A stretch of 64,000 nucleotides of DNA from Acidimicrobiaceae bacterium (lineage in GTDB: Bacteria > Actinomycetota > Acidimicrobiia > Acidimicrobiales > RAAP-2), in NCBI GenBank assembly GCA_003167415.1, contig PMTF01000004.1:1-64000 (forward strand). The letters run 5' to 3'. Each line of letters begins with the position of its first letter. Within the stretch, counting starts at the first letter, position 1. Shown piece after piece: positions 1-64,000 of this stretch. Below the pieces are notes generated by a model. That model saw only the letters and a program-made list of their open reading frames with translations. It was not told the origin of the DNA and made no database searches. Both the position numbers and the translations under genes were made by a program.

Positions 1-65
1 CACTATTTGGAGCCCAGGTCAAAAGAATTGAGAACAAAGGTCAGTGATCATCGAGCCTTTCATGT

Positions 66-338
66 TTGATTCAGTTGCTGCCTTCATTTTCTGATACTGG
101 CACATCAATCGCGTCGATGACAAGACCCGTCACTTTTTATGCCGCCGCCGCTTGGTCTGGTGTTATTTCATGGATGGTTTTTTGTATCTGTTCCATCGCG
201 GTCATGGCAAAAGTGCGGCCTCGAAAAACTGGCGTCATCGTCGGTACTTGTTTCGCCATTGTCGGTTCTGGTCTGGCTCTTTTCGTGGTGTCGTTTTACG
301 CGTACGTCATCCACGGCCTGAGTGAACCGTATTGGTAG
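66..338 (+). CDS. hypothetical small membrane protein (two predicted hydrophobic segments)
   Basis: 90-aa ORF with two long hydrophobic stretches; no recognised family. Confidence 0.35.
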   Translation: MIQLLPSFSDTGTSIASMTRPVTFYAAAAWSGVISWMVFCICSIAVMAKVRPRKTGVIVGTCFAIVGSGLALFVVSFYAYVIHGLSEPYW

Positions 339-415
339 CCCGTGAGAGAGCGATAACACAAGTCAAACTCAATCGCTGAGACACAATCGAGTTTGGAGTG
401 CCGTCGTTGACGATT

Positions 416-457
416 TCGGTTCCCCAATCTCAGAACGCGAGTTCGATTGTCGTCGCC
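416..457 (+). repeat. degenerate tRNA-Gly(CCC) 3'-half-like repeat, copy 1
   Basis: TCGGTTCCCCAATCTCAGAACGCGAGTTCGATTGTCGTCGCC aligns with copies at 2179 and 7525; GCGAG-TTCGATT-xTCGT resembles a T-arm. Confidence 0.6.
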
Positions 458-496
458 AAGGATTTTCATTTGCTTCCCATTTTCAGGTGGCGGCAA

Positions 497-2044
497 CTAT
501 TTGACTCTCACAGACATTTCCTGAGAGGGATGACCTGCACCGGCTTTACTCACGGCCCGAAGTCTGATCCGATACGATTTCCCACTTCTCAGGTGCCGAA
601 TTAAGAATCTCCCGTTTGCTAGCCGAGAAATATTGTGCCAAATGCTCGTGTCGATTGAGGTTTGAAATTCAACTACTGCATCACCATGACTATTGACCGA
701 GCCAACGATTATTACTGACACGTCCCCTTTCGTTGGCGAAGTTGCTCGGATACGAGGCGCGCTCGGAATGGACACATGATGGATTGTTGTTGTCGTCATC
801 TTTACTGGAGTCGTTGTCGTTGTTGACGGAGTTGTTGTCGTGGTCGTCATCAACGGAGTCGTTGTCGATGTAGACAACGTTGTTGTTGTGGTCGTTCCCG
901 GGGACTCGCCAGAGCCAAGTGAAAACGTCTTGGAGGCTGTTATGGATGGAGCGCCTGTTTCGCTGGCAGTGACGGTAAACGAGTAAATCTGAGTTGGATC
1001 AGAATTTGGTCCAGTCAGTTGCCCGGCACTTGAGAGTGCGAACCCAGGGGGAAGCGTTCCCGAAGTGATCGACCACGAATAGGAAGTCGATGCATTCTCG
1101 GTTTCTAGCCAGTCGGAATAACTCGATGGAAAGTCGCTCGGAGGCACGAGAGATTGCGTAGAAACGTTGAAATGCCTGGTTCCGCCCAGTGCACTTTCGA
1201 CATCTGCCCAAGTCAGTGTGACGTCACCGGGCAAAGCACCGCACCCTTCCACAAGGAGATCCGCATATGAGATGCCCCTGGCAACGACATCCAGACCGTC
1301 TCCCATCGCTAGGTAACATCCTGAACGCGCGTTGGGCATCAGAATGATGTCGCGATGTGCCCAGCAGCCAGGGGCTCGTGCAGATGTACAGTCCCCGTTA
1401 GGAGAGCCGAAGCCGTCGTCATACATCCAGAAGTAATTGGCAATCAGAACGTTTGGAAAACCAACTGCCCAGATGGAACCCCATGAGGAAACCGTTGCTC
1501 CTCCTGTAAGAGTGTGTGGCGAGGTGGGATCGGTGGAGTCGTCGGCACCGGTCTGAGCAAATTGATCTAACTGAGTTGTCACGTATTTAACGGGTTGAAG
1601 GCCTCTGTCAATTCTTTCCAGATTGACGATGACAAAGAGTTGCTCCAAGGGCGCCATCATCTCAAAAGCATTGAGATCAAAGGACATCGAGCGCACTCTT
1701 TCGTTCGCTCGAGCATTGTCAATGGCGGCGAGTGCTACTTCGGTGCATGAGACGGAGTTGTCCACGGTCTGTTGAGCAGAACATTCGTTGTAGTAGTTCG
1801 GAATTGGCGGTTCGTTTGCGGGAGGATTCTTAGGGGGCAGCACTCCTAAACGCGGTGCCTCGGAATGCGCCGCGCTCCCGACTGACCTCGATGGTTGGAT
1901 TCCCGATGCGGGGATCGAACTGAAACACAGCACGATGAGTGCGAACAATGTCATCAAATAGCCAAGTGGTGACAAAGAATGAAGGCGTCGATCCTTCGCT
2001 TTCAGATTTGATTTCCTCATCTCTGTAAAACTATCGAAGTGCAA
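497..2044 (-). CDS. secreted protein: CAP/SCP-like N-terminal region, putative Ig-like domain, Thr-rich linker, fibronectin type III-like C-terminus
   Basis: N-terminal hydrophobic signal segment; 'SGTLPPGFALSSAGQLTG' He_PIG-like motif; poly-Thr linker; FN3-like C-terminus. Confidence 0.65.
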   Translation of the reverse strand: MHFDSFTEMRKSNLKAKDRRLHSLSPLGYLMTLFALIVLCFSSIPASGIQPSRSVGSAAHSEAPRLGVLPPKNPPANEPPIPNYYNECSAQQTVDNSVSCTEVALAAIDNARANERVRSMSFDLNAFEMMAPLEQLFVIVNLERIDRGLQPVKYVTTQLDQFAQTGADDSTDPTSPHTLTGGATVSSWGSIWAVGFPNVLIANYFWMYDDGFGSPNGDCTSARAPGCWAHRDIILMPNARSGCYLAMGDGLDVVARGISYADLLVEGCGALPGDVTLTWADVESALGGTRHFNVSTQSLVPPSDFPSSYSDWLETENASTSYSWSITSGTLPPGFALSSAGQLTGPNSDPTQIYSFTVTASETGAPSITASKTFSLGSGESPGTTTTTTLSTSTTTPLMTTTTTTPSTTTTTPVKMTTTTIHHVSIPSAPRIRATSPTKGDVSVIIVGSVNSHGDAVVEFQTSIDTSIWHNISRLANGRFLIRHLRSGKSYRIRLRAVSKAGAGHPSQEMSVRVK

Positions 2045-2178
2045 TCGGTCACCATGGAAGTGTTTTCATTTGTTAGCGCGCCTCGGTAGCAATATGGCTG
2101 ACAGATATTTGCACTTCGTCATCTCCGAATCTTCTTGCTAGAACAAGATTACTTAGTCAACCACATACGATCCTGGCC

Positions 2179-2227
2179 TCAGCTTCCCAAGCTGAGAACG
2201 CGAGTGCGATTCTCGTCGCCCGCTCCA
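2179..2227 (+). repeat. tRNA-Gly(CCC) 3'-half fragment, copy 2 (best preserved)
   Basis: TCAGC-TTCCCAA-GCTGA anticodon arm, GAAC variable loop, GCGAG-TGCGATT-CTCGT T arm, CGCCCGC acceptor strand, TCCA; no 5' half upstream. Confidence 0.75.
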
Positions 2228-2328
2228 GTCGATTTCGACCGATGAGCAATGCGCTCCAGCATTTACTGTTGACCGCAGTCGTCCCGGATCAACACGGTTG
2301 ACCGAAGTGAAGCGCCTAACTGACTCCC

Positions 2329-3171
2329 CTACGGGCTCGGCCAGGCGAAGGAACCGCCAAGTCGGGGTGGGTCATCGCGACCACCATCATCGCTGTTCGC
2401 GGTGATCTCGTCGGCGAAGACCTCGGCGTCGTCGAGTGGGTAGTAGCCAATGGCGCGCGCCTCGGCCAACGTCACGACCGCGCGGCGATTCGCGGACACG
2501 CCCCAGACGACGCGAAAGCCCGGACGGGGGGTCGTCATCGCCGCTTCGACGAGACGCACGCAGTCCCCTGGAGAGAGCCAGCTCCAGAGTTCTCGAATGT
2601 TCGCCGGCCGCTCGCGGTAGGAACCGATGCGTAGGCAGAGCACGTCGAGGCCGTAGCGGTCGTGATAGAGGCTGCCCAGACTTTCGCCCGCCACCTTAGA
2701 GACTCCGTAGAGCGAGTCCGGTCGGGGAAAGAGGTAGTCGGGGACAAGGGACCCGTGGTCGATTGGTTGGAACCCCACCGCGTGGTTGCTGCTCGCGTAG
2801 ATAACGCGTGGCACGCCCGCGGCGCGTGCCGCCTCGAGTACCACGTAAGTGCCATTGATGTTCACGTCCAGGTACTCGTCCCACTCGAAGTCGTTCGACG
2901 AGAGTCCACCGAGGTGCACGACCACGACCACGTCTCGACACGCGTCGGCCATCACGAGGGCGTCGAGGAACGAGCCAACGACGAGCTCCGCGTCTTCGCC
3001 AGGCGCGAGAGGATCTTGCGCTGCAACGTCGAGTAGTCGAAGGTGTCGCCCGGGACGAGCGAGCGAGAACCGCAGCATTGAGCCGATGGTCCCGGCCGCA
3101 CCCGTGATGAGCACGACCTCGCCTTCGCGCTGCGTCGGCACCTCGCTCACGACCGTCTCGCGGTAGGTCAC
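2329..3171 (-). CDS. NAD-dependent epimerase/dehydratase, uronate dehydrogenase-like
   Basis: Rossmann motif VLITGAAGTIGSMLR, YGVSKVAGE catalytic motif; adjacent to gudD-like gene; GTG start overlaps upstream TGA. Confidence 0.75.
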   Translation of the reverse strand: MTYRETVVSEVPTQREGEVVLITGAAGTIGSMLRFSLARPGRHLRLLDVAAQDPLAPGEDAELVVGSFLDALVMADACRDVVVVVHLGGLSSNDFEWDEYLDVNINGTYVVLEAARAAGVPRVIYASSNHAVGFQPIDHGSLVPDYLFPRPDSLYGVSKVAGESLGSLYHDRYGLDVLCLRIGSYRERPANIRELWSWLSPGDCVRLVEAAMTTPRPGFRVVWGVSANRRAVVTLAEARAIGYYPLDDAEVFADEITANSDDGGRDDPPRLGGSFAWPSP

Positions 3172-4322
3172 GGCGCAATCTCGCGAAAGCTCTCGACGAC
3201 GCTCGCGGCCGCCCTCGAACTCACCTTCGTGAGAAGACCTAGGTGATAGAGGTGCAGTTCGGTGACGCCCGCACGCACGTAACGTCGCAGCGTCACATCG
3301 TTGCCGTCACCGCTCCAATCGCGATCGAGTCGCAGGTACGCACCCACCTTCGCGCGGTCGTCGACGACGCTGGCCATCGCGCGAAGTTCGTCCTCGGCCG
3401 AAGCCGGCTCCCACGCGTTCGCCACCACGGCATTGATCGACCTCGACCACGGCTGCGCGCTCAGCGCCGGAAACGAGCCCGTCGCCCACCGTCGAGCCGA
3501 CGCGTGAAGGGTGATCGTCGCCTCGGGCTGCACGACTCGTACGCGCTCGATGATCGCTTCACGTAGCGCCGTGCCGAGCGTGAGGCGATACTTCGCGACC
3601 TGATCGGCGAGTTTGTTGCCGAGGGCCGCCTCGGGCGACGACGCGTCTTCGTCGATGCCGGTGCGCACCTTGGCCGCAATCTCGTCGGGATCGAGTCCGC
3701 ACTCACGTTGACTCTTTCGACACGCCGCGCAGAAGCAGAGGGAGAGGAGTTGTCGCTGCGCGGCGCTCAGCGCGGCGAACTCACTCTTGTCGTGGACGCC
3801 GGCGTGATCGAAGCCCATGGGTCCACTCGCCTCTAAGACCACTCCGCGCACGTTGGCCGAGCGCAGGGTCTCTTCGACCAACGTCAGGCAGTACTCGCGC
3901 ACGTCCTCCGATGCCGGGCAAAGTGCATAGGGGTAAGGCTCGTCGTAAGCGTTGCGCTCGACGAGTTCGAGGTAGGTGTCGTCGGGATCGTCGAGATGCG
4001 TCAACACAATCCAGGCATCGACGTCAAATCCTTCGCGCGTGAGTCGCCGCGCCGAGCTCGCGAAGGCGTCGTCGCGACCCAGCCACGCCGGCGCTCGCGG
4101 CGTGAGTCGATGTCCGCGCCACGCGTCGTCGCGTCGCGTGCCGTAGAAGGCGGAGTAGGGGACGTCCGTGACGCGTCGCGTGGGATGGTACGTATTGACG
4201 ACGCGCGTGGCGTGATAGGAGGCGGCGAGGGCGATGACGTCGACGCCGAGCTTGCGCGTTCGCGCAAGGGCCTGGGGATCGTCGATGAAGTCCCAGGCGA
4301 AGGCGTAACCGGTGACGTTCAC
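3168..4322 (-). CDS. uncharacterised, possibly TIM-barrel protein linked to glucarate catabolism
   Basis: GTG start at 4322 overlaps gudD stop (GTGA); contains 'GVVLEASGPMGFDHAGVHDKSEF' and Cys cluster 'LCFCAACRKSQREC'; the ORF-track start at 4400 would overlap gudD. Confidence 0.65.
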   Translation of the reverse strand: MNVTGYAFAWDFIDDPQALARTRKLGVDVIALAASYHATRVVNTYHPTRRVTDVPYSAFYGTRRDDAWRGHRLTPRAPAWLGRDDAFASSARRLTREGFDVDAWIVLTHLDDPDDTYLELVERNAYDEPYPYALCPASEDVREYCLTLVEETLRSANVRGVVLEASGPMGFDHAGVHDKSEFAALSAAQRQLLSLCFCAACRKSQRECGLDPDEIAAKVRTGIDEDASSPEAALGNKLADQVAKYRLTLGTALREAIIERVRVVQPEATITLHASARRWATGSFPALSAQPWSRSINAVVANAWEPASAEDELRAMASVVDDRAKVGAYLRLDRDWSGDGNDVTLRRYVRAGVTELHLYHLGLLTKVSSRAAASVVESFREIAP

Positions 4323-5602
4323 CAGCGGGGCAACTCCGCGCGATAGTCGGGGTGCAGCGACTGCATGTAGAGCGTGTCGCTGCGCTCGGTGATGCCGCAC
4401 GCGAGGTACTGCTCGTGCAGACGTGCCAGGGCGTCGTAGTCGAGTTCCACACCCAGACCGGGTGCGCTGGGTACGCTGATCGCCCCGTCGACAAAGCGCA
4501 GCGCCCCCTCGACGACGACGTCCTCGTCCTTCCAGGGCCAGTGGGTGTCGAGGGCGTAGGTGAGGTTCGGCACCGCCGCCGCCAGGTGCGTCATCGCGGC
4601 GAGGCTGATGCCCAAGTGGGAGTTGGAGTGCATCGAGAGCCCGAGGTCGAACGTGTCACAGATCGCGGACAGTCCCTGGACCTTCGCCAGGCCGCCCCAA
4701 TAGTGAGGGTCGGCGAGGATCACCTGCACCGACCTCTTCGCGATCGCCGGTGCGACGTCTTCGAATCCCACCACGCACATGTTCGTCGCGAGCGGCATCG
4801 AGACGTTGCGCGCGACCTCGGCCATGGCGTCGAGTCCCGGGGTCGGGTCCTCCAGGTACTCCAAGACGCCCTCGAGTTCGCGACCGACGTTGATCGAGGT
4901 CGCGACACCCCAGGCGGTGTTGGGGTCGAGTCGTAACGCCACGTCGGGGAAGGCCCCACGAAGCGCTTCGATGGTGGCGATCTCCTCTTCGGGGACCAGC
5001 ACGCCACCCTTCAGCTTGATGGCCCGGAACCCGTACTCCGAGAGCATGGTTCTAGCTTGGAGGACGATGGCGTTGGCGTCGAGCGCCTCGCCGTATCGAT
5101 CGGGCTTCTCTCCCGGGTGCGCGGCCCATTTGTAGAAGAGGTACGCCGAGTAGGGCACGCTCGTTCGTACGGCACCCCCGAGCAAGTCCACCACCGGACG
5201 CCCGAGCAGTTTTCCCTGGATGTCCAACGCCGCCACTTCGAAGGCGGCGTAGGCGCGCAGCACGGTGCCGGCTTCGCTGATCTGGCCGGTGAGGCCATGG
5301 CGATCGGCGCCGACGGCGCCGTGCAGCGTCCTCGAGGTGCGCCGGAGCATCTCGTTCGTGGCGAACACGTCGAGTCCCACCAACGCGTCGCCGACGAGTC
5401 GTAGACGCGCCAGATGGCCACCGTCCCCGTAGGACTCACCGAGTCCCGTGACCCCGTCACTCGTGGCCACCTCGATGACCGAGCGAATGGCGAAAGGCTG
5501 GTGCACGCCAACGGCGTTCAAGAGCGGCGGGTCGCGAAAGGCGACGGGCGTAACGCGGATGTTGGTGATGCGAGTGGTGTTGGTGGTCTGTGACTTCGTC
5601 AT
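4319..5602 (-). CDS. gudD: glucarate dehydratase (enolase superfamily)
   Basis: Motifs AIKLKGG, LRLDPNTAW, LEDPTPGLD, PLATNMCVVGFED, MHSNSHLGISLAAMTHLAAAVPNLTYALDTHWPW typical of the glucarate dehydratase family. Confidence 0.92.
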   Translation of the reverse strand: MTKSQTTNTTRITNIRVTPVAFRDPPLLNAVGVHQPFAIRSVIEVATSDGVTGLGESYGDGGHLARLRLVGDALVGLDVFATNEMLRRTSRTLHGAVGADRHGLTGQISEAGTVLRAYAAFEVAALDIQGKLLGRPVVDLLGGAVRTSVPYSAYLFYKWAAHPGEKPDRYGEALDANAIVLQARTMLSEYGFRAIKLKGGVLVPEEEIATIEALRGAFPDVALRLDPNTAWGVATSINVGRELEGVLEYLEDPTPGLDAMAEVARNVSMPLATNMCVVGFEDVAPAIAKRSVQVILADPHYWGGLAKVQGLSAICDTFDLGLSMHSNSHLGISLAAMTHLAAAVPNLTYALDTHWPWKDEDVVVEGALRFVDGAISVPSAPGLGVELDYDALARLHEQYLACGITERSDTLYMQSLHPDYRAELPRW

Positions 5603-5706
5603 AGTCGTCCGTCGTGTGTGAGAAGTTGCGACCTCTCATCCGTGGTGGAAGACTAACGCATGACGAATTTTCCAAGAACGTCGAGTCGGTCGTACGAGGT
5701 TGCGTC

Positions 5707-6465
5707 GTGACGTCCTTCAAGGAGCGCGTGCGCAACGGCGACGTGACGCTCGGCACGTTCCTCAATCTAGGTTCAGCCCTCGTCGCCGAGGTGTGCGCGC
5801 TGAGTGGCTTTGACTGGTTGCTCGTCGACCTCGAACACGGCGCCGGCGGAGAGGAGGCCCTGGTCGGCCAACTCCTCGCCGGTGCGGCGCACGACGTGCC
5901 CGTCCTGGTGCGCGTCGAGTCGGCCGAGCGTATCAGAGTCGGTCACGCGCTCGATCTGGGTGTCGCGGGCGTCATGTACCCACGCCTCAACACGCCCGAT
6001 GAGCTCACCACCGCTCTCAGCCACGTGTGGTACCCGCCGCGAGGCGATCGCGGCGTCGCGTCGTACAATCGCGCTCGACGCTTCGGTGGCGACACGAAAA
6101 CAACGAGCGACGTAAATGACGAGTTGCTGTGCGTCGTGCAGATCGAAACCTCCTCGGCGCTATCGAACGTGAAGGACATCGCGGCGACGCCGGGCGTGGA
6201 CGTGCTCTTCGTCGGTCCCGGTGATCTTTCGGCGGCGCTCGGCCGTCCCGGACAATTGGACTCGGAGGTCTATCTCGAGGCGCTCGATCACGTGGTCGCA
6301 GCGGCGCGCGGCGCGAGCGTCGCGGCCGGCATCCTCGTGGGCGACGTCGAGAACGTCGAGGGTCACCTCGATCGCGGCTTCAGCTTCGTGGGCGTGGCGT
6401 CAGACTCGGCGCTATTGCGACGTGGCGCGACGACGGCCGCACGGGGTGCGTCGCGGCGAAACTGA
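5707..6465 (+). CDS. garL: HpcH/HpaI family aldolase, probable 5-keto-4-deoxy-D-glucarate aldolase
   Basis: GTFLNLGSALVAEVCALSGFDWLLVDLEHGAGG and VLFVGPGDLSAALG motifs; GTG start at 5707 preferred over the ORF-track start. Confidence 0.82.
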   Translation: MTSFKERVRNGDVTLGTFLNLGSALVAEVCALSGFDWLLVDLEHGAGGEEALVGQLLAGAAHDVPVLVRVESAERIRVGHALDLGVAGVMYPRLNTPDELTTALSHVWYPPRGDRGVASYNRARRFGGDTKTTSDVNDELLCVVQIETSSALSNVKDIAATPGVDVLFVGPGDLSAALGRPGQLDSEVYLEALDHVVAAARGASVAAGILVGDVENVEGHLDRGFSFVGVASDSALLRRGATTAARGASRRN

Positions 6466-6535
6466 CGCAAGGGACTCGGTACACTTTCGTTCGTTGACGG
6501 CGTAGCCCGCTTGCTCGTCGCAGAGAGGAAACGCC

Positions 6536-7435
6536 GTGTGCGCGAATACACCTTCGGTCAGTGAGCGCTTCGGTTTCGTCGGTCTGGGCACCATGGGTTC
6601 CTTCATGGCGACGAATCTCGTGAACGCGGACTTTCCCCTCACCGTGTGGAACCGCACCCCGGGACGCTCCGACGCTTTGGTGGCGCTCGGGGCTCTCCAG
6701 GCGCCGAGTCCGGCGCAACTCGCTCGCTCCTGTGACGTCGTGGTCGCCTGTCTCACTGACTCACCCCAGGTCGAAGAGGTCCTCTTTGGTCCCGACGGCC
6801 TCGCCGAGGGATTCGCGAGCGGTTCGTTGTTCATCGACTGCTCGACGATCAGTCCCCTAAAGGCGCAGGAGTTCGCCGAGCGCCTCGGCGCCCAGGGCGT
6901 CTCGATGCTCGACGCCCCAGTCTCGGGCGGCTCCGAGGGAGCGAAGAACGCAACGTTGACGATCATGGTCGGCGGAGCCGTGGCGGACGTCGAGCGAGCG
7001 AGCGGCGTGTTGGGAGCGATGGGGCGCAGCGTGAACCACCTCGGGCCCGTGGGCTCCGGTCAGTGGGCGAAGGCGATCAATCAGGTGATCCTCTGTGGCG
7101 CGTACCTCGGCGTCGCCGAAGGGGTCACGCTGGGACTCAAGGCCGGCCTCGACGTGGAGCGGGTCATGTCGGCGTTGAAGGGTGGCGCCGCAGGATCGTG
7201 GGTCTTAGAGAATCGCAGCGGCCGAATGATCGAAAACGACTACCCGCTCGGCTTCAAGATCGCGCTACACCGAAAGGACTTGGCGATCGGCCTCGACTTG
7301 GCGCAGAGCGTCGGTGCGGTCTTGCCCGTCACGGCGATGGCCGCTTCTTTCGAGGACGAACTTATAGCCGAGGGACACGGTGATGACGACAACTCCGCGC
7401 TCGCGAGGCCGATCCGCAAGCTCTCGGGCCTCTAG
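6536..7435 (+). CDS. garR: 2-hydroxy-3-oxopropionate (tartronate semialdehyde) reductase / beta-hydroxyacid dehydrogenase
   Basis: FVGLGTMGSFMATNL, DAPVSGGSEGAKNATLTIMVGG, GSGQWAKAINQ, KDLAIGLDLA motifs. Confidence 0.85.
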   Translation: MCANTPSVSERFGFVGLGTMGSFMATNLVNADFPLTVWNRTPGRSDALVALGALQAPSPAQLARSCDVVVACLTDSPQVEEVLFGPDGLAEGFASGSLFIDCSTISPLKAQEFAERLGAQGVSMLDAPVSGGSEGAKNATLTIMVGGAVADVERASGVLGAMGRSVNHLGPVGSGQWAKAINQVILCGAYLGVAEGVTLGLKAGLDVERVMSALKGGAAGSWVLENRSGRMIENDYPLGFKIALHRKDLAIGLDLAQSVGAVLPVTAMAASFEDELIAEGHGDDDNSALARPIRKLSGL

Positions 7436-7524
7436 CCCTCGACCCGCTTCGTGTCGAGCTGGAAGATCTTCGCCGAGATTCGCGCGAGAATGAGCGACCA
7501 GCAGGCGATCACAACAGCCGATTC

Positions 7525-7562
7525 AGCTTCCCAAGCTGAGAACGCGAGTTCGATTATCGTAT
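7525..7562 (+). repeat. tRNA-Gly(CCC) 3'-half fragment, copy 3 (acceptor end lost)
   Basis: TCAGCTTCCCAAGCTGAGAACGCGAGTTCGATTATCGT, near-identical to copy 2 up to the T arm, then diverges. Confidence 0.7.
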
Positions 7563-7959
7563 TGAAGATTTCGTGAGTGCCGATGCGACGCCAAATGACG
7601 TGAGGCTCACCTGGCACTGAATCGCCATAGGTCAATTAGAAACCCTTCCCAAGATTGGCGATTGATGAAAATTACCGGCGGCATGCCTAGTTTTCACTCC
7701 ACCGCACGACAATAAATCCTATGATTTCAGTCTTATGCTTGCTCCATCTTGATCGGGTTTGTAAGTGTCGACTCGATGGTGTTTGATGATTCTTTGCGTA
7801 TTGGCAGAGACAGGGGGGCAGTTTTGTTCGCGATAGCCAATCCTTCTCTCGGCTCGATCATCCGCCAAACCAGGTTGCTGAAGGACGCATCCGCTCGTGG
7901 CGACACTTTGCACGCGCACGCAATTCGCCGACGCCAGAGCGAGGCGTGTCGTGACTGAG

Positions 7960-9033
7960 ATGCCAAAGTCCGAGGATCCATCATCCCACTCAGAACAGGG
8001 AATCTTGCTACGTGGGATCACGAAGCGCTTCGGATCGCATGAGGCAGTCAGCGAGGTGGATCTCGAGGTCTACCGCGGTGAGTTTTTCACCATGTTGGGA
8101 CCTTCGGGATCTGGAAAGACGACCTTATTGCGACTCATCGCGGGCTTCGAGGTGCCTGACGCAGGAACCATCTCCCTACGAGGTGTCGACGTAACAGGAA
8201 TCCCGCCGTACCAGCGCGGCGTGAACACCGTGTTCCAGGACTATGCGCTTTTTCCGCACTTCGATGTCGCGCGGAACGTGGCCTACGGACTACGCGTTCG
8301 ACGTGTGAAGCGCATTGAGATAGCTGAGCGCGTTAATGCGGCGCTGGAGATGGTGCAGATGACCGAGTTCGCCACGCGTCGCCCTGCGCAACTCTCCGGA
8401 GGTCAGCGCCAACGCGTCGCGTTGGCCAGGGCAATCATCAACGAGCCGCAGGTGCTCTTGCTCGACGAACCGCTCGGCGCACTAGACCTCAAACTTCGTC
8501 AAGAGATGCAAGTGGAGCTCAAACGAATCCAACGTCAGATCGGCATTACCTTTATCTACGTCACCCACGACCAGGAAGAGGCGTTGACGATGAGTGACCG
8601 ATTGGCGGTGTTTCGAAGCGGCCGGATTGAACAGATCGGACCTCCGTCCGAGGTGTACGAGCGCCCGGCTACTGAATTTGTGGCCTCGTTTGTCGGTACG
8701 TCGAACGTGATCGAGGTGCCCTACGGTCGGGCAGTACTGCGCCCGGAAAAGATAGAGATATCAAACGGTCCCAGCGCCGATGGACGAACCTGCGTCGCGG
8801 GGCGCGTGATCGACGTGGCCTACCTCGGCATGGTGACCCGTTTCAGAGTTTGCCTCGACGACGGCAACACCATGACGGTGGCGCGCCAAAATAGCTCGAG
8901 TGGCTCGCAGCTCAACGCTGTTGCACCCGACAGTCGGGTGATGTTGTCGTGGGATCTCAACGATGCCTTCCCTCTTACGTCACACTCCGTTGCTGAAACG
9001 CAGCTCGGAGCACAAGCCAAAGGAGCAATATGA
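7960..9033 (+). CDS. potA: spermidine/putrescine-type ABC transporter ATP-binding protein
   Basis: Walker A GPSGSGKTT, LSGGQRQRVALARA, Walker B VLLLDEPLGALD; followed by potD/B/C-like genes. Confidence 0.9.
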   Translation: MPKSEDPSSHSEQGILLRGITKRFGSHEAVSEVDLEVYRGEFFTMLGPSGSGKTTLLRLIAGFEVPDAGTISLRGVDVTGIPPYQRGVNTVFQDYALFPHFDVARNVAYGLRVRRVKRIEIAERVNAALEMVQMTEFATRRPAQLSGGQRQRVALARAIINEPQVLLLDEPLGALDLKLRQEMQVELKRIQRQIGITFIYVTHDQEEALTMSDRLAVFRSGRIEQIGPPSEVYERPATEFVASFVGTSNVIEVPYGRAVLRPEKIEISNGPSADGRTCVAGRVIDVAYLGMVTRFRVCLDDGNTMTVARQNSSSGSQLNAVAPDSRVMLSWDLNDAFPLTSHSVAETQLGAQAKGAI

Positions 9034-10223
9034 ACAGGTCACGATGCGCACGATGGGTCAGCGCGGGAGCGGGAGCACTATTGCTCGGCGTCTTCGTCAT
9101 ACCGATCGCTCTCAGTGCACCAGCGGGCGCCTCTCTAGGCACGCCACCAACGCAGAACATCAAGGTGCCCACGTCGATCGGTAAGGGCGAGGGTAAATTG
9201 AACATCATCGCCTGGGAGGGCTACACCCAGCCGCAGTGGGTGAAACCGTTCGAGAACACCACCGGCTGCCAAGTCAACGTCAAGTACGCCGGCTCGTCGA
9301 GCGAGATGGTGTCGCTCATGGCCAACGGCGGCGGTCGCCAGTGGGACCTCGTCTCGGCCTCCGGTGACGCTGATCTTCGCCTCATTTATGGCGGCGACGT
9401 GAAGCCCATCAACATCAAGCTCATCCCCTCGTGGAGCGAGTTCCAACCCTTCTTGAAGTCGCCCTCGTTCAACACGATCAACGGACATCACTACGGAGTG
9501 AGTTTCGAATTCGGTCCGAACGTGCTGTTGTATTCGACCAAGACGTTCAAGACCGCGCCGACGTCGTGGTCGGTGATTTACGACAAGAAGTACAAGAGCG
9601 AGATCTCAATACCCGACAACCCGATCCAGATCGCCGACGCGGCGCTCTACCTCGAATCGGCCAAGCCCAGCTTGGGTATCACCGACCCTTATGAGCTGAC
9701 CCAAACGCAGTTCAGCGCGGCCGTCAACCTGCTGAAGAGCGAGCACCCCTTGATCAAGAAGTACTGGGACCTCGCGAGCCAGGAGATCTCACTCTTCCAA
9801 AACGGTGAGGTCGTCGTTGGTGCGGCGTGGCCGTATCAGACCTCAACGCTGAAGGCCGCCCACGCCCCAGTGAATGACACCATTCCCAAAGAGGGCGCGA
9901 CCGGTTGGGCCGACACGTGGATGCTGGCCGCCAACGCGCCTGATCCGAACTGTGCCTACAAGTGGATGGCGTATATGTCCACGCCCAAGATTCAAGCGCA
10001 AGACGCCATCTCCTACGGCGAAACCCCGGCCAACACGCTGGCCTGCCCGATCATGAACACGTTGGAAAAAGGTGGCTGCGCCGCGTACCACGCCAACGCG
10101 CCACAGTCGTATTTCAAGACGATCAAGTTCTGGAAGACCCCGCTTACCACGTGCGACAACGGGACGAACGATTGTATTGGCTTCACTCAATGGCAACAGG
10201 CCTGGACGCAGATCGAGGGTTAA
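9030..10223 (+). CDS. potD: polyamine-type ABC transporter substrate-binding protein
   Basis: Signal peptide; LNIIAWEGYTQPQWVKPFENTTGCQV; overlaps potA stop. Confidence 0.88.
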   Translation: MNRSRCARWVSAGAGALLLGVFVIPIALSAPAGASLGTPPTQNIKVPTSIGKGEGKLNIIAWEGYTQPQWVKPFENTTGCQVNVKYAGSSSEMVSLMANGGGRQWDLVSASGDADLRLIYGGDVKPINIKLIPSWSEFQPFLKSPSFNTINGHHYGVSFEFGPNVLLYSTKTFKTAPTSWSVIYDKKYKSEISIPDNPIQIADAALYLESAKPSLGITDPYELTQTQFSAAVNLLKSEHPLIKKYWDLASQEISLFQNGEVVVGAAWPYQTSTLKAAHAPVNDTIPKEGATGWADTWMLAANAPDPNCAYKWMAYMSTPKIQAQDAISYGETPANTLACPIMNTLEKGGCAAYHANAPQSYFKTIKFWKTPLTTCDNGTNDCIGFTQWQQAWTQIEG

Positions 10224-10229
10224 CTCTGA

Positions 10230-11120
10230 ATGTCCGTGCGTGAAGGAGCCCGCGAACGACTGGGGGCGGCGCTGTGGCGCCGCCCCTGGTTGCGCGGGGC
10301 ACTGATTCTCTCGCCACCGCTGACGTGGTTCCTGGTGGTGTACCTGGCGTCGTTGGTGGCGTTGCTCATCACCGCCTTCTTCAGTGTCAACTCACTTACC
10401 GGCAACGTCGTCTATCAGTGGACGTGGTCCAACTTCTCGCAGATTTTTACGCAGTCCGTATACGGAACCATAATTTTGAGAACGGTGATTATGGCGGTGC
10501 TGGTCACCATCACCGACGCCTTGATCGCGCTGCCGTTTGCTTTCTTCATCGCCAAGATTGCGTCGCGACGGTCGCGCCAGGCGTTTCTCGCTCTCGTCTT
10601 CCTGCCGCTGTGGGCCAGCTATCTCGCCCGGGTGTACGCGTGGATCAACATCCTCTCGAACCACGGAGTATTGCCCAACATTGAATCGCATCTCGGACTG
10701 CCCGTCACGAACCTGGCGTACACCAACGTGGCGATGTGGATCGTCTTCTCCTACCTCTGGCTTCCCTTCATGATTGTGCCGATCTACGGCGCCTTTGAGC
10801 GGGTCCCCGACTCGCTCCTCGAAGCTTCGGCCGACCTGGGTGCCGGCGCGTGGTTCACCTTTCGTCAGATCCTGATGCCGATGATCCTGCCCGGAATTGT
10901 GGCGGGCTCGATTTTCACGTTTTCTCTGACCCTCGGCGACTTCATCACGCCGCTGCTAATTGGTGGGTCCAGTTCGAACTTCATTGGCAACGCCATTTAC
11001 GACAGCGCGATTAACGGCGGCGATTTGCCCTTTGCCGCGGCGCTCGCCTTTGTATCGATCGCCATCATGGCTGTCTACCTTCTACTCGCGCGCCTGGCCG
11101 GCGCCTTTGACGCGATATGA
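10230..11120 (+). CDS. potB: polyamine-type ABC transporter permease
   Basis: Multi-TM, EASADLGAGAWFTFRQILMPMILPGI EAA motif. Confidence 0.88.
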   Translation: MSVREGARERLGAALWRRPWLRGALILSPPLTWFLVVYLASLVALLITAFFSVNSLTGNVVYQWTWSNFSQIFTQSVYGTIILRTVIMAVLVTITDALIALPFAFFIAKIASRRSRQAFLALVFLPLWASYLARVYAWINILSNHGVLPNIESHLGLPVTNLAYTNVAMWIVFSYLWLPFMIVPIYGAFERVPDSLLEASADLGAGAWFTFRQILMPMILPGIVAGSIFTFSLTLGDFITPLLIGGSSSNFIGNAIYDSAINGGDLPFAAALAFVSIAIMAVYLLLARLAGAFDAI

Positions 11121-11926
11121 AGCTCTCGCGACTCACTCGCGGCGGCTTCGCCGTTTTCGCCGCGTTGGTCGTCACGTTCTTGCTCGGCCCACTCTTTGTC
11201 ATTGTCCTCTTCGCTTTCGACAAGTCCAACGTGCAGTCACTGCCGATTCGACACTGGACCACGCACTGGTTCGCGGTCGCGTTCAACGATCCGGCGGTGC
11301 GAAGTGCTCTTTGGCTGAGCGTGAAGGCGGGTTGCGCGGCGACATTCATCGCGCTGGTCCTCGGCACGCTCGTCGCTTTCGGAATACACCGGTTCCGCTT
11401 CTTCGGTCGTGACACCGTGTCCCTCTTGCTGGTCCTACCGATCGCCCTACCGGGCATCGTGACCGGCCTCGCATTGCAGTCGGCCTTCAACATCTCACAC
11501 ATCGACCTGTCGATATACACGATCATTGTGGGACACGCCACCTTCTGCACGGTCGTGGTATTCAACAACGTGGTCGCCCGCCTGCGCCGCACGTCCACCT
11601 CGTTGATCGAGGCGTCATCGGATCTCGGTGCCCGGCCGTTGCAGACGTTCCGACTTGTAACCATACCCATGCTCTCGACGGCGCTCATCGCCGGGGCGCT
11701 GCTCGCGTTCGCGTTGAGCTTCGACGAGGTAATCGTCACCACGTTTACCGCGGGAGCTCAGAATACACTTCCGCTGTGGATTTTCGGAGCCATCCTGCGT
11801 GGGCAACAGTTGCCCGAGGTGAACGCGGTGGTCGTCTTCGTCTTGATCTTGACCGCCGTGCCGATTGCCTACGCCGCTCGGATATCAAGTGGCGAGCAAT
11901 CATTCCGGTCGACGGGGTCAAAATAA
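11117..11926 (+). CDS. potC: polyamine-type ABC transporter permease
   Basis: Multi-TM, EASSDLGARPLQTFRLVTIPML EAA motif; ATGA overlap with potB. Confidence 0.88.
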   Translation: MKLSRLTRGGFAVFAALVVTFLLGPLFVIVLFAFDKSNVQSLPIRHWTTHWFAVAFNDPAVRSALWLSVKAGCAATFIALVLGTLVAFGIHRFRFFGRDTVSLLLVLPIALPGIVTGLALQSAFNISHIDLSIYTIIVGHATFCTVVVFNNVVARLRRTSTSLIEASSDLGARPLQTFRLVTIPMLSTALIAGALLAFALSFDEVIVTTFTAGAQNTLPLWIFGAILRGQQLPEVNAVVVFVLILTAVPIAYAARISSGEQSFRSTGSK

Positions 11927-12160
11927 TTGTTGGGCTGGCAGCGACGCCGTCCGCGAGGCGTTCCCGACTGTATCTGTCTTAGTTCCAAATATGCCGTCTA
12001 GCATCGAATCGCTCACTTGACTGCGCTAAGCGAGACCATTGCGCACCTCGTCGGACTTTCGTCCATCAAACTATCTGTCTTCCCCCGGTGATCGTGTTGT
12101 CGGACATCGGTAGACTTCCGATTTTGGGCTCGGGGACGTCATAGCCTGAACGGAGGGGAC

Positions 12161-13168
12161 ATGAAGAGCAGTGTTACGAGCAGGCTCCGGTTCCTGGGTA
12201 AATCATTCATCATTTTACTTGTCACGCAATGTCTTGTTTGGTGCACTACCGGCGTCCCGGTCGGTGCGTCTAGCGATCAGCTCAGCGCGGCGATCTCGCA
12301 GGCCAAATTGACACATATGATTAACGCCTCGATCAGCGTTAACAACCTCCCGAGTACCGTGACGCCATCACTCAGCACTTTGGCAAACGGCGGTGACCTT
12401 GGTAGCACTCTCGATGGGGGGGCATGCGGAAACATTAATGTCAGTGCCTGGCGGGAGAACATTGCACACTGTTACTTTGGCGATACAAGGTCGAAGGTTA
12501 CCGTGGCACTGATCGGAGACTCACGCGCTGGAATGTATCTGGACACTTTCGCCAACCTCGGAAAGCTTGAGCACTTCAAGGTTCTCTTCATTGCCAAAGA
12601 TGGGTGTCCGTCACCGCTGGGTACATATATGACAAACAACAGCGGTGAGATGAGCGACACAGTGTGGACCGCGTGCTCGAACTTCCATTCATATATGATC
12701 TCCAACCTGAAGAAGATAAAACCACGCGTGATCGTTGTCTCAAGTAATTCGGACATTGACCTCACAAACCCTCCGCACGCAGCAACTGGTCCTGAGATTC
12801 AGGCAGACATGACTGCCTTCTTGTCTAAATTGCCCGCGAGTTCCCGAGTTATCGTGCTCGGCGGATTCCCACAACCCGCCCCGACAGCCAATCCGACCGT
12901 GTGCCTTTCGCGTAACCCGGTGAACGTTGCATCCTGTGCGTTCACTCCCTCTGCGGGTACCCAGACGGACAATGCTGCTTTTGCCTCTGCCGCCACGGCT
13001 GAAGGCGACGTGTTTGTCAATCAGACTCGGTGGTTCTGTACAAGTACTTGTCCGGCATTAATCGGTAAGTTCGTCCCTTACACGACCGACGCGTTTCACG
13101 CAGACAACACATACCTAAAGTTCTTGATCGGTGTTCTCTGGTCGTCCATAGAGCGATACGTAAGGTAG
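12161..13168 (+). CDS. secreted SGNH-domain protein (acyltransferase/hydrolase-like)
   Basis: N-terminal signal; VALIGDSRAGMYLD (GDS block), DAFHADNTYLKFLIG (C-terminal D-x-x-H). Confidence 0.7.
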   Translation: MKSSVTSRLRFLGKSFIILLVTQCLVWCTTGVPVGASSDQLSAAISQAKLTHMINASISVNNLPSTVTPSLSTLANGGDLGSTLDGGACGNINVSAWRENIAHCYFGDTRSKVTVALIGDSRAGMYLDTFANLGKLEHFKVLFIAKDGCPSPLGTYMTNNSGEMSDTVWTACSNFHSYMISNLKKIKPRVIVVSSNSDIDLTNPPHAATGPEIQADMTAFLSKLPASSRVIVLGGFPQPAPTANPTVCLSRNPVNVASCAFTPSAGTQTDNAAFASAATAEGDVFVNQTRWFCTSTCPALIGKFVPYTTDAFHADNTYLKFLIGVLWSSIERYVR

Positions 13169-13512
13169 CCAAACCCACGAAAGCCGCACCCCACGACGTA
13201 CGAAGGAAGCTCGAGGGATTCGCACGCTGGGTCTTGCGCCAGCGGTACTAACCAACATTCGAGTCCTCGAGCTGTCAAGCAATCCGACCACATTTGCCCA
13301 ACCAGGGAGACCGCAGAACTGCTGAAACTAAGCCACTTCCCAATGTCGAACACTCACCGCGACTGTGACTCCTTCCAATTGACCAAAGGTTTCCTCTGGA
13401 CCGAGTGCCGATTCACTGGCACTTTCAGCAATTTGTTAGCAGTGTTGTCAAAGGTAGAGACAACGTAGTGACTGGTGCCATAACTTAAATGCTTTCGGTG
13501 CTGCTGCATGTG

Positions 13513-13592
13513 CCGACGAAAAGGCAAACCCTTCGCGAGTTGGGGGCGCAAAGCCACGGGACTCTTGAGTCAGCCGGGCCGCCGAATCGGAT
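13513..13592 (+). promoter_or_regulatory. cyclic di-GMP-I (GEMM) riboswitch aptamer
   Basis: CCGACGAAAAGGCAAACCCTTCGCGAGTTGGGGGCGCAAAGCCACGGGACTCTTGAGTCAGCCGGGCCGCCGAATCGG carries conserved GGCAAACC, GCGCAAAGCC and AGCCGGGCCGCCGAA blocks. Confidence 0.88.
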
Positions 13593-13655
13593 GCTTCATG
13601 GCTTCGTCCACCGGTGTGTTCCGTCTGCTCACAGGGCAGAGCCAGGGAGCATCAG

Positions 13656-15098
13656 GTGTCGAATCAGAATCGTAGGGATCCTTTATATCGAGGAACCGGT
13701 ATCGGGGTTCGTGGTGCTGACAGTCGAAAACGTCGGCCAATCTTGACCGGGGTGGTCGTGACTGCGTTAATTATTGGTTCAGCATTGTCTGCGGGGGTCG
13801 CGAACGCCATCGGATCACAATCGAATGCAAGTCAACCGACGAACCGGGCAATCTCAAATATTCCGAATCTCAAGGAACTCGCACACAAGGACGCAGGACG
13901 CTCGCCGATCGCCAACGCCAGCATAAAACCGAAGAAAAAGGCCCCTTCAAGCGAGGTAAAGCGTCGGCGTCGGCGTCGGCCGGTGGTGGCAGCCGTAGCC
14001 GCAACCTCGAAGACTTCCGCTTCACCGACGGCAAGTCAGGGTTCGGGCTTTGTTGAACGCAACGATACGTCACTAGCTCTGAATGGACAGCCTTATAAAT
14101 TCGTAGGCATCAATATTTATATGGCCGCCAGCGTCGTAACTCCCGCGAGTTGCGACGGCGACAGTTATCCCGCGCTCAACCTAAATGCCATCTTGTCAGT
14201 CATGCCGAACGGCATCGTATTCCGTTTTTGGGCGTTCCAAGACTTCTTCGTATCTAATGGGACTTTGAATTGGACGAGTTTCGATCAAGTCCTCGCGATT
14301 GCGGCCGCCCATGGTGACAAAGTGATACCAGCCCTGGCCAACCAATACAGTTATTGCGACGGAGCCGCAAAAACTCTTGCATGGTACCAAAGCGGCTACA
14401 AAACCACGATCGAACCTGGCGATATTGTCCCATACCGGCAGTACGTGACAGACGTGGTGAGTCGCTATGCAAACAATCCCACTATCGCCATGTGGCAACT
14501 GGTGAACGAAGGGGAAGCTGTAAACGGCAGTGGGAGTTGCAACGAGTCAGCCGCCTTGGCCGCGCTGCTTGCATTTTCAAACAATGTCGGGGGTCTAGTT
14601 CATAGTCTTGATCGCAATCACCTAGTGAGCCTGGGTGCCCTAGCCGGGTACTCCGGATCGGGAGCGCAATGGTGTGGAGCACAGAACGGCGACTACCAGC
14701 TTCTGATGGCTTCGCCTGGTAACGACGTATGTGACTACCACGACTACGGATACCCCAATAAACCGATGGGGATTCCATTCGGCCCAGACCTATCTACCGC
14801 TATTGGAATGTGCCACGCTGAGGGCAAACCACTCATGGTAGGTGAGACTGGAATCGTGGACAATACCTCCGCCGGATTGGCTTCACGGGCAGCGGAGTAC
14901 ACAGCTAAGTTTTCGGCGCAGTTTAGCGCCGGGGCGGTTGGGGAACTTATGTGGACATGGGCAAACTCGTCCGATTACGTGTCACCCGGACACGTCAGCG
15001 CCTACCCAGATTACGGAGTCTTCCCTGGTGACCCTGCGCTGGGAGTTTTCCATACGTTTCTAAATTCGGGACTCCTCGGGTTCTCGAAGGCAACTTGA
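13656..15098 (+). CDS. secreted glycoside hydrolase, GH5-like (mannanase/cellulase type)
   Basis: KFVGINIYMAA, NPTIAMWQLVNEGEA (NE catalytic motif), VGETGIV, GELMWTWAN; GTG start at 13656 preceded by GGGAG. Confidence 0.8.
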   Translation: MSNQNRRDPLYRGTGIGVRGADSRKRRPILTGVVVTALIIGSALSAGVANAIGSQSNASQPTNRAISNIPNLKELAHKDAGRSPIANASIKPKKKAPSSEVKRRRRRRPVVAAVAATSKTSASPTASQGSGFVERNDTSLALNGQPYKFVGINIYMAASVVTPASCDGDSYPALNLNAILSVMPNGIVFRFWAFQDFFVSNGTLNWTSFDQVLAIAAAHGDKVIPALANQYSYCDGAAKTLAWYQSGYKTTIEPGDIVPYRQYVTDVVSRYANNPTIAMWQLVNEGEAVNGSGSCNESAALAALLAFSNNVGGLVHSLDRNHLVSLGALAGYSGSGAQWCGAQNGDYQLLMASPGNDVCDYHDYGYPNKPMGIPFGPDLSTAIGMCHAEGKPLMVGETGIVDNTSAGLASRAAEYTAKFSAQFSAGAVGELMWTWANSSDYVSPGHVSAYPDYGVFPGDPALGVFHTFLNSGLLGFSKAT

Positions 15099-15248
15099 CG
15101 CCCTTGACGTGACGCAGTTCTCTCTTAAGGCGCGTCCCCACTTGGGTCGACGGCCACCGGTCGATGTCCTCGAACCTCATCAAATGGCGCGCACGTATTG
15201 CTCGCAGTTTCGGAAGCGTTCAAACAGCCGAAACGAGGAACTACATGC

Positions 15249-15500
15249 GCCACCACGTCATTTGATCGCGTCATCGCCATCGACGGAATCGCCGTCACTG
15301 GCGTGACCTTCAGGCCAGAGGGCGTCGTGGTGAGGATTCGCCGGCGCAAGCGTTCCCACCGGTGTCCCTGCGGGTGAACCACGAGGACGCACTTCGACCG
15401 CTCGACTCGTCCTAAGCGTCACCTCGACCTTAGGGCGACTAAGTGCTTCCTCGAAGCCGAGATCTGTTGGATCGAGTGTGCGAGGTACCGACAAGTTCGT
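15249..15500 (+). pseudogene. ISL3-family transposase N-terminal relic
   Basis: Frame reads ATSFDRVIAIDGIAVTGVTFRPEGVVVRIRRRKRSHRCPCG*TTRTHFDRSTRPKRHLDLRATKCFLEAEICWIECARYRQVR with an internal stop; resembles ISL3 N-terminal Zn-binding region. Confidence 0.72.
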
Positions 15501-15966
15501 CGCGAAGATGCAGGTTGACCGGTACTTTTGCGACAACCTTAATTGGTCCCCAATGTTGCCGAGATCTTTGGAGCGGGCATCGCTGTGAAGCACCGATGGA
15601 GCAGTCAAGATTCTAGGGAATCTGCACGATAACGCCATTACAGACCGGCCAGGAACCCATTGAACTCGACTCTCGAGTCATCGTTTGCACACTTCTATGA
15701 GCCGACTCTCAAATCCTTGGAAACAAATAATTGATTTCGAAATCACAACCGAGCAGACGGAGAACGTGAACTTCTTGGTTGTCGTTCCCCCGTTGGCGCT
15801 CGTCAAAGTCTCGATGGCCGGCCATGATCTGACCGGACCGCTAATTTCTCCCGTTAATGAGTCCAAGGTGAGTCACGCAGGCTGCGACGACGCTGGTCAC
15901 CGTCAGTTCGCACATGAGACGACGACCTTACGTCGAAGTGGATCATCGTGAAGAGTACCTAGTAGG

Positions 15967-18645
15967 TTGTCCACCATGTCACGCGACATTCTACGAATTT
16001 TGCGGGGCTGTTTGATATCGCGACGGACCCTTTGGATCCGCGCCAGACTTCTGGTTGGCGCCCTCGTCGCGCTGACCACGTTCTTCGTACCGGTTACCTC
16101 GCTTCTCGCGACGAGCGCAAAAGCGGACTCTTTGCAAATGTCATCAGACAATTCCGCAACGGGTTGGTATTCGAATGAACCCCTTCTATCTCCAGCCAGA
16201 GTCAAGGGCGGCGACTTCGGTGAACTCTTCGACACTCAGCTCAGTGGTGAGGTCTACGCGCAGCCCCTAGTCAGCCACGCCACCGTGCTGGCAGTCACGG
16301 AGAACGATCACGCCTACGGTCTCAACGCCACAACCGGAGCCATCGAGTGGCAGGACGTCTTTGGTCCTGCCGCCGACCCGGACGCCCAGATCGGCTGTCC
16401 AGCTACGGGATCAGTTTTGGGGATAACGGGAACACCGGTCATCAATCCATCAACCGGCATCGCCTACTTCGTTGCCGCAAGAGACTCCGGCACGAACGGC
16501 GCCACTCAGTGGTTCATGGAAGCCGTCAGCGCACAGTCCGGAGCGACGGCGCCGGATTGGCCCGCGGGAGGCGTACAGATACAGGGCTCGGCCGACGGTG
16601 ATCCGGGCACCGTCTTTAACGGGCAGTATCAGTTGCAACGCCCAGGACTTGTTCTCGTAAATGGTGTCATCTATGCCGCCTTTGGCGCGTTATGCGACGT
16701 CGGCAACTGGGAGGGCTGGCTCGTCGGAGTTAGTGAATCGAGCGCGAGCATTACCACCATGTGGTCCACAGAAGAGAACGTGCCCGACATGGGTTTCAAG
16801 CAACCAGGCTCTGGAATATGGCAGTCCGGATCACCTCCCGTTGTGAACAGCCAAGGTGACATCTTCGTTGCCACTGGTAACGGCGATGATCCGACGGGGC
16901 CTCTACCTGGCAGCGACGCGAACGCTGATACGTATGGCGAAGCCGTGATTGAATTGAGCACCTCAGGGGGAACTCTTCATCCCATCGACTTTTTTATTGC
17001 CGCCGATGCGCAGGCTCTCAATGCCCAAGACGGCGACCTCGGATCAGGAAGTCCTGTGGCGCTGCCCGCGAGCATGGGAACAAAACAGGAACCCAACGTC
17101 ATGCTGATTGACGGAAAGCAGGGGATCCTGTATGTGTTGAATCAGAATAAACTGGGCGGCTTTCAACAGGGGGCCAAGGGGACTGATGAAGTTCCCTCGG
17201 AGGTGGGTTCTTACGGCGGAGTGTGGGCAAAACCTGCAGTCTGGCCCGGAAATGGGGGCTATGTATATATTCCGACGACCGGAATGTCTGGATTCGCGAC
17301 TGACGGCGGTTCACTTGACGCATTCAAGCGCACGGTGAGGGCCAACGGCGTAGTGTCGTTCACGCTCGCTGGAGCGACCGCCTACAGCGGCAACATCTTC
17401 GGCTACGGCTCTGGCACGCCGATCGTCACTTCGAACGGCTCTAAGTCAGGGTCAGCGCTGGTATGGATCATTCACGCCATCGGTCCAGGCGGAGTGGACT
17501 CACAGTTGGAGGCGTATAGCCCAATACCGGTGAAGAAGTCCCTAGACGAGGTCTGGAGTTCGGAACCCTTTACCTCCAACGTCTTCGACCAACCAGGTGT
17601 CGAAAACGGCATCGTCTACGTCGGAACGGCTAGCCAGACGCTTTTGGGTTTTGGCGCGGTTCCTTCGAAAACCCCGGCACTGGTCGGTACCAATGTGATC
17701 TTCCCCGTGACTGTTGTTTCGCAGTCGGTTACTCAGAGCGCCACATTCACGGTGTCCGCACCCACGACGGTGTCGTCATTCGCGGTGTCCGGGAGCTACT
17801 CCATGGGTGCGCCAAGTGCGTCCTTGCCAGCGTCGCTGGTGAAGGGCCAGTCGATCACCGTACCCATCACCTTTACCCCGACCTCCCTTGGCGCGAACTC
17901 GGGAACACTCACGGCCAACGTCTCCAGAGCCGCCGCCGCGATCACTTTGAATGGACAAGGTGAGACGCCAGCCACCTCGTTCACGATCTCCCCTGACGAG
18001 GCAAACTTCCTTCCCGAACTCATTGGTGGTCCTGCATCGAAGCCCGAACCAATCACGTTTACGAATGTCTCTTCAACTCCCATCACCGTGACGGGATTCG
18101 CTTCACCGATATTGCCATTCTCGGTGACGAATCCTCCGGCGGACCAGACGATTCAGCCGAACGGCGGGACACTCATCGTCAACGTTGTATTCCATCCGCC
18201 GAGTTCCTCAGGCGACTTTGTGCACGTCTTCAACAGCGTCGCGACCCTCGAAACTAGTGCGGGGAATTTCGGTATTGCGATCTCGGGTTCGGCGGATCCG
18301 CCAGCCAATATCAGCACGGCGCCCGACGTCCTCAATTTCGGTAAGGTCGCAGTGGGCTCGAGCGCGACGTTGGAATTCGATCTCGGCGACCAAGGAGGCT
18401 TCCCTCTTCGAATCATCCGGTCGACGCCACCCAGAACCAACGGCTTTCGTGCCCTAACAAATCCATTTGTTCAGTTGGCCAAAACCAGTCCACCTCACAC
18501 CATCGCTTCGAACACTTCAGTCCAAGAGACGGTGAAGTTCGCACCGACAAAAAATGGATACGTGACGGCAACGTGGCTGCTCGAGGGCAACGACGGCAAT
18601 GGCGTTCAAAGAGTCACTCTCATGGGAACGGGATACACGCGTTGA
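15967..18645 (+). CDS. secreted PQQ-like beta-propeller protein with C-terminal ASH/choice-of-anchor-type domains
   Basis: Signal segment; HATVLAVTENDHAYGLNATTGAIEWQ and VMLIDGKQGILYVLNQ propeller strands; SPDEANFLPELIGGPASKPEPITFTNVSSTPITVTGF and LNFGKVAVGSSATLEFDL repeats. Confidence 0.75.
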   Translation: MSTMSRDILRILRGCLISRRTLWIRARLLVGALVALTTFFVPVTSLLATSAKADSLQMSSDNSATGWYSNEPLLSPARVKGGDFGELFDTQLSGEVYAQPLVSHATVLAVTENDHAYGLNATTGAIEWQDVFGPAADPDAQIGCPATGSVLGITGTPVINPSTGIAYFVAARDSGTNGATQWFMEAVSAQSGATAPDWPAGGVQIQGSADGDPGTVFNGQYQLQRPGLVLVNGVIYAAFGALCDVGNWEGWLVGVSESSASITTMWSTEENVPDMGFKQPGSGIWQSGSPPVVNSQGDIFVATGNGDDPTGPLPGSDANADTYGEAVIELSTSGGTLHPIDFFIAADAQALNAQDGDLGSGSPVALPASMGTKQEPNVMLIDGKQGILYVLNQNKLGGFQQGAKGTDEVPSEVGSYGGVWAKPAVWPGNGGYVYIPTTGMSGFATDGGSLDAFKRTVRANGVVSFTLAGATAYSGNIFGYGSGTPIVTSNGSKSGSALVWIIHAIGPGGVDSQLEAYSPIPVKKSLDEVWSSEPFTSNVFDQPGVENGIVYVGTASQTLLGFGAVPSKTPALVGTNVIFPVTVVSQSVTQSATFTVSAPTTVSSFAVSGSYSMGAPSASLPASLVKGQSITVPITFTPTSLGANSGTLTANVSRAAAAITLNGQGETPATSFTISPDEANFLPELIGGPASKPEPITFTNVSSTPITVTGFASPILPFSVTNPPADQTIQPNGGTLIVNVVFHPPSSSGDFVHVFNSVATLETSAGNFGIAISGSADPPANISTAPDVLNFGKVAVGSSATLEFDLGDQGGFPLRIIRSTPPRTNGFRALTNPFVQLAKTSPPHTIASNTSVQETVKFAPTKNGYVTATWLLEGNDGNGVQRVTLMGTGYTR

Positions 18646-18691
18646 CCCGCCGCAGTAGTAGCAAACTCCGGGACTGGTCTGTATTTCAGTT

Positions 18692-18843
18692 AGCGACCGT
18701 CGTTCTCGCCTTATTGCGTCGCGCGTCGGTGGCGTAGAGACCATAGATGCTGACCAGTCGCCCAACGCGCTTGTAATGAGCGCCGTAACCCCGCTTAGCC
18801 AGTTCGTTGGTAAGACGCGGACCGCCAGAGGAATTGTTGAAGT
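18692..18843 (-). pseudogene. IS3-family OrfB transposase relic
   Basis: Minus-strand frame reads FNNSSGGPRLTNELAKRGYGAHYKRVGRLVSIYGLYATDARRNKARTTV, resembling OrfB upstream of the DDE domain; no intact ORF. Confidence 0.6.
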
Positions 18844-18905
18844 GACGAGCGACCGAGTACTCGCGACCTCGACGAGGCCCACCTGGTCAACGAGATCCGC
18901 GACAT

Positions 18906-20165
18906 TCACGACCTCGGTGGCGGATTGGCGACGACCTCTCGATAGACCCGCTCGATCTGGGGAACCACGATGGCTGCTGAATATCTAGCGGCGCGTTCGC
19001 GAGCAGCCAGTCCCATTGCTACACGTTGTTGAGGATCTGCCAGGATCTGCGCAATGCTGGTCCGTAGTGTCAGAGCGTCGCCTGGTGGAACGAGAACACC
19101 GGTAACGCCATCCTCTACGATGTCGGTTAGCCCACCAATTGCCGATGCTATTACTGGACGACCCGCTGCCATTGCCTCGATTGCGACGAGCGGATGCGGG
19201 TCTGGCCAAATGGAGGGCACAATTGCGACGGCACAATGCATCCAGGCGTCCAGCACGTCGCCGTGTGGAACATCTTCCGCAACGATCACACCCTTCGGGA
19301 ATTCGCGGGGCGTATCATGACGGCGCAAACCAACCAGCACCAGCGGGATCGCGGAATCAAGTCCCTGCCAAGCCTCAAGCAAGACGTCTATGCCCTTGTG
19401 AGGGCCGAGCGCTCCAGCGAACATAACGAAGTCGCCTTCGGCCGGCAAGAATGCAGGCCTGATTGCGTCATTTCGCCGCAAACTGTCATCGGATACAAAT
19501 GGAGGGATCACCTCAATATTGCTGCCAACCGATACCGACGCGCAGGCCCGCGCGACCGGCGTACTTACGGCGATATATCGATCGACCCGACGTCGCGAAC
19601 GCCGCGTTATGATCAGCCCGGATGTGAGGGCGGCTGAAGGTATCGCTCCGTATTGTTCACTTGCACAAACAACGCACTTGACGAATTCTGGACCACCGCA
19701 GACACCACCTTTGTGAACAAATGTGAATTTTGGACATATCACGCCATAATCGTGCATGGTGAAAACAAGGCGCGTCCGCTGAGACGGTAGAAAATGCAAG
19801 AGCGAGTGGAGTATCCATGAATGTGCGTGTACCACGTCTGGTCGGCGTTCCTGTATCAGATTGACAAGCGAATGCACTACACCAGGGTCGGGCACAGGCG
19901 GATGAAATGGACGCTCGGGATGTTCATAGAATCGGTTCAGTAACCGATTCCAGCCGTCAATCCGATGAACGGGAATATCCCCATCCATTTCAGTGCCAGC
20001 GGCACCGGATCGGGCGAGTGTGATGACCTCGACTTCATGACCTCGCGCGACGAGTTCATGGGCGAGCATACGCACATGCAAGTCACGCCCACCAGTTAGT
20101 GGTGGCGGGTACCAATCGGTGGCCTGAAAGATTCGAATCTGATTATATTTTCGTAATTGGGGCAC
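18906..20165 (-). CDS. glycosyltransferase family 4
   Basis: ATDWYPPPLTGGRDLHVRMLAHELVARGHEVEVIT; PSIWPDPHPLVAIEAMAAGRPVIAS; GVLVPPGD. Confidence 0.9.
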   Translation of the reverse strand: MPQLRKYNQIRIFQATDWYPPPLTGGRDLHVRMLAHELVARGHEVEVITLARSGAAGTEMDGDIPVHRIDGWNRLLNRFYEHPERPFHPPVPDPGVVHSLVNLIQERRPDVVHAHSWILHSLLHFLPSQRTRLVFTMHDYGVICPKFTFVHKGGVCGGPEFVKCVVCASEQYGAIPSAALTSGLIITRRSRRRVDRYIAVSTPVARACASVSVGSNIEVIPPFVSDDSLRRNDAIRPAFLPAEGDFVMFAGALGPHKGIDVLLEAWQGLDSAIPLVLVGLRRHDTPREFPKGVIVAEDVPHGDVLDAWMHCAVAIVPSIWPDPHPLVAIEAMAAGRPVIASAIGGLTDIVEDGVTGVLVPPGDALTLRTSIAQILADPQQRVAMGLAARERAARYSAAIVVPQIERVYREVVANPPPRS

Positions 20166-20236
20166 TGAACCGCACGTGCCGGACCTGAATCATACGATCA
20201 TAGGTCCACTTGTACATCGACGCTGTGACGTGATGA

Positions 20237-20370
20237 GTGCTGGGGTCGCGGGAAGGTTTACTCGGGCCATGGCGTGGCGCAACCTCGACGCTCGGCACCT
20301 TCATGCGTGCCTTTGCCTTCGGTCACGTTTGTCAGTTCGACGCGCTGAGCGAGACGCTGCTTCGTCATAG
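20237..20370 (+). pseudogene. IS1380-family transposase relic
   Basis: TSTLGTFMRAFAFGHVCQFDALSETLLR resembles the N-terminal TLGTFLRAFTFGHVRQLDAV block of IS1380 transposases; only a fragment remains. Confidence 0.72.
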
Positions 20371-20449
20371 ACCTTGTTGTCCCCGCACCAACTCAAATGC
20401 AGCAACTTCGCGGGCGGCGGATGACCACAATCTCTTCTCCTGGCTCACA

Positions 20450-21544
20450 TTACGCCTCGGTTCGGCCATCCATCCATTTGAGTAGTGCGAGTAGGCCCTT
20501 GTCAAGCGACCAGGTCGGGAGCCAGGACAGTTCCGTCATCGCCGACTCGATATCGCAACTGGCTGCGCGGACATCCCCGTCGCGGAACTTGTGAACCACC
20601 GTCGGCTCAGGGCTGTCGAAGAGTTCTGCCACTTGACGAGCAAGATCATGGATGGTCGTTGCCACACCAGATCCGATGTCGAGTAGGCGTGGGTACGGCG
20701 CAGGTCTTTCCACCGCGGCAGCCAACGACTCAACTACGTCATCGATGAAGACAAAGTCACGCACGATCCGACCGTCCTCGTAGACCGGAAGAGGACGCCG
20801 TGATCGCGCCAACTGCGCGAAGAGCGTCACAATTCCGGTGTAAGGATTGTTTAGTGACTGTCCCGGTCCGTAGACGTTTTGGAGACGCAGAACACTGAGC
20901 GCGTTACCGTGGGCTGTCGTCCAAGCCAGGAGCATATTTTCCTGGGCAAGTTTCGTAGCGGCGTAAATGTTCGTTGGATGGGCCTCCGTTCGACCTGACG
21001 AACTTGGCAGCGGTTCCGCCACGCTACCGTCGGGTCCAACTGGATCCCAAAGGCCGGCGACAAGCTGCGCGTGGGCGCGGGGGCCGGGATAGAAAACGTT
21101 CTCACGGCAACGCCATGCTCCCTCGCCGTAAACGGCCCGCGACGAAGCGAGCACCAGTTGATCAGGTACCAATTGAGTTCGGGTCAGGGCATCAAGGAGC
21201 TGAGCAGTACCCACAACATTGACGGAAGCATGCCGAGTCGCCTCGTAGAGCGACTGACCGGTTCCTGTCTCCGCCGCCAGATGGACGACCTGTGTGGGCT
21301 TGACCAACCGCAGCACAGCATCCCAATCGGGCGCATGAGTGACATCGCCGGTAAGTAATTGAACTGACTTCGGAAGGCCGCTGGGGCGTCCCGGACTCGC
21401 ATGTATCTGAGGGTGGAGGACATCCATGACCGCGACCTCGTAGCCAGCCGAGACGAGCCGGTGCGCGAGAGCACAGCCAATGAACCCTGCCCCGCCAGTT
21501 ATAAGCACAGAGGTTTGCACTAAGACACTCCGAATCTTCGACAA
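20450..21544 (-). CDS. NAD-dependent epimerase/dehydratase (nucleotide-sugar epimerase)
   Basis: VLITGGAGFIGCALAHRLVSAGYEVAVMD; YAATKLAQE; RLQNVYGPGQ; DFVFIDDVVE. Confidence 0.88.
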   Translation of the reverse strand: MSKIRSVLVQTSVLITGGAGFIGCALAHRLVSAGYEVAVMDVLHPQIHASPGRPSGLPKSVQLLTGDVTHAPDWDAVLRLVKPTQVVHLAAETGTGQSLYEATRHASVNVVGTAQLLDALTRTQLVPDQLVLASSRAVYGEGAWRCRENVFYPGPRAHAQLVAGLWDPVGPDGSVAEPLPSSSGRTEAHPTNIYAATKLAQENMLLAWTTAHGNALSVLRLQNVYGPGQSLNNPYTGIVTLFAQLARSRRPLPVYEDGRIVRDFVFIDDVVESLAAAVERPAPYPRLLDIGSGVATTIHDLARQVAELFDSPEPTVVHKFRDGDVRAASCDIESAMTELSWLPTWSLDKGLLALLKWMDGRTEA

Positions 21545-21655
21545 ATGAGAGACCGATCAACCTATCTCGCCGGCCAATAGAGATATTTCATTGCAACATT
21601 AAGGTCATCGACGTGAGAGGCTGCAGAGTTGCCTGACTCTGCCACTCGTGGGAAC

Positions 21656-22570
21656 TTATCGTATCCGTCGGGGACCCATCTGGCCGCGTACCGCATCAGC
21701 AAGTCCCTGAATGTAAGCCCGTGCGATTGCCAGATTCCTGGAACGCAGCGTTCTGCCTGCATTGTAAGCCCCGTATACCGTAAGCAGACCGACAACGCGC
21801 GAGATTCTGCGCACTAACCCTTTCGTCTCAAGCGCGAAACGTAAAGGATTGCGAGCGAGGTAGTAAGCCATATTTTCGGATATCTCCAAACTACCGCGAT
21901 GACCGCTGCTAGCACTAACGGCATGTACGCAGAGAACTTCACCGAGGTAACGGCACTTCCAGCCAGCGGTTCGGACTCGCTGACACCACTCCGTATCGTC
22001 GTAGTACATGAAGTAGTCAGCTCGAAATGGGCCGGCAGATCTAAATGCAGCTGACGAAACTAGGGCGCAACATGTCGAGACATAGCCAGTATCTGACGTT
22101 GGCGGTAGGGTCGCAGCAGCGCGAAGTAGCCCTCGGTGACGAGGGAAAGCGAACCAATCGCTCACCGCTCCGCCTGCGAACCAGAGTACATCCGGAAGAT
22201 CAGCGAATGTCACAGCAGGACCAACCACGGCGATGCGTTCCGAGGATATTGCCTCGGCTAAACAGCGACTGAGGCAGTCGAGGTCAACTATGGCATCGTT
22301 GTTGAGAAATAGCGTCCATTCAACTTCGCGATCAAGTGCATATTCCATCCCCAAATTGTTGGCCGCGGCGACGCCCAGGTTCTCACCAAGTTCAATCAAT
22401 ATTGTGTCTTCCGGCATGCCCAACCGCAACTCAGCCACGTGTTCACGAGACGACCCATTATCCATGCAAATCATTAAATCTGGGCGCATGTTCATCGCGG
22501 CGAGACTCTTCAGCGCCAAGACTGTGTCCTTTGGCGAACCCCAGTTAACAGTCAAGCTCGCCGTCTTCAC
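21656..22570 (-). CDS. glycosyltransferase family 2
   Basis: LMICMDNGSSREHVAEL, NNLGMEYALDREVEWTLFLNNDAIVD, DYFMYYDDTEWCQRVRTAGW. Confidence 0.88.
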   Translation of the reverse strand: MKTASLTVNWGSPKDTVLALKSLAAMNMRPDLMICMDNGSSREHVAELRLGMPEDTILIELGENLGVAAANNLGMEYALDREVEWTLFLNNDAIVDLDCLSRCLAEAISSERIAVVGPAVTFADLPDVLWFAGGAVSDWFAFPRHRGLLRAAATLPPTSDTGYVSTCCALVSSAAFRSAGPFRADYFMYYDDTEWCQRVRTAGWKCRYLGEVLCVHAVSASSGHRGSLEISENMAYYLARNPLRFALETKGLVRRISRVVGLLTVYGAYNAGRTLRSRNLAIARAYIQGLADAVRGQMGPRRIR

Positions 22571-22815
22571 ATATTCCTCGCGATCATGGCGCTCACTATA
22601 CGCTCAGAGGAGGTGAAGCAGCTCTGGCGTGTGCAACCTCTGGTGGATATTTTCCGTGGCATCCCCTGGATCAACCTCGAAACTCTCATCATGTAACGAT
22701 CCAACTCGCGCTTCATCGTCGCGATCCTAATCACTGGATGGGGCGCCTCCGAGACTGAAAGGGCGGGTCAAATAAGTACTCCCGATTCGCAGCGCGCGTC
22801 TTCGCGGCTCTTGAA

Positions 22816-23676
22816 TCAAATAGCGAAGTTTCGGAACGACAGTCCGAGGCATTCAGCCACATCGTGGCCTGGAACGAGTGCCGCGGGTCGGACCAAGCCC
22901 AGCAGCGAGTCCGAGCGAACCGGCAGCGGCACTTTCATGCGCTCCAGGACTCGGAGCAAACCTAAGACAAGGTGCCACGGGACAGTCAGCGTCATTCTCG
23001 ACTTGCTGGCCGGTTGGGACAACGCGAGCATGATTTCGCGAAATGGGGTCGGTGTCTCGTTAGCAAGACCTATCACAGTGGACGGAACGTTCTCTGCCTC
23101 GACCAGAGTCGTTACGGCGGCGACGAAGTCATCAATGTGCAAGGTAAATAGACGAGAACCACGAAAAATCGGGATCACCGGGAGGCTTGAGAGTTTCGAC
23201 AGTGTTTTGGCCATCCCTCCGGGTGTGCCACCATAAACCAGACCGGGACGAACAACTATTTGGTTCGCCTCAAGGACGGATCGCTCGATCGCGAGTTTCA
23301 TGAGTCCATAGTCCTGTTTCGTTGCGAAGTACGCCGACATTGATGACACGAAGATGATGCGCTCGATCCCTGCCGTGGCCGCCGATGCCAGCAATCGCTT
23401 GGAGCCCTCGACATTTCGTCCCCAGGCACGGAGTGGGTCAGTTTCACGCAGATCCCATGCCGCGTGAATCAGACAAGTGACTCCGCGGAAAATCTCGGGA
23501 TCCGGGGCGCGTGAAAGGTCAAAGTACCGCACGTTTCCCTGATTCAACTCGTCATCGACATTACGCCGGTACTCCACGACCTCGAAGCCCGCGCCTCGAA
23601 GGTGAGCGACGAGGGCTTTCCCAAGGAATCCCGATGACCCAGTTACACCGACTATTGGCCCAGTGCGCTCAGCCAC
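22816..23676 (-). CDS. NAD-dependent epimerase/dehydratase
   Basis: VGVTGSSGFLGKALVAHLRGAGFEV; YGLMKLAIE; RPGLVYGG. Confidence 0.85.
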   Translation of the reverse strand: MAERTGPIVGVTGSSGFLGKALVAHLRGAGFEVVEYRRNVDDELNQGNVRYFDLSRAPDPEIFRGVTCLIHAAWDLRETDPLRAWGRNVEGSKRLLASAATAGIERIIFVSSMSAYFATKQDYGLMKLAIERSVLEANQIVVRPGLVYGGTPGGMAKTLSKLSSLPVIPIFRGSRLFTLHIDDFVAAVTTLVEAENVPSTVIGLANETPTPFREIMLALSQPASKSRMTLTVPWHLVLGLLRVLERMKVPLPVRSDSLLGLVRPAALVPGHDVAECLGLSFRNFAI

Positions 23677-25270
23677 GGTCGTCTTCCAGGACGGAACGGG
23701 CGATACGGTGCGCGTTGGCCATTATCGAGAGGGTAAATGTTGTCGCCGGAACCGTAGGGAACACAGACGCGTCAGCGAGATGAATATTTCGCCACGGATG
23801 CAGGCGTCCGACGAGGTCGGACTGCTCACTCTGTTTCGGTGTTCGAGAGTGGGGGAAACTTCCACCAAAGTGGTAACTCTTTCCAGGCGCGGACAAGGAG
23901 ATCTGGGGCACCACGGGAAAGAGACCCAATAATGGGGCGACCATCACAAGTCTTCGAGTAACAGCGCGAAGTTTCTGTCGCGCCAAGTAGTCGTCTCCTG
24001 TTGACGGCAAGAGTGTCGCGCCTGCAACTTGTCCTTCGCCGCCAGGACGCTCGAAAGATACATCAAAACCCGCGGACCACCAAGAGGGTAAGTAACCAAG
24101 TCCCACCGTGAGCCGTCGCAAGAGCATTGCGCCGAGGTCCCGGAATACAGGGAGAGTGAGAAAGGCGGGAAGCGCGTCAGTCATCGCCGTGTTAAATGGG
24201 TAGCCGTGGATCTGTACGAGGTCGTGGCCCACTTCATCAAAGGGCACCACCACGTTGAACTGATTGAGAGTAAAGGTTCCCTCTTGGGTCAGATCCTTAA
24301 TTCCCTTGAGCGCCAGAAGCGGCATTAGGAACTGCGCGGACTCTTGCATATGAATCCGCCGCGACCACATTCCAAGCGACTGCGCCACGAGCCGTGTAGT
24401 GCCCAACGCCCCGCTCGCGACGAACACTTTGTCGGCACGGAATGTCTCTGTGTTGCCTGTAGCGAGCGATCTTGCAGCAACGAAGGGCCGACCTTCGTCC
24501 TCGCCCAAACGCAAGGCTACATAGCCTCCTGTGTAGGCGATACGCCTACGGCGAACCAGATCGTCGAAAGTCTGCGAAGCGGAGTAGACGAACGAATAAG
24601 GGCACCCCGTCATGCAAAGGCCGCACGAAACGCAGTCACGACCTTTGAAGGCGAGTCGGGCCTTCCCGAGTATCACGCCCTGACGACGGACTCGAAGGCG
24701 ATTGCGCTCGTACTTGTTCAGGACCCGCTCGGGCCCCTCACTCAAATGCGGCAAAGGATCGGCCGATCCCCAGAGAGGAAAGTATTCAGCGAGATCATCC
24801 ACTTCTCCCGAATAAGGAATCGCCCGGAGAATGGCGCGGTAGTCCGTCTCAATATCGCTGCGCGTGAATGGCCAATCGTCGAAAGTCGCGCCACTGAAAA
24901 CCATGGCTTGGGCGCCCCAAGTATTACTGAAGCCTCCGTAAGCGCCGGAGATGACGCGGGAGTTGACACCGCCTTCACTACGCAACCCGTCGAGCTGGCC
25001 GAAGTTCCGAAAAGGGAAGTCCGACCCAAAATTCCGCTTTTCGGGAATTCGGTGTTGTTTGCTCGCGACTGTCGTGAGACTGATGGCTCGAAAGTCATCG
25101 ACAGCCCAATCCTCCGGAACGGCCTTGGACATTCGCTCGCGTGCCTCGTCGTTCTCCGGTTCCAACCGACCACCGATGTCGAGCACTTGCACAGTGACGT
25201 CAGAGTTCGCCGTGAGAGCCAGAGCAACCCCGGCGGCGGCGGGACCGGCCCCTACGATGAGAACCTTCAT
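23669..25270 (-). CDS. GMC-type FAD-dependent oxidoreductase with ferredoxin-like Cys motif
   Basis: MKVLIVGAGPAAAGVALAL; DCVSCGLCMTGCPYS; C-terminal HFGGSFPHSR...NIHLADASVFPTVPATTFTLSIMANAHRIA. Confidence 0.82.
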   Translation of the reverse strand: MKVLIVGAGPAAAGVALALTANSDVTVQVLDIGGRLEPENDEARERMSKAVPEDWAVDDFRAISLTTVASKQHRIPEKRNFGSDFPFRNFGQLDGLRSEGGVNSRVISGAYGGFSNTWGAQAMVFSGATFDDWPFTRSDIETDYRAILRAIPYSGEVDDLAEYFPLWGSADPLPHLSEGPERVLNKYERNRLRVRRQGVILGKARLAFKGRDCVSCGLCMTGCPYSFVYSASQTFDDLVRRRRIAYTGGYVALRLGEDEGRPFVAARSLATGNTETFRADKVFVASGALGTTRLVAQSLGMWSRRIHMQESAQFLMPLLALKGIKDLTQEGTFTLNQFNVVVPFDEVGHDLVQIHGYPFNTAMTDALPAFLTLPVFRDLGAMLLRRLTVGLGYLPSWWSAGFDVSFERPGGEGQVAGATLLPSTGDDYLARQKLRAVTRRLVMVAPLLGLFPVVPQISLSAPGKSYHFGGSFPHSRTPKQSEQSDLVGRLHPWRNIHLADASVFPTVPATTFTLSIMANAHRIARSVLEDDRG

Positions 25271-25513
25271 CGCGGGGCAACTCGCCACGAAGATGGTTCA
25301 GTGGACTCGTCAGTCATTCCACCGGCCAGAGCTCGATCAAAAAATTTGACAAGATCAAACTTCATCGACGTTGTCACAATCACTGCCCTTATCATCCAGA
25401 ATCCCCACGTCTCACATATTCAAGGGGCCGACTAGCCAATCCAGAGCAGTTTAGGTCTGAGTCACATATTGGAGAGAATTTGACAGGGTGAAATGAACGG
25501 GCTTCGTGAGTCA

Positions 25514-26632
25514 CTACAGCGCACCGCGCGCCCGGCGAACTTTTTCAATAAGGTCGTCCTCAAATCTTTTGAGTGTCTCGACCCGGTCTCCTATCCTCGC
25601 CCAATATTCAGACGGATCACGCAACAATTCCCGCGCTTGAACCGCCACGTCCTCCGGTGAGAAATTATCGACACCGTGAGCCCACTTTTCAATACCGAGA
25701 TCCGTGTACGCGCCGAAGCCCTTTCGTTCGTAGCTCAAATGAATTGCCGGAATCCCTGCATTGATCGCCTGGAGAGCCCCATGCAGTCGGACTGAAATTG
25801 CTACACCGACTTCTGGTCGGGCGAACAGTTCCTCAGTACCCCGAGACTCAGTAATCCCAATTGAGGCGTAGTACTGCTTATCGTCCTGGCCAGAGGCTGT
25901 GCTGTGTACTGCCCACTCCAACGGCATTATCGAAGCCAGTTGAAGGAGTCGGTCTGAATGCTCTTTGTTGTGCAACTCTCGAGCAATCAGAACGACATCT
26001 TGACCGCGATCAAGTGGATTACCTATGCCAAAATCGCGAGCGATTTTTATAACTGCTAGGTCGGGGTAGCGCTCCAAACCACATCCAGTTACTTCGCGTA
26101 TCGAAGTGTCGTCTCTGGCTAAGGCGATGTCAACGTTCTTCAAGTGTCTCCGAATTGCCTTTCCGAGCGCCCCTTTCAACGGACCGATGCTTTGTGGCAT
26201 GTATATGGACGGTGCCCGCGAGGCTGCGCCAAGCGCCAGCTGTGGGATGTGAACGAGACCTGTCAAGCGGGAGGCTGAACCTCCCGACGTTCGAAGATAT
26301 CCACCCCCTACGCCGACGACCAAATCAGCGTGTCGGACAAGTTTTCCCAATTTCGTCAATGAGGCGAACTTTCCGGTCGTGACGCCCGAGAATGCGAGTA
26401 CACCGACGGTCAATGATGATCGAAGGCGTTGAATTCCTCTTGTCCCAAATGCTGGATACTGAAACGTTGCAATTGAGTCTGAAAATGTCCCCGCCCTTAT
26501 GGCGACTACACAGCAGTCACTCTCGCGCACTCCTGCTTCTCGCAAAATACGGATGGTCTCCGCGACAAGGAGACCATCTCCTCGATTGCGGGCGTCATAT
26601 GCCTGAAGGATAACAACGGGAAAATGGCGCAC
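25514..26632 (-). CDS. polysaccharide pyruvyl transferase family protein
   Basis: AYDARNRGDGLLVAETIRIL; DLVVGVGGGYLR; ARPEVGVAISVRLHGALQAINAGIPAIHLSYERKGFG. Confidence 0.85.
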   Translation of the reverse strand: MRHFPVVILQAYDARNRGDGLLVAETIRILREAGVRESDCCVVAIRAGTFSDSIATFQYPAFGTRGIQRLRSSLTVGVLAFSGVTTGKFASLTKLGKLVRHADLVVGVGGGYLRTSGGSASRLTGLVHIPQLALGAASRAPSIYMPQSIGPLKGALGKAIRRHLKNVDIALARDDTSIREVTGCGLERYPDLAVIKIARDFGIGNPLDRGQDVVLIARELHNKEHSDRLLQLASIMPLEWAVHSTASGQDDKQYYASIGITESRGTEELFARPEVGVAISVRLHGALQAINAGIPAIHLSYERKGFGAYTDLGIEKWAHGVDNFSPEDVAVQARELLRDPSEYWARIGDRVETLKRFEDDLIEKVRRARGAL

Positions 26633-26635
26633 TCG

Positions 26636-26996
26636 TCAGGATATAGCGCAGAAGATACGACCGCGAAAACTTGCATTATTCGAGTGGGTAACAGATTCTG
26701 GCTTCGTCTGGCAACGATGTGTGCGACTTCCACGATTACGGATACCCAAACGACCCGAGGAGTTGCCGTTCGGCACGGTTGGCGAAAGCGGGGTCACGGT
26801 CGATTCCACCACAGGTCTTGCATCGCGAGCGACAAAGTTCTCAGCGAAGTTTGACACCGGTGTTGTCGGAGAACTGATGTGGGCATGGACGCCACACCCC
26901 ATTTTCGTGTATCCAGAGGAACGTCCCGATTACGGAATATTCCCAGGTGACCCGTCTCTAACAGTGCTGCAAGCGTTTTTGAATCCTCAACCGTGA
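26636..26996 (+). pseudogene. decayed C-terminal copy of the GH5-like gene
   Basis: SSGNDVCDFHDYGYPND in one frame, then PFG-TVGESGVTVDSTTGLASRATKFSAKFDTGVVGELMWAWTPHPIFVYPEERPDYGIFPGDPSLTVLQAFLN in another; matches 13656-15098 with a frameshift and internal deletion. Confidence 0.82.
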
Positions 26997-27040
26997 ACCT
27001 TGCGCCGAACGATCTTCATAAAGAACCACGACGATTAAAT

Positions 27041-27427
27041 TCAGTTCGATGTATCCTCGCTTGTCCCTCGCGGAGCTTTATGAACACGAGCACGCACCAC
27101 TGCCGTGATTGAAAATAAAAGTGTGCAACATCCGAGTGCGACCGAAATCGAGAGTTTGGAGAGACCCACTGGCGCCGCCCCAAGAGCCACAGCTGCAGTC
27201 GCCGAAAGTGCAAGGCTCGCCCCTAAGGTCGAGAGCACATACTCTCCGGGAGAGAATTGCCGCTTCGGAAGTATCGCGCTAACGAGAGCGAATCCGGGCA
27301 CAATGAATACGATGAGCAATCCGAGTGTGACACGCGCTATCGGAAACATGTCGATATCCGCCGTCGAGATGGCGAGAACACCGACGGCACACGACACCGC
27401 CAGTAGGACGAAGTGAATCCGCTTCAT
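27041..27427 (-). CDS. membrane protein, DUF1616-like
   Basis: Four hydrophobic segments; VTLGLLIVFIVPGFALVSAILPKRQFSPGEYVLSTLGASLAL. Confidence 0.6.
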   Translation of the reverse strand: MKRIHFVLLAVSCAVGVLAISTADIDMFPIARVTLGLLIVFIVPGFALVSAILPKRQFSPGEYVLSTLGASLALSATAAVALGAAPVGLSKLSISVALGCCTLLFSITAVVRARVHKAPRGTSEDTSN

Positions 27428-29337
27428 TGGTATGCCACTCTGTCTTGGAAGTAGGTCATAAGGGGCACACAGGATCCATTTTCGATTCGCGACACGTCGA
27501 AGATCTCAACTTCATAATTGATATAGACCTCATCGATACAGGGGGAGGTAACGAACTTCTTCAACGAGTCCGGAGGGAACGCGTTCTTGTATTCCCCGGC
27601 GCCGGGTTCCTGAGGACTGAAGTAAAACCCAGGAGTCGGGGGAACGCCCTTTGTCATTTGCCTGTCCACGAAAAGAAAATGTATTCTGGTCGACTTGATG
27701 TCGCGAACGACAGTCCAATCCAATGACTTGGCAAAAAAAATCGGCCAGACCTTGTTTTCCGCGACCGTGTTCTGCTCTCCGTAGGTAGCGAGCGCGAATG
27801 AATCGAGATCATCTGAGGCAAAACGTTGGTTTATGCCCAAATGCTCGCGCGCCCAATTCGAGGCGCTGATCGCATCCGGCTGGACCAGCCATGGATATCC
27901 GTGCGGATGAGACGCCTCCGGCAGCAGTTCGTAGAACGATTGCCCAACGGTGATCTCGCCAACGAACACCAGCGTCACAAATAGCGTAGCTAAGGCTGTC
28001 TTTTTCCACCCAATGACTCCAAAACCAAAGGTCGAATGCTGGTGCATACGATCTCGCGTCCACTTGTTGTCGATGACCAGTAGTCCGAGGACACACGCCA
28101 GTCCGGCGAAGACATATTCCGAGGATCGGCCCGATAAGTCGACCCCCGCTGGGGCAAGTCGCGGCACGAGGCTCAGCGGAAAGAGAACGGCCACGCCAGC
28201 GGCGGCCACCATCGGTGCACTATCCCGATGACGCCAGGCTAAGTAGAGGCCAGGGGGCAACGCCAATAGAAGAACTCCGACCGCGGCAAAACCCGCAATA
28301 ACTTCCCACTCCGGGGTGAGGAAGCCACCGCTTACGTAGAGGTGGCGAGGTGAAATGTGGCCAAGCGCCAATGAGATCGTCTGTCGAAGGGCGGGAAGAA
28401 GATTCTCCGTGAACAAATAAGTCGAAGCCGGCCGAGCAACGAAGAAGAACCAGACCAGAGTTGTCGTGGTCGAAACGAGTGCCATCAATCCGATGACTCG
28501 TCGTGCATGTGAGGCTCGTCCGCTAAAACGCTCAACCAACCACCAAGTGATCAATAACGCCGAAAGGGCAAAACCAACGACGTGGTGAGTGACTGTCACG
28601 GCCATTATGGCGACAATTGCGACGACCAGTGGAACTTCACTCTTTAGGCGGCGGGTACGACCAAGCCACCAGATAGTAAATGCGGCGAGTGGCAGTGCCA
28701 AATTTTCATACGAAAAAGCGGCACTCCAGAAAAGGAACATTGGATTCGCAACATAGATGAGGCTGGCGCCCGCCGCCGCCCTATCAGACCTCGTCACTCG
28801 CTCAGCGATCAAGAAGAAGCAAGCAGAGAAGAGAAGACGCGCGATCCCAATCACAATGAGGCCAGACGCGAAAGGGCTTAGACCGGAAAGATTTACCAGC
28901 CCCGCCGTAATCGCAGCAAGGCCCGGATAAAAAGCGGCAGTTGGCAGAAGTGGGTTAGATGTAAATAGATGGTGCGTGCGCAGGATTTCTTGCGTGTTGC
29001 GAAGATGAATGTATTCATCGCTAAAGGTAAAAGCGGTCGGAGAACCGAGATACTTGACAAGATAAAGAGAAGCGCCAAGTAAGACCACTAGCGTTAGTCG
29101 TTCTCGACGATCCACGTCTTTCATCAGCAGGCGTACAGCAATCGGAACGAAGATGATGAGTATTCCGAACCAAAAGAAAAGTGACGACCTGGTGTATCCG
29201 TAGCCGCGACGACTTTCTGAGTCCCCAACCGCGACAGATGCAATTCCTAATGCGAGGGTAAGCGCGACAAGCGATATCCACAGGCGATTGACGCGAGAGA
29301 CCGGGGGTAACGAATGAACGGTCAAGGGAACAGTCAT
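27424..29337 (-). CDS. large polytopic membrane protein (GT-C-like, exopolysaccharide cluster)
   Basis: About 12 hydrophobic segments plus C-terminal soluble domain; stop overlaps the DUF1616-like start. Confidence 0.6.
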   Translation of the reverse strand: MTVPLTVHSLPPVSRVNRLWISLVALTLALGIASVAVGDSESRRGYGYTRSSLFFWFGILIIFVPIAVRLLMKDVDRRERLTLVVLLGASLYLVKYLGSPTAFTFSDEYIHLRNTQEILRTHHLFTSNPLLPTAAFYPGLAAITAGLVNLSGLSPFASGLIVIGIARLLFSACFFLIAERVTRSDRAAAGASLIYVANPMFLFWSAAFSYENLALPLAAFTIWWLGRTRRLKSEVPLVVAIVAIMAVTVTHHVVGFALSALLITWWLVERFSGRASHARRVIGLMALVSTTTTLVWFFFVARPASTYLFTENLLPALRQTISLALGHISPRHLYVSGGFLTPEWEVIAGFAAVGVLLLALPPGLYLAWRHRDSAPMVAAAGVAVLFPLSLVPRLAPAGVDLSGRSSEYVFAGLACVLGLLVIDNKWTRDRMHQHSTFGFGVIGWKKTALATLFVTLVFVGEITVGQSFYELLPEASHPHGYPWLVQPDAISASNWAREHLGINQRFASDDLDSFALATYGEQNTVAENKVWPIFFAKSLDWTVVRDIKSTRIHFLFVDRQMTKGVPPTPGFYFSPQEPGAGEYKNAFPPDSLKKFVTSPCIDEVYINYEVEIFDVSRIENGSCVPLMTYFQDRVAYQ

Positions 29338-29557
29338 TAGTGAAGAGTTGAGGCGTTCGTCGCCCCAGCGATCCTCAGTTGCCTCACCGGTTCAAGAGCG
29401 AAGACGCGGCTATCCCTAATTGTCACGCTTTTGCGATTGATAACCGGCATCTTCCAATCCTCCTTCGTCTTGGCGAGAATACTGAAGTAGGCGCACGTGA
29501 GGTGCTTGTCGCCCATCAGAGGATAAGGATAACAATCGATCGCTAAGAAAATCCGCA

Positions 29558-30955
29558 TCAGGCAGTGCCGAGGCGCTTGGAGGACCCGACCTTGCGATCC
29601 ACAATCGAGGTTCTCCTCAGGTCGAAAACTACGAATACGCATCCGCATAACTGCATTGCAAGAAAAGCCCATCCGACGGCGCTGATGCCGAGCTCAGGAA
29701 GAAAAATCCAGGACAACACCACTATGCCGAGTCCCATTCCCACGTTGAGAGCCGCGCCAACAGCAAGCCTCCCCTGTACACGAAGCAGAGCAACGTAAAC
29801 GTTGGTTACCGCATCGGGGATTGAGGCGACAAGCACGATTCGTAAGAGTCCAACGCCGTGACGTTCGTATGCAGGACCGAATGCGGACAACATCAGCCCA
29901 CCGAGAAACAAGATCCCTATTGAACAAGGTACGATTATCGCTCCGATAACCCCTAAGGCCGCTCGAGCCTTCCCTAACAATTCGTGAGGGCTATGCGCAC
30001 CTTCGGCAAACAACGCTTGTGAAACCGAGGGAGAGATTATCAAGAAGATCCCGGCCATCATCCACGTCGTGTAAAAGTAGGCATTGTCACTCGCTGAGAG
30101 TCGCTCCGTCACTAGCAAGGGAACGACATACGGCAGGAGCGCCCCCCCCATGCCGATGAGTTGGTTACCCGCAAGACGAGACCGATGACCTAGCGCCGTT
30201 CTTATGAGGGTTGATGTTCGAGAGGGTCGTAACGGACTCGCTCGCCGGATTAGGAGAAATGCTCCGACTCCGACTCCGATGACGGAAGCCACGGCCCATG
30301 CGCTGAGCAAATTGAGCGAGTTGGCACCAGCCACCAACATGAAGAGCACGACGACGAGAAACTTGCTGACGGCTGCGACCATGTTTCGAACCACCATGTT
30401 TCCGGCGGCTCGCTCCGCGATGAAGACACTATCGAGTACGACGCCAGCAGTCGTGGCTATCGTCGCCACCGCAAAGAGCGCAGCATACGAGAATCTATGT
30501 AGAACTTCGAGATCTGGAGCGAAGAAAGGTAGTGCAAATATCGTCGCGCACGCCAACGTGAGACTCAGGACGACCGCAATCATGATCCCAGCCCAGAAAG
30601 TAACTGACCACCCTTCGGCGTCTTTATGCGAAGACATGGACTGAATGAGCATTCCAGAGACTCCAAGGCTCGATAGGAGGACCATGATGGTGCTCGCTGA
30701 GACAAGAGCCGCCGTCAGCCCAACTACGCTCGCAGGAAACAAGTGCGCAGCCACCAACCAGAAAACGAAACCGAACACTGAGTTAATGACCGTGGTGACC
30801 ATGATGAAGAGACTGTTACGAAGAAGTGAATCGTTGCGGACATGTTCAAATAACAATCGGGGGGACCGCCACAATCGACCCCGATGCCTTCGACTAACGC
30901 GCACGGTCAACGGTTTATCAGACACGTGATTTTTCTCTTTTGGAGTCGAGCACAT
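29558..30955 (-). CDS. polysaccharide flippase (Wzx/MATE-like)
   Basis: Polytopic; FVFWLVAAHLFPASVVGLTAALVSASTIMVLLSSLGVSGMLIQ typical of polysaccharide exporters. Confidence 0.82.
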   Translation of the reverse strand: MCSTPKEKNHVSDKPLTVRVSRRHRGRLWRSPRLLFEHVRNDSLLRNSLFIMVTTVINSVFGFVFWLVAAHLFPASVVGLTAALVSASTIMVLLSSLGVSGMLIQSMSSHKDAEGWSVTFWAGIMIAVVLSLTLACATIFALPFFAPDLEVLHRFSYAALFAVATIATTAGVVLDSVFIAERAAGNMVVRNMVAAVSKFLVVVLFMLVAGANSLNLLSAWAVASVIGVGVGAFLLIRRASPLRPSRTSTLIRTALGHRSRLAGNQLIGMGGALLPYVVPLLVTERLSASDNAYFYTTWMMAGIFLIISPSVSQALFAEGAHSPHELLGKARAALGVIGAIIVPCSIGILFLGGLMLSAFGPAYERHGVGLLRIVLVASIPDAVTNVYVALLRVQGRLAVGAALNVGMGLGIVVLSWIFLPELGISAVGWAFLAMQLCGCVFVVFDLRRTSIVDRKVGSSKRLGTA

Positions 30956-32194
30956 TCATTCGACTTGTCCCATCGGACGTTGCGCTGGTGAACAATCAAT
31001 GTCCTTCATTAGATTTTCGTAAAGCGTGACCGTCCGATTCCAGGAATGCGGATCTCGAAAACGTCGCCCTCGTAAAGCGGGAAGCAATCGAATGGCATCT
31101 CGGAGTGAAACAGGATCCCTGGGCGAAGAGAGTATGGCCCCCTCGTAATCCTTGACGGCCGCCGGAAGCCCCCCTACTGCAGTGATAACCAGAGGTAGTC
31201 CGTTACTCATTGCTACGTGAGCGGGAGAACTGGCTGACGACCGGTGATATGGCAGAACAACTGCGTCGGCGTTTGCAAAGTGAGCGACTACTTCGTCATC
31301 GTGTACGAAACGGTTGATCAATGTGATCCGTTGACGGTGCCGACTCTGTTGAATCAGTCGGACGGGCAGATCCCACCCCTCCCACGTTTCACCGACGACC
31401 GTCAACCAATAGCTCTTCACCTCTTCATCGTCGAAGAGATCAAAGGCGCGAACAAGATCCTCTAATCCTTTGTAGGGGCGAATTAAACCAAAGAACAATA
31501 GATTGAGAGTATCCGAGGGCGCTGAACGGTAACTGATCCCTGCTGAGATGCCAGTGGCATTTTTTGACGAATGGTGATCCAAAGGTCCATGAGGAATGAC
31601 AACGCAAGGACGTCCGCGTAATCGATAACTTTTGTTAACCGGCTCCCGGTCAGACTCGGAATGTATTACAAAGGCGGACACGAGCCTAAAGAAAGGCCGC
31701 CCCAAAACTGCAATCCATGCTCGGGCAAACGGGATTCTCTCTTCGCCGCTGTCAACGACCTCGTGAATTTCAACGATGATCGACGCTCCCTGAAGCCGGG
31801 CGAGAAGCGCTAAGGCGAGGTAAGTGTGGAGCACTGATCCCGTCCACCATTCGAAAATGACGACGTCAGGTTTCCACTTCTTAAATTTGATGAGATCGTG
31901 AAAGAAGTGCAATCCCCAGTACCAGTCGATGCCATTGAACACGTCTATCGCGGAGTCATAGTCCAGACGAGTTGAGGTAGTGCCGACGCGCGATCGTCCG
32001 GGATACAGGAATGTCGGGATGAGCCGGCGCATGGGGATGGCCGCGACCGTAAAGCGTTCGGCGAGAGCATTTGAGAGCCGAAGCGTGTAATAACTCATCG
32101 CACTGAGGAAGTGAGTATCTGCGCCAACCACCACCACCCGCCTCGGTCGTCCCGTCGAGCTATGGCTCGGTGGCGATGCAGAGCGATCAGTCAT
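30956..32194 (-). CDS. glycosyltransferase family 4
   Basis: LLFFGLIRPYKGLEDLVRAFDL; NADAVVLPYHRSSASSPAHVAMSNGLPLVIT. Confidence 0.85.
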   Translation of the reverse strand: MTDRSASPPSHSSTGRPRRVVVVGADTHFLSAMSYYTLRLSNALAERFTVAAIPMRRLIPTFLYPGRSRVGTTSTRLDYDSAIDVFNGIDWYWGLHFFHDLIKFKKWKPDVVIFEWWTGSVLHTYLALALLARLQGASIIVEIHEVVDSGEERIPFARAWIAVLGRPFFRLVSAFVIHSESDREPVNKSYRLRGRPCVVIPHGPLDHHSSKNATGISAGISYRSAPSDTLNLLFFGLIRPYKGLEDLVRAFDLFDDEEVKSYWLTVVGETWEGWDLPVRLIQQSRHRQRITLINRFVHDDEVVAHFANADAVVLPYHRSSASSPAHVAMSNGLPLVITAVGGLPAAVKDYEGAILSSPRDPVSLRDAIRLLPALRGRRFRDPHSWNRTVTLYENLMKDIDCSPAQRPMGQVE

Positions 32195-32281
32195 TAATGG
32201 AAGATCATTTCAAGCTCAACTCCGCCTTATCCAATGGCGTTCGTTCACTTCATCGTGTGACGGCTTCGCCATATGAAGCGA

Positions 32282-33499
32282 TCATCCTGTCTCGGTGGTG
32301 GGCTGTAGAAAGCGCACCGACTGAGACGAACGCGCGGTCCAAGGAGTCGTGACATTAATCGGCGTTCGAGGGGTTTGCAGGGGTACCGTCAACTCGCGCG
32401 ACTCAATGATGCGCTCCGCAAGTTCGCGCCACGCGTCGGGGCTTGGGAAGCCCAATTCGCCGAGTCTCAAGGCATGTTTCATCGCGACGTGAATTGACGT
32501 CGGTCGGTGCCCATCAGCCATAAGTCCGCCAACGTATCCGCGCCCCACGATGGGAGCCTTCGAGCTGGCGAGAACAACTGTTACGATGCCGCAGTCGACC
32601 GCCGTAGAGAACGCCCGCGAATCAAAATCCGGGTCGACCATGCTCAAGGTGGAGGAGGCGTTACAGAACTCACGAAGATCGCCAGCGGACATGTCGTCAC
32701 CAGAGAACTCCACGTGTCGTGCGTGATAACTGTTGGCGATGATGCTCTCCATGGCGCGTCCTTCGTGACGCATTGCGACTTGCAAGGTATATCTGTTGAT
32801 TCGAGCAACGGGAATTGCATCGAACGCCGCCATTAGAGCTGTCAACGTCTCGCCACTTCCACTCGGCAGGAAGGCTGTGAGTAGTTGCGGTCCGGGTCGA
32901 CGGCTTCGCCCGGTCAACGACAGAGCTCGATGCGCTTGCACCCGGGGCCTGTACGAACCGAATGCAGCGATGAGCTCGTTGGCTTCGTTAGCGTCTCCCA
33001 CCACAACTCGGTCGGCCTGGCGGAGCGTACCGACCAGTGAAACTGCTCGAGCTTCTCGTGATGGTGGAAGGCTCGCGCACAGGACGACCGTCGCGACTCC
33101 GGCCGATTTTGCCACCTGCAAGAATTCTCGAATCCACTCGTTGTCGATGCCCGGCCAGGCATAAGCGATTGCCAATCTTGTGTCCCGACCGATCCATTGA
33201 TGAAAAAACCTCTTTCGAGCCTTAGCGTTTCGCGGAGCTTGGTATCGTTGGTGACCGAAATGAAGTTCCGCGTCGTGAGTTGCGGCCAGCGAAGGAGCGC
33301 GGTGGAGACCCATCGTCGGATGGGTCCCAAGATCCACTTCAATGCGGCGAACTGGCGATGTTGTGGCCAGAGCCATAACGATTTCGGAGACAATAATTCC
33401 GGGAATCGTCAACGACGTTCCGGGTCCCGCCACCACAATGCACCTTTCATCACGGTCACTGGGCGCAGCTATGTTCTCGAGGTCAGACAGGCGCGACAC
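32282..33499 (-). CDS. hypothetical protein, GT-like, exopolysaccharide cluster
   Basis: 405-aa ORF syntenic with glycosyltransferases; glycosyltransferase-like overall layout but no clear motif. Confidence 0.5.
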   Translation of the reverse strand: MSRLSDLENIAAPSDRDERCIVVAGPGTSLTIPGIIVSEIVMALATTSPVRRIEVDLGTHPTMGLHRAPSLAATHDAELHFGHQRYQAPRNAKARKRFFHQWIGRDTRLAIAYAWPGIDNEWIREFLQVAKSAGVATVVLCASLPPSREARAVSLVGTLRQADRVVVGDANEANELIAAFGSYRPRVQAHRALSLTGRSRRPGPQLLTAFLPSGSGETLTALMAAFDAIPVARINRYTLQVAMRHEGRAMESIIANSYHARHVEFSGDDMSAGDLREFCNASSTLSMVDPDFDSRAFSTAVDCGIVTVVLASSKAPIVGRGYVGGLMADGHRPTSIHVAMKHALRLGELGFPSPDAWRELAERIIESRELTVPLQTPRTPINVTTPWTARSSQSVRFLQPTTETG

Positions 33500-33821
33500 G
33501 ATACCCTCTCAATTTCTCGATCACGATAAGACGGATGAAGCGAAGCACAAGGCCCAAGACACCACCCTTTCCGCGACGAGGCTCGAGAATGTATTGCACA
33601 TAAGGCCCCGGAACTTTCGCGACTCGCATGAAATCATCACCCGACCGACTTTTGACTTCAACGACGTCGACTCGATCAGGATTGGAGTTAGGAACGAATC
33701 CCCAGTACTCAATGTCGTCGCGAGTCGGTAAAAATGCGAATACCGAGAATCCCAAACACCTTTGGGCCCCCGACTGGCCACCCTTCAAATGAACAATTCG
33801 TACGGGGTCGGCTGGCTCCAC
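33483..33821 (-). CDS. hypothetical protein
   Basis: 112-aa ORF overlapping the start of 32282-33499; no family recognised. Confidence 0.35.
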   Translation of the reverse strand: MEPADPVRIVHLKGGQSGAQRCLGFSVFAFLPTRDDIEYWGFVPNSNPDRVDVVEVKSRSGDDFMRVAKVPGPYVQYILEPRRGKGGVLGLVLRFIRLIVIEKLRGYRVAPV

Positions 33822-34110
33822 TCATCTCCTCCGCATCAGCCCTCGCACATAAAGGCTTACAGACATTCACTTGAATGTCAATCTGAACCCAACCCTTAAA
33901 CACGTACCTGACAAATTCCATCATCTCGAAGCGCAGACTTGAGAGTTAGGGAACACAAAGGTTTTGGACGATTTGGTCATATCCGTGACGCAAAGTGCCA
34001 TTTCTCTTGAAACTACACGAATGGTATTTTGTGACTTGGCGCCACCATTTGACAATTTTTGTTTTGTTTGAGAGTGTTGTGAATGCAAGGGGCGACACGG
34101 AAAGACGGAA

Positions 34111-34872
34111 GTGGAAACTGTCAGACTTGATGATTCGTCGTCAAACACGGACAATGGTTTACTTACACGGAATGCGCACCGGAAGCCGAGCGTTTCAGTG
34201 ATGATACCTACGCTCAATGAAGCGCGGAATCTTCCGTACGTTTTGAATACCGTTCCCGATTGGGTGGACGAGGTCATCATTGTCGACGGACGCTCGACGG
34301 ACGACACGTTGCGAATAGCAAAGGCACTTCGGCCTGATATCCGGATCGTTTATGTGATCAAGCCGGGTAAAGGCGCGGCCATGAAGGCCGGCTTCGAGGC
34401 CGCCTCAAGTGATTTCATCATAGCTCTGGACGCTGACGGCTCAATGGACGGAGTTGAGATCGGTGCATTTCGCGACGCTCTCGAAGCTGGAGCGGATTAC
34501 GTCAAGGGAACTCGTTTCGGTCCAGGAGGCGGATCCGCCGACATCACTAAGTTCCGGCGTTTTGGCGACGGCGGTATTTGCCTGCTAATCAGATTGTTGT
34601 TTGGAGGCCGCTATACCGACGCGACGTATGGCTACATCGGTGTTAGAGCCGAGTCCGTGGAGAAGATCGGCATTGATTCAGATGGTTTCGAGGTCGAAAC
34701 GCTGATTGGGATTCGAGCGCATAGAGCTGGTCTTAGAACTACACAAGTCCCCTGCTTTGAGACGAGCCGAATTCATGGCACCAGCAATCTGCGCGCCCTC
34801 CGAGACGGTATTCGAATCTTCGTTGTCATTGTCAAAGAGAGATTCAGGAGAACTCGACATGCGGCGTCCTAG
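34111..34872 (+). CDS. glycosyltransferase family 2 (dolichol-P-mannose synthase-like)
   Basis: VSVMIPTLNEARNLPYVL; EVIIVDGRSTDDTL; GKGAAMKAGFEAASSDFIIALDADGSMDG. Confidence 0.88.
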   Translation: METVRLDDSSSNTDNGLLTRNAHRKPSVSVMIPTLNEARNLPYVLNTVPDWVDEVIIVDGRSTDDTLRIAKALRPDIRIVYVIKPGKGAAMKAGFEAASSDFIIALDADGSMDGVEIGAFRDALEAGADYVKGTRFGPGGGSADITKFRRFGDGGICLLIRLLFGGRYTDATYGYIGVRAESVEKIGIDSDGFEVETLIGIRAHRAGLRTTQVPCFETSRIHGTSNLRALRDGIRIFVVIVKERFRRTRHAAS

Positions 34873-35339
34873 TTTTCAATCCACGAACGAGGGCGTTTGC
34901 TTGGTCCGAATGGTCCTAGTCGCGGGCCAAGGTCGAAACTAAGCGTTCCCCGGATTGTGGTCTCGCAAATCGTAGGGGTGCTCGCCCAATGCCGTCCAGT
35001 GACAACCCGATTCACTTCTTTCCCCGCGAACACGCTTCCTGCTGACTCGAGGAGCTGCTTCTTCGACGCCGCGATCCGTCATGAACGTGAGTCATCACCA
35101 AAGTAATTCAACCGTTCTCGAGATTCCTTTTATTGAAAAATCTGAACACCATTACGTCGAGGTCCCTGGCAAAGCGGAATATGAACGCGAAGTGACACTT
35201 GGTCGAGCTCCGCGGTCGCGCTACTTCGAACCCACGATTGTTACTCCAACCAGGCTCGAATATACGACCTGTTGAGAATCTGTCGTGAGAGGTTTGCGTT
35301 GGTGATGCGAGGGTTGGAAGACATCTAAAGGGCACACTT

Positions 35340-36893
35340 TTGAGGAAAACTCCAACCTCCCGATTCGGGAACATAGCTGCGGCTACTGCTTTGATTACGG
35401 TGGCCTGCTTTGTTGCGTCACCAATACCCGTCGCAATGGGTAGCCCAACGGGGAACGTCTGGAATATCGCGACGGAGCCTTCGCCAACGGGGAGTTGGTA
35501 CGCAGTGAACTACGGCGACGGGCAGTGGGTCGCAATAGGTCACTCAGCAGATGTCGCCGACTCGCCCGACGGCTCGACTTGGACGGAATATCCCGTGCCG
35601 GCCGGATCTTGGCAGTCGGTTACGTATGGGAACGGGCACTTCGTGGCACTCTCATCGACAAGCGCGAGTCCTGAGGAGCTTGTCTCGACGAATGGGCACA
35701 ATTGGACTGCGGCCACTGGGCCGGCCGGTCCATGGACCGCTCTTACTTTCGGTGAGGGACGCTTTGAGGCGGTGAGTTCGGCCGGACAGATCGACACTTC
35801 GACGAATGGGATGCAGTGGACGGAAGCATGGCATCACAGTAACTATGACTTCACGTCGGTCGCCTACGGAAACGGGCGCTTCATTGCAGCTGACTCGGCC
35901 CAGGGCGCAGTATCGATCTCGACCAATGGCGTGAATTGGAGTCTCCTCTTTCCGGCGCCCAACACGGGGACAAAATGGGGAGCCGTCGTCTATGGCGAGG
36001 GCGAATTCGTGGCTCTCGATGGTTCGAGCTCTGGCTACATCGCGACGTCCGTGTACGGCAACGTCTGGACTCTTCATCAACTCTCTCCCGCTGAGGAGAT
36101 AGATGGCGCAACGTTCGGTTGCGGCAGCTTTGTCGGCGTCGGTCAGTCCACGGTGTCCACCGAAAATTTCATTTCGTCGACCTCCGGAACGGCGTGGACC
36201 ACCACCGCGGTGCCAATTGACACAACTTCAAACTGGACCGCCGTCGGCTACGGCGCTCATCGATTCGTCGCGGTCGATGCCTCAGGCAACATTGCCTGGT
36301 CGAGGACAATCGCCAACTGTTCCGCGATAATACCCACATCGCCGCAGCAGGTCTCTGGGAACATCCATAGTGGCAAGGTCTGGACCTACATGCATCCGCC
36401 TTCCAGCGCGGGCGGTGCGCCGGTCAACGGCTACCGCGTGAACATTTCCAAAGGAACGTTCACCAAGCAGTGCTCCGCACCTGTCTACTTTGAACCCAAC
36501 TGCATCATCGCCGGGCTCGTGAACCATCAGGTGTACTGGCTCACCGCGCAGTCGCACAATCGCTTCGGCTACTCGGTGCCGACGGACCCGGAGTTCGTAA
36601 TCCCGGTCGCCTCATTGAGCTTCAACGCAATGGCGTCAGAGCCGGTCGTCTCTCAAGGCGGCCCGGTCGTGGTGCAGGTCACGGGTGTTCGCGCCAACAA
36701 TGAGGGCATCTATCCAATCACCACAATCACGGTGCACGTTGGTGCGACAATCGTTTACTGCCATCCGAACCCCTTCGGCGAGTGCTTACTCACCGTCTCG
36801 AATCCAACCATCGGGACTGACTCGATCTACGCGACCTACACCGGTTACGGAACGTCGTATCAGTCGCCGACGTCGTACGTCAGGGTCGTTTAG
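35340..36893 (+). CDS. secreted beta-propeller-like repeat protein with FN3/Ig-like C-terminus
   Basis: TTG start, signal segment, seven ~40-aa repeats (W-x-AVxYGxGxFVAV...NGxxWT), then 'PVNGYRVNISKG' FN3-like segment. Confidence 0.7.
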   Translation: MRKTPTSRFGNIAAATALITVACFVASPIPVAMGSPTGNVWNIATEPSPTGSWYAVNYGDGQWVAIGHSADVADSPDGSTWTEYPVPAGSWQSVTYGNGHFVALSSTSASPEELVSTNGHNWTAATGPAGPWTALTFGEGRFEAVSSAGQIDTSTNGMQWTEAWHHSNYDFTSVAYGNGRFIAADSAQGAVSISTNGVNWSLLFPAPNTGTKWGAVVYGEGEFVALDGSSSGYIATSVYGNVWTLHQLSPAEEIDGATFGCGSFVGVGQSTVSTENFISSTSGTAWTTTAVPIDTTSNWTAVGYGAHRFVAVDASGNIAWSRTIANCSAIIPTSPQQVSGNIHSGKVWTYMHPPSSAGGAPVNGYRVNISKGTFTKQCSAPVYFEPNCIIAGLVNHQVYWLTAQSHNRFGYSVPTDPEFVIPVASLSFNAMASEPVVSQGGPVVVQVTGVRANNEGIYPITTITVHVGATIVYCHPNPFGECLLTVSNPTIGTDSIYATYTGYGTSYQSPTSYVRVV

Positions 36894-36988
36894 TGACGTT
36901 GCTCGGACGCCGAGCGAGAAATCGACGCAACTTGGCTTGACGCCCTGCCAATTTGGTCTAGCGGATGACCATTTGGCGAAACAGGCGA

Positions 36989-38698
36989 CTACGACAGCGT
37001 TGCGATCACGATAGCGATCTCGGATTGGCTGGAACCCGCTGCCGAAATGGATATCGTCCACCCCTTGAGTCCGAGCGCAGCGAGGCGGCCCTGTAAGTAC
37101 GTCGCCACCGCCTCGGCCCGCATACGGCCCAGCTCGATGTTCTTGGCCACGAGCGCCTTATTGCGCTCACTGGCCGCCGTGAGTTTGTCGCCGTAGCCAA
37201 GCAGGGCGAGCTGCGTGTCCCTCTTCGCCTTCACCTCGTCGGCGACGTTTTGAATCTGACTCTCCAGCGCTGGCGAAAGGGTTGACGATCCGAGAGCGAA
37301 GGGTCCGACTGTCGGCCCCGTGGGCGGCGGGGTGATCTTCTTGTTCTTCTTCCACTGGGCGTAAAGGGTGGTCGACGCTGCGAAGGAGTAGGCCGCGCCG
37401 TTCGTGTAGCTTGCGCCCGATCCGTTAACCTTGGTGTTCCAACTGGTGAAGGTGTAGCCGGCGCGCGTGAACAAACTGTTCGGCAATGCCGTTGGCGTGT
37501 TGTCACGCTCCGCGGCCATGGAACCAGTACCGCCATTGGCGTTGAACGTGACTGAATGTGTCGCCGCTTTGCCGGCCTGCCACTGGGCGTAGAGAGTGGC
37601 GGGCGTCGTGAACGGATAGATGGTGCCGTTCGCGTAGCTCACGCCTGATCCGTTGGCCGCGGTGTTCCACTTCGTGAAGGTGTAGCCGACGCGCGTGAAC
37701 TGATTGATCGTTAACGCCGTTGGCGTGCTGTCGGTCTCCACGGCCATGGTGCCCTCACCGCCGTTGGGGGTAAAAAAGACTGTGACTGTGCTGTTGCTCA
37801 CCGTGAGCGTGTAGGTCCACCTGCCAGCATTGCCATTAGCGTCGCGGTCGGTACCCGAGACCGTGTAGGACCCTGCGACGAGCGCGCCCGTCGTGGTGAT
37901 GACTCCGGCACCGCTTACTTTGAGACCAGTGCTGGACACGGTCGTGACGAAGGTGACCGCTCCGGTGTTGTTGACGACGGTGATGGGTCCAGGCGCGAAC
38001 GTGCTTGAGGCCGTCGACGTGGTGGCACCCGTGGTCGGAGACGTTTGAGTGATGGCGTTCGAAACCGTGAGCGTATAAGTCCAGGTGCCGGTGTCACCAC
38101 TCGTGTCACGGTCGGTGCCCGAGATCTTGTACACGCCCAGGTCGAGGCTGCCGGTGGTGGAAACCTGGTTGCCACTGAGCGTGAGCCCGTCTGAGCGGCT
38201 CGTTACGTTGAAGGTCACCGGGCCCGTGTTGTTCGCAACGGTGATGGGTACTGGTTGGAGAGTGGCCGACGCTGTTGTCGTCGTAACGCCGAAAGTTGGT
38301 GACGTTTGGGTGATGGTACCGTGGACCCCACTGCCGTTGACCGTGAGCGTGTACGTCCACGCGCCGGAGTCACCGTTCGTGTCACTGTCGGTGCCCGAGA
38401 CGGTATAGGCCCCCGCGGCCAACGTGCCGGCCGTCGTCACGCCGCCACTGCCGCTGACCGTCAAGTTCGTGCTCAGCGGGGAGGTTACGTAGGTCACCGC
38501 TCCCACGTTGCCCGAGACCGCCAGCGTGTCAGTGAAACCCGCGCTGCCTGCGACGTCGACGGCGCCCGAGGTTGGAGCAATCTGGGTAATTGCGCCGGCG
38601 GCCGACGCAAAGGGAGCGATCACGGCCATGCCGGCCAATGAAAGGGAAAGGGTGCATAGCCAAACTACGACCTTGACCGAAATCGCTCTCACCGCCAT
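36989..38698 (-). CDS. secreted protein with three N-terminal repeats, two InlB B-type repeats and OmpA-like C-terminal domain
   Basis: VTFNANGGTGSMAAERDNTPTALPNSLFTRAGYTFTSWNTKVNGSGASYTNG...LYAQW x2; C-terminal LALLGYGDKLTAASERNKALVAKNIELGRMRAEAVATYLQGRL. Confidence 0.75.
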   Translation of the reverse strand: MAVRAISVKVVVWLCTLSLSLAGMAVIAPFASAAGAITQIAPTSGAVDVAGSAGFTDTLAVSGNVGAVTYVTSPLSTNLTVSGSGGVTTAGTLAAGAYTVSGTDSDTNGDSGAWTYTLTVNGSGVHGTITQTSPTFGVTTTTASATLQPVPITVANNTGPVTFNVTSRSDGLTLSGNQVSTTGSLDLGVYKISGTDRDTSGDTGTWTYTLTVSNAITQTSPTTGATTSTASSTFAPGPITVVNNTGAVTFVTTVSSTGLKVSGAGVITTTGALVAGSYTVSGTDRDANGNAGRWTYTLTVSNSTVTVFFTPNGGEGTMAVETDSTPTALTINQFTRVGYTFTKWNTAANGSGVSYANGTIYPFTTPATLYAQWQAGKAATHSVTFNANGGTGSMAAERDNTPTALPNSLFTRAGYTFTSWNTKVNGSGASYTNGAAYSFAASTTLYAQWKKNKKITPPPTGPTVGPFALGSSTLSPALESQIQNVADEVKAKRDTQLALLGYGDKLTAASERNKALVAKNIELGRMRAEAVATYLQGRLAALGLKGWTISISAAGSSQSEIAIVIATLS

Positions 38699-39055
38699 GT
38701 GCGAAACATAGTACGAAATCCTACGAAAACACCCTCGACCTCACGATCCGCCGCGTCCCTCGAGGAGGTTCACTCGCGAGCAGCGCTGGCCTCGTTGACA
38801 AGTGGTCTTGGAACTGTGACCACGACTCTTGTGCTAATTCAACCGCTGGCCCACGCTCCGAAGTGAGGAAGGAAACGCGGGCATTGGATGCCGGCCGTCC
38901 CCCATCGCCCCGAAAACGCCGTCGCCTCGTTGGAGAGTCCCGCAATTACCCACAACATTTGGTTCGAGCTTCAATTCCGAACAACTCTGTCCTGGTGTTT
39001 AATATTCATCCAGAGTCAATTGACGCACTCGGATTTTCCCGAAATTGGAGAACTA

Positions 39056-39592
39056 GTGAATTGGTTCAATGAACCCTCGTCGTGGAGGGTGGAAGACAGT
39101 CACATCATTGTGCGCGCCGATGCGCAAACAGATTTTTTGCGGGTTACCGGCTACGGATACGTGCGCGACAATGCGCACATTTACGGCGAAACCCTTGACC
39201 CCGACTTCGACCTCACCGTGCGAATCAGCGGCGAGTACACCGAGCAGTACGACCAAGCGGGCGTTGCCGTACGGATGGATGAGCGTCACTGGATCAAGAC
39301 GGGCGTGGAACTCTTTGACGGCCGACTTCGCTTCAGCACGGTCGTCACGGTCGACAACTCTTCGTGGATGTTCGCTGATCTGCCCGAGGACTTCACCACC
39401 CTCAACTTGTCACTGGCTCGACGAGGTGACGCGATGGAAATTAGCTACTCCACCGATACCGACAAGTTGGCGTTAGCTTCGGTGGTCTACGTGCAGCCGC
39501 GCACCGAGGCGTTGGCGGGTGTGATGTGCGCCTCGCCTCAGGGCGAAGGCTTCGCGGCATCATTTTTCGATTTCGAACTCCGCGCCTGTTGA
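39056..39592 (+). CDS. DUF1349 domain protein
   Basis: VNWFNEPSSWRVEDSHIIVRADAQTDFLR...YDQAGVAVRMDERHWIKTGVELFDGRLRFSTVVT; GTG start at 39056. Confidence 0.75.
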   Translation: MNWFNEPSSWRVEDSHIIVRADAQTDFLRVTGYGYVRDNAHIYGETLDPDFDLTVRISGEYTEQYDQAGVAVRMDERHWIKTGVELFDGRLRFSTVVTVDNSSWMFADLPEDFTTLNLSLARRGDAMEISYSTDTDKLALASVVYVQPRTEALAGVMCASPQGEGFAASFFDFELRAC

Positions 39593-39672
39593 TCGGCAAC
39601 GGTTTCGCGTGCGTGCGGGCATCGAGTACCCCACTTCAACCCGTCGAGGGTAAATACGCCGACGACACGTTT

Positions 39673-40386
39673 TCAGTCGAGACGGCGGTGAAAAGAAATC
39701 CACGCGCCCGTGACCACGAAGCCCAAGGCACCCAACGGCACGATTGGCGCAATCCGAGGAGCGTGGACGGCGCACAACGCACCTAGACCGGCGCCAACGA
39801 TGAGGGCCAGCAGGATGAAACTCGAGCGGATCTGCTTGGGCGCGTCCCTCTTCGTGAAGCCGGCGATGAATTGAGTGAGGGTTCCCGTGAGGTACGTGGT
39901 GGACAGTCCACTGACGCCGAAGCGAAGTACCGCCGCGCTCTGAATGCCCAGCGCCATGGAATTGAGTCCGAGCAGGGCGTAGGCGATATCCGGCGACGGC
40001 GCGGTGTGCGCGAACTCCCACCACATCGAGAAGATCGCAATGATGACGAGCTCGACCGAAAGTGCCTTGACCACCGATAGCGGCCACAGGTGGGACTCGT
40101 GCTCGGGCGCGTGGCCGGCTACGCGAGCACCAATAAAACTCCCGATGATGTACGCGGCGAAAGCGACGCCCGTGTGCAGGGCGATCGACCCGCTCCGTTC
40201 GCTCGCCGCGATCCCGAGAAAGACCATGTTGCCAGTCATGACGCTCGTGAACACACCACCGAGGCGCAAGAGGCCGATGGCGTCGACCGATCCGGTCACG
40301 AGAGTGAGGGTGATGACGAGGGCATCGCGCCTCTTCTCCGGGGTCCAGAATCCCGGCGCGGTGCGCATCGTGAGTTCGTCGACCAT
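39673..40386 (-). CDS. DUF1275 (YoaK-like) membrane protein
   Basis: TGSVDAIGLLRLGGVFTSVMTGNMVFLGIA; AAVLRFGVSGLSTTYLTGTLTQFIAG; start at 40386. Confidence 0.82.
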   Translation of the reverse strand: MVDELTMRTAPGFWTPEKRRDALVITLTLVTGSVDAIGLLRLGGVFTSVMTGNMVFLGIAASERSGSIALHTGVAFAAYIIGSFIGARVAGHAPEHESHLWPLSVVKALSVELVIIAIFSMWWEFAHTAPSPDIAYALLGLNSMALGIQSAAVLRFGVSGLSTTYLTGTLTQFIAGFTKRDAPKQIRSSFILLALIVGAGLGALCAVHAPRIAPIVPLGALGFVVTGAWISFHRRLD

Positions 40387-40391
40387 GGTCG

Positions 40392-41141
40392 CTACGCTCG
40401 GGCCGCGCCACCGCCGAGGAACGACTCGACGAAGAGTGGATTGTTCTCGAGGTCGCGCGGCGCCCCCGAGAGCACGACGCGGCCACCACTCAGCACGCAC
40501 GTCCAGTCCGAGATGCGCAGCGCCGCTTTCGCGCGCTGTTCGACGAGCAGAACCGTCGACCCGTGGTCGGCGAAACCCCGGATGTACTCCTCGAGCAACT
40601 GTGTCGCCACGAGCGGCGCCAGGTTCGCGGTCGGTTCGTCGAGCACCAATACCGAAGGTGAGAGCATGAGGACCCGACCCATGGCGAGCATCTTGCGTTC
40701 GCCGCCCGACAGCTTGCCGGCTTTTCTCGACATCATCGTTCTAAGCCGCGGGAAGAACTCCAGGACGGCCTCGATTTGCGACGCCACGTCGTGGCGCGGT
40801 AGTAGGTAGCCGCCGATCTCCAGGTTCTCCTTCACCGACAACGGCGGGAACACGTCGTCGATCTGGGGCACGTAACCGACCCCGAGCATCGCGATGCGCT
40901 CGGGCGCGAGATTCGTGATTTCGGTATCGCCCACCGTGACGGTGCCCGCCAGCACCGGGACGACTCCCACGAGGGACTTCAGCAACGTCGACTTACCCGA
41001 CCCGTTGGGACCGACCACGGAGACGACCTTGCCGGGCGTCGCCTCGACGTCGATTTCGTGGACGATGGCGCGTCCGTCGTAGCCGGCCGAGACCGACGTC
41101 GCTCGAAGGACCTTCCCCGAAGTGGAGAGCTCAACCGACAA
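40392..41141 (-). CDS. livF: branched-chain amino acid-type ABC transporter ATP-binding protein
   Basis: GPNGSGKSTLLKSLVG; LSGGERKMLAMGRVLM; VLVLDEPTANLAP. Confidence 0.88.
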   Translation of the reverse strand: MSVELSTSGKVLRATSVSAGYDGRAIVHEIDVEATPGKVVSVVGPNGSGKSTLLKSLVGVVPVLAGTVTVGDTEITNLAPERIAMLGVGYVPQIDDVFPPLSVKENLEIGGYLLPRHDVASQIEAVLEFFPRLRTMMSRKAGKLSGGERKMLAMGRVLMLSPSVLVLDEPTANLAPLVATQLLEEYIRGFADHGSTVLLVEQRAKAALRISDWTCVLSGGRVVLSGAPRDLENNPLFVESFLGGGAARA

Positions 41142-42969
41142 GGTACGCCTCCACCACTTCTTTCATGGCTCGAAGCTCGGACATGGTCCCCTGGGCGAGG
41201 ACCCGGCCCTCGGCGAGCACGATGACGGGGTCGCAGAACGCGTCCATGATGGCGAGCTCGTGCTCGACCATCACGATCGTCATTCCGCTCGCCACGAGGC
41301 GCGTGAGCTGATCGCCGATCTTGTGCGCGAGGTTCGGGTGCACGCCGGCCATCGGTTCATCGAGCAGCAGAATCGTCGGCTGGGCGAGGAGGGCGCGCAT
41401 GATTTCGACGAGACGGCGTTGGCCGCCCGACAGTCCCCCGGCGTAGCTGTCGGCGTACTGGGTAAGCCCGAAGCCCTCGAGCATCTCGCTGGCGCGCTCG
41501 ATATTCTCGGCGTCGTCGCGACCCCAAAAACGTCGTCCTCGCAGCGCTCCGACGAAGGAGTCGCCCGATTGGCGCGGGATGGCGGAGACCAGATTCTCCA
41601 AGACCGTGAGTTTCTTGAACTCACTGGCCAACTGGAAGGTGCGAATCATGCCGGATTTCGCGCGTTCGTTGGAGGGCATCGAGGTGATGTCGCGGCCCTC
41701 GTAGAGGACTTTGCCACTGGTCGGGGCGAGCGTGCCCGCGAGCATGGCCAGGGTCGTGGATTTGCCGGCGCCGTTGGGTCCGATGAGTCCGGTGAGGCGA
41801 CCTCGCTGAAACTCGATTGAGACCTCCGAGACCACGGTCACCCCGTGAAAGGCGCGGGTTAGTCGATCGGTCGAGAGGATGATCCCGTGATCACTCGCGT
41901 CACCCTCGAGCCTCAAGAGTTGGCGAAAATCCATCTGATCGAGATTGCCGAGGTTGATCAGTGAGTCTGACTCGCCGCTGGAGGGAACTGGCATTGGAAG
42001 GGAGGACTTCCCCGCTCCACTGAGGATCCGACGCCGCTCGGGCAGGATTCCGTCGGGCCGGAACCAGAGGAACCCGATGATGAGAAGACCAATCGCCACC
42101 CACTCGAGCGCCGGCACGAGGGCCGGGTTCGACAGCGGCGGGATGAACCGGGTCACCTCTTCGAAACCCAAGGGCACCAGGAGCGCACCAAGGACCGCGC
42201 CCTTGTGGTTGCCCGCTCCGCCCACGATGATGGCGGCGAAGAGGACGATCGTCTCGGCGTAGCCCCAGGCGCCGGGCGCCCAGAGGTTGATGAATCCCAC
42301 CAGAATCGCCCCGCTCAGCCCGGCGATCATTCCGCCGAGGATCAACATCGACGTGCGCTGGACCCGCACGTTCTTGCCCAACGCGTCGGCCACGATGTCG
42401 TTGTCGCGCATGGCTCGCAGCGACCGGCCGTAGGGCGACTCGGTCACTCGACGCAACAAGAAGTAGACCAGCACGGTCAACACGACGGCGACGCCGCCGT
42501 AGACGAACTGATAGGCCAGTCCCTGGGGATTCCAGTAATGAGAGAAAGGCGCCGGCACGATCGAGATGCCGGCCGCGCCATTGAACAGCGGCACGAAGTT
42601 GTTCACCAGCTGATTGAGCAGTACCGCCGAGACGAGGAGGCCCACCGCCGCGAAGTCACCCCGTAGGCGCTTGCCCACGAGGAATACGAAGGGGAGGGCC
42701 AGGAGTCCCCCGAAGAGGGCCGCCCCGATCCAGGGAAGGGGCCAGGCCAAGTGCCAGCCGAGCACGTACGACTGAAAGCCCTCATTGGACTTCTGCCACG
42801 GCCCCATGGAGAGGACGGCCGCGACGTAGGCGCCACCGGCTTGGAAGATGATGAATCCGAAGTTCGATAAGCCCGCGAAGCCGAACTGCACGTTCAGGGC
42901 GAGACAGGCCATCGAGTCCACGGCCCCGTAGACAATGATCGTCGCCACGTAGAAAAGGATTGCGCTCAT
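41131..42969 (-). CDS. branched-chain amino acid-type ABC transporter permease/ATP-binding fusion (LivM-LivG)
   Basis: N-terminal LivM-like polytopic domain; C-terminal GPNGAGKSTTLAMLAG, LSGGQRRLVEIMRALL, ILLLDEPMAGVHP in the same ORF. Confidence 0.9.
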   Translation of the reverse strand: MSAILFYVATIIVYGAVDSMACLALNVQFGFAGLSNFGFIIFQAGGAYVAAVLSMGPWQKSNEGFQSYVLGWHLAWPLPWIGAALFGGLLALPFVFLVGKRLRGDFAAVGLLVSAVLLNQLVNNFVPLFNGAAGISIVPAPFSHYWNPQGLAYQFVYGGVAVVLTVLVYFLLRRVTESPYGRSLRAMRDNDIVADALGKNVRVQRTSMLILGGMIAGLSGAILVGFINLWAPGAWGYAETIVLFAAIIVGGAGNHKGAVLGALLVPLGFEEVTRFIPPLSNPALVPALEWVAIGLLIIGFLWFRPDGILPERRRILSGAGKSSLPMPVPSSGESDSLINLGNLDQMDFRQLLRLEGDASDHGIILSTDRLTRAFHGVTVVSEVSIEFQRGRLTGLIGPNGAGKSTTLAMLAGTLAPTSGKVLYEGRDITSMPSNERAKSGMIRTFQLASEFKKLTVLENLVSAIPRQSGDSFVGALRGRRFWGRDDAENIERASEMLEGFGLTQYADSYAGGLSGGQRRLVEIMRALLAQPTILLLDEPMAGVHPNLAHKIGDQLTRLVASGMTIVMVEHELAIMDAFCDPVIVLAEGRVLAQGTMSELRAMKEVVEAYLVG

Positions 42970-43844
42970 CAGATCGTTTTCTCGCTTCCGAAGAGACCGT
43001 AGGGACGAAACGTGAGCATGCCGAGCAACACCACGAAGGCGATGACCTCTTTGTACTCGGGATTGAAGTAGCCGGCGCTGAGCTCGGTCGCGACCCCGAT
43101 GGTGAGGGCCCCGAGCATCGCGCCGTAGGCCGAGCCCGGTCCACCTAAGAACATCGCGGCGAGCAACAACACGATGTAGAGCTGGGCGCTCGTCGCCTCG
43201 AAGACCCCGGTGTTCATGGCGAAGACCGTACCGGCGAGACCGCAGAGCGCTCCGGAGATGAGCCAGGTCGAGGAGATCACCCGCTGGGTGCGAATACCCG
43301 AGTTACGCGCGAGGCTGGCGTTCGCCGACGTCGCGCGCATGGCCTTGCCCAGTCGCGTGTACTTGAGCAGCCAGTGGATGAGTCCCATCACGACGACGCA
43401 GATTCCGATGATGATGAGTTGCAAGGTACTGAGATACATGCCCCAAAAGTGGCGCTCGCGACCGAGCGACTGTCTATATGAGAAGTAGCTGCCGCCGACG
43501 ATCGCCTGGAGACCGAAGGTGCCGCACAGGTCGACGCCCAGCGCCACGATGACAATGGTTATCGGCGGAAGGTTCCGACGTTGAAAGGGCGTGAAAACGA
43601 ATCGATTCAACAGGTACGACGCGATAGCGCCCGTGAGGACGCCGCCGATCATCGCCACCCACGCGTTCAGATGAGCGTGGTAGTTGAGGTAGTACGTGAC
43701 GAACGCGCTATTGATCATCACCGAGCCGTACGCCAGGTTGAGGACGTTGGTGACCGCGAACTGCATCGTAAAGCCGACGGTGGCGATCGCCAGGACCGCG
43801 GCCGATATGAGTCCGAAGCCGAGTGACGAGAGGAAAACGCTCAC
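42969..43844 (-). CDS. livH: branched-chain amino acid-type ABC transporter permease
   Basis: Polytopic; FAVTNVLNLAYGSVMINSAFVTYYL; MRATSANASLARNSGI; GTG start at 43844. Confidence 0.87.
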   Translation of the reverse strand: MSVFLSSLGFGLISAAVLAIATVGFTMQFAVTNVLNLAYGSVMINSAFVTYYLNYHAHLNAWVAMIGGVLTGAIASYLLNRFVFTPFQRRNLPPITIVIVALGVDLCGTFGLQAIVGGSYFSYRQSLGRERHFWGMYLSTLQLIIIGICVVVMGLIHWLLKYTRLGKAMRATSANASLARNSGIRTQRVISSTWLISGALCGLAGTVFAMNTGVFEATSAQLYIVLLLAAMFLGGPGSAYGAMLGALTIGVATELSAGYFNPEYKEVIAFVVLLGMLTFRPYGLFGSEKTI

Positions 43845-43898
43845 GTCAAAACCTTTCGAGAGCGGGTGGGTGGGCGATGGATCGATTCTGAGAACGCA

Positions 43899-43932
43899 GC
43901 GTGGCCGCGGCAATCATCCGCCGCGGCCACGC
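43899..43932 (-). other. intercistronic 12-13 bp perfect hairpin between substrate-binding and permease genes
   Basis: GCGTGGCCGCGG-CAATCATCCG-CCGCGGCCACGC perfect inverted repeat; no U tract after it on the transcribed strand. Confidence 0.8.
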
Positions 43933-43941
43933 TCAAGAAAA

Positions 43942-45303
43942 CTACGGGGTCGACTTGCACTCCGTGAGGCTGCAGTACCCGAGGGTCCCACCGACCGCCA
44001 CCGTCGTGCCGTTGGCCAAGAACTGGTCGTCTTCGAACGGGCCGAAAGCCGTCTGGTACGAGTCGAACTGGTATGAGCCACCTACTCCGATGTAGTGAAT
44101 CTTCTTACCAGCCTTCAGGTCCTTGAGGCCCGCGGCGTAGCTCGACACGTTGACCGCACCGTGTACACCCTCGGCGATCTTCAAGATATCGGCCTTGTAC
44201 TTCGACCCAGTGGTCGAATGCGCCATGTCCATGGCGAGCGCCGCCAGGTTGATGCCGTCATACAGGTGGACCGTGCCGTTCGCCGAGAGAAGCCCCGCGA
44301 AACTGGGTACGCCCTTGACCTTGCCGGCCTGCTCCAGAACCAACTTGTGGTACAGCGGGTACGCCGGACCGGATGCGTTGACCGTTTGGTTGTCCGCATC
44401 GAAGGCGGCAATGAAGTTCTGAACACCGATCGGGCCCGACGTGACGCCGGAGAAGAAGACCGGGTCGATCATGGCTGACGTTCCAATCGTCGGAATCATC
44501 TTGTTCCCGTTGAGTTGGTAGATCTCCGACAGAAGAGCCACGCCCGCCGCTCCCAATGCCTCCATAAGGATGGCGTCCGGGTGCGCCTGGACGATCGCCT
44601 GGGCTTCGGTCTGGAACGTTGAGGCCGTCATGTCGAGTGTCTCGTTGGAGACCACGGTCATACCGGCAGTCTTGATAGCTGCCTCGGCCGGGGCTACGAA
44701 GGTTTGGCTACCCGCGTCGTTGCCGAAGGCCAGGGCGATCTTCTTGTACGAGTGGCGCTTGGCAATTTGCACCATCGCTACCGAGTCAGCCGCGTCCGGC
44801 GGGACGAGTCGGAAGAAGTACGGGTAGTGGACCGCGTCGAACTCGGACTGTCCCGTCATGCAGAACGACACCGTCTTGTGAGCACCGAAGATTGGCACGA
44901 CCGTCGCGGCCTCGTCCGAGGTGCACCCGATCACGAGCACCAAGTTCGACGTCGTCGCGTACATCTGACGAACGGCGGGCACGGCGTCCGCGGGGTCGCC
45001 TCGAGTGTCGACCGTCTTGCACTTGACCTGCTTGCTCAACACGCCGCCGGCCGCGTTGATTGCCTGGGCCGCGGCGTAGCAGGCGGTCTCATACTTCGGC
45101 CCGAGTGCCGCGTCGGCGCCGGTGAAGGGTGCCACCGAGGCAATCGTGATCGAACCCTTGAACGACGTCGCGCCCGACGTTCCCTCCGCCACCGGCAGCG
45201 TCACCATTGAAGCGACGAGTGCCAGCACGGAGGCGACGAGAACGAGTCGCTTTCTGCTGTGATCGACGAGTCCTCCCCGTCGTGCCATCTTTGAAAACCG
45301 CAT
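43942..45303 (-). CDS. livJ: branched-chain amino acid-type ABC transporter substrate-binding protein
   Basis: Signal segment; ITIASVAPFTGADAALGPKYETACYAAAQAINAAGGVLSKQVKCKTVDTRGDP. Confidence 0.87.
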   Translation of the reverse strand: MRFSKMARRGGLVDHSRKRLVLVASVLALVASMVTLPVAEGTSGATSFKGSITIASVAPFTGADAALGPKYETACYAAAQAINAAGGVLSKQVKCKTVDTRGDPADAVPAVRQMYATTSNLVLVIGCTSDEAATVVPIFGAHKTVSFCMTGQSEFDAVHYPYFFRLVPPDAADSVAMVQIAKRHSYKKIALAFGNDAGSQTFVAPAEAAIKTAGMTVVSNETLDMTASTFQTEAQAIVQAHPDAILMEALGAAGVALLSEIYQLNGNKMIPTIGTSAMIDPVFFSGVTSGPIGVQNFIAAFDADNQTVNASGPAYPLYHKLVLEQAGKVKGVPSFAGLLSANGTVHLYDGINLAALAMDMAHSTTGSKYKADILKIAEGVHGAVNVSSYAAGLKDLKAGKKIHYIGVGGSYQFDSYQTAFGPFEDDQFLANGTTVAVGGTLGYCSLTECKSTP

Positions 45304-45355
45304 CCTGCCCCCTTAACTAAATTGGTTTATCCCTGCTTGACGCAGTTCTACGCCG

Positions 45356-46261
45356 TTAGAAGTTCGTGGTGTCCACTTCCAACGGGCGCCAGGGCCAATC
45401 GGCCGGCGCGTCCTTCTCGGCGATCACGGTGTTGGAGATAGTCCCCACCCCTTCGACGAAGACTTCGATGACGTCGCCCGGTGTCAACCAGACCGGCGGG
45501 GTCCGCGCGAAGCCCACGCCGCCGGGTGTGCCGGTCGCAATGACGTCGCCCGGACGCAAGGTGGTGAAGCCCGAGAAGTACTCCACGGCGCGCGCGACGT
45601 TTACGATCATCATCGACGTGCGCGCCTCTTGCATGATCTCGCCGTTCAGCGTCGAACGGATGGCCACGTCGGAAATGTCGACCTCGTCGACGGTCACGAC
45701 TTCGGGCCCGATGGGCATCGTGCCCTCAAAGTTTTTGCCCGGCGTCCACTGTGTCGCCTTGCGTTGCCATTCGCGCGCCGATCCATCGTTCATGGCGGCG
45801 TACCCGAGGATCGATTCGTAAGCGTCCTTGGCGCGTATGTAACGTCCGCCCTTGCCGATGACGACCGCGACCTCGGCCTCGAAGTCAAAGCGCTCGGTGA
45901 GAGCTGGGGCCACGAGATCGTCGTAGGGGCCGATGACACTGCCCATGCCACGCACGAAGGACTCGGGCCACTTCGGAACTTCACGACCGCCTTCGATGGC
46001 GTGTTCGGCGTAGTTCACCCCGAGACAGAGAATCCGAGGGGTGTCGGGAGTCGCGGGACCAAACTGATGCTTCTCGACCTGAACCCCGGCCCGCTCGGAG
46101 GCGCCGCGCGCCGCGGCCAGTCCGGCGTCCCCGGCGTAGGCGAGACCCGCCAGGGTGGACAGTGTTTCGTTACCGGTCGCGTCGCCGACGTCGACGTAGC
46201 CTTCGGTCCCTTTGACGTGGAGCCTGAGGCCCCGATCAGTTCGAACAGTCGCGAAACGCAC
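45356..46261 (-). CDS. fumarylacetoacetate hydrolase family protein
   Basis: RILCLGVNYAEHA; RFDFEAEVAVVIGKGGRYI; AAMNDGSAREWQ; PGDVIATGTPGGVG; GTG start at 46261. Confidence 0.88.
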   Translation of the reverse strand: MRFATVRTDRGLRLHVKGTEGYVDVGDATGNETLSTLAGLAYAGDAGLAAARGASERAGVQVEKHQFGPATPDTPRILCLGVNYAEHAIEGGREVPKWPESFVRGMGSVIGPYDDLVAPALTERFDFEAEVAVVIGKGGRYIRAKDAYESILGYAAMNDGSAREWQRKATQWTPGKNFEGTMPIGPEVVTVDEVDISDVAIRSTLNGEIMQEARTSMMIVNVARAVEYFSGFTTLRPGDVIATGTPGGVGFARTPPVWLTPGDVIEVFVEGVGTISNTVIAEKDAPADWPWRPLEVDTTNF

Positions 46262-46292
46262 GCCTACCCCCAAAATTGGTTCAAAAGGTTGT

Positions 46293-46307
46293 ATTGGTAC
46301 AACTAAT
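46293..46307. promoter_or_regulatory. candidate GntR/FadR-type operator, site 1
   Basis: ATTGGT-ACA-ACTAAT imperfect inverted repeat in the FAA-hydrolase/gntR divergent region. Confidence 0.4.
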
Positions 46308-46510
46308 TGGAGAGAACCTACTCGTTGCCACATCGCGTGTCAATGTAGGGGGCCTAATTATCAATGTAAAATCTTTTCAAAGGTTTTAAGCATTGGTAGC
46401 AGTGGTTGTGGATCTTCCGGGATAGTGTGCTCCCAATCTGAGGTAGGTTCTCAACGTCCCGCCTGTGATGAGGAGAAACAAGGCCTCGGACGAAGGGGCA
46501 GCACCAAGAT

Positions 46511-46521
46511 ATTGGTACCAT
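46511..46521. promoter_or_regulatory. candidate GntR/FadR-type operator, site 2
   Basis: ATTGGTACCAT containing perfect palindrome TGGTACCA just upstream of the gntR start. Confidence 0.4.
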
Positions 46522-46540
46522 TGGTTGAGTCTGATACACA

Positions 46541-47263
46541 TTGAGGAGGGCCGTGCTCACACTCTCAAAGGATCAAATCCACGACGTCGCCGAGGTAGTG
46601 CTCCGCGACGCCGCCGAGCGCGGGCTCACCACTGGGTCCCAGCTTCCCACCGAGCGTTCACTGGCGAATTCGCTCTCTTCGTCACGCTCGGCCGTTCGCG
46701 GCGCCCTCGCGCTGCTCGAAGCCGTGGACGTCGTCTCGCGCGAAGTCGGGCGTGGAACGTATCTCAAATGCGATCCGCTCTCGGCAATGATCAGCCTCGA
46801 CAGCACCGCGATTACGTCCGTGGCCGTGCTCTACGACATTGGACCGAGTGACGTGATGGCGGCCCGCCAGGCCTTCGAGCCCATGGCGATGTTTATTGCG
46901 GTCGTCGAAGCAACCGAGACCGACTTCGAAGAGATCGCCCGTTGCGTCGACGCGTGTGAGCGCGCCGAGGACTACGACGAGTTCGAACACTGGGACTTGG
47001 CCTTCCACCGATCCCTGATGGAGGCGACCCACAATCCACTTCTCCTTCGCATGTACAGCCTCATCGAGGCGGCGCGCAAAGGCGATCTATGGGGTTCGAT
47101 GAAACGCCGAGGTGACACGCACGAACGACGCCACTGCTCCTACGTCCAGCACGCCGCAATCTACGAGGCCCTGCGCAATCGCGACGGGCGCGGCGCGCAG
47201 GAGGCGATGAGTGCTCACCTCGAGTACGTGTCGAACTTCCTACGTGAGAACTCACGCCGCTAG
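46541..47263 (+). CDS. GntR family (FadR subfamily) transcriptional regulator
   Basis: LTTGSQLPTERSLANSLSSSRSAVRGALALLEAVDVVSREVGRGTYL wHTH; FCD-like C-terminus FHRSLMEATHNPLL. Confidence 0.88.
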   Translation: MRRAVLTLSKDQIHDVAEVVLRDAAERGLTTGSQLPTERSLANSLSSSRSAVRGALALLEAVDVVSREVGRGTYLKCDPLSAMISLDSTAITSVAVLYDIGPSDVMAARQAFEPMAMFIAVVEATETDFEEIARCVDACERAEDYDEFEHWDLAFHRSLMEATHNPLLLRMYSLIEAARKGDLWGSMKRRGDTHERRHCSYVQHAAIYEALRNRDGRGAQEAMSAHLEYVSNFLRENSRR

Positions 47264-47336
47264 TCGCGTAGTCCGACAATCAGCAACTCGACGAAAGTCC
47301 CCGTTGTTCGAAGGGAACTCCGACGCCGCACGTCAA

Positions 47337-48383
47337 TCAACCGACGGTCTTGACGACGTCACGAAAGCGAGCTTCGGCCTCCGCGCGGTTGTCCGTCGAA
47401 GCGAGGGCGAGCGAGAGGGCGACACGGGCCTTCAAGCCGTCCAGTGCGCCCGCCGACGTGAGACCGCGGTTGCACAAGTCGATCTCGGAGCCGGCGAATC
47501 CGTAGGTCGACTCGAGCACGACGCCGGCGCCGGTGCGCGACGCGAGCACGATCGGCATCGTGAGTAGGAGTTCGCTGAGCGGCTCAACCATTGGCTCCGG
47601 AACGTGACCGCCGCCGAATCCTTCGACGACGAGGCCGCGATATCCCAGGCCCGCCAGCGCCGATACCATCCGCCCGTCGTCGGCCAGAGCGCATCGCACG
47701 AGGGCGACCGGCGCGACGTCACCCTTGGGACGCGCCATGGCGAGTGGCTCGACGCGGGTGTAGAAGTGGGCTCGGTCCTCAACGACGACCCCGATCGGAC
47801 CGCACTGGGGTGAGGCGAACGCCGACAGACTCGAGGCGTGCATCTTGCGAACGAATCGTGCCGCGTGGATCTCATCGTTCATGACCACCAGGGATCCCAA
47901 GCCCCTCGCGTGCGGCGACACGGCGACGGCGACGGCGGCTCGAACGTTCGCCGGGCCGTCGGCTCCCGGAAGGGACGGGTTACGCATCGCCCCGGTCACC
48001 ACGACCGGACGTTCGTCATCGACGAGTAAGTCAAACGCAAAGGCGGTCTCTTCAATATTGTCGGTCCCCTGCGTCACGACTACACCGTCGACGCCGCTAG
48101 CAAAGGCGTCGCGAATCGCGTCGCTGATTTCGATCAAATCGGCGAAGGAGAAATTGGCTGACGCCATCTGACGCAAGGTGCGACTCTCGACATGGGCGAC
48201 CGACTCGAGGCCCGGGACCGACAGGATAAGCGTGCTCGCCTCGACGCTCGGCACGACACCGGCCGACGAGTCCTCGGTCGGCAGCGACGCTATTGTCCCG
48301 CCCAGGCCGAAGAGGGCCACTCGACCAATGTCGTCTCGATTTCCCCTGCGATCGTGCTCACTCATAACTCCATCCTTCCCCAA
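47337..48383 (-). CDS. asparaginase family protein
   Basis: FGLGGTIAS, GVVVTQGTDNIEETAFAFDLLVDDERPVVVTGAMR. Confidence 0.87.
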   Translation of the reverse strand: MGKDGVMSEHDRRGNRDDIGRVALFGLGGTIASLPTEDSSAGVVPSVEASTLILSVPGLESVAHVESRTLRQMASANFSFADLIEISDAIRDAFASGVDGVVVTQGTDNIEETAFAFDLLVDDERPVVVTGAMRNPSLPGADGPANVRAAVAVAVSPHARGLGSLVVMNDEIHAARFVRKMHASSLSAFASPQCGPIGVVVEDRAHFYTRVEPLAMARPKGDVAPVALVRCALADDGRMVSALAGLGYRGLVVEGFGGGHVPEPMVEPLSELLLTMPIVLASRTGAGVVLESTYGFAGSEIDLCNRGLTSAGALDGLKARVALSLALASTDNRAEAEARFRDVVKTVG

Positions 48384-48455
48384 AAAGAGTCCCCGGGCGC
48401 TAGTAGTCCACGGCGAGGACTACCCGGCGGACACCGTGAGGACGGTTCGTTCACC

Positions 48456-49394
48456 ATGAAGACGTGGCGTTCGAACTCGTGCACCGCGTCAATCGAACGG
48501 CGTCAGAATGGGGATGTGACTTTTCGTAGGTTGACGTGCGGGATCACGGTGATCATGCTGTTTCTCGCGTTGATGGCGCCGGATTCGAACGGAGCAACGT
48601 CGAAGCAGATCCCGGTGACGTCGCCGTGCGGCGTTGCCGGAACCGTTCACTACAGCCACGTGGTCTGGATCATGCTGGAGAACGTCGGCTACTCAATCGT
48701 CGGCTCACCGAGCGCCCCGTACTTCAATCAGCTCGCGTCGGGGTGCGGATTGGCCACGAACGACTACGCGATTTCGCACCCCAGCTTGCCGAATTACATC
48801 GCCTTGACGTCGGGCTCTACGCAAGGAATCAGTGACGACGGTGAGCCGAGTTCGCATCCTCTCCGCGCGCCGAGCATCTTCTCGGAACTGGGTTCGAACT
48901 GGAAAGCACTGGTGGAATCCATGCCCACCGCGTGCGATCACGTCACCAGTGGTCAGTACGCGGCGCGGCACAATCCCGCCGTCTATTACACACGAGCGGC
49001 GACTTCATGTCGGCGACAGGACGTCCCGATGAGTCTGCCCTTGAGGCTCAGCGAGGGTTTCACCATGATCGTGCCCAACATTTGTGATGACATGCACAAT
49101 AGCCCGGTCGCGACTGGCGACACGTGGCTTCGACGGATCGTCCCTTTGATACTCGCGAGCTCGCAGTATCAATCGCGCTCTTTGATCCTGTTCATTACGT
49201 TCGACGAGAATGACGCGATGGCGTCCAACCAGATTCCGACGCTCGTCATCGCTCCGTCCGTACCTCAAGGGAAGCGAGTCGCCCTCCGATTTACGCACTA
49301 CTCACTCTTGAAAACGACCGAGACACTCCTGCACGTCGGACCACTCGGTCAAGCGAGAACCGCGCGATCAATGATCGCACCATTTCACCTCTAG
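48456..49394 (+). CDS. secreted phosphoesterase / acid phosphatase family protein
   Basis: HVVWIMLENVGYSIV, NDYAISHPSLPNYIALTSGS, LFITFDENDA; ATG at 48456 followed by signal segment. Confidence 0.75.
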   Translation: MKTWRSNSCTASIERRQNGDVTFRRLTCGITVIMLFLALMAPDSNGATSKQIPVTSPCGVAGTVHYSHVVWIMLENVGYSIVGSPSAPYFNQLASGCGLATNDYAISHPSLPNYIALTSGSTQGISDDGEPSSHPLRAPSIFSELGSNWKALVESMPTACDHVTSGQYAARHNPAVYYTRAATSCRRQDVPMSLPLRLSEGFTMIVPNICDDMHNSPVATGDTWLRRIVPLILASSQYQSRSLILFITFDENDAMASNQIPTLVIAPSVPQGKRVALRFTHYSLLKTTETLLHVGPLGQARTARSMIAPFHL

Positions 49395-49636
49395 CGACTG
49401 AGCTCAGTGACCAGTACAGCGATTTGTCCATGGTGGTTCACTCCGTCTCGCCCGCGGCGTCACGCACCGTCACCCGTCACTCGCTCCCGCGCCCGACGGC
49501 CCTCATATTCATTGTCTTTCGCGCAGCCTCCTCCGCCATTGGACTGCTCGACGGTCGTCGAGTCTGAAAGGGCCGCGACGGACATTCAGTTCTGTCGGTC
49601 TAGCGTTGTGTCCATCCACCACTCCAGGAGCGTTTC

Positions 49637-51373
49637 ATGCCGGGCATGAATCCCAACAAGATCAACTTGAGTAACTCGCTGATCGTCGGGCTCTTCCGTC
49701 ACGCACTGTTCGTCTCGGGCCTGTTTCGCCTCACCGTCATCGCCGTGGTGTTGATGCTGCTACTGGTGCTCACGAGACGCATACTCCAGTTCAATCTTTC
49801 GACCGACGGGGCGAACGAGCCGCGGGCACGCACCTACCTCCGCTGGGGCTTTGGGGCGATTTGGCTCATCGACGGCGTTCTTCAGTTTCAGGTTTCGATG
49901 CCCCTCGGCCTCGCGAACAACGTGGTTGCGCCACTCACCACCAACACTCCGTCGTGGCTCCATTCTCTTATGGAGCACGGCATCTTCATCTGGAACAGTC
50001 ACCCGATCAACTTGGCCGTCGGCGTGGCGTGGTTGCAGATCGGTATCGGTCTCGCCCTCCTCGTGTCGAACGGGTTCACGAGCCGTTGGGCGGGACTGGT
50101 GTCCGCGCTCTGGGCGGCCTTGGTCTGGCTCATCGGAAACGGCGCCGGCGGCATCTTCGTTACCGGAGCCTCGTTCCTCTTCGGCTGGCCGGGCGCCACG
50201 TTCTTCTACGCGATGGCCGGCGTGTGGCTGTTTCTCAAGCCGGAGACCTTTCGCCGATGGTTCTCGCTCGTCACGTTGCGCGTCATCGCGGTCATCGTGG
50301 CCCTCGGGGCGCTGCTGCAACTGTTGCCTTCGACAGAGTTCTGGCACGGCGGCAACTCCAACGCCCTCACTGCGATGACGTCGTTCATGACCAAGATCTC
50401 CCAGCCCCATTGGCTGGCGTGGTTGTCCCGGGGTGTCGGCACTATCGCCGGATCGATTGGCGGCGGATTCAACATCATCGTGGTGCTGTGGCTGGTCGTC
50501 TGCGCCGGCGGACTTTGGGTCGCCGAGACCAAAGGGTGGCGTTGGCCGGTCTGGACGTTGGTCGCGGGTTGTCTGTTTTTCTGGTTGACGGCGCAAGATA
50601 CCTCGCTCTTTGGCGGGCTCTCCACCGACTTCAACTCACTGCTGCCTTTGGCGGTGCTCACCGGGTGCGCGTTGCCGTCGTTACAGAACGCTCCCGCGCT
50701 TCCGCACCGACTTCCGCGAGAGCTCACGGCGAGCACGGGCGCCGTCGTGGCGACCTTCGCTACCGCCATGATCGTCTATTCCACCGCGCTCATGGCCACC
50801 TCTTCGTTCGCGAGCGCCGAGACGACGCTCTATCAAGCCCAAAATGGTGTGGCGTCGGCGACGTCAACCAAGGCTGCGAATTTCACGCTCACGGACCAGT
50901 TCGACAAGACCTACTCGTTCGGTGAGCACCGTGGTTACGTCACGCTCTTGACCTTCCTGGACCCGCGCTGTTGGACGGACTGCCCGTTGCTGGCCCAACA
51001 ACTGAAAGTCCTTCGCGCCGACCTGCCGGCGAATTCGAAGCTCGACATCGTGGCGGTGGCGGCCGATCCCTACCACGAGCAACTCAGTGACCTCCGCCAC
51101 TTCATCGCGATACGCGGGCTGACCCACGTATCGAACTTCTATTTCGTCACTGGCCCGCTTTCGGCCGTTCGAAAGGTCTGGGCTGACTACGGGATCGGCG
51201 TGTCGATGACCAAGTCGGACGTGATGAGCATCCACTCGGACTACATGTTCATCATCGACTCGAAACACGAGGTCCGATGGATTATCCCCGATGACCCGAT
51301 TGCCAGTTCCTCCGGGAGCGCCTCGGCGGTGTCCGAGTTGCGGGACCTGCTCGCCGACGAGGGTGTCCACTGA
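49637..51373 (+). CDS. polytopic membrane protein fused to a Sco1/SenC-like redoxin domain
   Basis: Multi-TM N-terminus; C-terminal ANFTLTDQFDKTYSFGEHRGYVTLLTFLDPRCWTDCPLLAQQL with CxxxC. Confidence 0.75.
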   Translation: MPGMNPNKINLSNSLIVGLFRHALFVSGLFRLTVIAVVLMLLLVLTRRILQFNLSTDGANEPRARTYLRWGFGAIWLIDGVLQFQVSMPLGLANNVVAPLTTNTPSWLHSLMEHGIFIWNSHPINLAVGVAWLQIGIGLALLVSNGFTSRWAGLVSALWAALVWLIGNGAGGIFVTGASFLFGWPGATFFYAMAGVWLFLKPETFRRWFSLVTLRVIAVIVALGALLQLLPSTEFWHGGNSNALTAMTSFMTKISQPHWLAWLSRGVGTIAGSIGGGFNIIVVLWLVVCAGGLWVAETKGWRWPVWTLVAGCLFFWLTAQDTSLFGGLSTDFNSLLPLAVLTGCALPSLQNAPALPHRLPRELTASTGAVVATFATAMIVYSTALMATSSFASAETTLYQAQNGVASATSTKAANFTLTDQFDKTYSFGEHRGYVTLLTFLDPRCWTDCPLLAQQLKVLRADLPANSKLDIVAVAADPYHEQLSDLRHFIAIRGLTHVSNFYFVTGPLSAVRKVWADYGIGVSMTKSDVMSIHSDYMFIIDSKHEVRWIIPDDPIASSSGSASAVSELRDLLADEGVH

Positions 51374-51688
51374 GGTCACGGAGTTACCGGACCCGGTCAA
51401 GGCCGGTTCGTTTCTCAACTCTTCATTGCGAAACCACCGCCATATATATGGCGCATCCGACGAAGTGACTCATTCGGAGCCAATGGGCCACGAAAAGGTG
51501 GCACCCGAGCACCACAAAGGCGCTTGAAACCAAAGCCAGAGTGTCGTTCAGTTTCGGTCGGAACAGGCTCTTGCGTATCCCAAGAATTCTCTTATCTTTG
51601 GTGAATTCAGGTCTTCCCATTTGTCATGGGTGTCGGTAATCTAGGTTTGGAGTTCCACCAGGGACCCCCTGTCGCGAGGAGTCTAGTT

Positions 51689-52369
51689 ATGTCAAGGGGG
51701 GGGAGACTGGCTACAGTTCTTGGGCTCTTCCTGGTTGTCGTGGGTCTCGTCGTGTGGGCAGTTGCCTCTCTTCTGAATCCCGGCGTTCCAGGCGGCGTGG
51801 TCAACTTTACGAAGACCCAGGCCGCGGGCCAACCAGTGCAATTGACTGTGCAAACGGTCGGATCGATCGGTTTCGGCGCACACCCCACCTGGGTGTCCTA
51901 CTTGGTAAAGGACCCGACGTCCGGCAAGTGGATTCACGCCACGTCATGGGAGTTGCCGGCCCACACTTTGGTCAACATGACGATCGATCAGTACGACAGC
52001 GGTAGCCCTCTTCGCAACCAAGAGTGGGGCCAAGTGTTGGGAACCATTGGGAGCACCGCAACCCTCAACGGCACGAGCTTCAGCGTTTATAACTCGAACA
52101 CGGGTAATGGCGTTGGCCACACGTTCGCGATCCCGACGCTCAACATCAGCGTCCCCTTGGTGGGCGTGAGTGGTAATCCGTGCGGCGCGGCGCCGTGTCA
52201 CTTCAATTCGCCGCACAACGTCGAAACGTTCAGCTTTAAGACCCCGGGGGCCGGCAGCTACAACTGGCAGTGCTTCGTGCCGTGTGCGTTGGGTTACCTA
52301 TTTGGAAACGGGGGCGCGATGTCGACTCAGAACTACATGGGCGGCGAGCTGGAAGTGGTGAATTCATAA
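51689..52369 (+). CDS. membrane-anchored cupredoxin, subunit II-like with altered CuA motif
   Basis: N-terminal TM; GHTFAIPTLNISVPL; WQCFVPCALGYLFGNGGAM; stop overlaps next ATG (TAATG). Confidence 0.65.
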   Translation: MSRGGRLATVLGLFLVVVGLVVWAVASLLNPGVPGGVVNFTKTQAAGQPVQLTVQTVGSIGFGAHPTWVSYLVKDPTSGKWIHATSWELPAHTLVNMTIDQYDSGSPLRNQEWGQVLGTIGSTATLNGTSFSVYNSNTGNGVGHTFAIPTLNISVPLVGVSGNPCGAAPCHFNSPHNVETFSFKTPGAGSYNWQCFVPCALGYLFGNGGAMSTQNYMGGELEVVNS

Positions 52370-53358
52370 TGTCACCGGAGAGCGCCATCGGTAGCGAAGA
52401 GAATCACTTTCGCCGCATCGTCATCATCTGGGTCGTACTGTCGGTAGTCCTCGACCTCCTTTTCTGGTTCCTCGTCGGTCCTCACGTCCCACCGGGTCGG
52501 ATGACCTCAACGGCGAAGGACAATCAGTTCGACTTCAACGTGCTCATGGTGATCGGACTGCCGGTCGTGATCGGCGTGTGGGAGTGGCTGGGCTACGCCG
52601 CTGTCAAATGGAACGTGAAACGTAAGGACATGCCTGAATCGGTCGGCGGACCTGGCGCCGCCGGCAACAAGAGGACAGAGGTCTCTTGGATCGTGATTAC
52701 GACGTTCGTCGTTTTGTGCCTCGCCGTCTTCGGCACCATTGCCCTGTACGCCGGCAACGGCTCGGGCAGTGGTGAAGGACCCAACCCCATCTTGCAGCCG
52801 GCCGGTGCCGTCAAGGCCGAAACCGCCGCCCTCGCGGGCACGGGATCATGGTCTCCTAATTCCAACGAGGTCCTTCCCGTTCAGGTAATTGCTCAGCAAT
52901 GGAAGTTCACCTACCGGTACCCCACCTTCGGGGGCTTCGAGTCGCCGGACTTGATCGTTCCCGACAACACGGAGATCGCCTTCAACGTGACCTCGCTCGA
53001 CGTCATTCACAGTTTCTGGGCCTACCAACTCGAGGTGAAGGCCGACGCAAACCCCATGCAGAACAACGTCGCCTTCACCAAGACCGAGCAACTCGGTAAC
53101 TTCGAAGTCCGTTGCAGCGAGTTGTGCGGCATCTGGCACGGCGCGATGTTCAACCCGGGCAAAGTGGTCTCGGAGTCCGCCTTCATGACTTGGGCGACGA
53201 CCACGGAGTCCACGAACGCCACGAACACCGCGAACCTGGCGCCCTTTGCCTGGACCTACGTGCCGGACGCGAACGGCGCCGCGGGCGGCTACTACCCCGA
53301 CGGCAACGTGACGCCGTACAGCACCGTCGAGATCTATGGATCGAAGCAGCCATCATGA
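52369..53358 (+). CDS. coxB: cytochrome c oxidase subunit II
   Basis: Two TM segments; VIAQQWKFTYRYP; DVIHSFWAYQLEVKADANP; CuA motif CSELCGIWHGAM. Confidence 0.92.
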   Translation: MSPESAIGSEENHFRRIVIIWVVLSVVLDLLFWFLVGPHVPPGRMTSTAKDNQFDFNVLMVIGLPVVIGVWEWLGYAAVKWNVKRKDMPESVGGPGAAGNKRTEVSWIVITTFVVLCLAVFGTIALYAGNGSGSGEGPNPILQPAGAVKAETAALAGTGSWSPNSNEVLPVQVIAQQWKFTYRYPTFGGFESPDLIVPDNTEIAFNVTSLDVIHSFWAYQLEVKADANPMQNNVAFTKTEQLGNFEVRCSELCGIWHGAMFNPGKVVSESAFMTWATTTESTNATNTANLAPFAWTYVPDANGAAGGYYPDGNVTPYSTVEIYGSKQPS

Positions 53359-53413
53359 GTGACCGTCGTAACTTAAATCGGAAGTGCGTGAACGAGGAAA
53401 CGGAGATGGCGCG

Positions 53414-55372
53414 ATGACCACCAGCGTTGAAGCGGGCGTCGAGGCACCGGAGCCTCCAGCGTTCATCGATCCACGTAAGGGCGCAGGCGGCTGGCTGAGC
53501 CAGCACGTTGGCACCGCGATCGTCTGTGGCTTCTTGGGCTACATCCTGGGACACTGGCTGGGCAACTACATAGGCAGTGCGTATCCCTACATCGCCAATA
53601 GTGGTCAGAACTCCCTCACCGACTTCTTGGCGCTGCTGTTCATGGTCACTGGTTGGTTGCTCGGAATCGGCGCGCTGAACTATCCGCTCGCGAAGATCGT
53701 CGGTCGAGAAGCCAAGGGCGAAGTCCAATACACCGGTTGGACGAGGTACTTTCGCTACAATCTCGACCACAAAGTCGTCGGCATCCAATACGTCGTCGGC
53801 GTACTTTTGTTCTTCTTCACCGGCGGACTGCTGGCGATGGCGATCCGCACCGAACTGTTGAATCCTACGGTTCACGTCTTCAGCGCCGATACGTACATCA
53901 AGATCGTGAGTGAGCACGGCACGATCATGATGATGATGGCGTCGTCGGTCATCGTGGGCCCGCTCGGTAACTACTTTGTACCGCTGATGATCGGTGCGCG
54001 TCGCATGGCCTTCCCGCGGATCGAAGCTTTCAGTCTGTGGACCTTCATCGCGGGGTATTTCGTGATCTTCTCGGCCCTCGCCTACGGAGGATTTCCGACC
54101 GGCTGGACGGGTTACGCGCCCCTCCAGACTCAAGCCGGTCCGGGCATGGTGTCCTACCTCTTCGGTTTCGCGGTGATCAGTGTGGGAATGATGACCGCCG
54201 GATTCAACTTGGCCGTGACCATCATCAACTACCGAGCGCCGGGAATGACCTGGAGCCGAGTACCGGTTTTCGTGTGGTCCATCATCGCCACCGCGGCGTT
54301 GTTGACCTTGGCCTCGCCCGTGTTGACCGCGGCCGGTCTCTTCGGTCTGCTCGACAAGGTCGACCAGACGGCGTTCTACGTCACCGAGCACGGTGGGAGT
54401 TCGTATCTGTGGGAGAACCTGTTCTGGTTCTTCGGTCACCCCGAGGTGTACATCATGGCGCTGCCGGGCTTTGGCATCGTCGGTGAGATAATCCCGGTGT
54501 TCTGCCGAAAGCCCCTCTTCGCGTACCGCATCGCCGCGGCCGGAATGATCGGTGTGGCACTGCTGTCCTTCTTCGTGTGGCAGCACCACCTCTTCCAGAG
54601 TGGCATCGACCCGGACATGCGACCACTCTTCATGTTGACGACGGAACTGATCTCGATTCCGACCGGGTTCATCTTCTTGGTGGGCATGGGCACGTTGTAT
54701 AAAGCCAAGATCAGATACGAAGTGCCCATGCTCTTCTGTATGGCCGTGTACTTCAACTTCCTCATCGGTGGGGTTTCGGGCGTGTTCCTCTCGGACGTCC
54801 CGGTGAACGTGACGGTGCATGGTGGTTTCTTCGTGCTCTCGCACTTCCACTACACCATCATGGGCGGACTCATCTTCGCTTTCTTCGCCGGTCTGTACTT
54901 CTGGCTGCCCAAGATGACAGGGCGCACCATGAACAAGAAGTTGGGCCTGTGGCACTTCTGGACAATGTTCGTCTTCTTCAACTTGACGTTCTTCCCGATG
55001 TTCGTCATCGGGATGTTGGGCCAGCCGCGCCGGGTCTTCACCTACGCCAAGAATCTGCAGACCTTGAACGACTTCTCCTCGATCGCGGCGTTCTGCCTCG
55101 GGGCGTCGTTCCTCATCTTCGTGGCGAACTTGATGTGGTCCCAGTTCATCGCCCCGCAGAAGGCCCCCGCGAATCCGTGGGACTCCCTCGGACTCGAATG
55201 GCAGACCGCGACGCCGATTCCGGCCTACAACTTTGAGCGGATTCCGGTCATCATGACCGACCCGTATCACTACAGCGAAGAGGGCGCCCCGGAGTTGGCC
55301 GACTTCGGACACGATCCACCGGTTCACGCCAGTAGTTTCACCGCCCGTACCGACCCGAATCAATACGAGTAG
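53414..55372 (+). CDS. coxA: cytochrome c oxidase subunit I
   Basis: EHGTIMMMM...GNYFVPLMIGA; FFGHPEVYIMALPGFGIV; WQHHLFQSG; LSHFHYTIMGG; all heme/CuB His present. Confidence 0.93.
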   Translation: MTTSVEAGVEAPEPPAFIDPRKGAGGWLSQHVGTAIVCGFLGYILGHWLGNYIGSAYPYIANSGQNSLTDFLALLFMVTGWLLGIGALNYPLAKIVGREAKGEVQYTGWTRYFRYNLDHKVVGIQYVVGVLLFFFTGGLLAMAIRTELLNPTVHVFSADTYIKIVSEHGTIMMMMASSVIVGPLGNYFVPLMIGARRMAFPRIEAFSLWTFIAGYFVIFSALAYGGFPTGWTGYAPLQTQAGPGMVSYLFGFAVISVGMMTAGFNLAVTIINYRAPGMTWSRVPVFVWSIIATAALLTLASPVLTAAGLFGLLDKVDQTAFYVTEHGGSSYLWENLFWFFGHPEVYIMALPGFGIVGEIIPVFCRKPLFAYRIAAAGMIGVALLSFFVWQHHLFQSGIDPDMRPLFMLTTELISIPTGFIFLVGMGTLYKAKIRYEVPMLFCMAVYFNFLIGGVSGVFLSDVPVNVTVHGGFFVLSHFHYTIMGGLIFAFFAGLYFWLPKMTGRTMNKKLGLWHFWTMFVFFNLTFFPMFVIGMLGQPRRVFTYAKNLQTLNDFSSIAAFCLGASFLIFVANLMWSQFIAPQKAPANPWDSLGLEWQTATPIPAYNFERIPVIMTDPYHYSEEGAPELADFGHDPPVHASSFTARTDPNQYE

Positions 55373-55383
55373 AGAGTAACGAC

Positions 55384-56040
55384 ATGACGGACATGATCAA
55401 GAACTCACACGGCATAAGCGACACCCCCGAAGAGCGGGAGTTCGAACTGCGCGCGCACATTGGCTCGATTTGGAGTGGTGGCCGACTGTTCATCGGGATG
55501 TACACCTTCTTACTGGCGTCGCTGGTCTTCAGCTACTTCTATCTGCGCTCGAGCAACAATGGGCTGCTGTGGCGTCCGGATCACGTGACCGCGCCGACCG
55601 CCTACGGATGGGCCATCTACTCCTTGACGCTGCTGGCCGTGCTGATGGCCATCTTCGGCCAGTCCCGCCTGCGCAAGGGCGGCGTGTTCGAATGGCAGAC
55701 CGCGATCTGGGTTGGCGTGGCGGCGGCGTTGCTCGCCCTGTTCCTGCAGATCTATGAGTTCACCGCGGTGCCGTTCTATCCCGGCTCGAGCGGCTACGCC
55801 TCCACGTTCATCGGCTACTCGGTCATTAACATCCTGACGATCTTCATCGTGGCGTACTGGTTGGAGACCACCGTCGCGCGTTCGCTCCGAATGAACAAGG
55901 AACTCGGCGGCGTTAATTCCCAACTTTCGATGCACCCCTCGGCGCAGTCGTTCCGAGCGAACGTGGCGTCGATGACGTATTTCTTGGGCTTCGTGGCGCT
56001 CGCCAGCACGCTGTTGTTCGCGATGTTTTACTTACTGTAA
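55384..56040 (+). CDS. coxC: cytochrome c oxidase subunit III
   Basis: Polytopic; GGRLFIGMYTFLLASLVFSYFYLRSSNNGLLWRP; directly after coxA. Confidence 0.85.
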   Translation: MTDMIKNSHGISDTPEEREFELRAHIGSIWSGGRLFIGMYTFLLASLVFSYFYLRSSNNGLLWRPDHVTAPTAYGWAIYSLTLLAVLMAIFGQSRLRKGGVFEWQTAIWVGVAAALLALFLQIYEFTAVPFYPGSSGYASTFIGYSVINILTIFIVAYWLETTVARSLRMNKELGGVNSQLSMHPSAQSFRANVASMTYFLGFVALASTLLFAMFYLL

Positions 56041-56113
56041 TGACGCAACGACGTAGGAGTCATAAGGTGTTCAACAAGGTTCGGGTTGATGTGCGAGAGT
56101 CGAGGTGGTCGTG

Positions 56114-56227
56114 ATGACAGGCGTAGATAGCTACATCGGCCCTCAGGTCGAGACGTTGGTGATTCTCTTGGGCACGCTCTTCGCCGTCATGATCTGGGGA
56201 TTCTTCCAGCGTCATCATTCGGAGTGA
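56114..56227 (+). CDS. 37-aa single-TM peptide in the oxidase operon (not in the supplied ORF track)
   Basis: MTGVDSYIGPQVETLVILLGTLFAVMIWGFFQRHHSE*; TGA overlaps the GTG of the next gene (GTGA). Confidence 0.65.
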   Translation: MTGVDSYIGPQVETLVILLGTLFAVMIWGFFQRHHSE

Positions 56228-57045
56228 CCGCGGAGCCGGCACGCCGGCCTTTCTCACCACACCGAGCGCTCTTTCACGATCTCCTCGCCTGCACGGGTCT
56301 GGTCCTATGGGTGATTGTGTTGACGCCGCCCACGCTCGCCTTGACGAGCGAGTACGAGTTCGCGCAGTCGACGCAGTTCTGTCTGTTCGCGGTGGTGATT
56401 CCCGCTCTGATCGTCGTGGGCGGTCCTTGGCGATGGTTCAACTTGACGTCCGTCGAGGAGCCCATTGTGGACAACGACGGTCAACAGATCTCTGTAGTGA
56501 ATCAGCGTCCACTTGATCGCTGGGCGCAGCGCCGATCGTTGGCCAAGGGATACCGCCGAAGCGTCGTGCTCCTCTTGATCTTCGTGGGACAGTCGATCCT
56601 GTGGCGATCGGCGCCCGTCGTGGACGCGCTGATCCGACGCCCGTGGCTCTCGATCGTTGAATCGATCGCGCTCGTCGTCGGCGGCGCGTTCTTGTGGCTT
56701 GAGCTAGTGGACTCGCCTCCCTTTCGGCCGACGACGGCGCGCCCGTACCGAATCGGTGTCTCGGCGATCGCCATGTGGACGGTGTGGGTAATCGCTTACC
56801 TGATGGCGATGGCCCCGAACACCTGGTACTCGGGCTTTGCTCACGTGTCGGGACGACTGTTCTCCCTCGCGATTGACCAGCAGATCACAACCGCGCTGAT
56901 GTGGTTCATCTCCGCGTGCGCGTTCATGCCAATCATCTTCGCGAACCTCAACCGATGGCTGAAGTCCGAGGAGGATCCCGACGAAGAGCTCTACCAGCTG
57001 GTTCGACGAGACCGCTCACGCGGGTTCTTCGGTACGAATCCTTAG
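56224..57045 (+). CDS. polytopic membrane protein, CtaG-like
   Basis: YLMAMAPNTWYSGFAHVSGRLFSLAIDQQITTALMWFISACAFMPIIFANLNRWL; GTG start coupled to the 37-aa ORF. Confidence 0.7.
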   Translation: MTAEPARRPFSPHRALFHDLLACTGLVLWVIVLTPPTLALTSEYEFAQSTQFCLFAVVIPALIVVGGPWRWFNLTSVEEPIVDNDGQQISVVNQRPLDRWAQRRSLAKGYRRSVVLLLIFVGQSILWRSAPVVDALIRRPWLSIVESIALVVGGAFLWLELVDSPPFRPTTARPYRIGVSAIAMWTVWVIAYLMAMAPNTWYSGFAHVSGRLFSLAIDQQITTALMWFISACAFMPIIFANLNRWLKSEEDPDEELYQLVRRDRSRGFFGTNP

Positions 57046-57090
57046 TCACGCCGGGTTCGGTGCCCGACGCCGGGCTGAAGCCGCGGACCC

Positions 57091-57573
57091 CTAGGTCGTG
57101 TTTTCATCCCCGGGCAGGGCGGCGAAGCGCAAGATGAGCAACCCCAGCAGCAAGATGACTACGACCCCGACGCCGACACCCAGTGAGATCATGGTGTCGC
57201 GGAAGTCGACCGAGGAGAGGGTGCCGCTCAACGCGAGGTGCGCCGAGGAGCTCAAGATGTCTCGAACCCCCGCCAAGATCCCGATGATGAGAAAGGGCCG
57301 TACGGGAAAGACGGACGCCCGCAGGTGGCCGAAGACGGTGTGGGCGATGTCGAGCAGGATGATCACCACGAGGATGCCGTCGATGGCCGACACCACCGAT
57401 TGAGGGAACTCGTTCCAATTGTCCAAGAAGTTGACGAGCGATCGCACCAGGACAATGCCCGCGACCAGCATCAAGCTCAACACGATGGCGTACTCGATAG
57501 CGACGATCAACCAACGAATGACGGAGTTGGCGTCGATGGTCGGGTGGTCGCGCTCGGGATCCGATTCGCTCAT
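57091..57573 (-). CDS. PsiE-like phosphate-starvation-inducible membrane protein
   Basis: Four TM; LVVIILLDIAHTVFGHLRASVFPVRPFLIIGILAGVRDIL. Confidence 0.7.
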   Translation of the reverse strand: MSESDPERDHPTIDANSVIRWLIVAIEYAIVLSLMLVAGIVLVRSLVNFLDNWNEFPQSVVSAIDGILVVIILLDIAHTVFGHLRASVFPVRPFLIIGILAGVRDILSSSAHLALSGTLSSVDFRDTMISLGVGVGVVVILLLGLLILRFAALPGDENTT

Positions 57574-57640
57574 AGGAGCGCACCATAGCGCGTGGGTCGA
57601 CGTCGCCGACCGAGGAGTGCGTAACGTCGCGGTTCGCGGT

Positions 57641-58318
57641 TCAGGTACCGCTCAGGTGAGGCAGCGTCGGGATCTTGAGCGCGTGCAGTCCCGGGCCCAA
57701 CACCGCCTCCGCTTGGGCTTCGTCGGAGAGCGCCAAAGCACGCCCGGTCGCGAGCTGAACCTCTTGTTTTGCGAGGTGCCGGATCGTCGCCGCGTAGCCC
57801 GGGTGAAGGAACAGGTACTGAATGTCCTTTATGGCGGCCAGTGCATAGTCGGTCATCCAGATTTGTACATCGGTCTTCATACGGTCGATGTGCTTGCCCG
57901 CCGCCGTGTCTTCGACCTGAAGGTTGTTCGTGAGGTCGTACACCGGTTCACTGGCGAAGGAGCACGCGATCTCGTCATCGTTGAGCAGCTTGGGCATTTG
58001 GGCCAAGTTTGACGAGGTCAGTTTGCCGTTGACATTCTGGTTGTAGAAGTGAAAGGTCTCCTTCACCGCGAACGCGCAAGGGGCGAGGTCCGCGTTGATC
58101 TCCTTGATCGAGGCGTTCTGCGAGGTCAAGTCCTGAGCTTTGGTGATCGGTCGTGGCAGGTCGATAACCACCGAGATCGCGACGATGACGATCAACGACA
58201 GCGCCGCCAGGACCCACGGTCGTCGATACCAGACGGCCTTGGTGATGCCCAACGACGAGGTCGGCATCGACGCCGGGTCGAACGGGACCTTCTCGAAATC
58301 AGAAAGGTCGTCAGTCAC
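57641..58318 (-). CDS. hypothetical membrane-anchored protein
   Basis: 225 aa, single N-terminal TM; overlaps the Sco-like gene stop. Confidence 0.6.
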   Translation of the reverse strand: MTDDLSDFEKVPFDPASMPTSSLGITKAVWYRRPWVLAALSLIVIVAISVVIDLPRPITKAQDLTSQNASIKEINADLAPCAFAVKETFHFYNQNVNGKLTSSNLAQMPKLLNDDEIACSFASEPVYDLTNNLQVEDTAAGKHIDRMKTDVQIWMTDYALAAIKDIQYLFLHPGYAATIRHLAKQEVQLATGRALALSDEAQAEAVLGPGLHALKIPTLPHLSGT

Positions 58319-59190
58319 GGGACAAGACTATCGGCGGTCTCGGCGATGGCACGTGCGTACGTCAGCAGGCTCGGACGATCGAGGGAGTACAGACCGGTCT
58401 TGCTTTCGGTGCCGAAGGGCGCCGCGTACGAGTCGAGATTTCCGTTCGGTCCGATGAAGTACAGCACGTTGTTGTGCGACACCTCGTTCGCTTTGGCCCC
58501 GACCTTGATACGGACTCCGTAGGCCGACCAGACGCGATTGAGCGTGTCGACGCTGCCGGACAACAGCGTGACCGACGGAGCGTCGCTGAGTCCGGGCACG
58601 GTGAGGGCGTTGCTGCGTGCGGAGATCTTGGTGGCGTTGGGATCGGTGTTGACGATGACGAAGTCGACCTTGTTGCCTTCGGCGCCGAGCTCGCGTGACG
58701 CCAGTCGTATCTCGGCGCCGAGCACCGGACAGATGTCGTTACAGATCGAGTTATAGAAGGCGAGGACAACGACTTGTCCTTTATGCGACGCGAGGCGCCA
58801 GCGACGTCCGCCCTGGGTGTGGAGAGTGAAGGTAGGGGCCGCCTCGTTACCGATGTCCTTGAGTCCGATGAACACCTGGAGCGAGATCAGCGTGGGCAGG
58901 TTGGGATTCGTGGTGGGCGTTCCCTTCAGCACCGGGGCCGTCGTGGTTGGCGACGTTTTGCCATAGGTCTCGAAGAAGTGCTGGGCGACTTCGCCACCGA
59001 GTCCTAGTACCAAGACCGCGACGATGCTCCAGGCGATGAACTTGGTGGGAACCGTGACGCGCCCGGAACGTACCGCGCCCAGTCGCTTCTTCGGGGCATT
59101 GGCGGCGGCGAAGATTGAGGCGCGCTCATCTTCATTCAACTCGCCTTCGCGCGAGGTTTCCCCATTGCCGGTCGTCATCTCGCTGCCCAT
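58315..59190 (-). CDS. Sco1/SenC-like membrane-anchored protein
   Basis: TM anchor; QVVVLAFYNSICNDICPVLGAEIRLASREL; NNVLYFIGPNG. Confidence 0.82.
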   Translation of the reverse strand: MGSEMTTGNGETSREGELNEDERASIFAAANAPKKRLGAVRSGRVTVPTKFIAWSIVAVLVLGLGGEVAQHFFETYGKTSPTTTAPVLKGTPTTNPNLPTLISLQVFIGLKDIGNEAAPTFTLHTQGGRRWRLASHKGQVVVLAFYNSICNDICPVLGAEIRLASRELGAEGNKVDFVIVNTDPNATKISARSNALTVPGLSDAPSVTLLSGSVDTLNRVWSAYGVRIKVGAKANEVSHNNVLYFIGPNGNLDSYAAPFGTESKTGLYSLDRPSLLTYARAIAETADSLVP

Positions 59191-59302
59191 CGCTCGACGT
59201 CATTTTTACCATAGGAGGAGTGGGCGTCACGACGCCGGTCGGTCGCCTCGCGATTCGACACCGCGCCGAAGGGGGCCGAAAACGCGCGGGTACAGTGGGA
59301 CG

Positions 59303-59710
59303 GTGAGCGACACCGAAGAGGTGCCCGACCCGGCGTCGGCGAAGAAAACCGCCTCTCACCTCACGAGCGCGGCGGCGATGAAGACGCACCTCACCTTGGT
59401 CGTGGGCCTCGCACTCTGCACGGCCGCCTTCGTCTTCGAGCTCGGCCGCGCAGAAGGGGGCAATGAACTCAGTTGGGCGTATGTCTTCGAATGGCCGCTG
59501 CTCGCACTCTTCGCCATCTACATGTGGTGGAAGTTGCTCCACCCCGGTTTTACTTTCCGGCGTGCGCGTGAGAAACCCGCGGTCGCGCCCGAGTACGCAG
59601 GGATGCTCCACGCATGGCAGGGTGAACTGGCCAAACTCGAGATGATTCGTCGCGCCGAAGAGACAGGAAACGAGCAAGAATCCGGCGACGCCGTGACGCG
59701 CGATGAGTGA
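59303..59710 (+). CDS. hypothetical membrane protein, oxidase region
   Basis: GTG start; hydrophobic segments; overlaps the next gene start. Confidence 0.55.
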   Translation: MSDTEEVPDPASAKKTASHLTSAAAMKTHLTLVVGLALCTAAFVFELGRAEGGNELSWAYVFEWPLLALFAIYMWWKLLHPGFTFRRAREKPAVAPEYAGMLHAWQGELAKLEMIRRAEETGNEQESGDAVTRDE

Positions 59711-60635
59711 ACCGTCGTCAACGACGATGACCGTGGCGCACCCGACGCCGTCGGCCCTTCGGGTCGCCGTGATGACGGTGCTCTCGGCGCTCGCTTCCAT
59801 CGTCGTCAACGCCGGGCTGGTGTGGCTGGCCAAGGCCTCTGATCCCTCGCTGCAGCGCTACTCGCACTTTCGTCTCTGGGACTACGGCACGCTCACCGCC
59901 GTCGGTGTGGTGGCGGCCGGTGCGGCGTGGTACGTCGCCACGCGAAGCCTCCCTTCGCCACGCCACACCTTCTTTCGCGTGGCCGTGGTCGTGACGTTGG
60001 CGCTGTGGGTACCGGACGTCTGGCTCCTCATCAAGCACGAGCCGACGCGAGCGGTGGTCTTCCTCGTGATCATGCACGCGGCCGTCGCCCTGATCACCTA
60101 CAACTTCTTGATATACGGCGCGCCCGTCGGTGCCCGCGCGATAGCCGGTACCGGCGCGGTCGCGACTCGGGCGCCGCGCGCCGCCTCCGAAGGAGACACG
60201 ACGGCGACCAGGGTGTCGCGCGGCGTGTGGGTGGCGTTGATGATCGCGGTGGTGGTCGAGTTCTTGGCCGGACTGGTGGGCATGTTGTACGTCCCGTTCA
60301 ATCGGCCCGATGGCTGGTTATCGCATCGAGGCGAGGCCATCTATCTCCTTCACGCGGTGCTCGGGGGGCTGCTCGGCGTCGCGGCCGTCGCCGTCGTCTG
60401 TCACTTGTCGCGAAGAAAGACGATTCATCGCGTGGACCGCGTCGCGGCGGTGAGCGGGCGCTGCGGCGTGCTCGTGGGCGCCATCGGCGGCGCGCTGTGC
60501 GTCAGCCATCCTCTACGACTGTTGGGCATGGCGTTGATGTTCCTCGGCGTGTCCGTGGCGTTCTTCGGTTATCTGATCCCGATGATCGACGACGCGCACC
60601 CCTTGGCGTCCGAAGTCACGTCCACCACGTCGTAG
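59703..60635 (+). CDS. polytopic membrane protein of unknown function
   Basis: About 8 hydrophobic segments; overlaps upstream ORF. Confidence 0.6.
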   Translation: MSEPSSTTMTVAHPTPSALRVAVMTVLSALASIVVNAGLVWLAKASDPSLQRYSHFRLWDYGTLTAVGVVAAGAAWYVATRSLPSPRHTFFRVAVVVTLALWVPDVWLLIKHEPTRAVVFLVIMHAAVALITYNFLIYGAPVGARAIAGTGAVATRAPRAASEGDTTATRVSRGVWVALMIAVVVEFLAGLVGMLYVPFNRPDGWLSHRGEAIYLLHAVLGGLLGVAAVAVVCHLSRRKTIHRVDRVAAVSGRCGVLVGAIGGALCVSHPLRLLGMALMFLGVSVAFFGYLIPMIDDAHPLASEVTSTTS

Positions 60636-60668
60636 GTGCATCGGTGCCGGGTGACCACGCGCTCGAGG

Positions 60669-61610
60669 CTAGGTGACGGTCTCGTCCTGGCTGAGACCCC
60701 GGAACTCTTCCACGGTCATCGAGCGACGACCACGAAGCACGTGATCCATGGCGCTCGAGTTGGCGTCACTCTTGGTCGCGAGACGAAGCGCCATCACCAG
60801 CGCGGGGTAGCACCAGAAGTCGCCGCAGACCCACAAGATCGCGGCGCCGATTTGTTGGTCGGCGAAGGGGTTCAACGTGGTGGGCGTCATCGAGGCCATG
60901 CTGGCCAGATGGAGCATCGAATTGCCGATGTCGTAGAAGGGTCCCGAGGCCAAGAAACTGAGCGCCATGGCAATGATGGTCATCACGAGGTTCGTGAAGA
61001 GCAGGGCGCCCACGCGCGCGAAGGGCGAGAGCGTCGGTCGCCACGGGCGCGACGGGATGAACTGGGCCCAGAACAAGAGCCCCGACACGAAGAAGCTGGT
61101 CAGCATCAAGCCGACGTGGAGCGTGGGGTCACCCATCACCGGATTGAACACGCTGGGAAGCATCCACACGACCATGACCGCGTTGAAGAAAACGATGGCG
61201 AACAGCGGCGAGAAGACGACCGCGCCGATCCTTCGCAGTAGCGGGCGTCCGGGTCGCAGGAACACGCGACGAAGGAGCCGTCGACGCGTCGCGACGGGTA
61301 GCGCGAAGACGAGGGGAATCGCCGGCGCCCCGGCCACGTACAGTGCGGGCGCGGCGAGCATCACCGTGACGTGCTGGATCATGTGCACCCAGAAGTACTC
61401 CATCGACCAGTACTGCAGGGGCGAGACGACGCTGAGCGTCGCGACCGCGATGCCGGCGTAGGCGACCCACATCCGGTGTCGGCGCGACCGGGCGTGGGCG
61501 GGGGTAGAGCGGGCGTTGAGAGCGCGAAGGCCCCGTTCGTGCACGGCGACGACCAGCACGGACGCGATGGCGATCTCCGGATAGCCCCAATGGTGCGTGA
61601 GGTAGTTCAC
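60669..61610 (-). CDS. ctaG: cytochrome c oxidase assembly protein CtaG family
   Basis: YWSMEYFWVHMIQHVTVMLAAPALYVAGAP; HVGLMLTSFFVSGLLFWAQFI; TPTTLNPFADQQIGAAILWVCGDFW. Confidence 0.85.
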   Translation of the reverse strand: MNYLTHHWGYPEIAIASVLVVAVHERGLRALNARSTPAHARSRRHRMWVAYAGIAVATLSVVSPLQYWSMEYFWVHMIQHVTVMLAAPALYVAGAPAIPLVFALPVATRRRLLRRVFLRPGRPLLRRIGAVVFSPLFAIVFFNAVMVVWMLPSVFNPVMGDPTLHVGLMLTSFFVSGLLFWAQFIPSRPWRPTLSPFARVGALLFTNLVMTIIAMALSFLASGPFYDIGNSMLHLASMASMTPTTLNPFADQQIGAAILWVCGDFWCYPALVMALRLATKSDANSSAMDHVLRGRRSMTVEEFRGLSQDETVT

Positions 61611-61754
61611 GGCCGAGACGCCGATTGGCGCCCGTCGTCAGCGTGAGAAGTCACTGCGAAACACTTCATGCGACTGACCACCCCCCGCGAGACTTCCTGG
61701 CTATCTCTGGAGCGTACCAAGACCACGGCGTTCGAGGTCATAGAAAACCGTGGT

Positions 61755-62108
61755 TCACACTCCGCGAAGATCAGTTTCGGTACATGGACCGTACGTGGCG
61801 TTCTCGCACACCGTCGAGGCGTTCGTCAGCGTGCCGCGGGTGACAGCTCCGCGCAGATCAGCCCCTTGCAGATTGGCGCCGTCCAAATTCGCGTAGGACA
61901 AGTTCGCTCGACGAAAGTTGTCCGACGATAAGTCGAGGCCCTTGAGGTCGTGGTGCGCGAGGTCGCAGCCCGCGTAGTCGACGTTGGTCACGCTGACCGC
62001 GCAGTTCGTCGAGGCGACGAACGGTGTACTCCCATTATGGGCCGTCCCGCAGGCACTGAGACCAATCGCGCTGAGCGCCGCGACCAGAACAACGCGCGCA
62101 GTTTTCAT
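61755..62108 (-). CDS. pentapeptide-repeat lipoprotein
   Basis: LSACGTAHNG lipobox-like; ANLSYANLDGANLQGADLRGA. Confidence 0.75.
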   Translation of the reverse strand: MKTARVVLVAALSAIGLSACGTAHNGSTPFVASTNCAVSVTNVDYAGCDLAHHDLKGLDLSSDNFRRANLSYANLDGANLQGADLRGAVTRGTLTNASTVCENATYGPCTETDLRGV

Positions 62109-62151
62109 TCACCAACGCTAACGCGACCTCAGTCATGGATGGCGCCGTGCT

Positions 62152-62760
62152 CTACAGTGCGAGGTTGCTCGGTTCCTTCCGGATCGCCGCTTCGGCCAAG
62201 ACCGTGAGGGCGAGGAACCACTCGTCGGGATTGACGGAGAGCGCGTGTTCTCCTTCGAGTTCAATCTGACCGAAGAAGAGGGCGTACCAGATCCGTGCAA
62301 AAGCGACGGCGCTCATGCCCTCGGCGAGGAGGTTCGCGTCTTGGAGGGGCTGCACGCGACTGACAATGAGATCGGCAACCTCCTTTTTGGCCTCCGCGAT
62401 CCCTCGCGACGCCGTGGGATTATGGCGCGCGAACGACATGCTCTCAATTCTTTGAATCCTCGCCTCGGTTCGTGCGGGCACTTGGGCCTCGGCGATGATG
62501 ACGCGAAGGGCTTGACGTAGGTCATCGGTCGTCTTCACCGTCATGAGTGGATTGGTGAAGGTTTCGGCGAGTCCGCCCAGGACCTCTCGAAACCGGTGAG
62601 AGATTGCGCACGCGATGAGGTCCTCGCGATCGTCGAAGTAGCTGTACAGCAGGGCGACCGAAATCCCTGCGGCGTACGCCACGCGTTTCACCCGGAACTG
62701 GGTCATGCCGTTGAGTTCGATCTCTTGCGAAGCGGCCTTGAGAATCGTGTCCCGCGTCAT
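62152..62760 (-). CDS. TetR family transcriptional regulator
   Basis: MTRDTILKAASQEIELNGMTQFRVKRVAYAAGISVALLYSYFDDREDLI HTH. Confidence 0.87.
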   Translation of the reverse strand: MTRDTILKAASQEIELNGMTQFRVKRVAYAAGISVALLYSYFDDREDLIACAISHRFREVLGGLAETFTNPLMTVKTTDDLRQALRVIIAEAQVPARTEARIQRIESMSFARHNPTASRGIAEAKKEVADLIVSRVQPLQDANLLAEGMSAVAFARIWYALFFGQIELEGEHALSVNPDEWFLALTVLAEAAIRKEPSNLAL

Positions 62761-62792
62761 GAATGGAGGATACAGCGGGTCTAGGGCCTTTT

Positions 62793-64000
62793 CTATTCGT
62801 GAATCCAATCACGATCATTCAGCTGCGCGTCAACGTGCGCGAGGAACCGCGCGGCGGTCGCCCCATCGATAGCCCGATGATCGAACGTCAAGGCCAGGAG
62901 TCCGACCGAGTGAATTGCGATCGATTCGTCGCCGTACGGATCCATGACGACGACCGGTTTGCGGGTGACGCCGTCGGTCGCCAGAATCGCCACTTGGGGC
63001 TGGTTGATGATGGCCCCGGTCATCAGGGTTCCGTACGGTCCAGGATTCGTGATCGTGAAGGTGGCGCCGGTTAAATCGTCAACCGTCAACTTCTTCGCGC
63101 GAGCGTCTTGGGCGACTTGTCGGATTCGTCGCGCGATCTCGAAGAGGTCCAGCTGGTTCGCGTGGCGAATGACCGGGACGACGAGTCCATCACCGTCCAA
63201 GTCCACCGCGATGCCCAGGTTGAGGTCACGGTGAACGATCAGTTCATCGTTCCCCACCGAGGCATTGAGTTGGGGAAACGCAATCAGGGCGTCGAGGACG
63301 GCGAGTGAGATGAAAGGTAGATACGTGAGTGTGAATCCTTCACGCTCCTTGAAGTCGCCGCCGTGAAGTCGTCGGTAACTTTCAACGTGTTCGTAATCGA
63401 CCTCTTTCACCATCAAGGTGTGGGCCGACGTGGCCTTGGAGTGAACCATGCGTTCGGCCGTGAGCCGACGCAACTTGGTGAAGGGAACGACTTCATCTCC
63501 CGCTTCGCCGCCTCGCGCGTTGATCGCCGCTTCGACGTCGTGGCGTGAAAGACGTCCACTCGGTCCACTCCCCTTCACTGAGGACACGTCGAGGTCGTGG
63601 GCGTCGATCAGATGTCGCACGATTGGTGAGTTCGTCGTCGACGCCGCGGTGGAGGACTGGGCAATGAAAGTCTCGACGTCGTGGCGCGTTAGTCGACCCC
63701 CGGGACCCGTGGCCGCGATGTCGCTCGCTTCGAGTTTGTGATCTTCGAGGAGTCGGCGAACGGCGGGTGAAAGTCGCTGAGCGTTCTCGACTCGTTCGCT
63801 CGGTGTCGCGATCGCCTCGGGTGAGGCAGCGACGGATGAGGACGGTCGTTGAACGTTGTCGTCGGGTTCGTCGTTGTCAATCACCGCCAGAATGGTCCCG
63901 ACGTCGACGGTTTCGCCCTCCTGCACGATGATCGCTGAAAGGACTCCGCTCGCCGGAGACGGTATCTCGGTGTCGACCTTGTCGGTGGAGACCTCGAAGA
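62793..64000 (-). CDS. 2-oxo acid dehydrogenase E2 (dihydrolipoamide acyltransferase), 5'-truncated by window edge
   Basis: Lipoyl-domain FEVSTDKVDTEIPSPASGVL at the edge; two PSBD-like segments; catalytic LTFDHRAIDGATAARFL. Confidence 0.9.
   Translation of the reverse strand, partial: FEVSTDKVDTEIPSPASGVLSAIIVQEGETVDVGTILAVIDNDEPDDNVQRPSSSVAASPEAIATPSERVENAQRLSPAVRRLLEDHKLEASDIAATGPGGRLTRHDVETFIAQSSTAASTTNSPIVRHLIDAHDLDVSSVKGSGPSGRLSRHDVEAAINARGGEAGDEVVPFTKLRRLTAERMVHSKATSAHTLMVKEVDYEHVESYRRLHGGDFKEREGFTLTYLPFISLAVLDALIAFPQLNASVGNDELIVHRDLNLGIAVDLDGDGLVVPVIRHANQLDLFEIARRIRQVAQDARAKKLTVDDLTGATFTITNPGPYGTLMTGAIINQPQVAILATDGVTRKPVVVMDPYGDESIAIHSVGLLALTFDHRAIDGATAARFLAHVDAQLNDRDWIHE

Follow-up and report, generated by a model that had tools for sequence, protein, structure and literature searches.

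A canonical c-di-GMP-I riboswitch very likely forms the 5′ leader of a gene encoding a secreted GH5 family glycosidase in an Acidimicrobiaceae bacterium, with ligand binding, acting through the P1 helix, predicted to alter the access of the ribosome to the start codon. The locus lies within a stretch of 64,000 nucleotides (positions 1 to 64,000 of contig PMTF01000004.1, assembly GCA_003167415.1) that is referred to here as the window and numbered from its first letter. The identity of the aptamer, its canonical ligand contacts, the secreted GH5 protein encoded downstream, and the recurrence of this pairing in relatives were all computed in this work.

Identification of the aptamer

When the whole window was searched with cmscan and Rfam 15, one match in total exceeded the gathering thresholds, a full-length match to RF03167 (c-di-GMP-I-GGC) at positions 13514-13587 of the plus strand, with a score of 61.2 bits (threshold 59 bits) and an E-value of 5.3e-12. 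RF01051, the model by which an earlier sequence-only reading had proposed to check for a GEMM-I riboswitch, scored 56.1 bits at 13513-13586, where the cut-off is 35 bits. The core blocks on which that reading was based were located as GGCAAACC from 13523, GCGCAAAGCC from 13546, and AGCCGGGCCGCCGAA ending at 13586. Covariance-model searches of the 2.66 Mb genome with RF01051 and RF03167 found no second copy of the aptamer.

The Rfam models, folding, and an alignment of relatives together placed the aptamer at 13513-13587 on the plus strand, with P2 at 13524-13549 and P3 at 13553-13579. P1 is formed by CCGA at 13513-13516 and TCGG at 13587-13590. A possible outer extension of P1, in which GCAT (13506-13509) would pair with ATGC (13591-13594), was read directly and appears in the fold obtained when P1 is forced. 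In an alignment of 41 aptamers, two-sided changes were found in 13 of the 17 base pairs, and P2 and P3 have the conserved cores and the covariation among relatives by which members of RF01051 are recognized. Judged by its sequence and predicted structure, the RNA is a canonical c-di-GMP-I riboswitch preceding a secreted GH5 glycosidase, and on this basis the presence of a full-length c-di-GMP-I (GEMM-I) aptamer in the leader is confirmed. The range of 13513-13658 originally assigned to the element comprises the aptamer and a linker that includes the GTG start codon at 13656-13658. The aptamer and the GTG are separated by 68 nt, close to the "about 65" first estimated, which leaves the predicted space for an expression platform.

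The downstream gene and its surroundings

The gene directly downstream (13656-15098, plus strand) encodes a protein of 480 aa that was identified as a secreted, mannanase-like GH5 family glycosidase, in agreement with the sequence-only reading. The match to PF00150 (GH5) was narrowly above the cut-off (26.8 versus 23.5 bits), and the best solved relatives of the protein are GH5 endo-mannanases (E-value 9.9e-11). Putative catalytic glutamates, the acid/base E285 (VNE, within VNEG) and the nucleophile E397 (GET, within GETG), are both conserved in relatives of the protein, and a hydrophobic N-terminal segment of the kind seen in signal peptides was read from the sequence by eye. An AlphaFold model made from three sequences had a pLDDT of 33, too poor to judge the (beta/alpha)8 fold. 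The Shine-Dalgarno (SD) sequence, by direct reading, is GGGAG at 13645-13649 on the plus strand, 6 nt before the GTG.

The riboswitch and the GH5 gene look like a single-gene unit. On the upstream side, the plus strand carries an SGNH-domain gene (12161-13168), and the next clear plus-strand gene after the GH5 gene starts at 15967, past apparent transposase remnants. These remnants, at ~15200-15640 on the 3′ side of the GH5 gene, resemble an ISL3-type transposase by inspection. Genes encoding glycosyltransferases, epimerases, a pyruvyltransferase, and a membrane protein that by inspection looks like a polysaccharide exporter are found at ~18.9-33.5 kb. These polysaccharide genes are on the minus strand and run toward the GH5 gene, and they are therefore not transcribed from the riboswitch leader. 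They are neighbors, not a unit headed by that leader, and the proposal that the riboswitch heads an exopolysaccharide locus is not supported. Between the polysaccharide genes, at 26695-26987 on the plus strand, is a degraded, frame-broken duplicate of the stretch of the GH5 gene that encodes the C-terminal part of the protein.

It is plausible that matrix building and breakdown are coupled through c-di-GMP, and relatives in the genus carry the same riboswitch beside or before polysaccharide genes. The aptamer was found in 3 of 41 sampled genomes of the genus, namely the genome of the window, G312, and G305. In G312, it precedes a GH26 gene amid glycosyltransferase and sugar-phosphotransferase-like genes; in G305, it precedes genes on the same strand that by inspection encode UDP-glucose dehydrogenase, an epimerase, and a glycosyltransferase-containing protein. 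There is, however, close to an even chance that the aptamer works and that what the enzyme breaks down, for food or attachment, is external mannan of plant or microbial origin rather than the matrix of the cell itself. Among solved proteins, its nearest relatives are secreted endo-mannanases, and riboswitches of the c-di-GMP-I class before secreted carbohydrate-active proteins are already known, in Vibrio before gbpA (PMC4744006) and in Aeromonas before putative chitinase genes (PMC6366702). Set against this are the polysaccharide synthesis genes nearby in the window and those that flank the riboswitch in both G312 and G305, in the latter downstream on the same strand. At the cell surface, the enzyme would probably trim a polysaccharide that is mannan-like or made by the cell.

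The leader and the direction of control

A weak promoter-like pair, GAGACA-N16-CATAAC, was read directly at 13457-13484 on the plus strand (8 of 12 consensus positions), and a promoter scan with a threshold of 9 of 12 gave no match just upstream of the aptamer. Clearer TTGCAA/TTGACA promoter-like boxes are present at the equivalent place in many relatives in the family. Direct reading also revealed a possible 5′ hairpin on the plus strand, in which TCGGTGC (13495-13501) would pair with GTGCCGA (13510-13516) and compete for the 5′ strand of P1. Several genera of the family show a competing hairpin of this kind; at the window locus, its statistical support is weak (z -1.6, p 0.09).

No terminator-like site, that is, a hairpin followed by a T run, was found in the leader, and a transcription terminator was accordingly rejected as the expression platform. 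The lack of an intrinsic terminator points to translational control as the most likely mode, through occlusion of the SD by a helix that competes with P1. The anti-SD segment GATGCTTC (13590-13597, plus strand) overlaps the 3′ strand of P1, taken with its possible extension as 13587-13594, and can pair with GGGAGCATC in the SD region at 13645-13653. This duplex was computed at -15.8 kcal/mol, a strength attained by 0.4-1.1% of shuffles, and the pairing is present in the unconstrained minimum-energy fold. P1 and the anti-SD helix are mutually exclusive, and an ON switch would therefore result. In the mechanism we propose, c-di-GMP made and removed by the GGDEF and EAL enzymes of the cell would bind the aptamer and stabilize P1; the resulting change in ribosome access to the GTG start would change the amount of enzyme secreted.

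When the aptamer and P1 were forced, however, the SD remained paired in a local leader hairpin (13615-13653, plus strand), and no clean switch emerged from the fold alone. Shuffle tests gave mean z values that were weak on average: -0.5 for P1, -0.9 for the 5′ decoy hairpin, and -0.8 for local sequestration of the SD. Assignment of the switch as ON or OFF by folding was dropped, since the SD is buried in both computed states and the relatives disagree. Overall, an ON switch is slightly favored. Somewhat short of an even chance is given to an OFF switch, with c-di-GMP repressing the glycosidase and the enzyme being made during dispersal. Computed folding of 45 loci, in which forcing P1 lowered SD openness at 8 and raised it at 4, speaks for OFF, as does an apparent anti-sequestor that overlaps the SD-sequestering arm in some leaders of genus g205, whereas the unconstrained fold of the window, with the 3′ strand of P1 paired to the SD region, predicts ON.

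Ligand contacts and subclass

The ligand contacts of the Vc2 riboswitch are G20, A47, and C92 (PMC4744006). We mapped the Vc2 numbering onto the window via the conserved blocks, a mapping of our own, which places these contacts at G 13523, A 13550, and C 13582 on the plus strand. All three are canonical, and c-di-GMP is therefore the expected ligand, which the aptamer would be predicted to bind. With 16 GGDEF and 10 EAL domain matches in its genome, the cell very probably makes c-di-GMP. Among 99 distinct aptamers that were aligned (41 plus 65, with 7 in common), A47 is invariant, and the contacts are G-A-C in 92, G-A-U in 6, and A-A-C in 1 (L068).

That RF03167 outscores RF01051 might suggest that the aptamer is the Rfam variant c-di-GMP-I-GGC and senses some different ligand instead of c-di-GMP. 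We consider this very improbable. The consensus of RF03167 reads GCGAAGCC, that is, G47, and from this consensus we took "GGC" to mean G20/G47/C92; the window, like every other aptamer aligned, has A47 instead. The GGC subclass was thus rejected, and the window aptamer, in which the presumed subclass-defining G47 is absent, was filed as an ordinary c-di-GMP-I aptamer. The window aptamer shares the compact architecture of RF03167, its best-scoring Rfam model, and the compact P3 and G+C-rich stems may account for the higher RF03167 score. Equally improbable is that the element has decayed and lost its function, for although this genome has a single copy, few genomes of the genus have the aptamer, and transposase-like and GH5 remnants lie close to the locus, the conserved blocks and ligand contacts are intact, the SD is well spaced, and the GH5 frame is open.

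The six aptamers with U at contact position 92 are L162, L164, L166, L172, and L175, all from genus g221, and L165. Five of the six precede homologous ~945-aa genes whose products have a prepilin-like N-terminus. Ordinary G-A-C copies are also present in genome G546. The C92U change could mean altered ligand specificity or weakened binding. The L068 aptamer (G009:C79), which precedes a secreted SdrD B-like protein, reads GAGCAAACC and has either an A at position 20 or a one-base deletion, the covariance model preferring a one-base gap. An A at position 20 is a feature of variants that sense c-AMP-GMP.

Recurrence in relatives and comparison with known systems

Matches to RF03167 were found in 42 of 299 genomes of the order. 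The genes that follow these aptamers encode type IV pilin-like and CAP-domain secreted proteins, recognized by sequence with one CAP domain confirmed, as well as GH26 (L056, L090) and GH16 (L075) enzymes and a beta-helix protein (L060). Within the family, RF01051 matches occur in 39 of 173 genomes and 9 of 21 genera. Domain scans of 37 following proteins revealed seven beta-helix proteins, six GH26 enzymes, one GH5 enzyme, and one UDP-glucose dehydrogenase, frequencies that are biased by the choice of these proteins from 60 loci for plausible reading frames. The aptamer at locus L157 (G546), which precedes a GH5 gene, is 94% identical to that of the window, the closest of those compared, and its SD/start block, GGGAGCATC...GTGTCG, is identical.

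A GH5 homologue with 59% identity is encoded in a Dormibacterota MAG (L096), where it is preceded by a c-di-GMP-I aptamer scoring 54.5 bits. The L096 and window aptamers share only 66% identity, and no GH5 homologue of comparable similarity was found in 396 genomes of the class, which argues that the pairing of GH5 gene and riboswitch either moved between lineages or arose twice. No riboswitch was found upstream of more distant GH5 homologues. In L096, a second GH5 gene (4522-5625) directly follows the riboswitch-preceded one in tandem.

The Vc1 (gbpA) and Vc2 riboswitches of Vibrio cholerae, members of RF01051, share the aptamer fold and the three ligand contacts with the window, and Vc1 precedes a secreted carbohydrate-binding protein much as the window aptamer precedes a secreted enzyme. 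The window differs from both in organism, in its target, which is a GH5 glycosidase and not a chitin-binding protein, and in its shorter P3. In Aeromonas (PMC6366702), a c-di-GMP riboswitch likewise precedes a polysaccharide hydrolase gene, but the enzyme family and the host lineage are different. A limited search of the open-access literature found nothing on such riboswitches in this bacterial group. The present locus ties an otherwise anonymous secreted glycosidase to c-di-GMP signaling, and the lineage makes this connection habitually: in the family, the aptamer stands before GH5 and GH26 enzymes, other members of the order have it before GH16 and GH26 enzymes, and in a different phylum it precedes a homologue of the GH5 enzyme. 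Direct control of matrix-active enzymes by c-di-GMP can thus be tested in these bacteria.

We put forward, as a tentative idea that we hold to be rather less than probable, that the c-di-GMP-I riboswitches of the family make up a dispersed regulon in which secreted enzymes active on polysaccharides (GH5, GH26, and beta-helix proteins) are each controlled singly and to which some polysaccharide-synthesis operons also belong, with the C92U subset, the five loci before ~945-aa prepilin-like genes and one other, perhaps sensing a different cyclic dinucleotide. If this were true, one messenger would set matrix production and remodeling alike at the level of RNA.

Two further genomes are marked by multiple aptamers. 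Genome G485, an assembly of ~6.9 Mb with 9% contamination, contains 18 c-di-GMP-I matches, many of them before secreted proteins that include GH26 enzymes. At locus L071 (G007:C51, 60735-62484), three c-di-GMP-I aptamers are spaced ~830 bases apart, the first of them in front of a type IV pilin-like gene, an arrangement that suggests tandem pilin genes each having its own switch.
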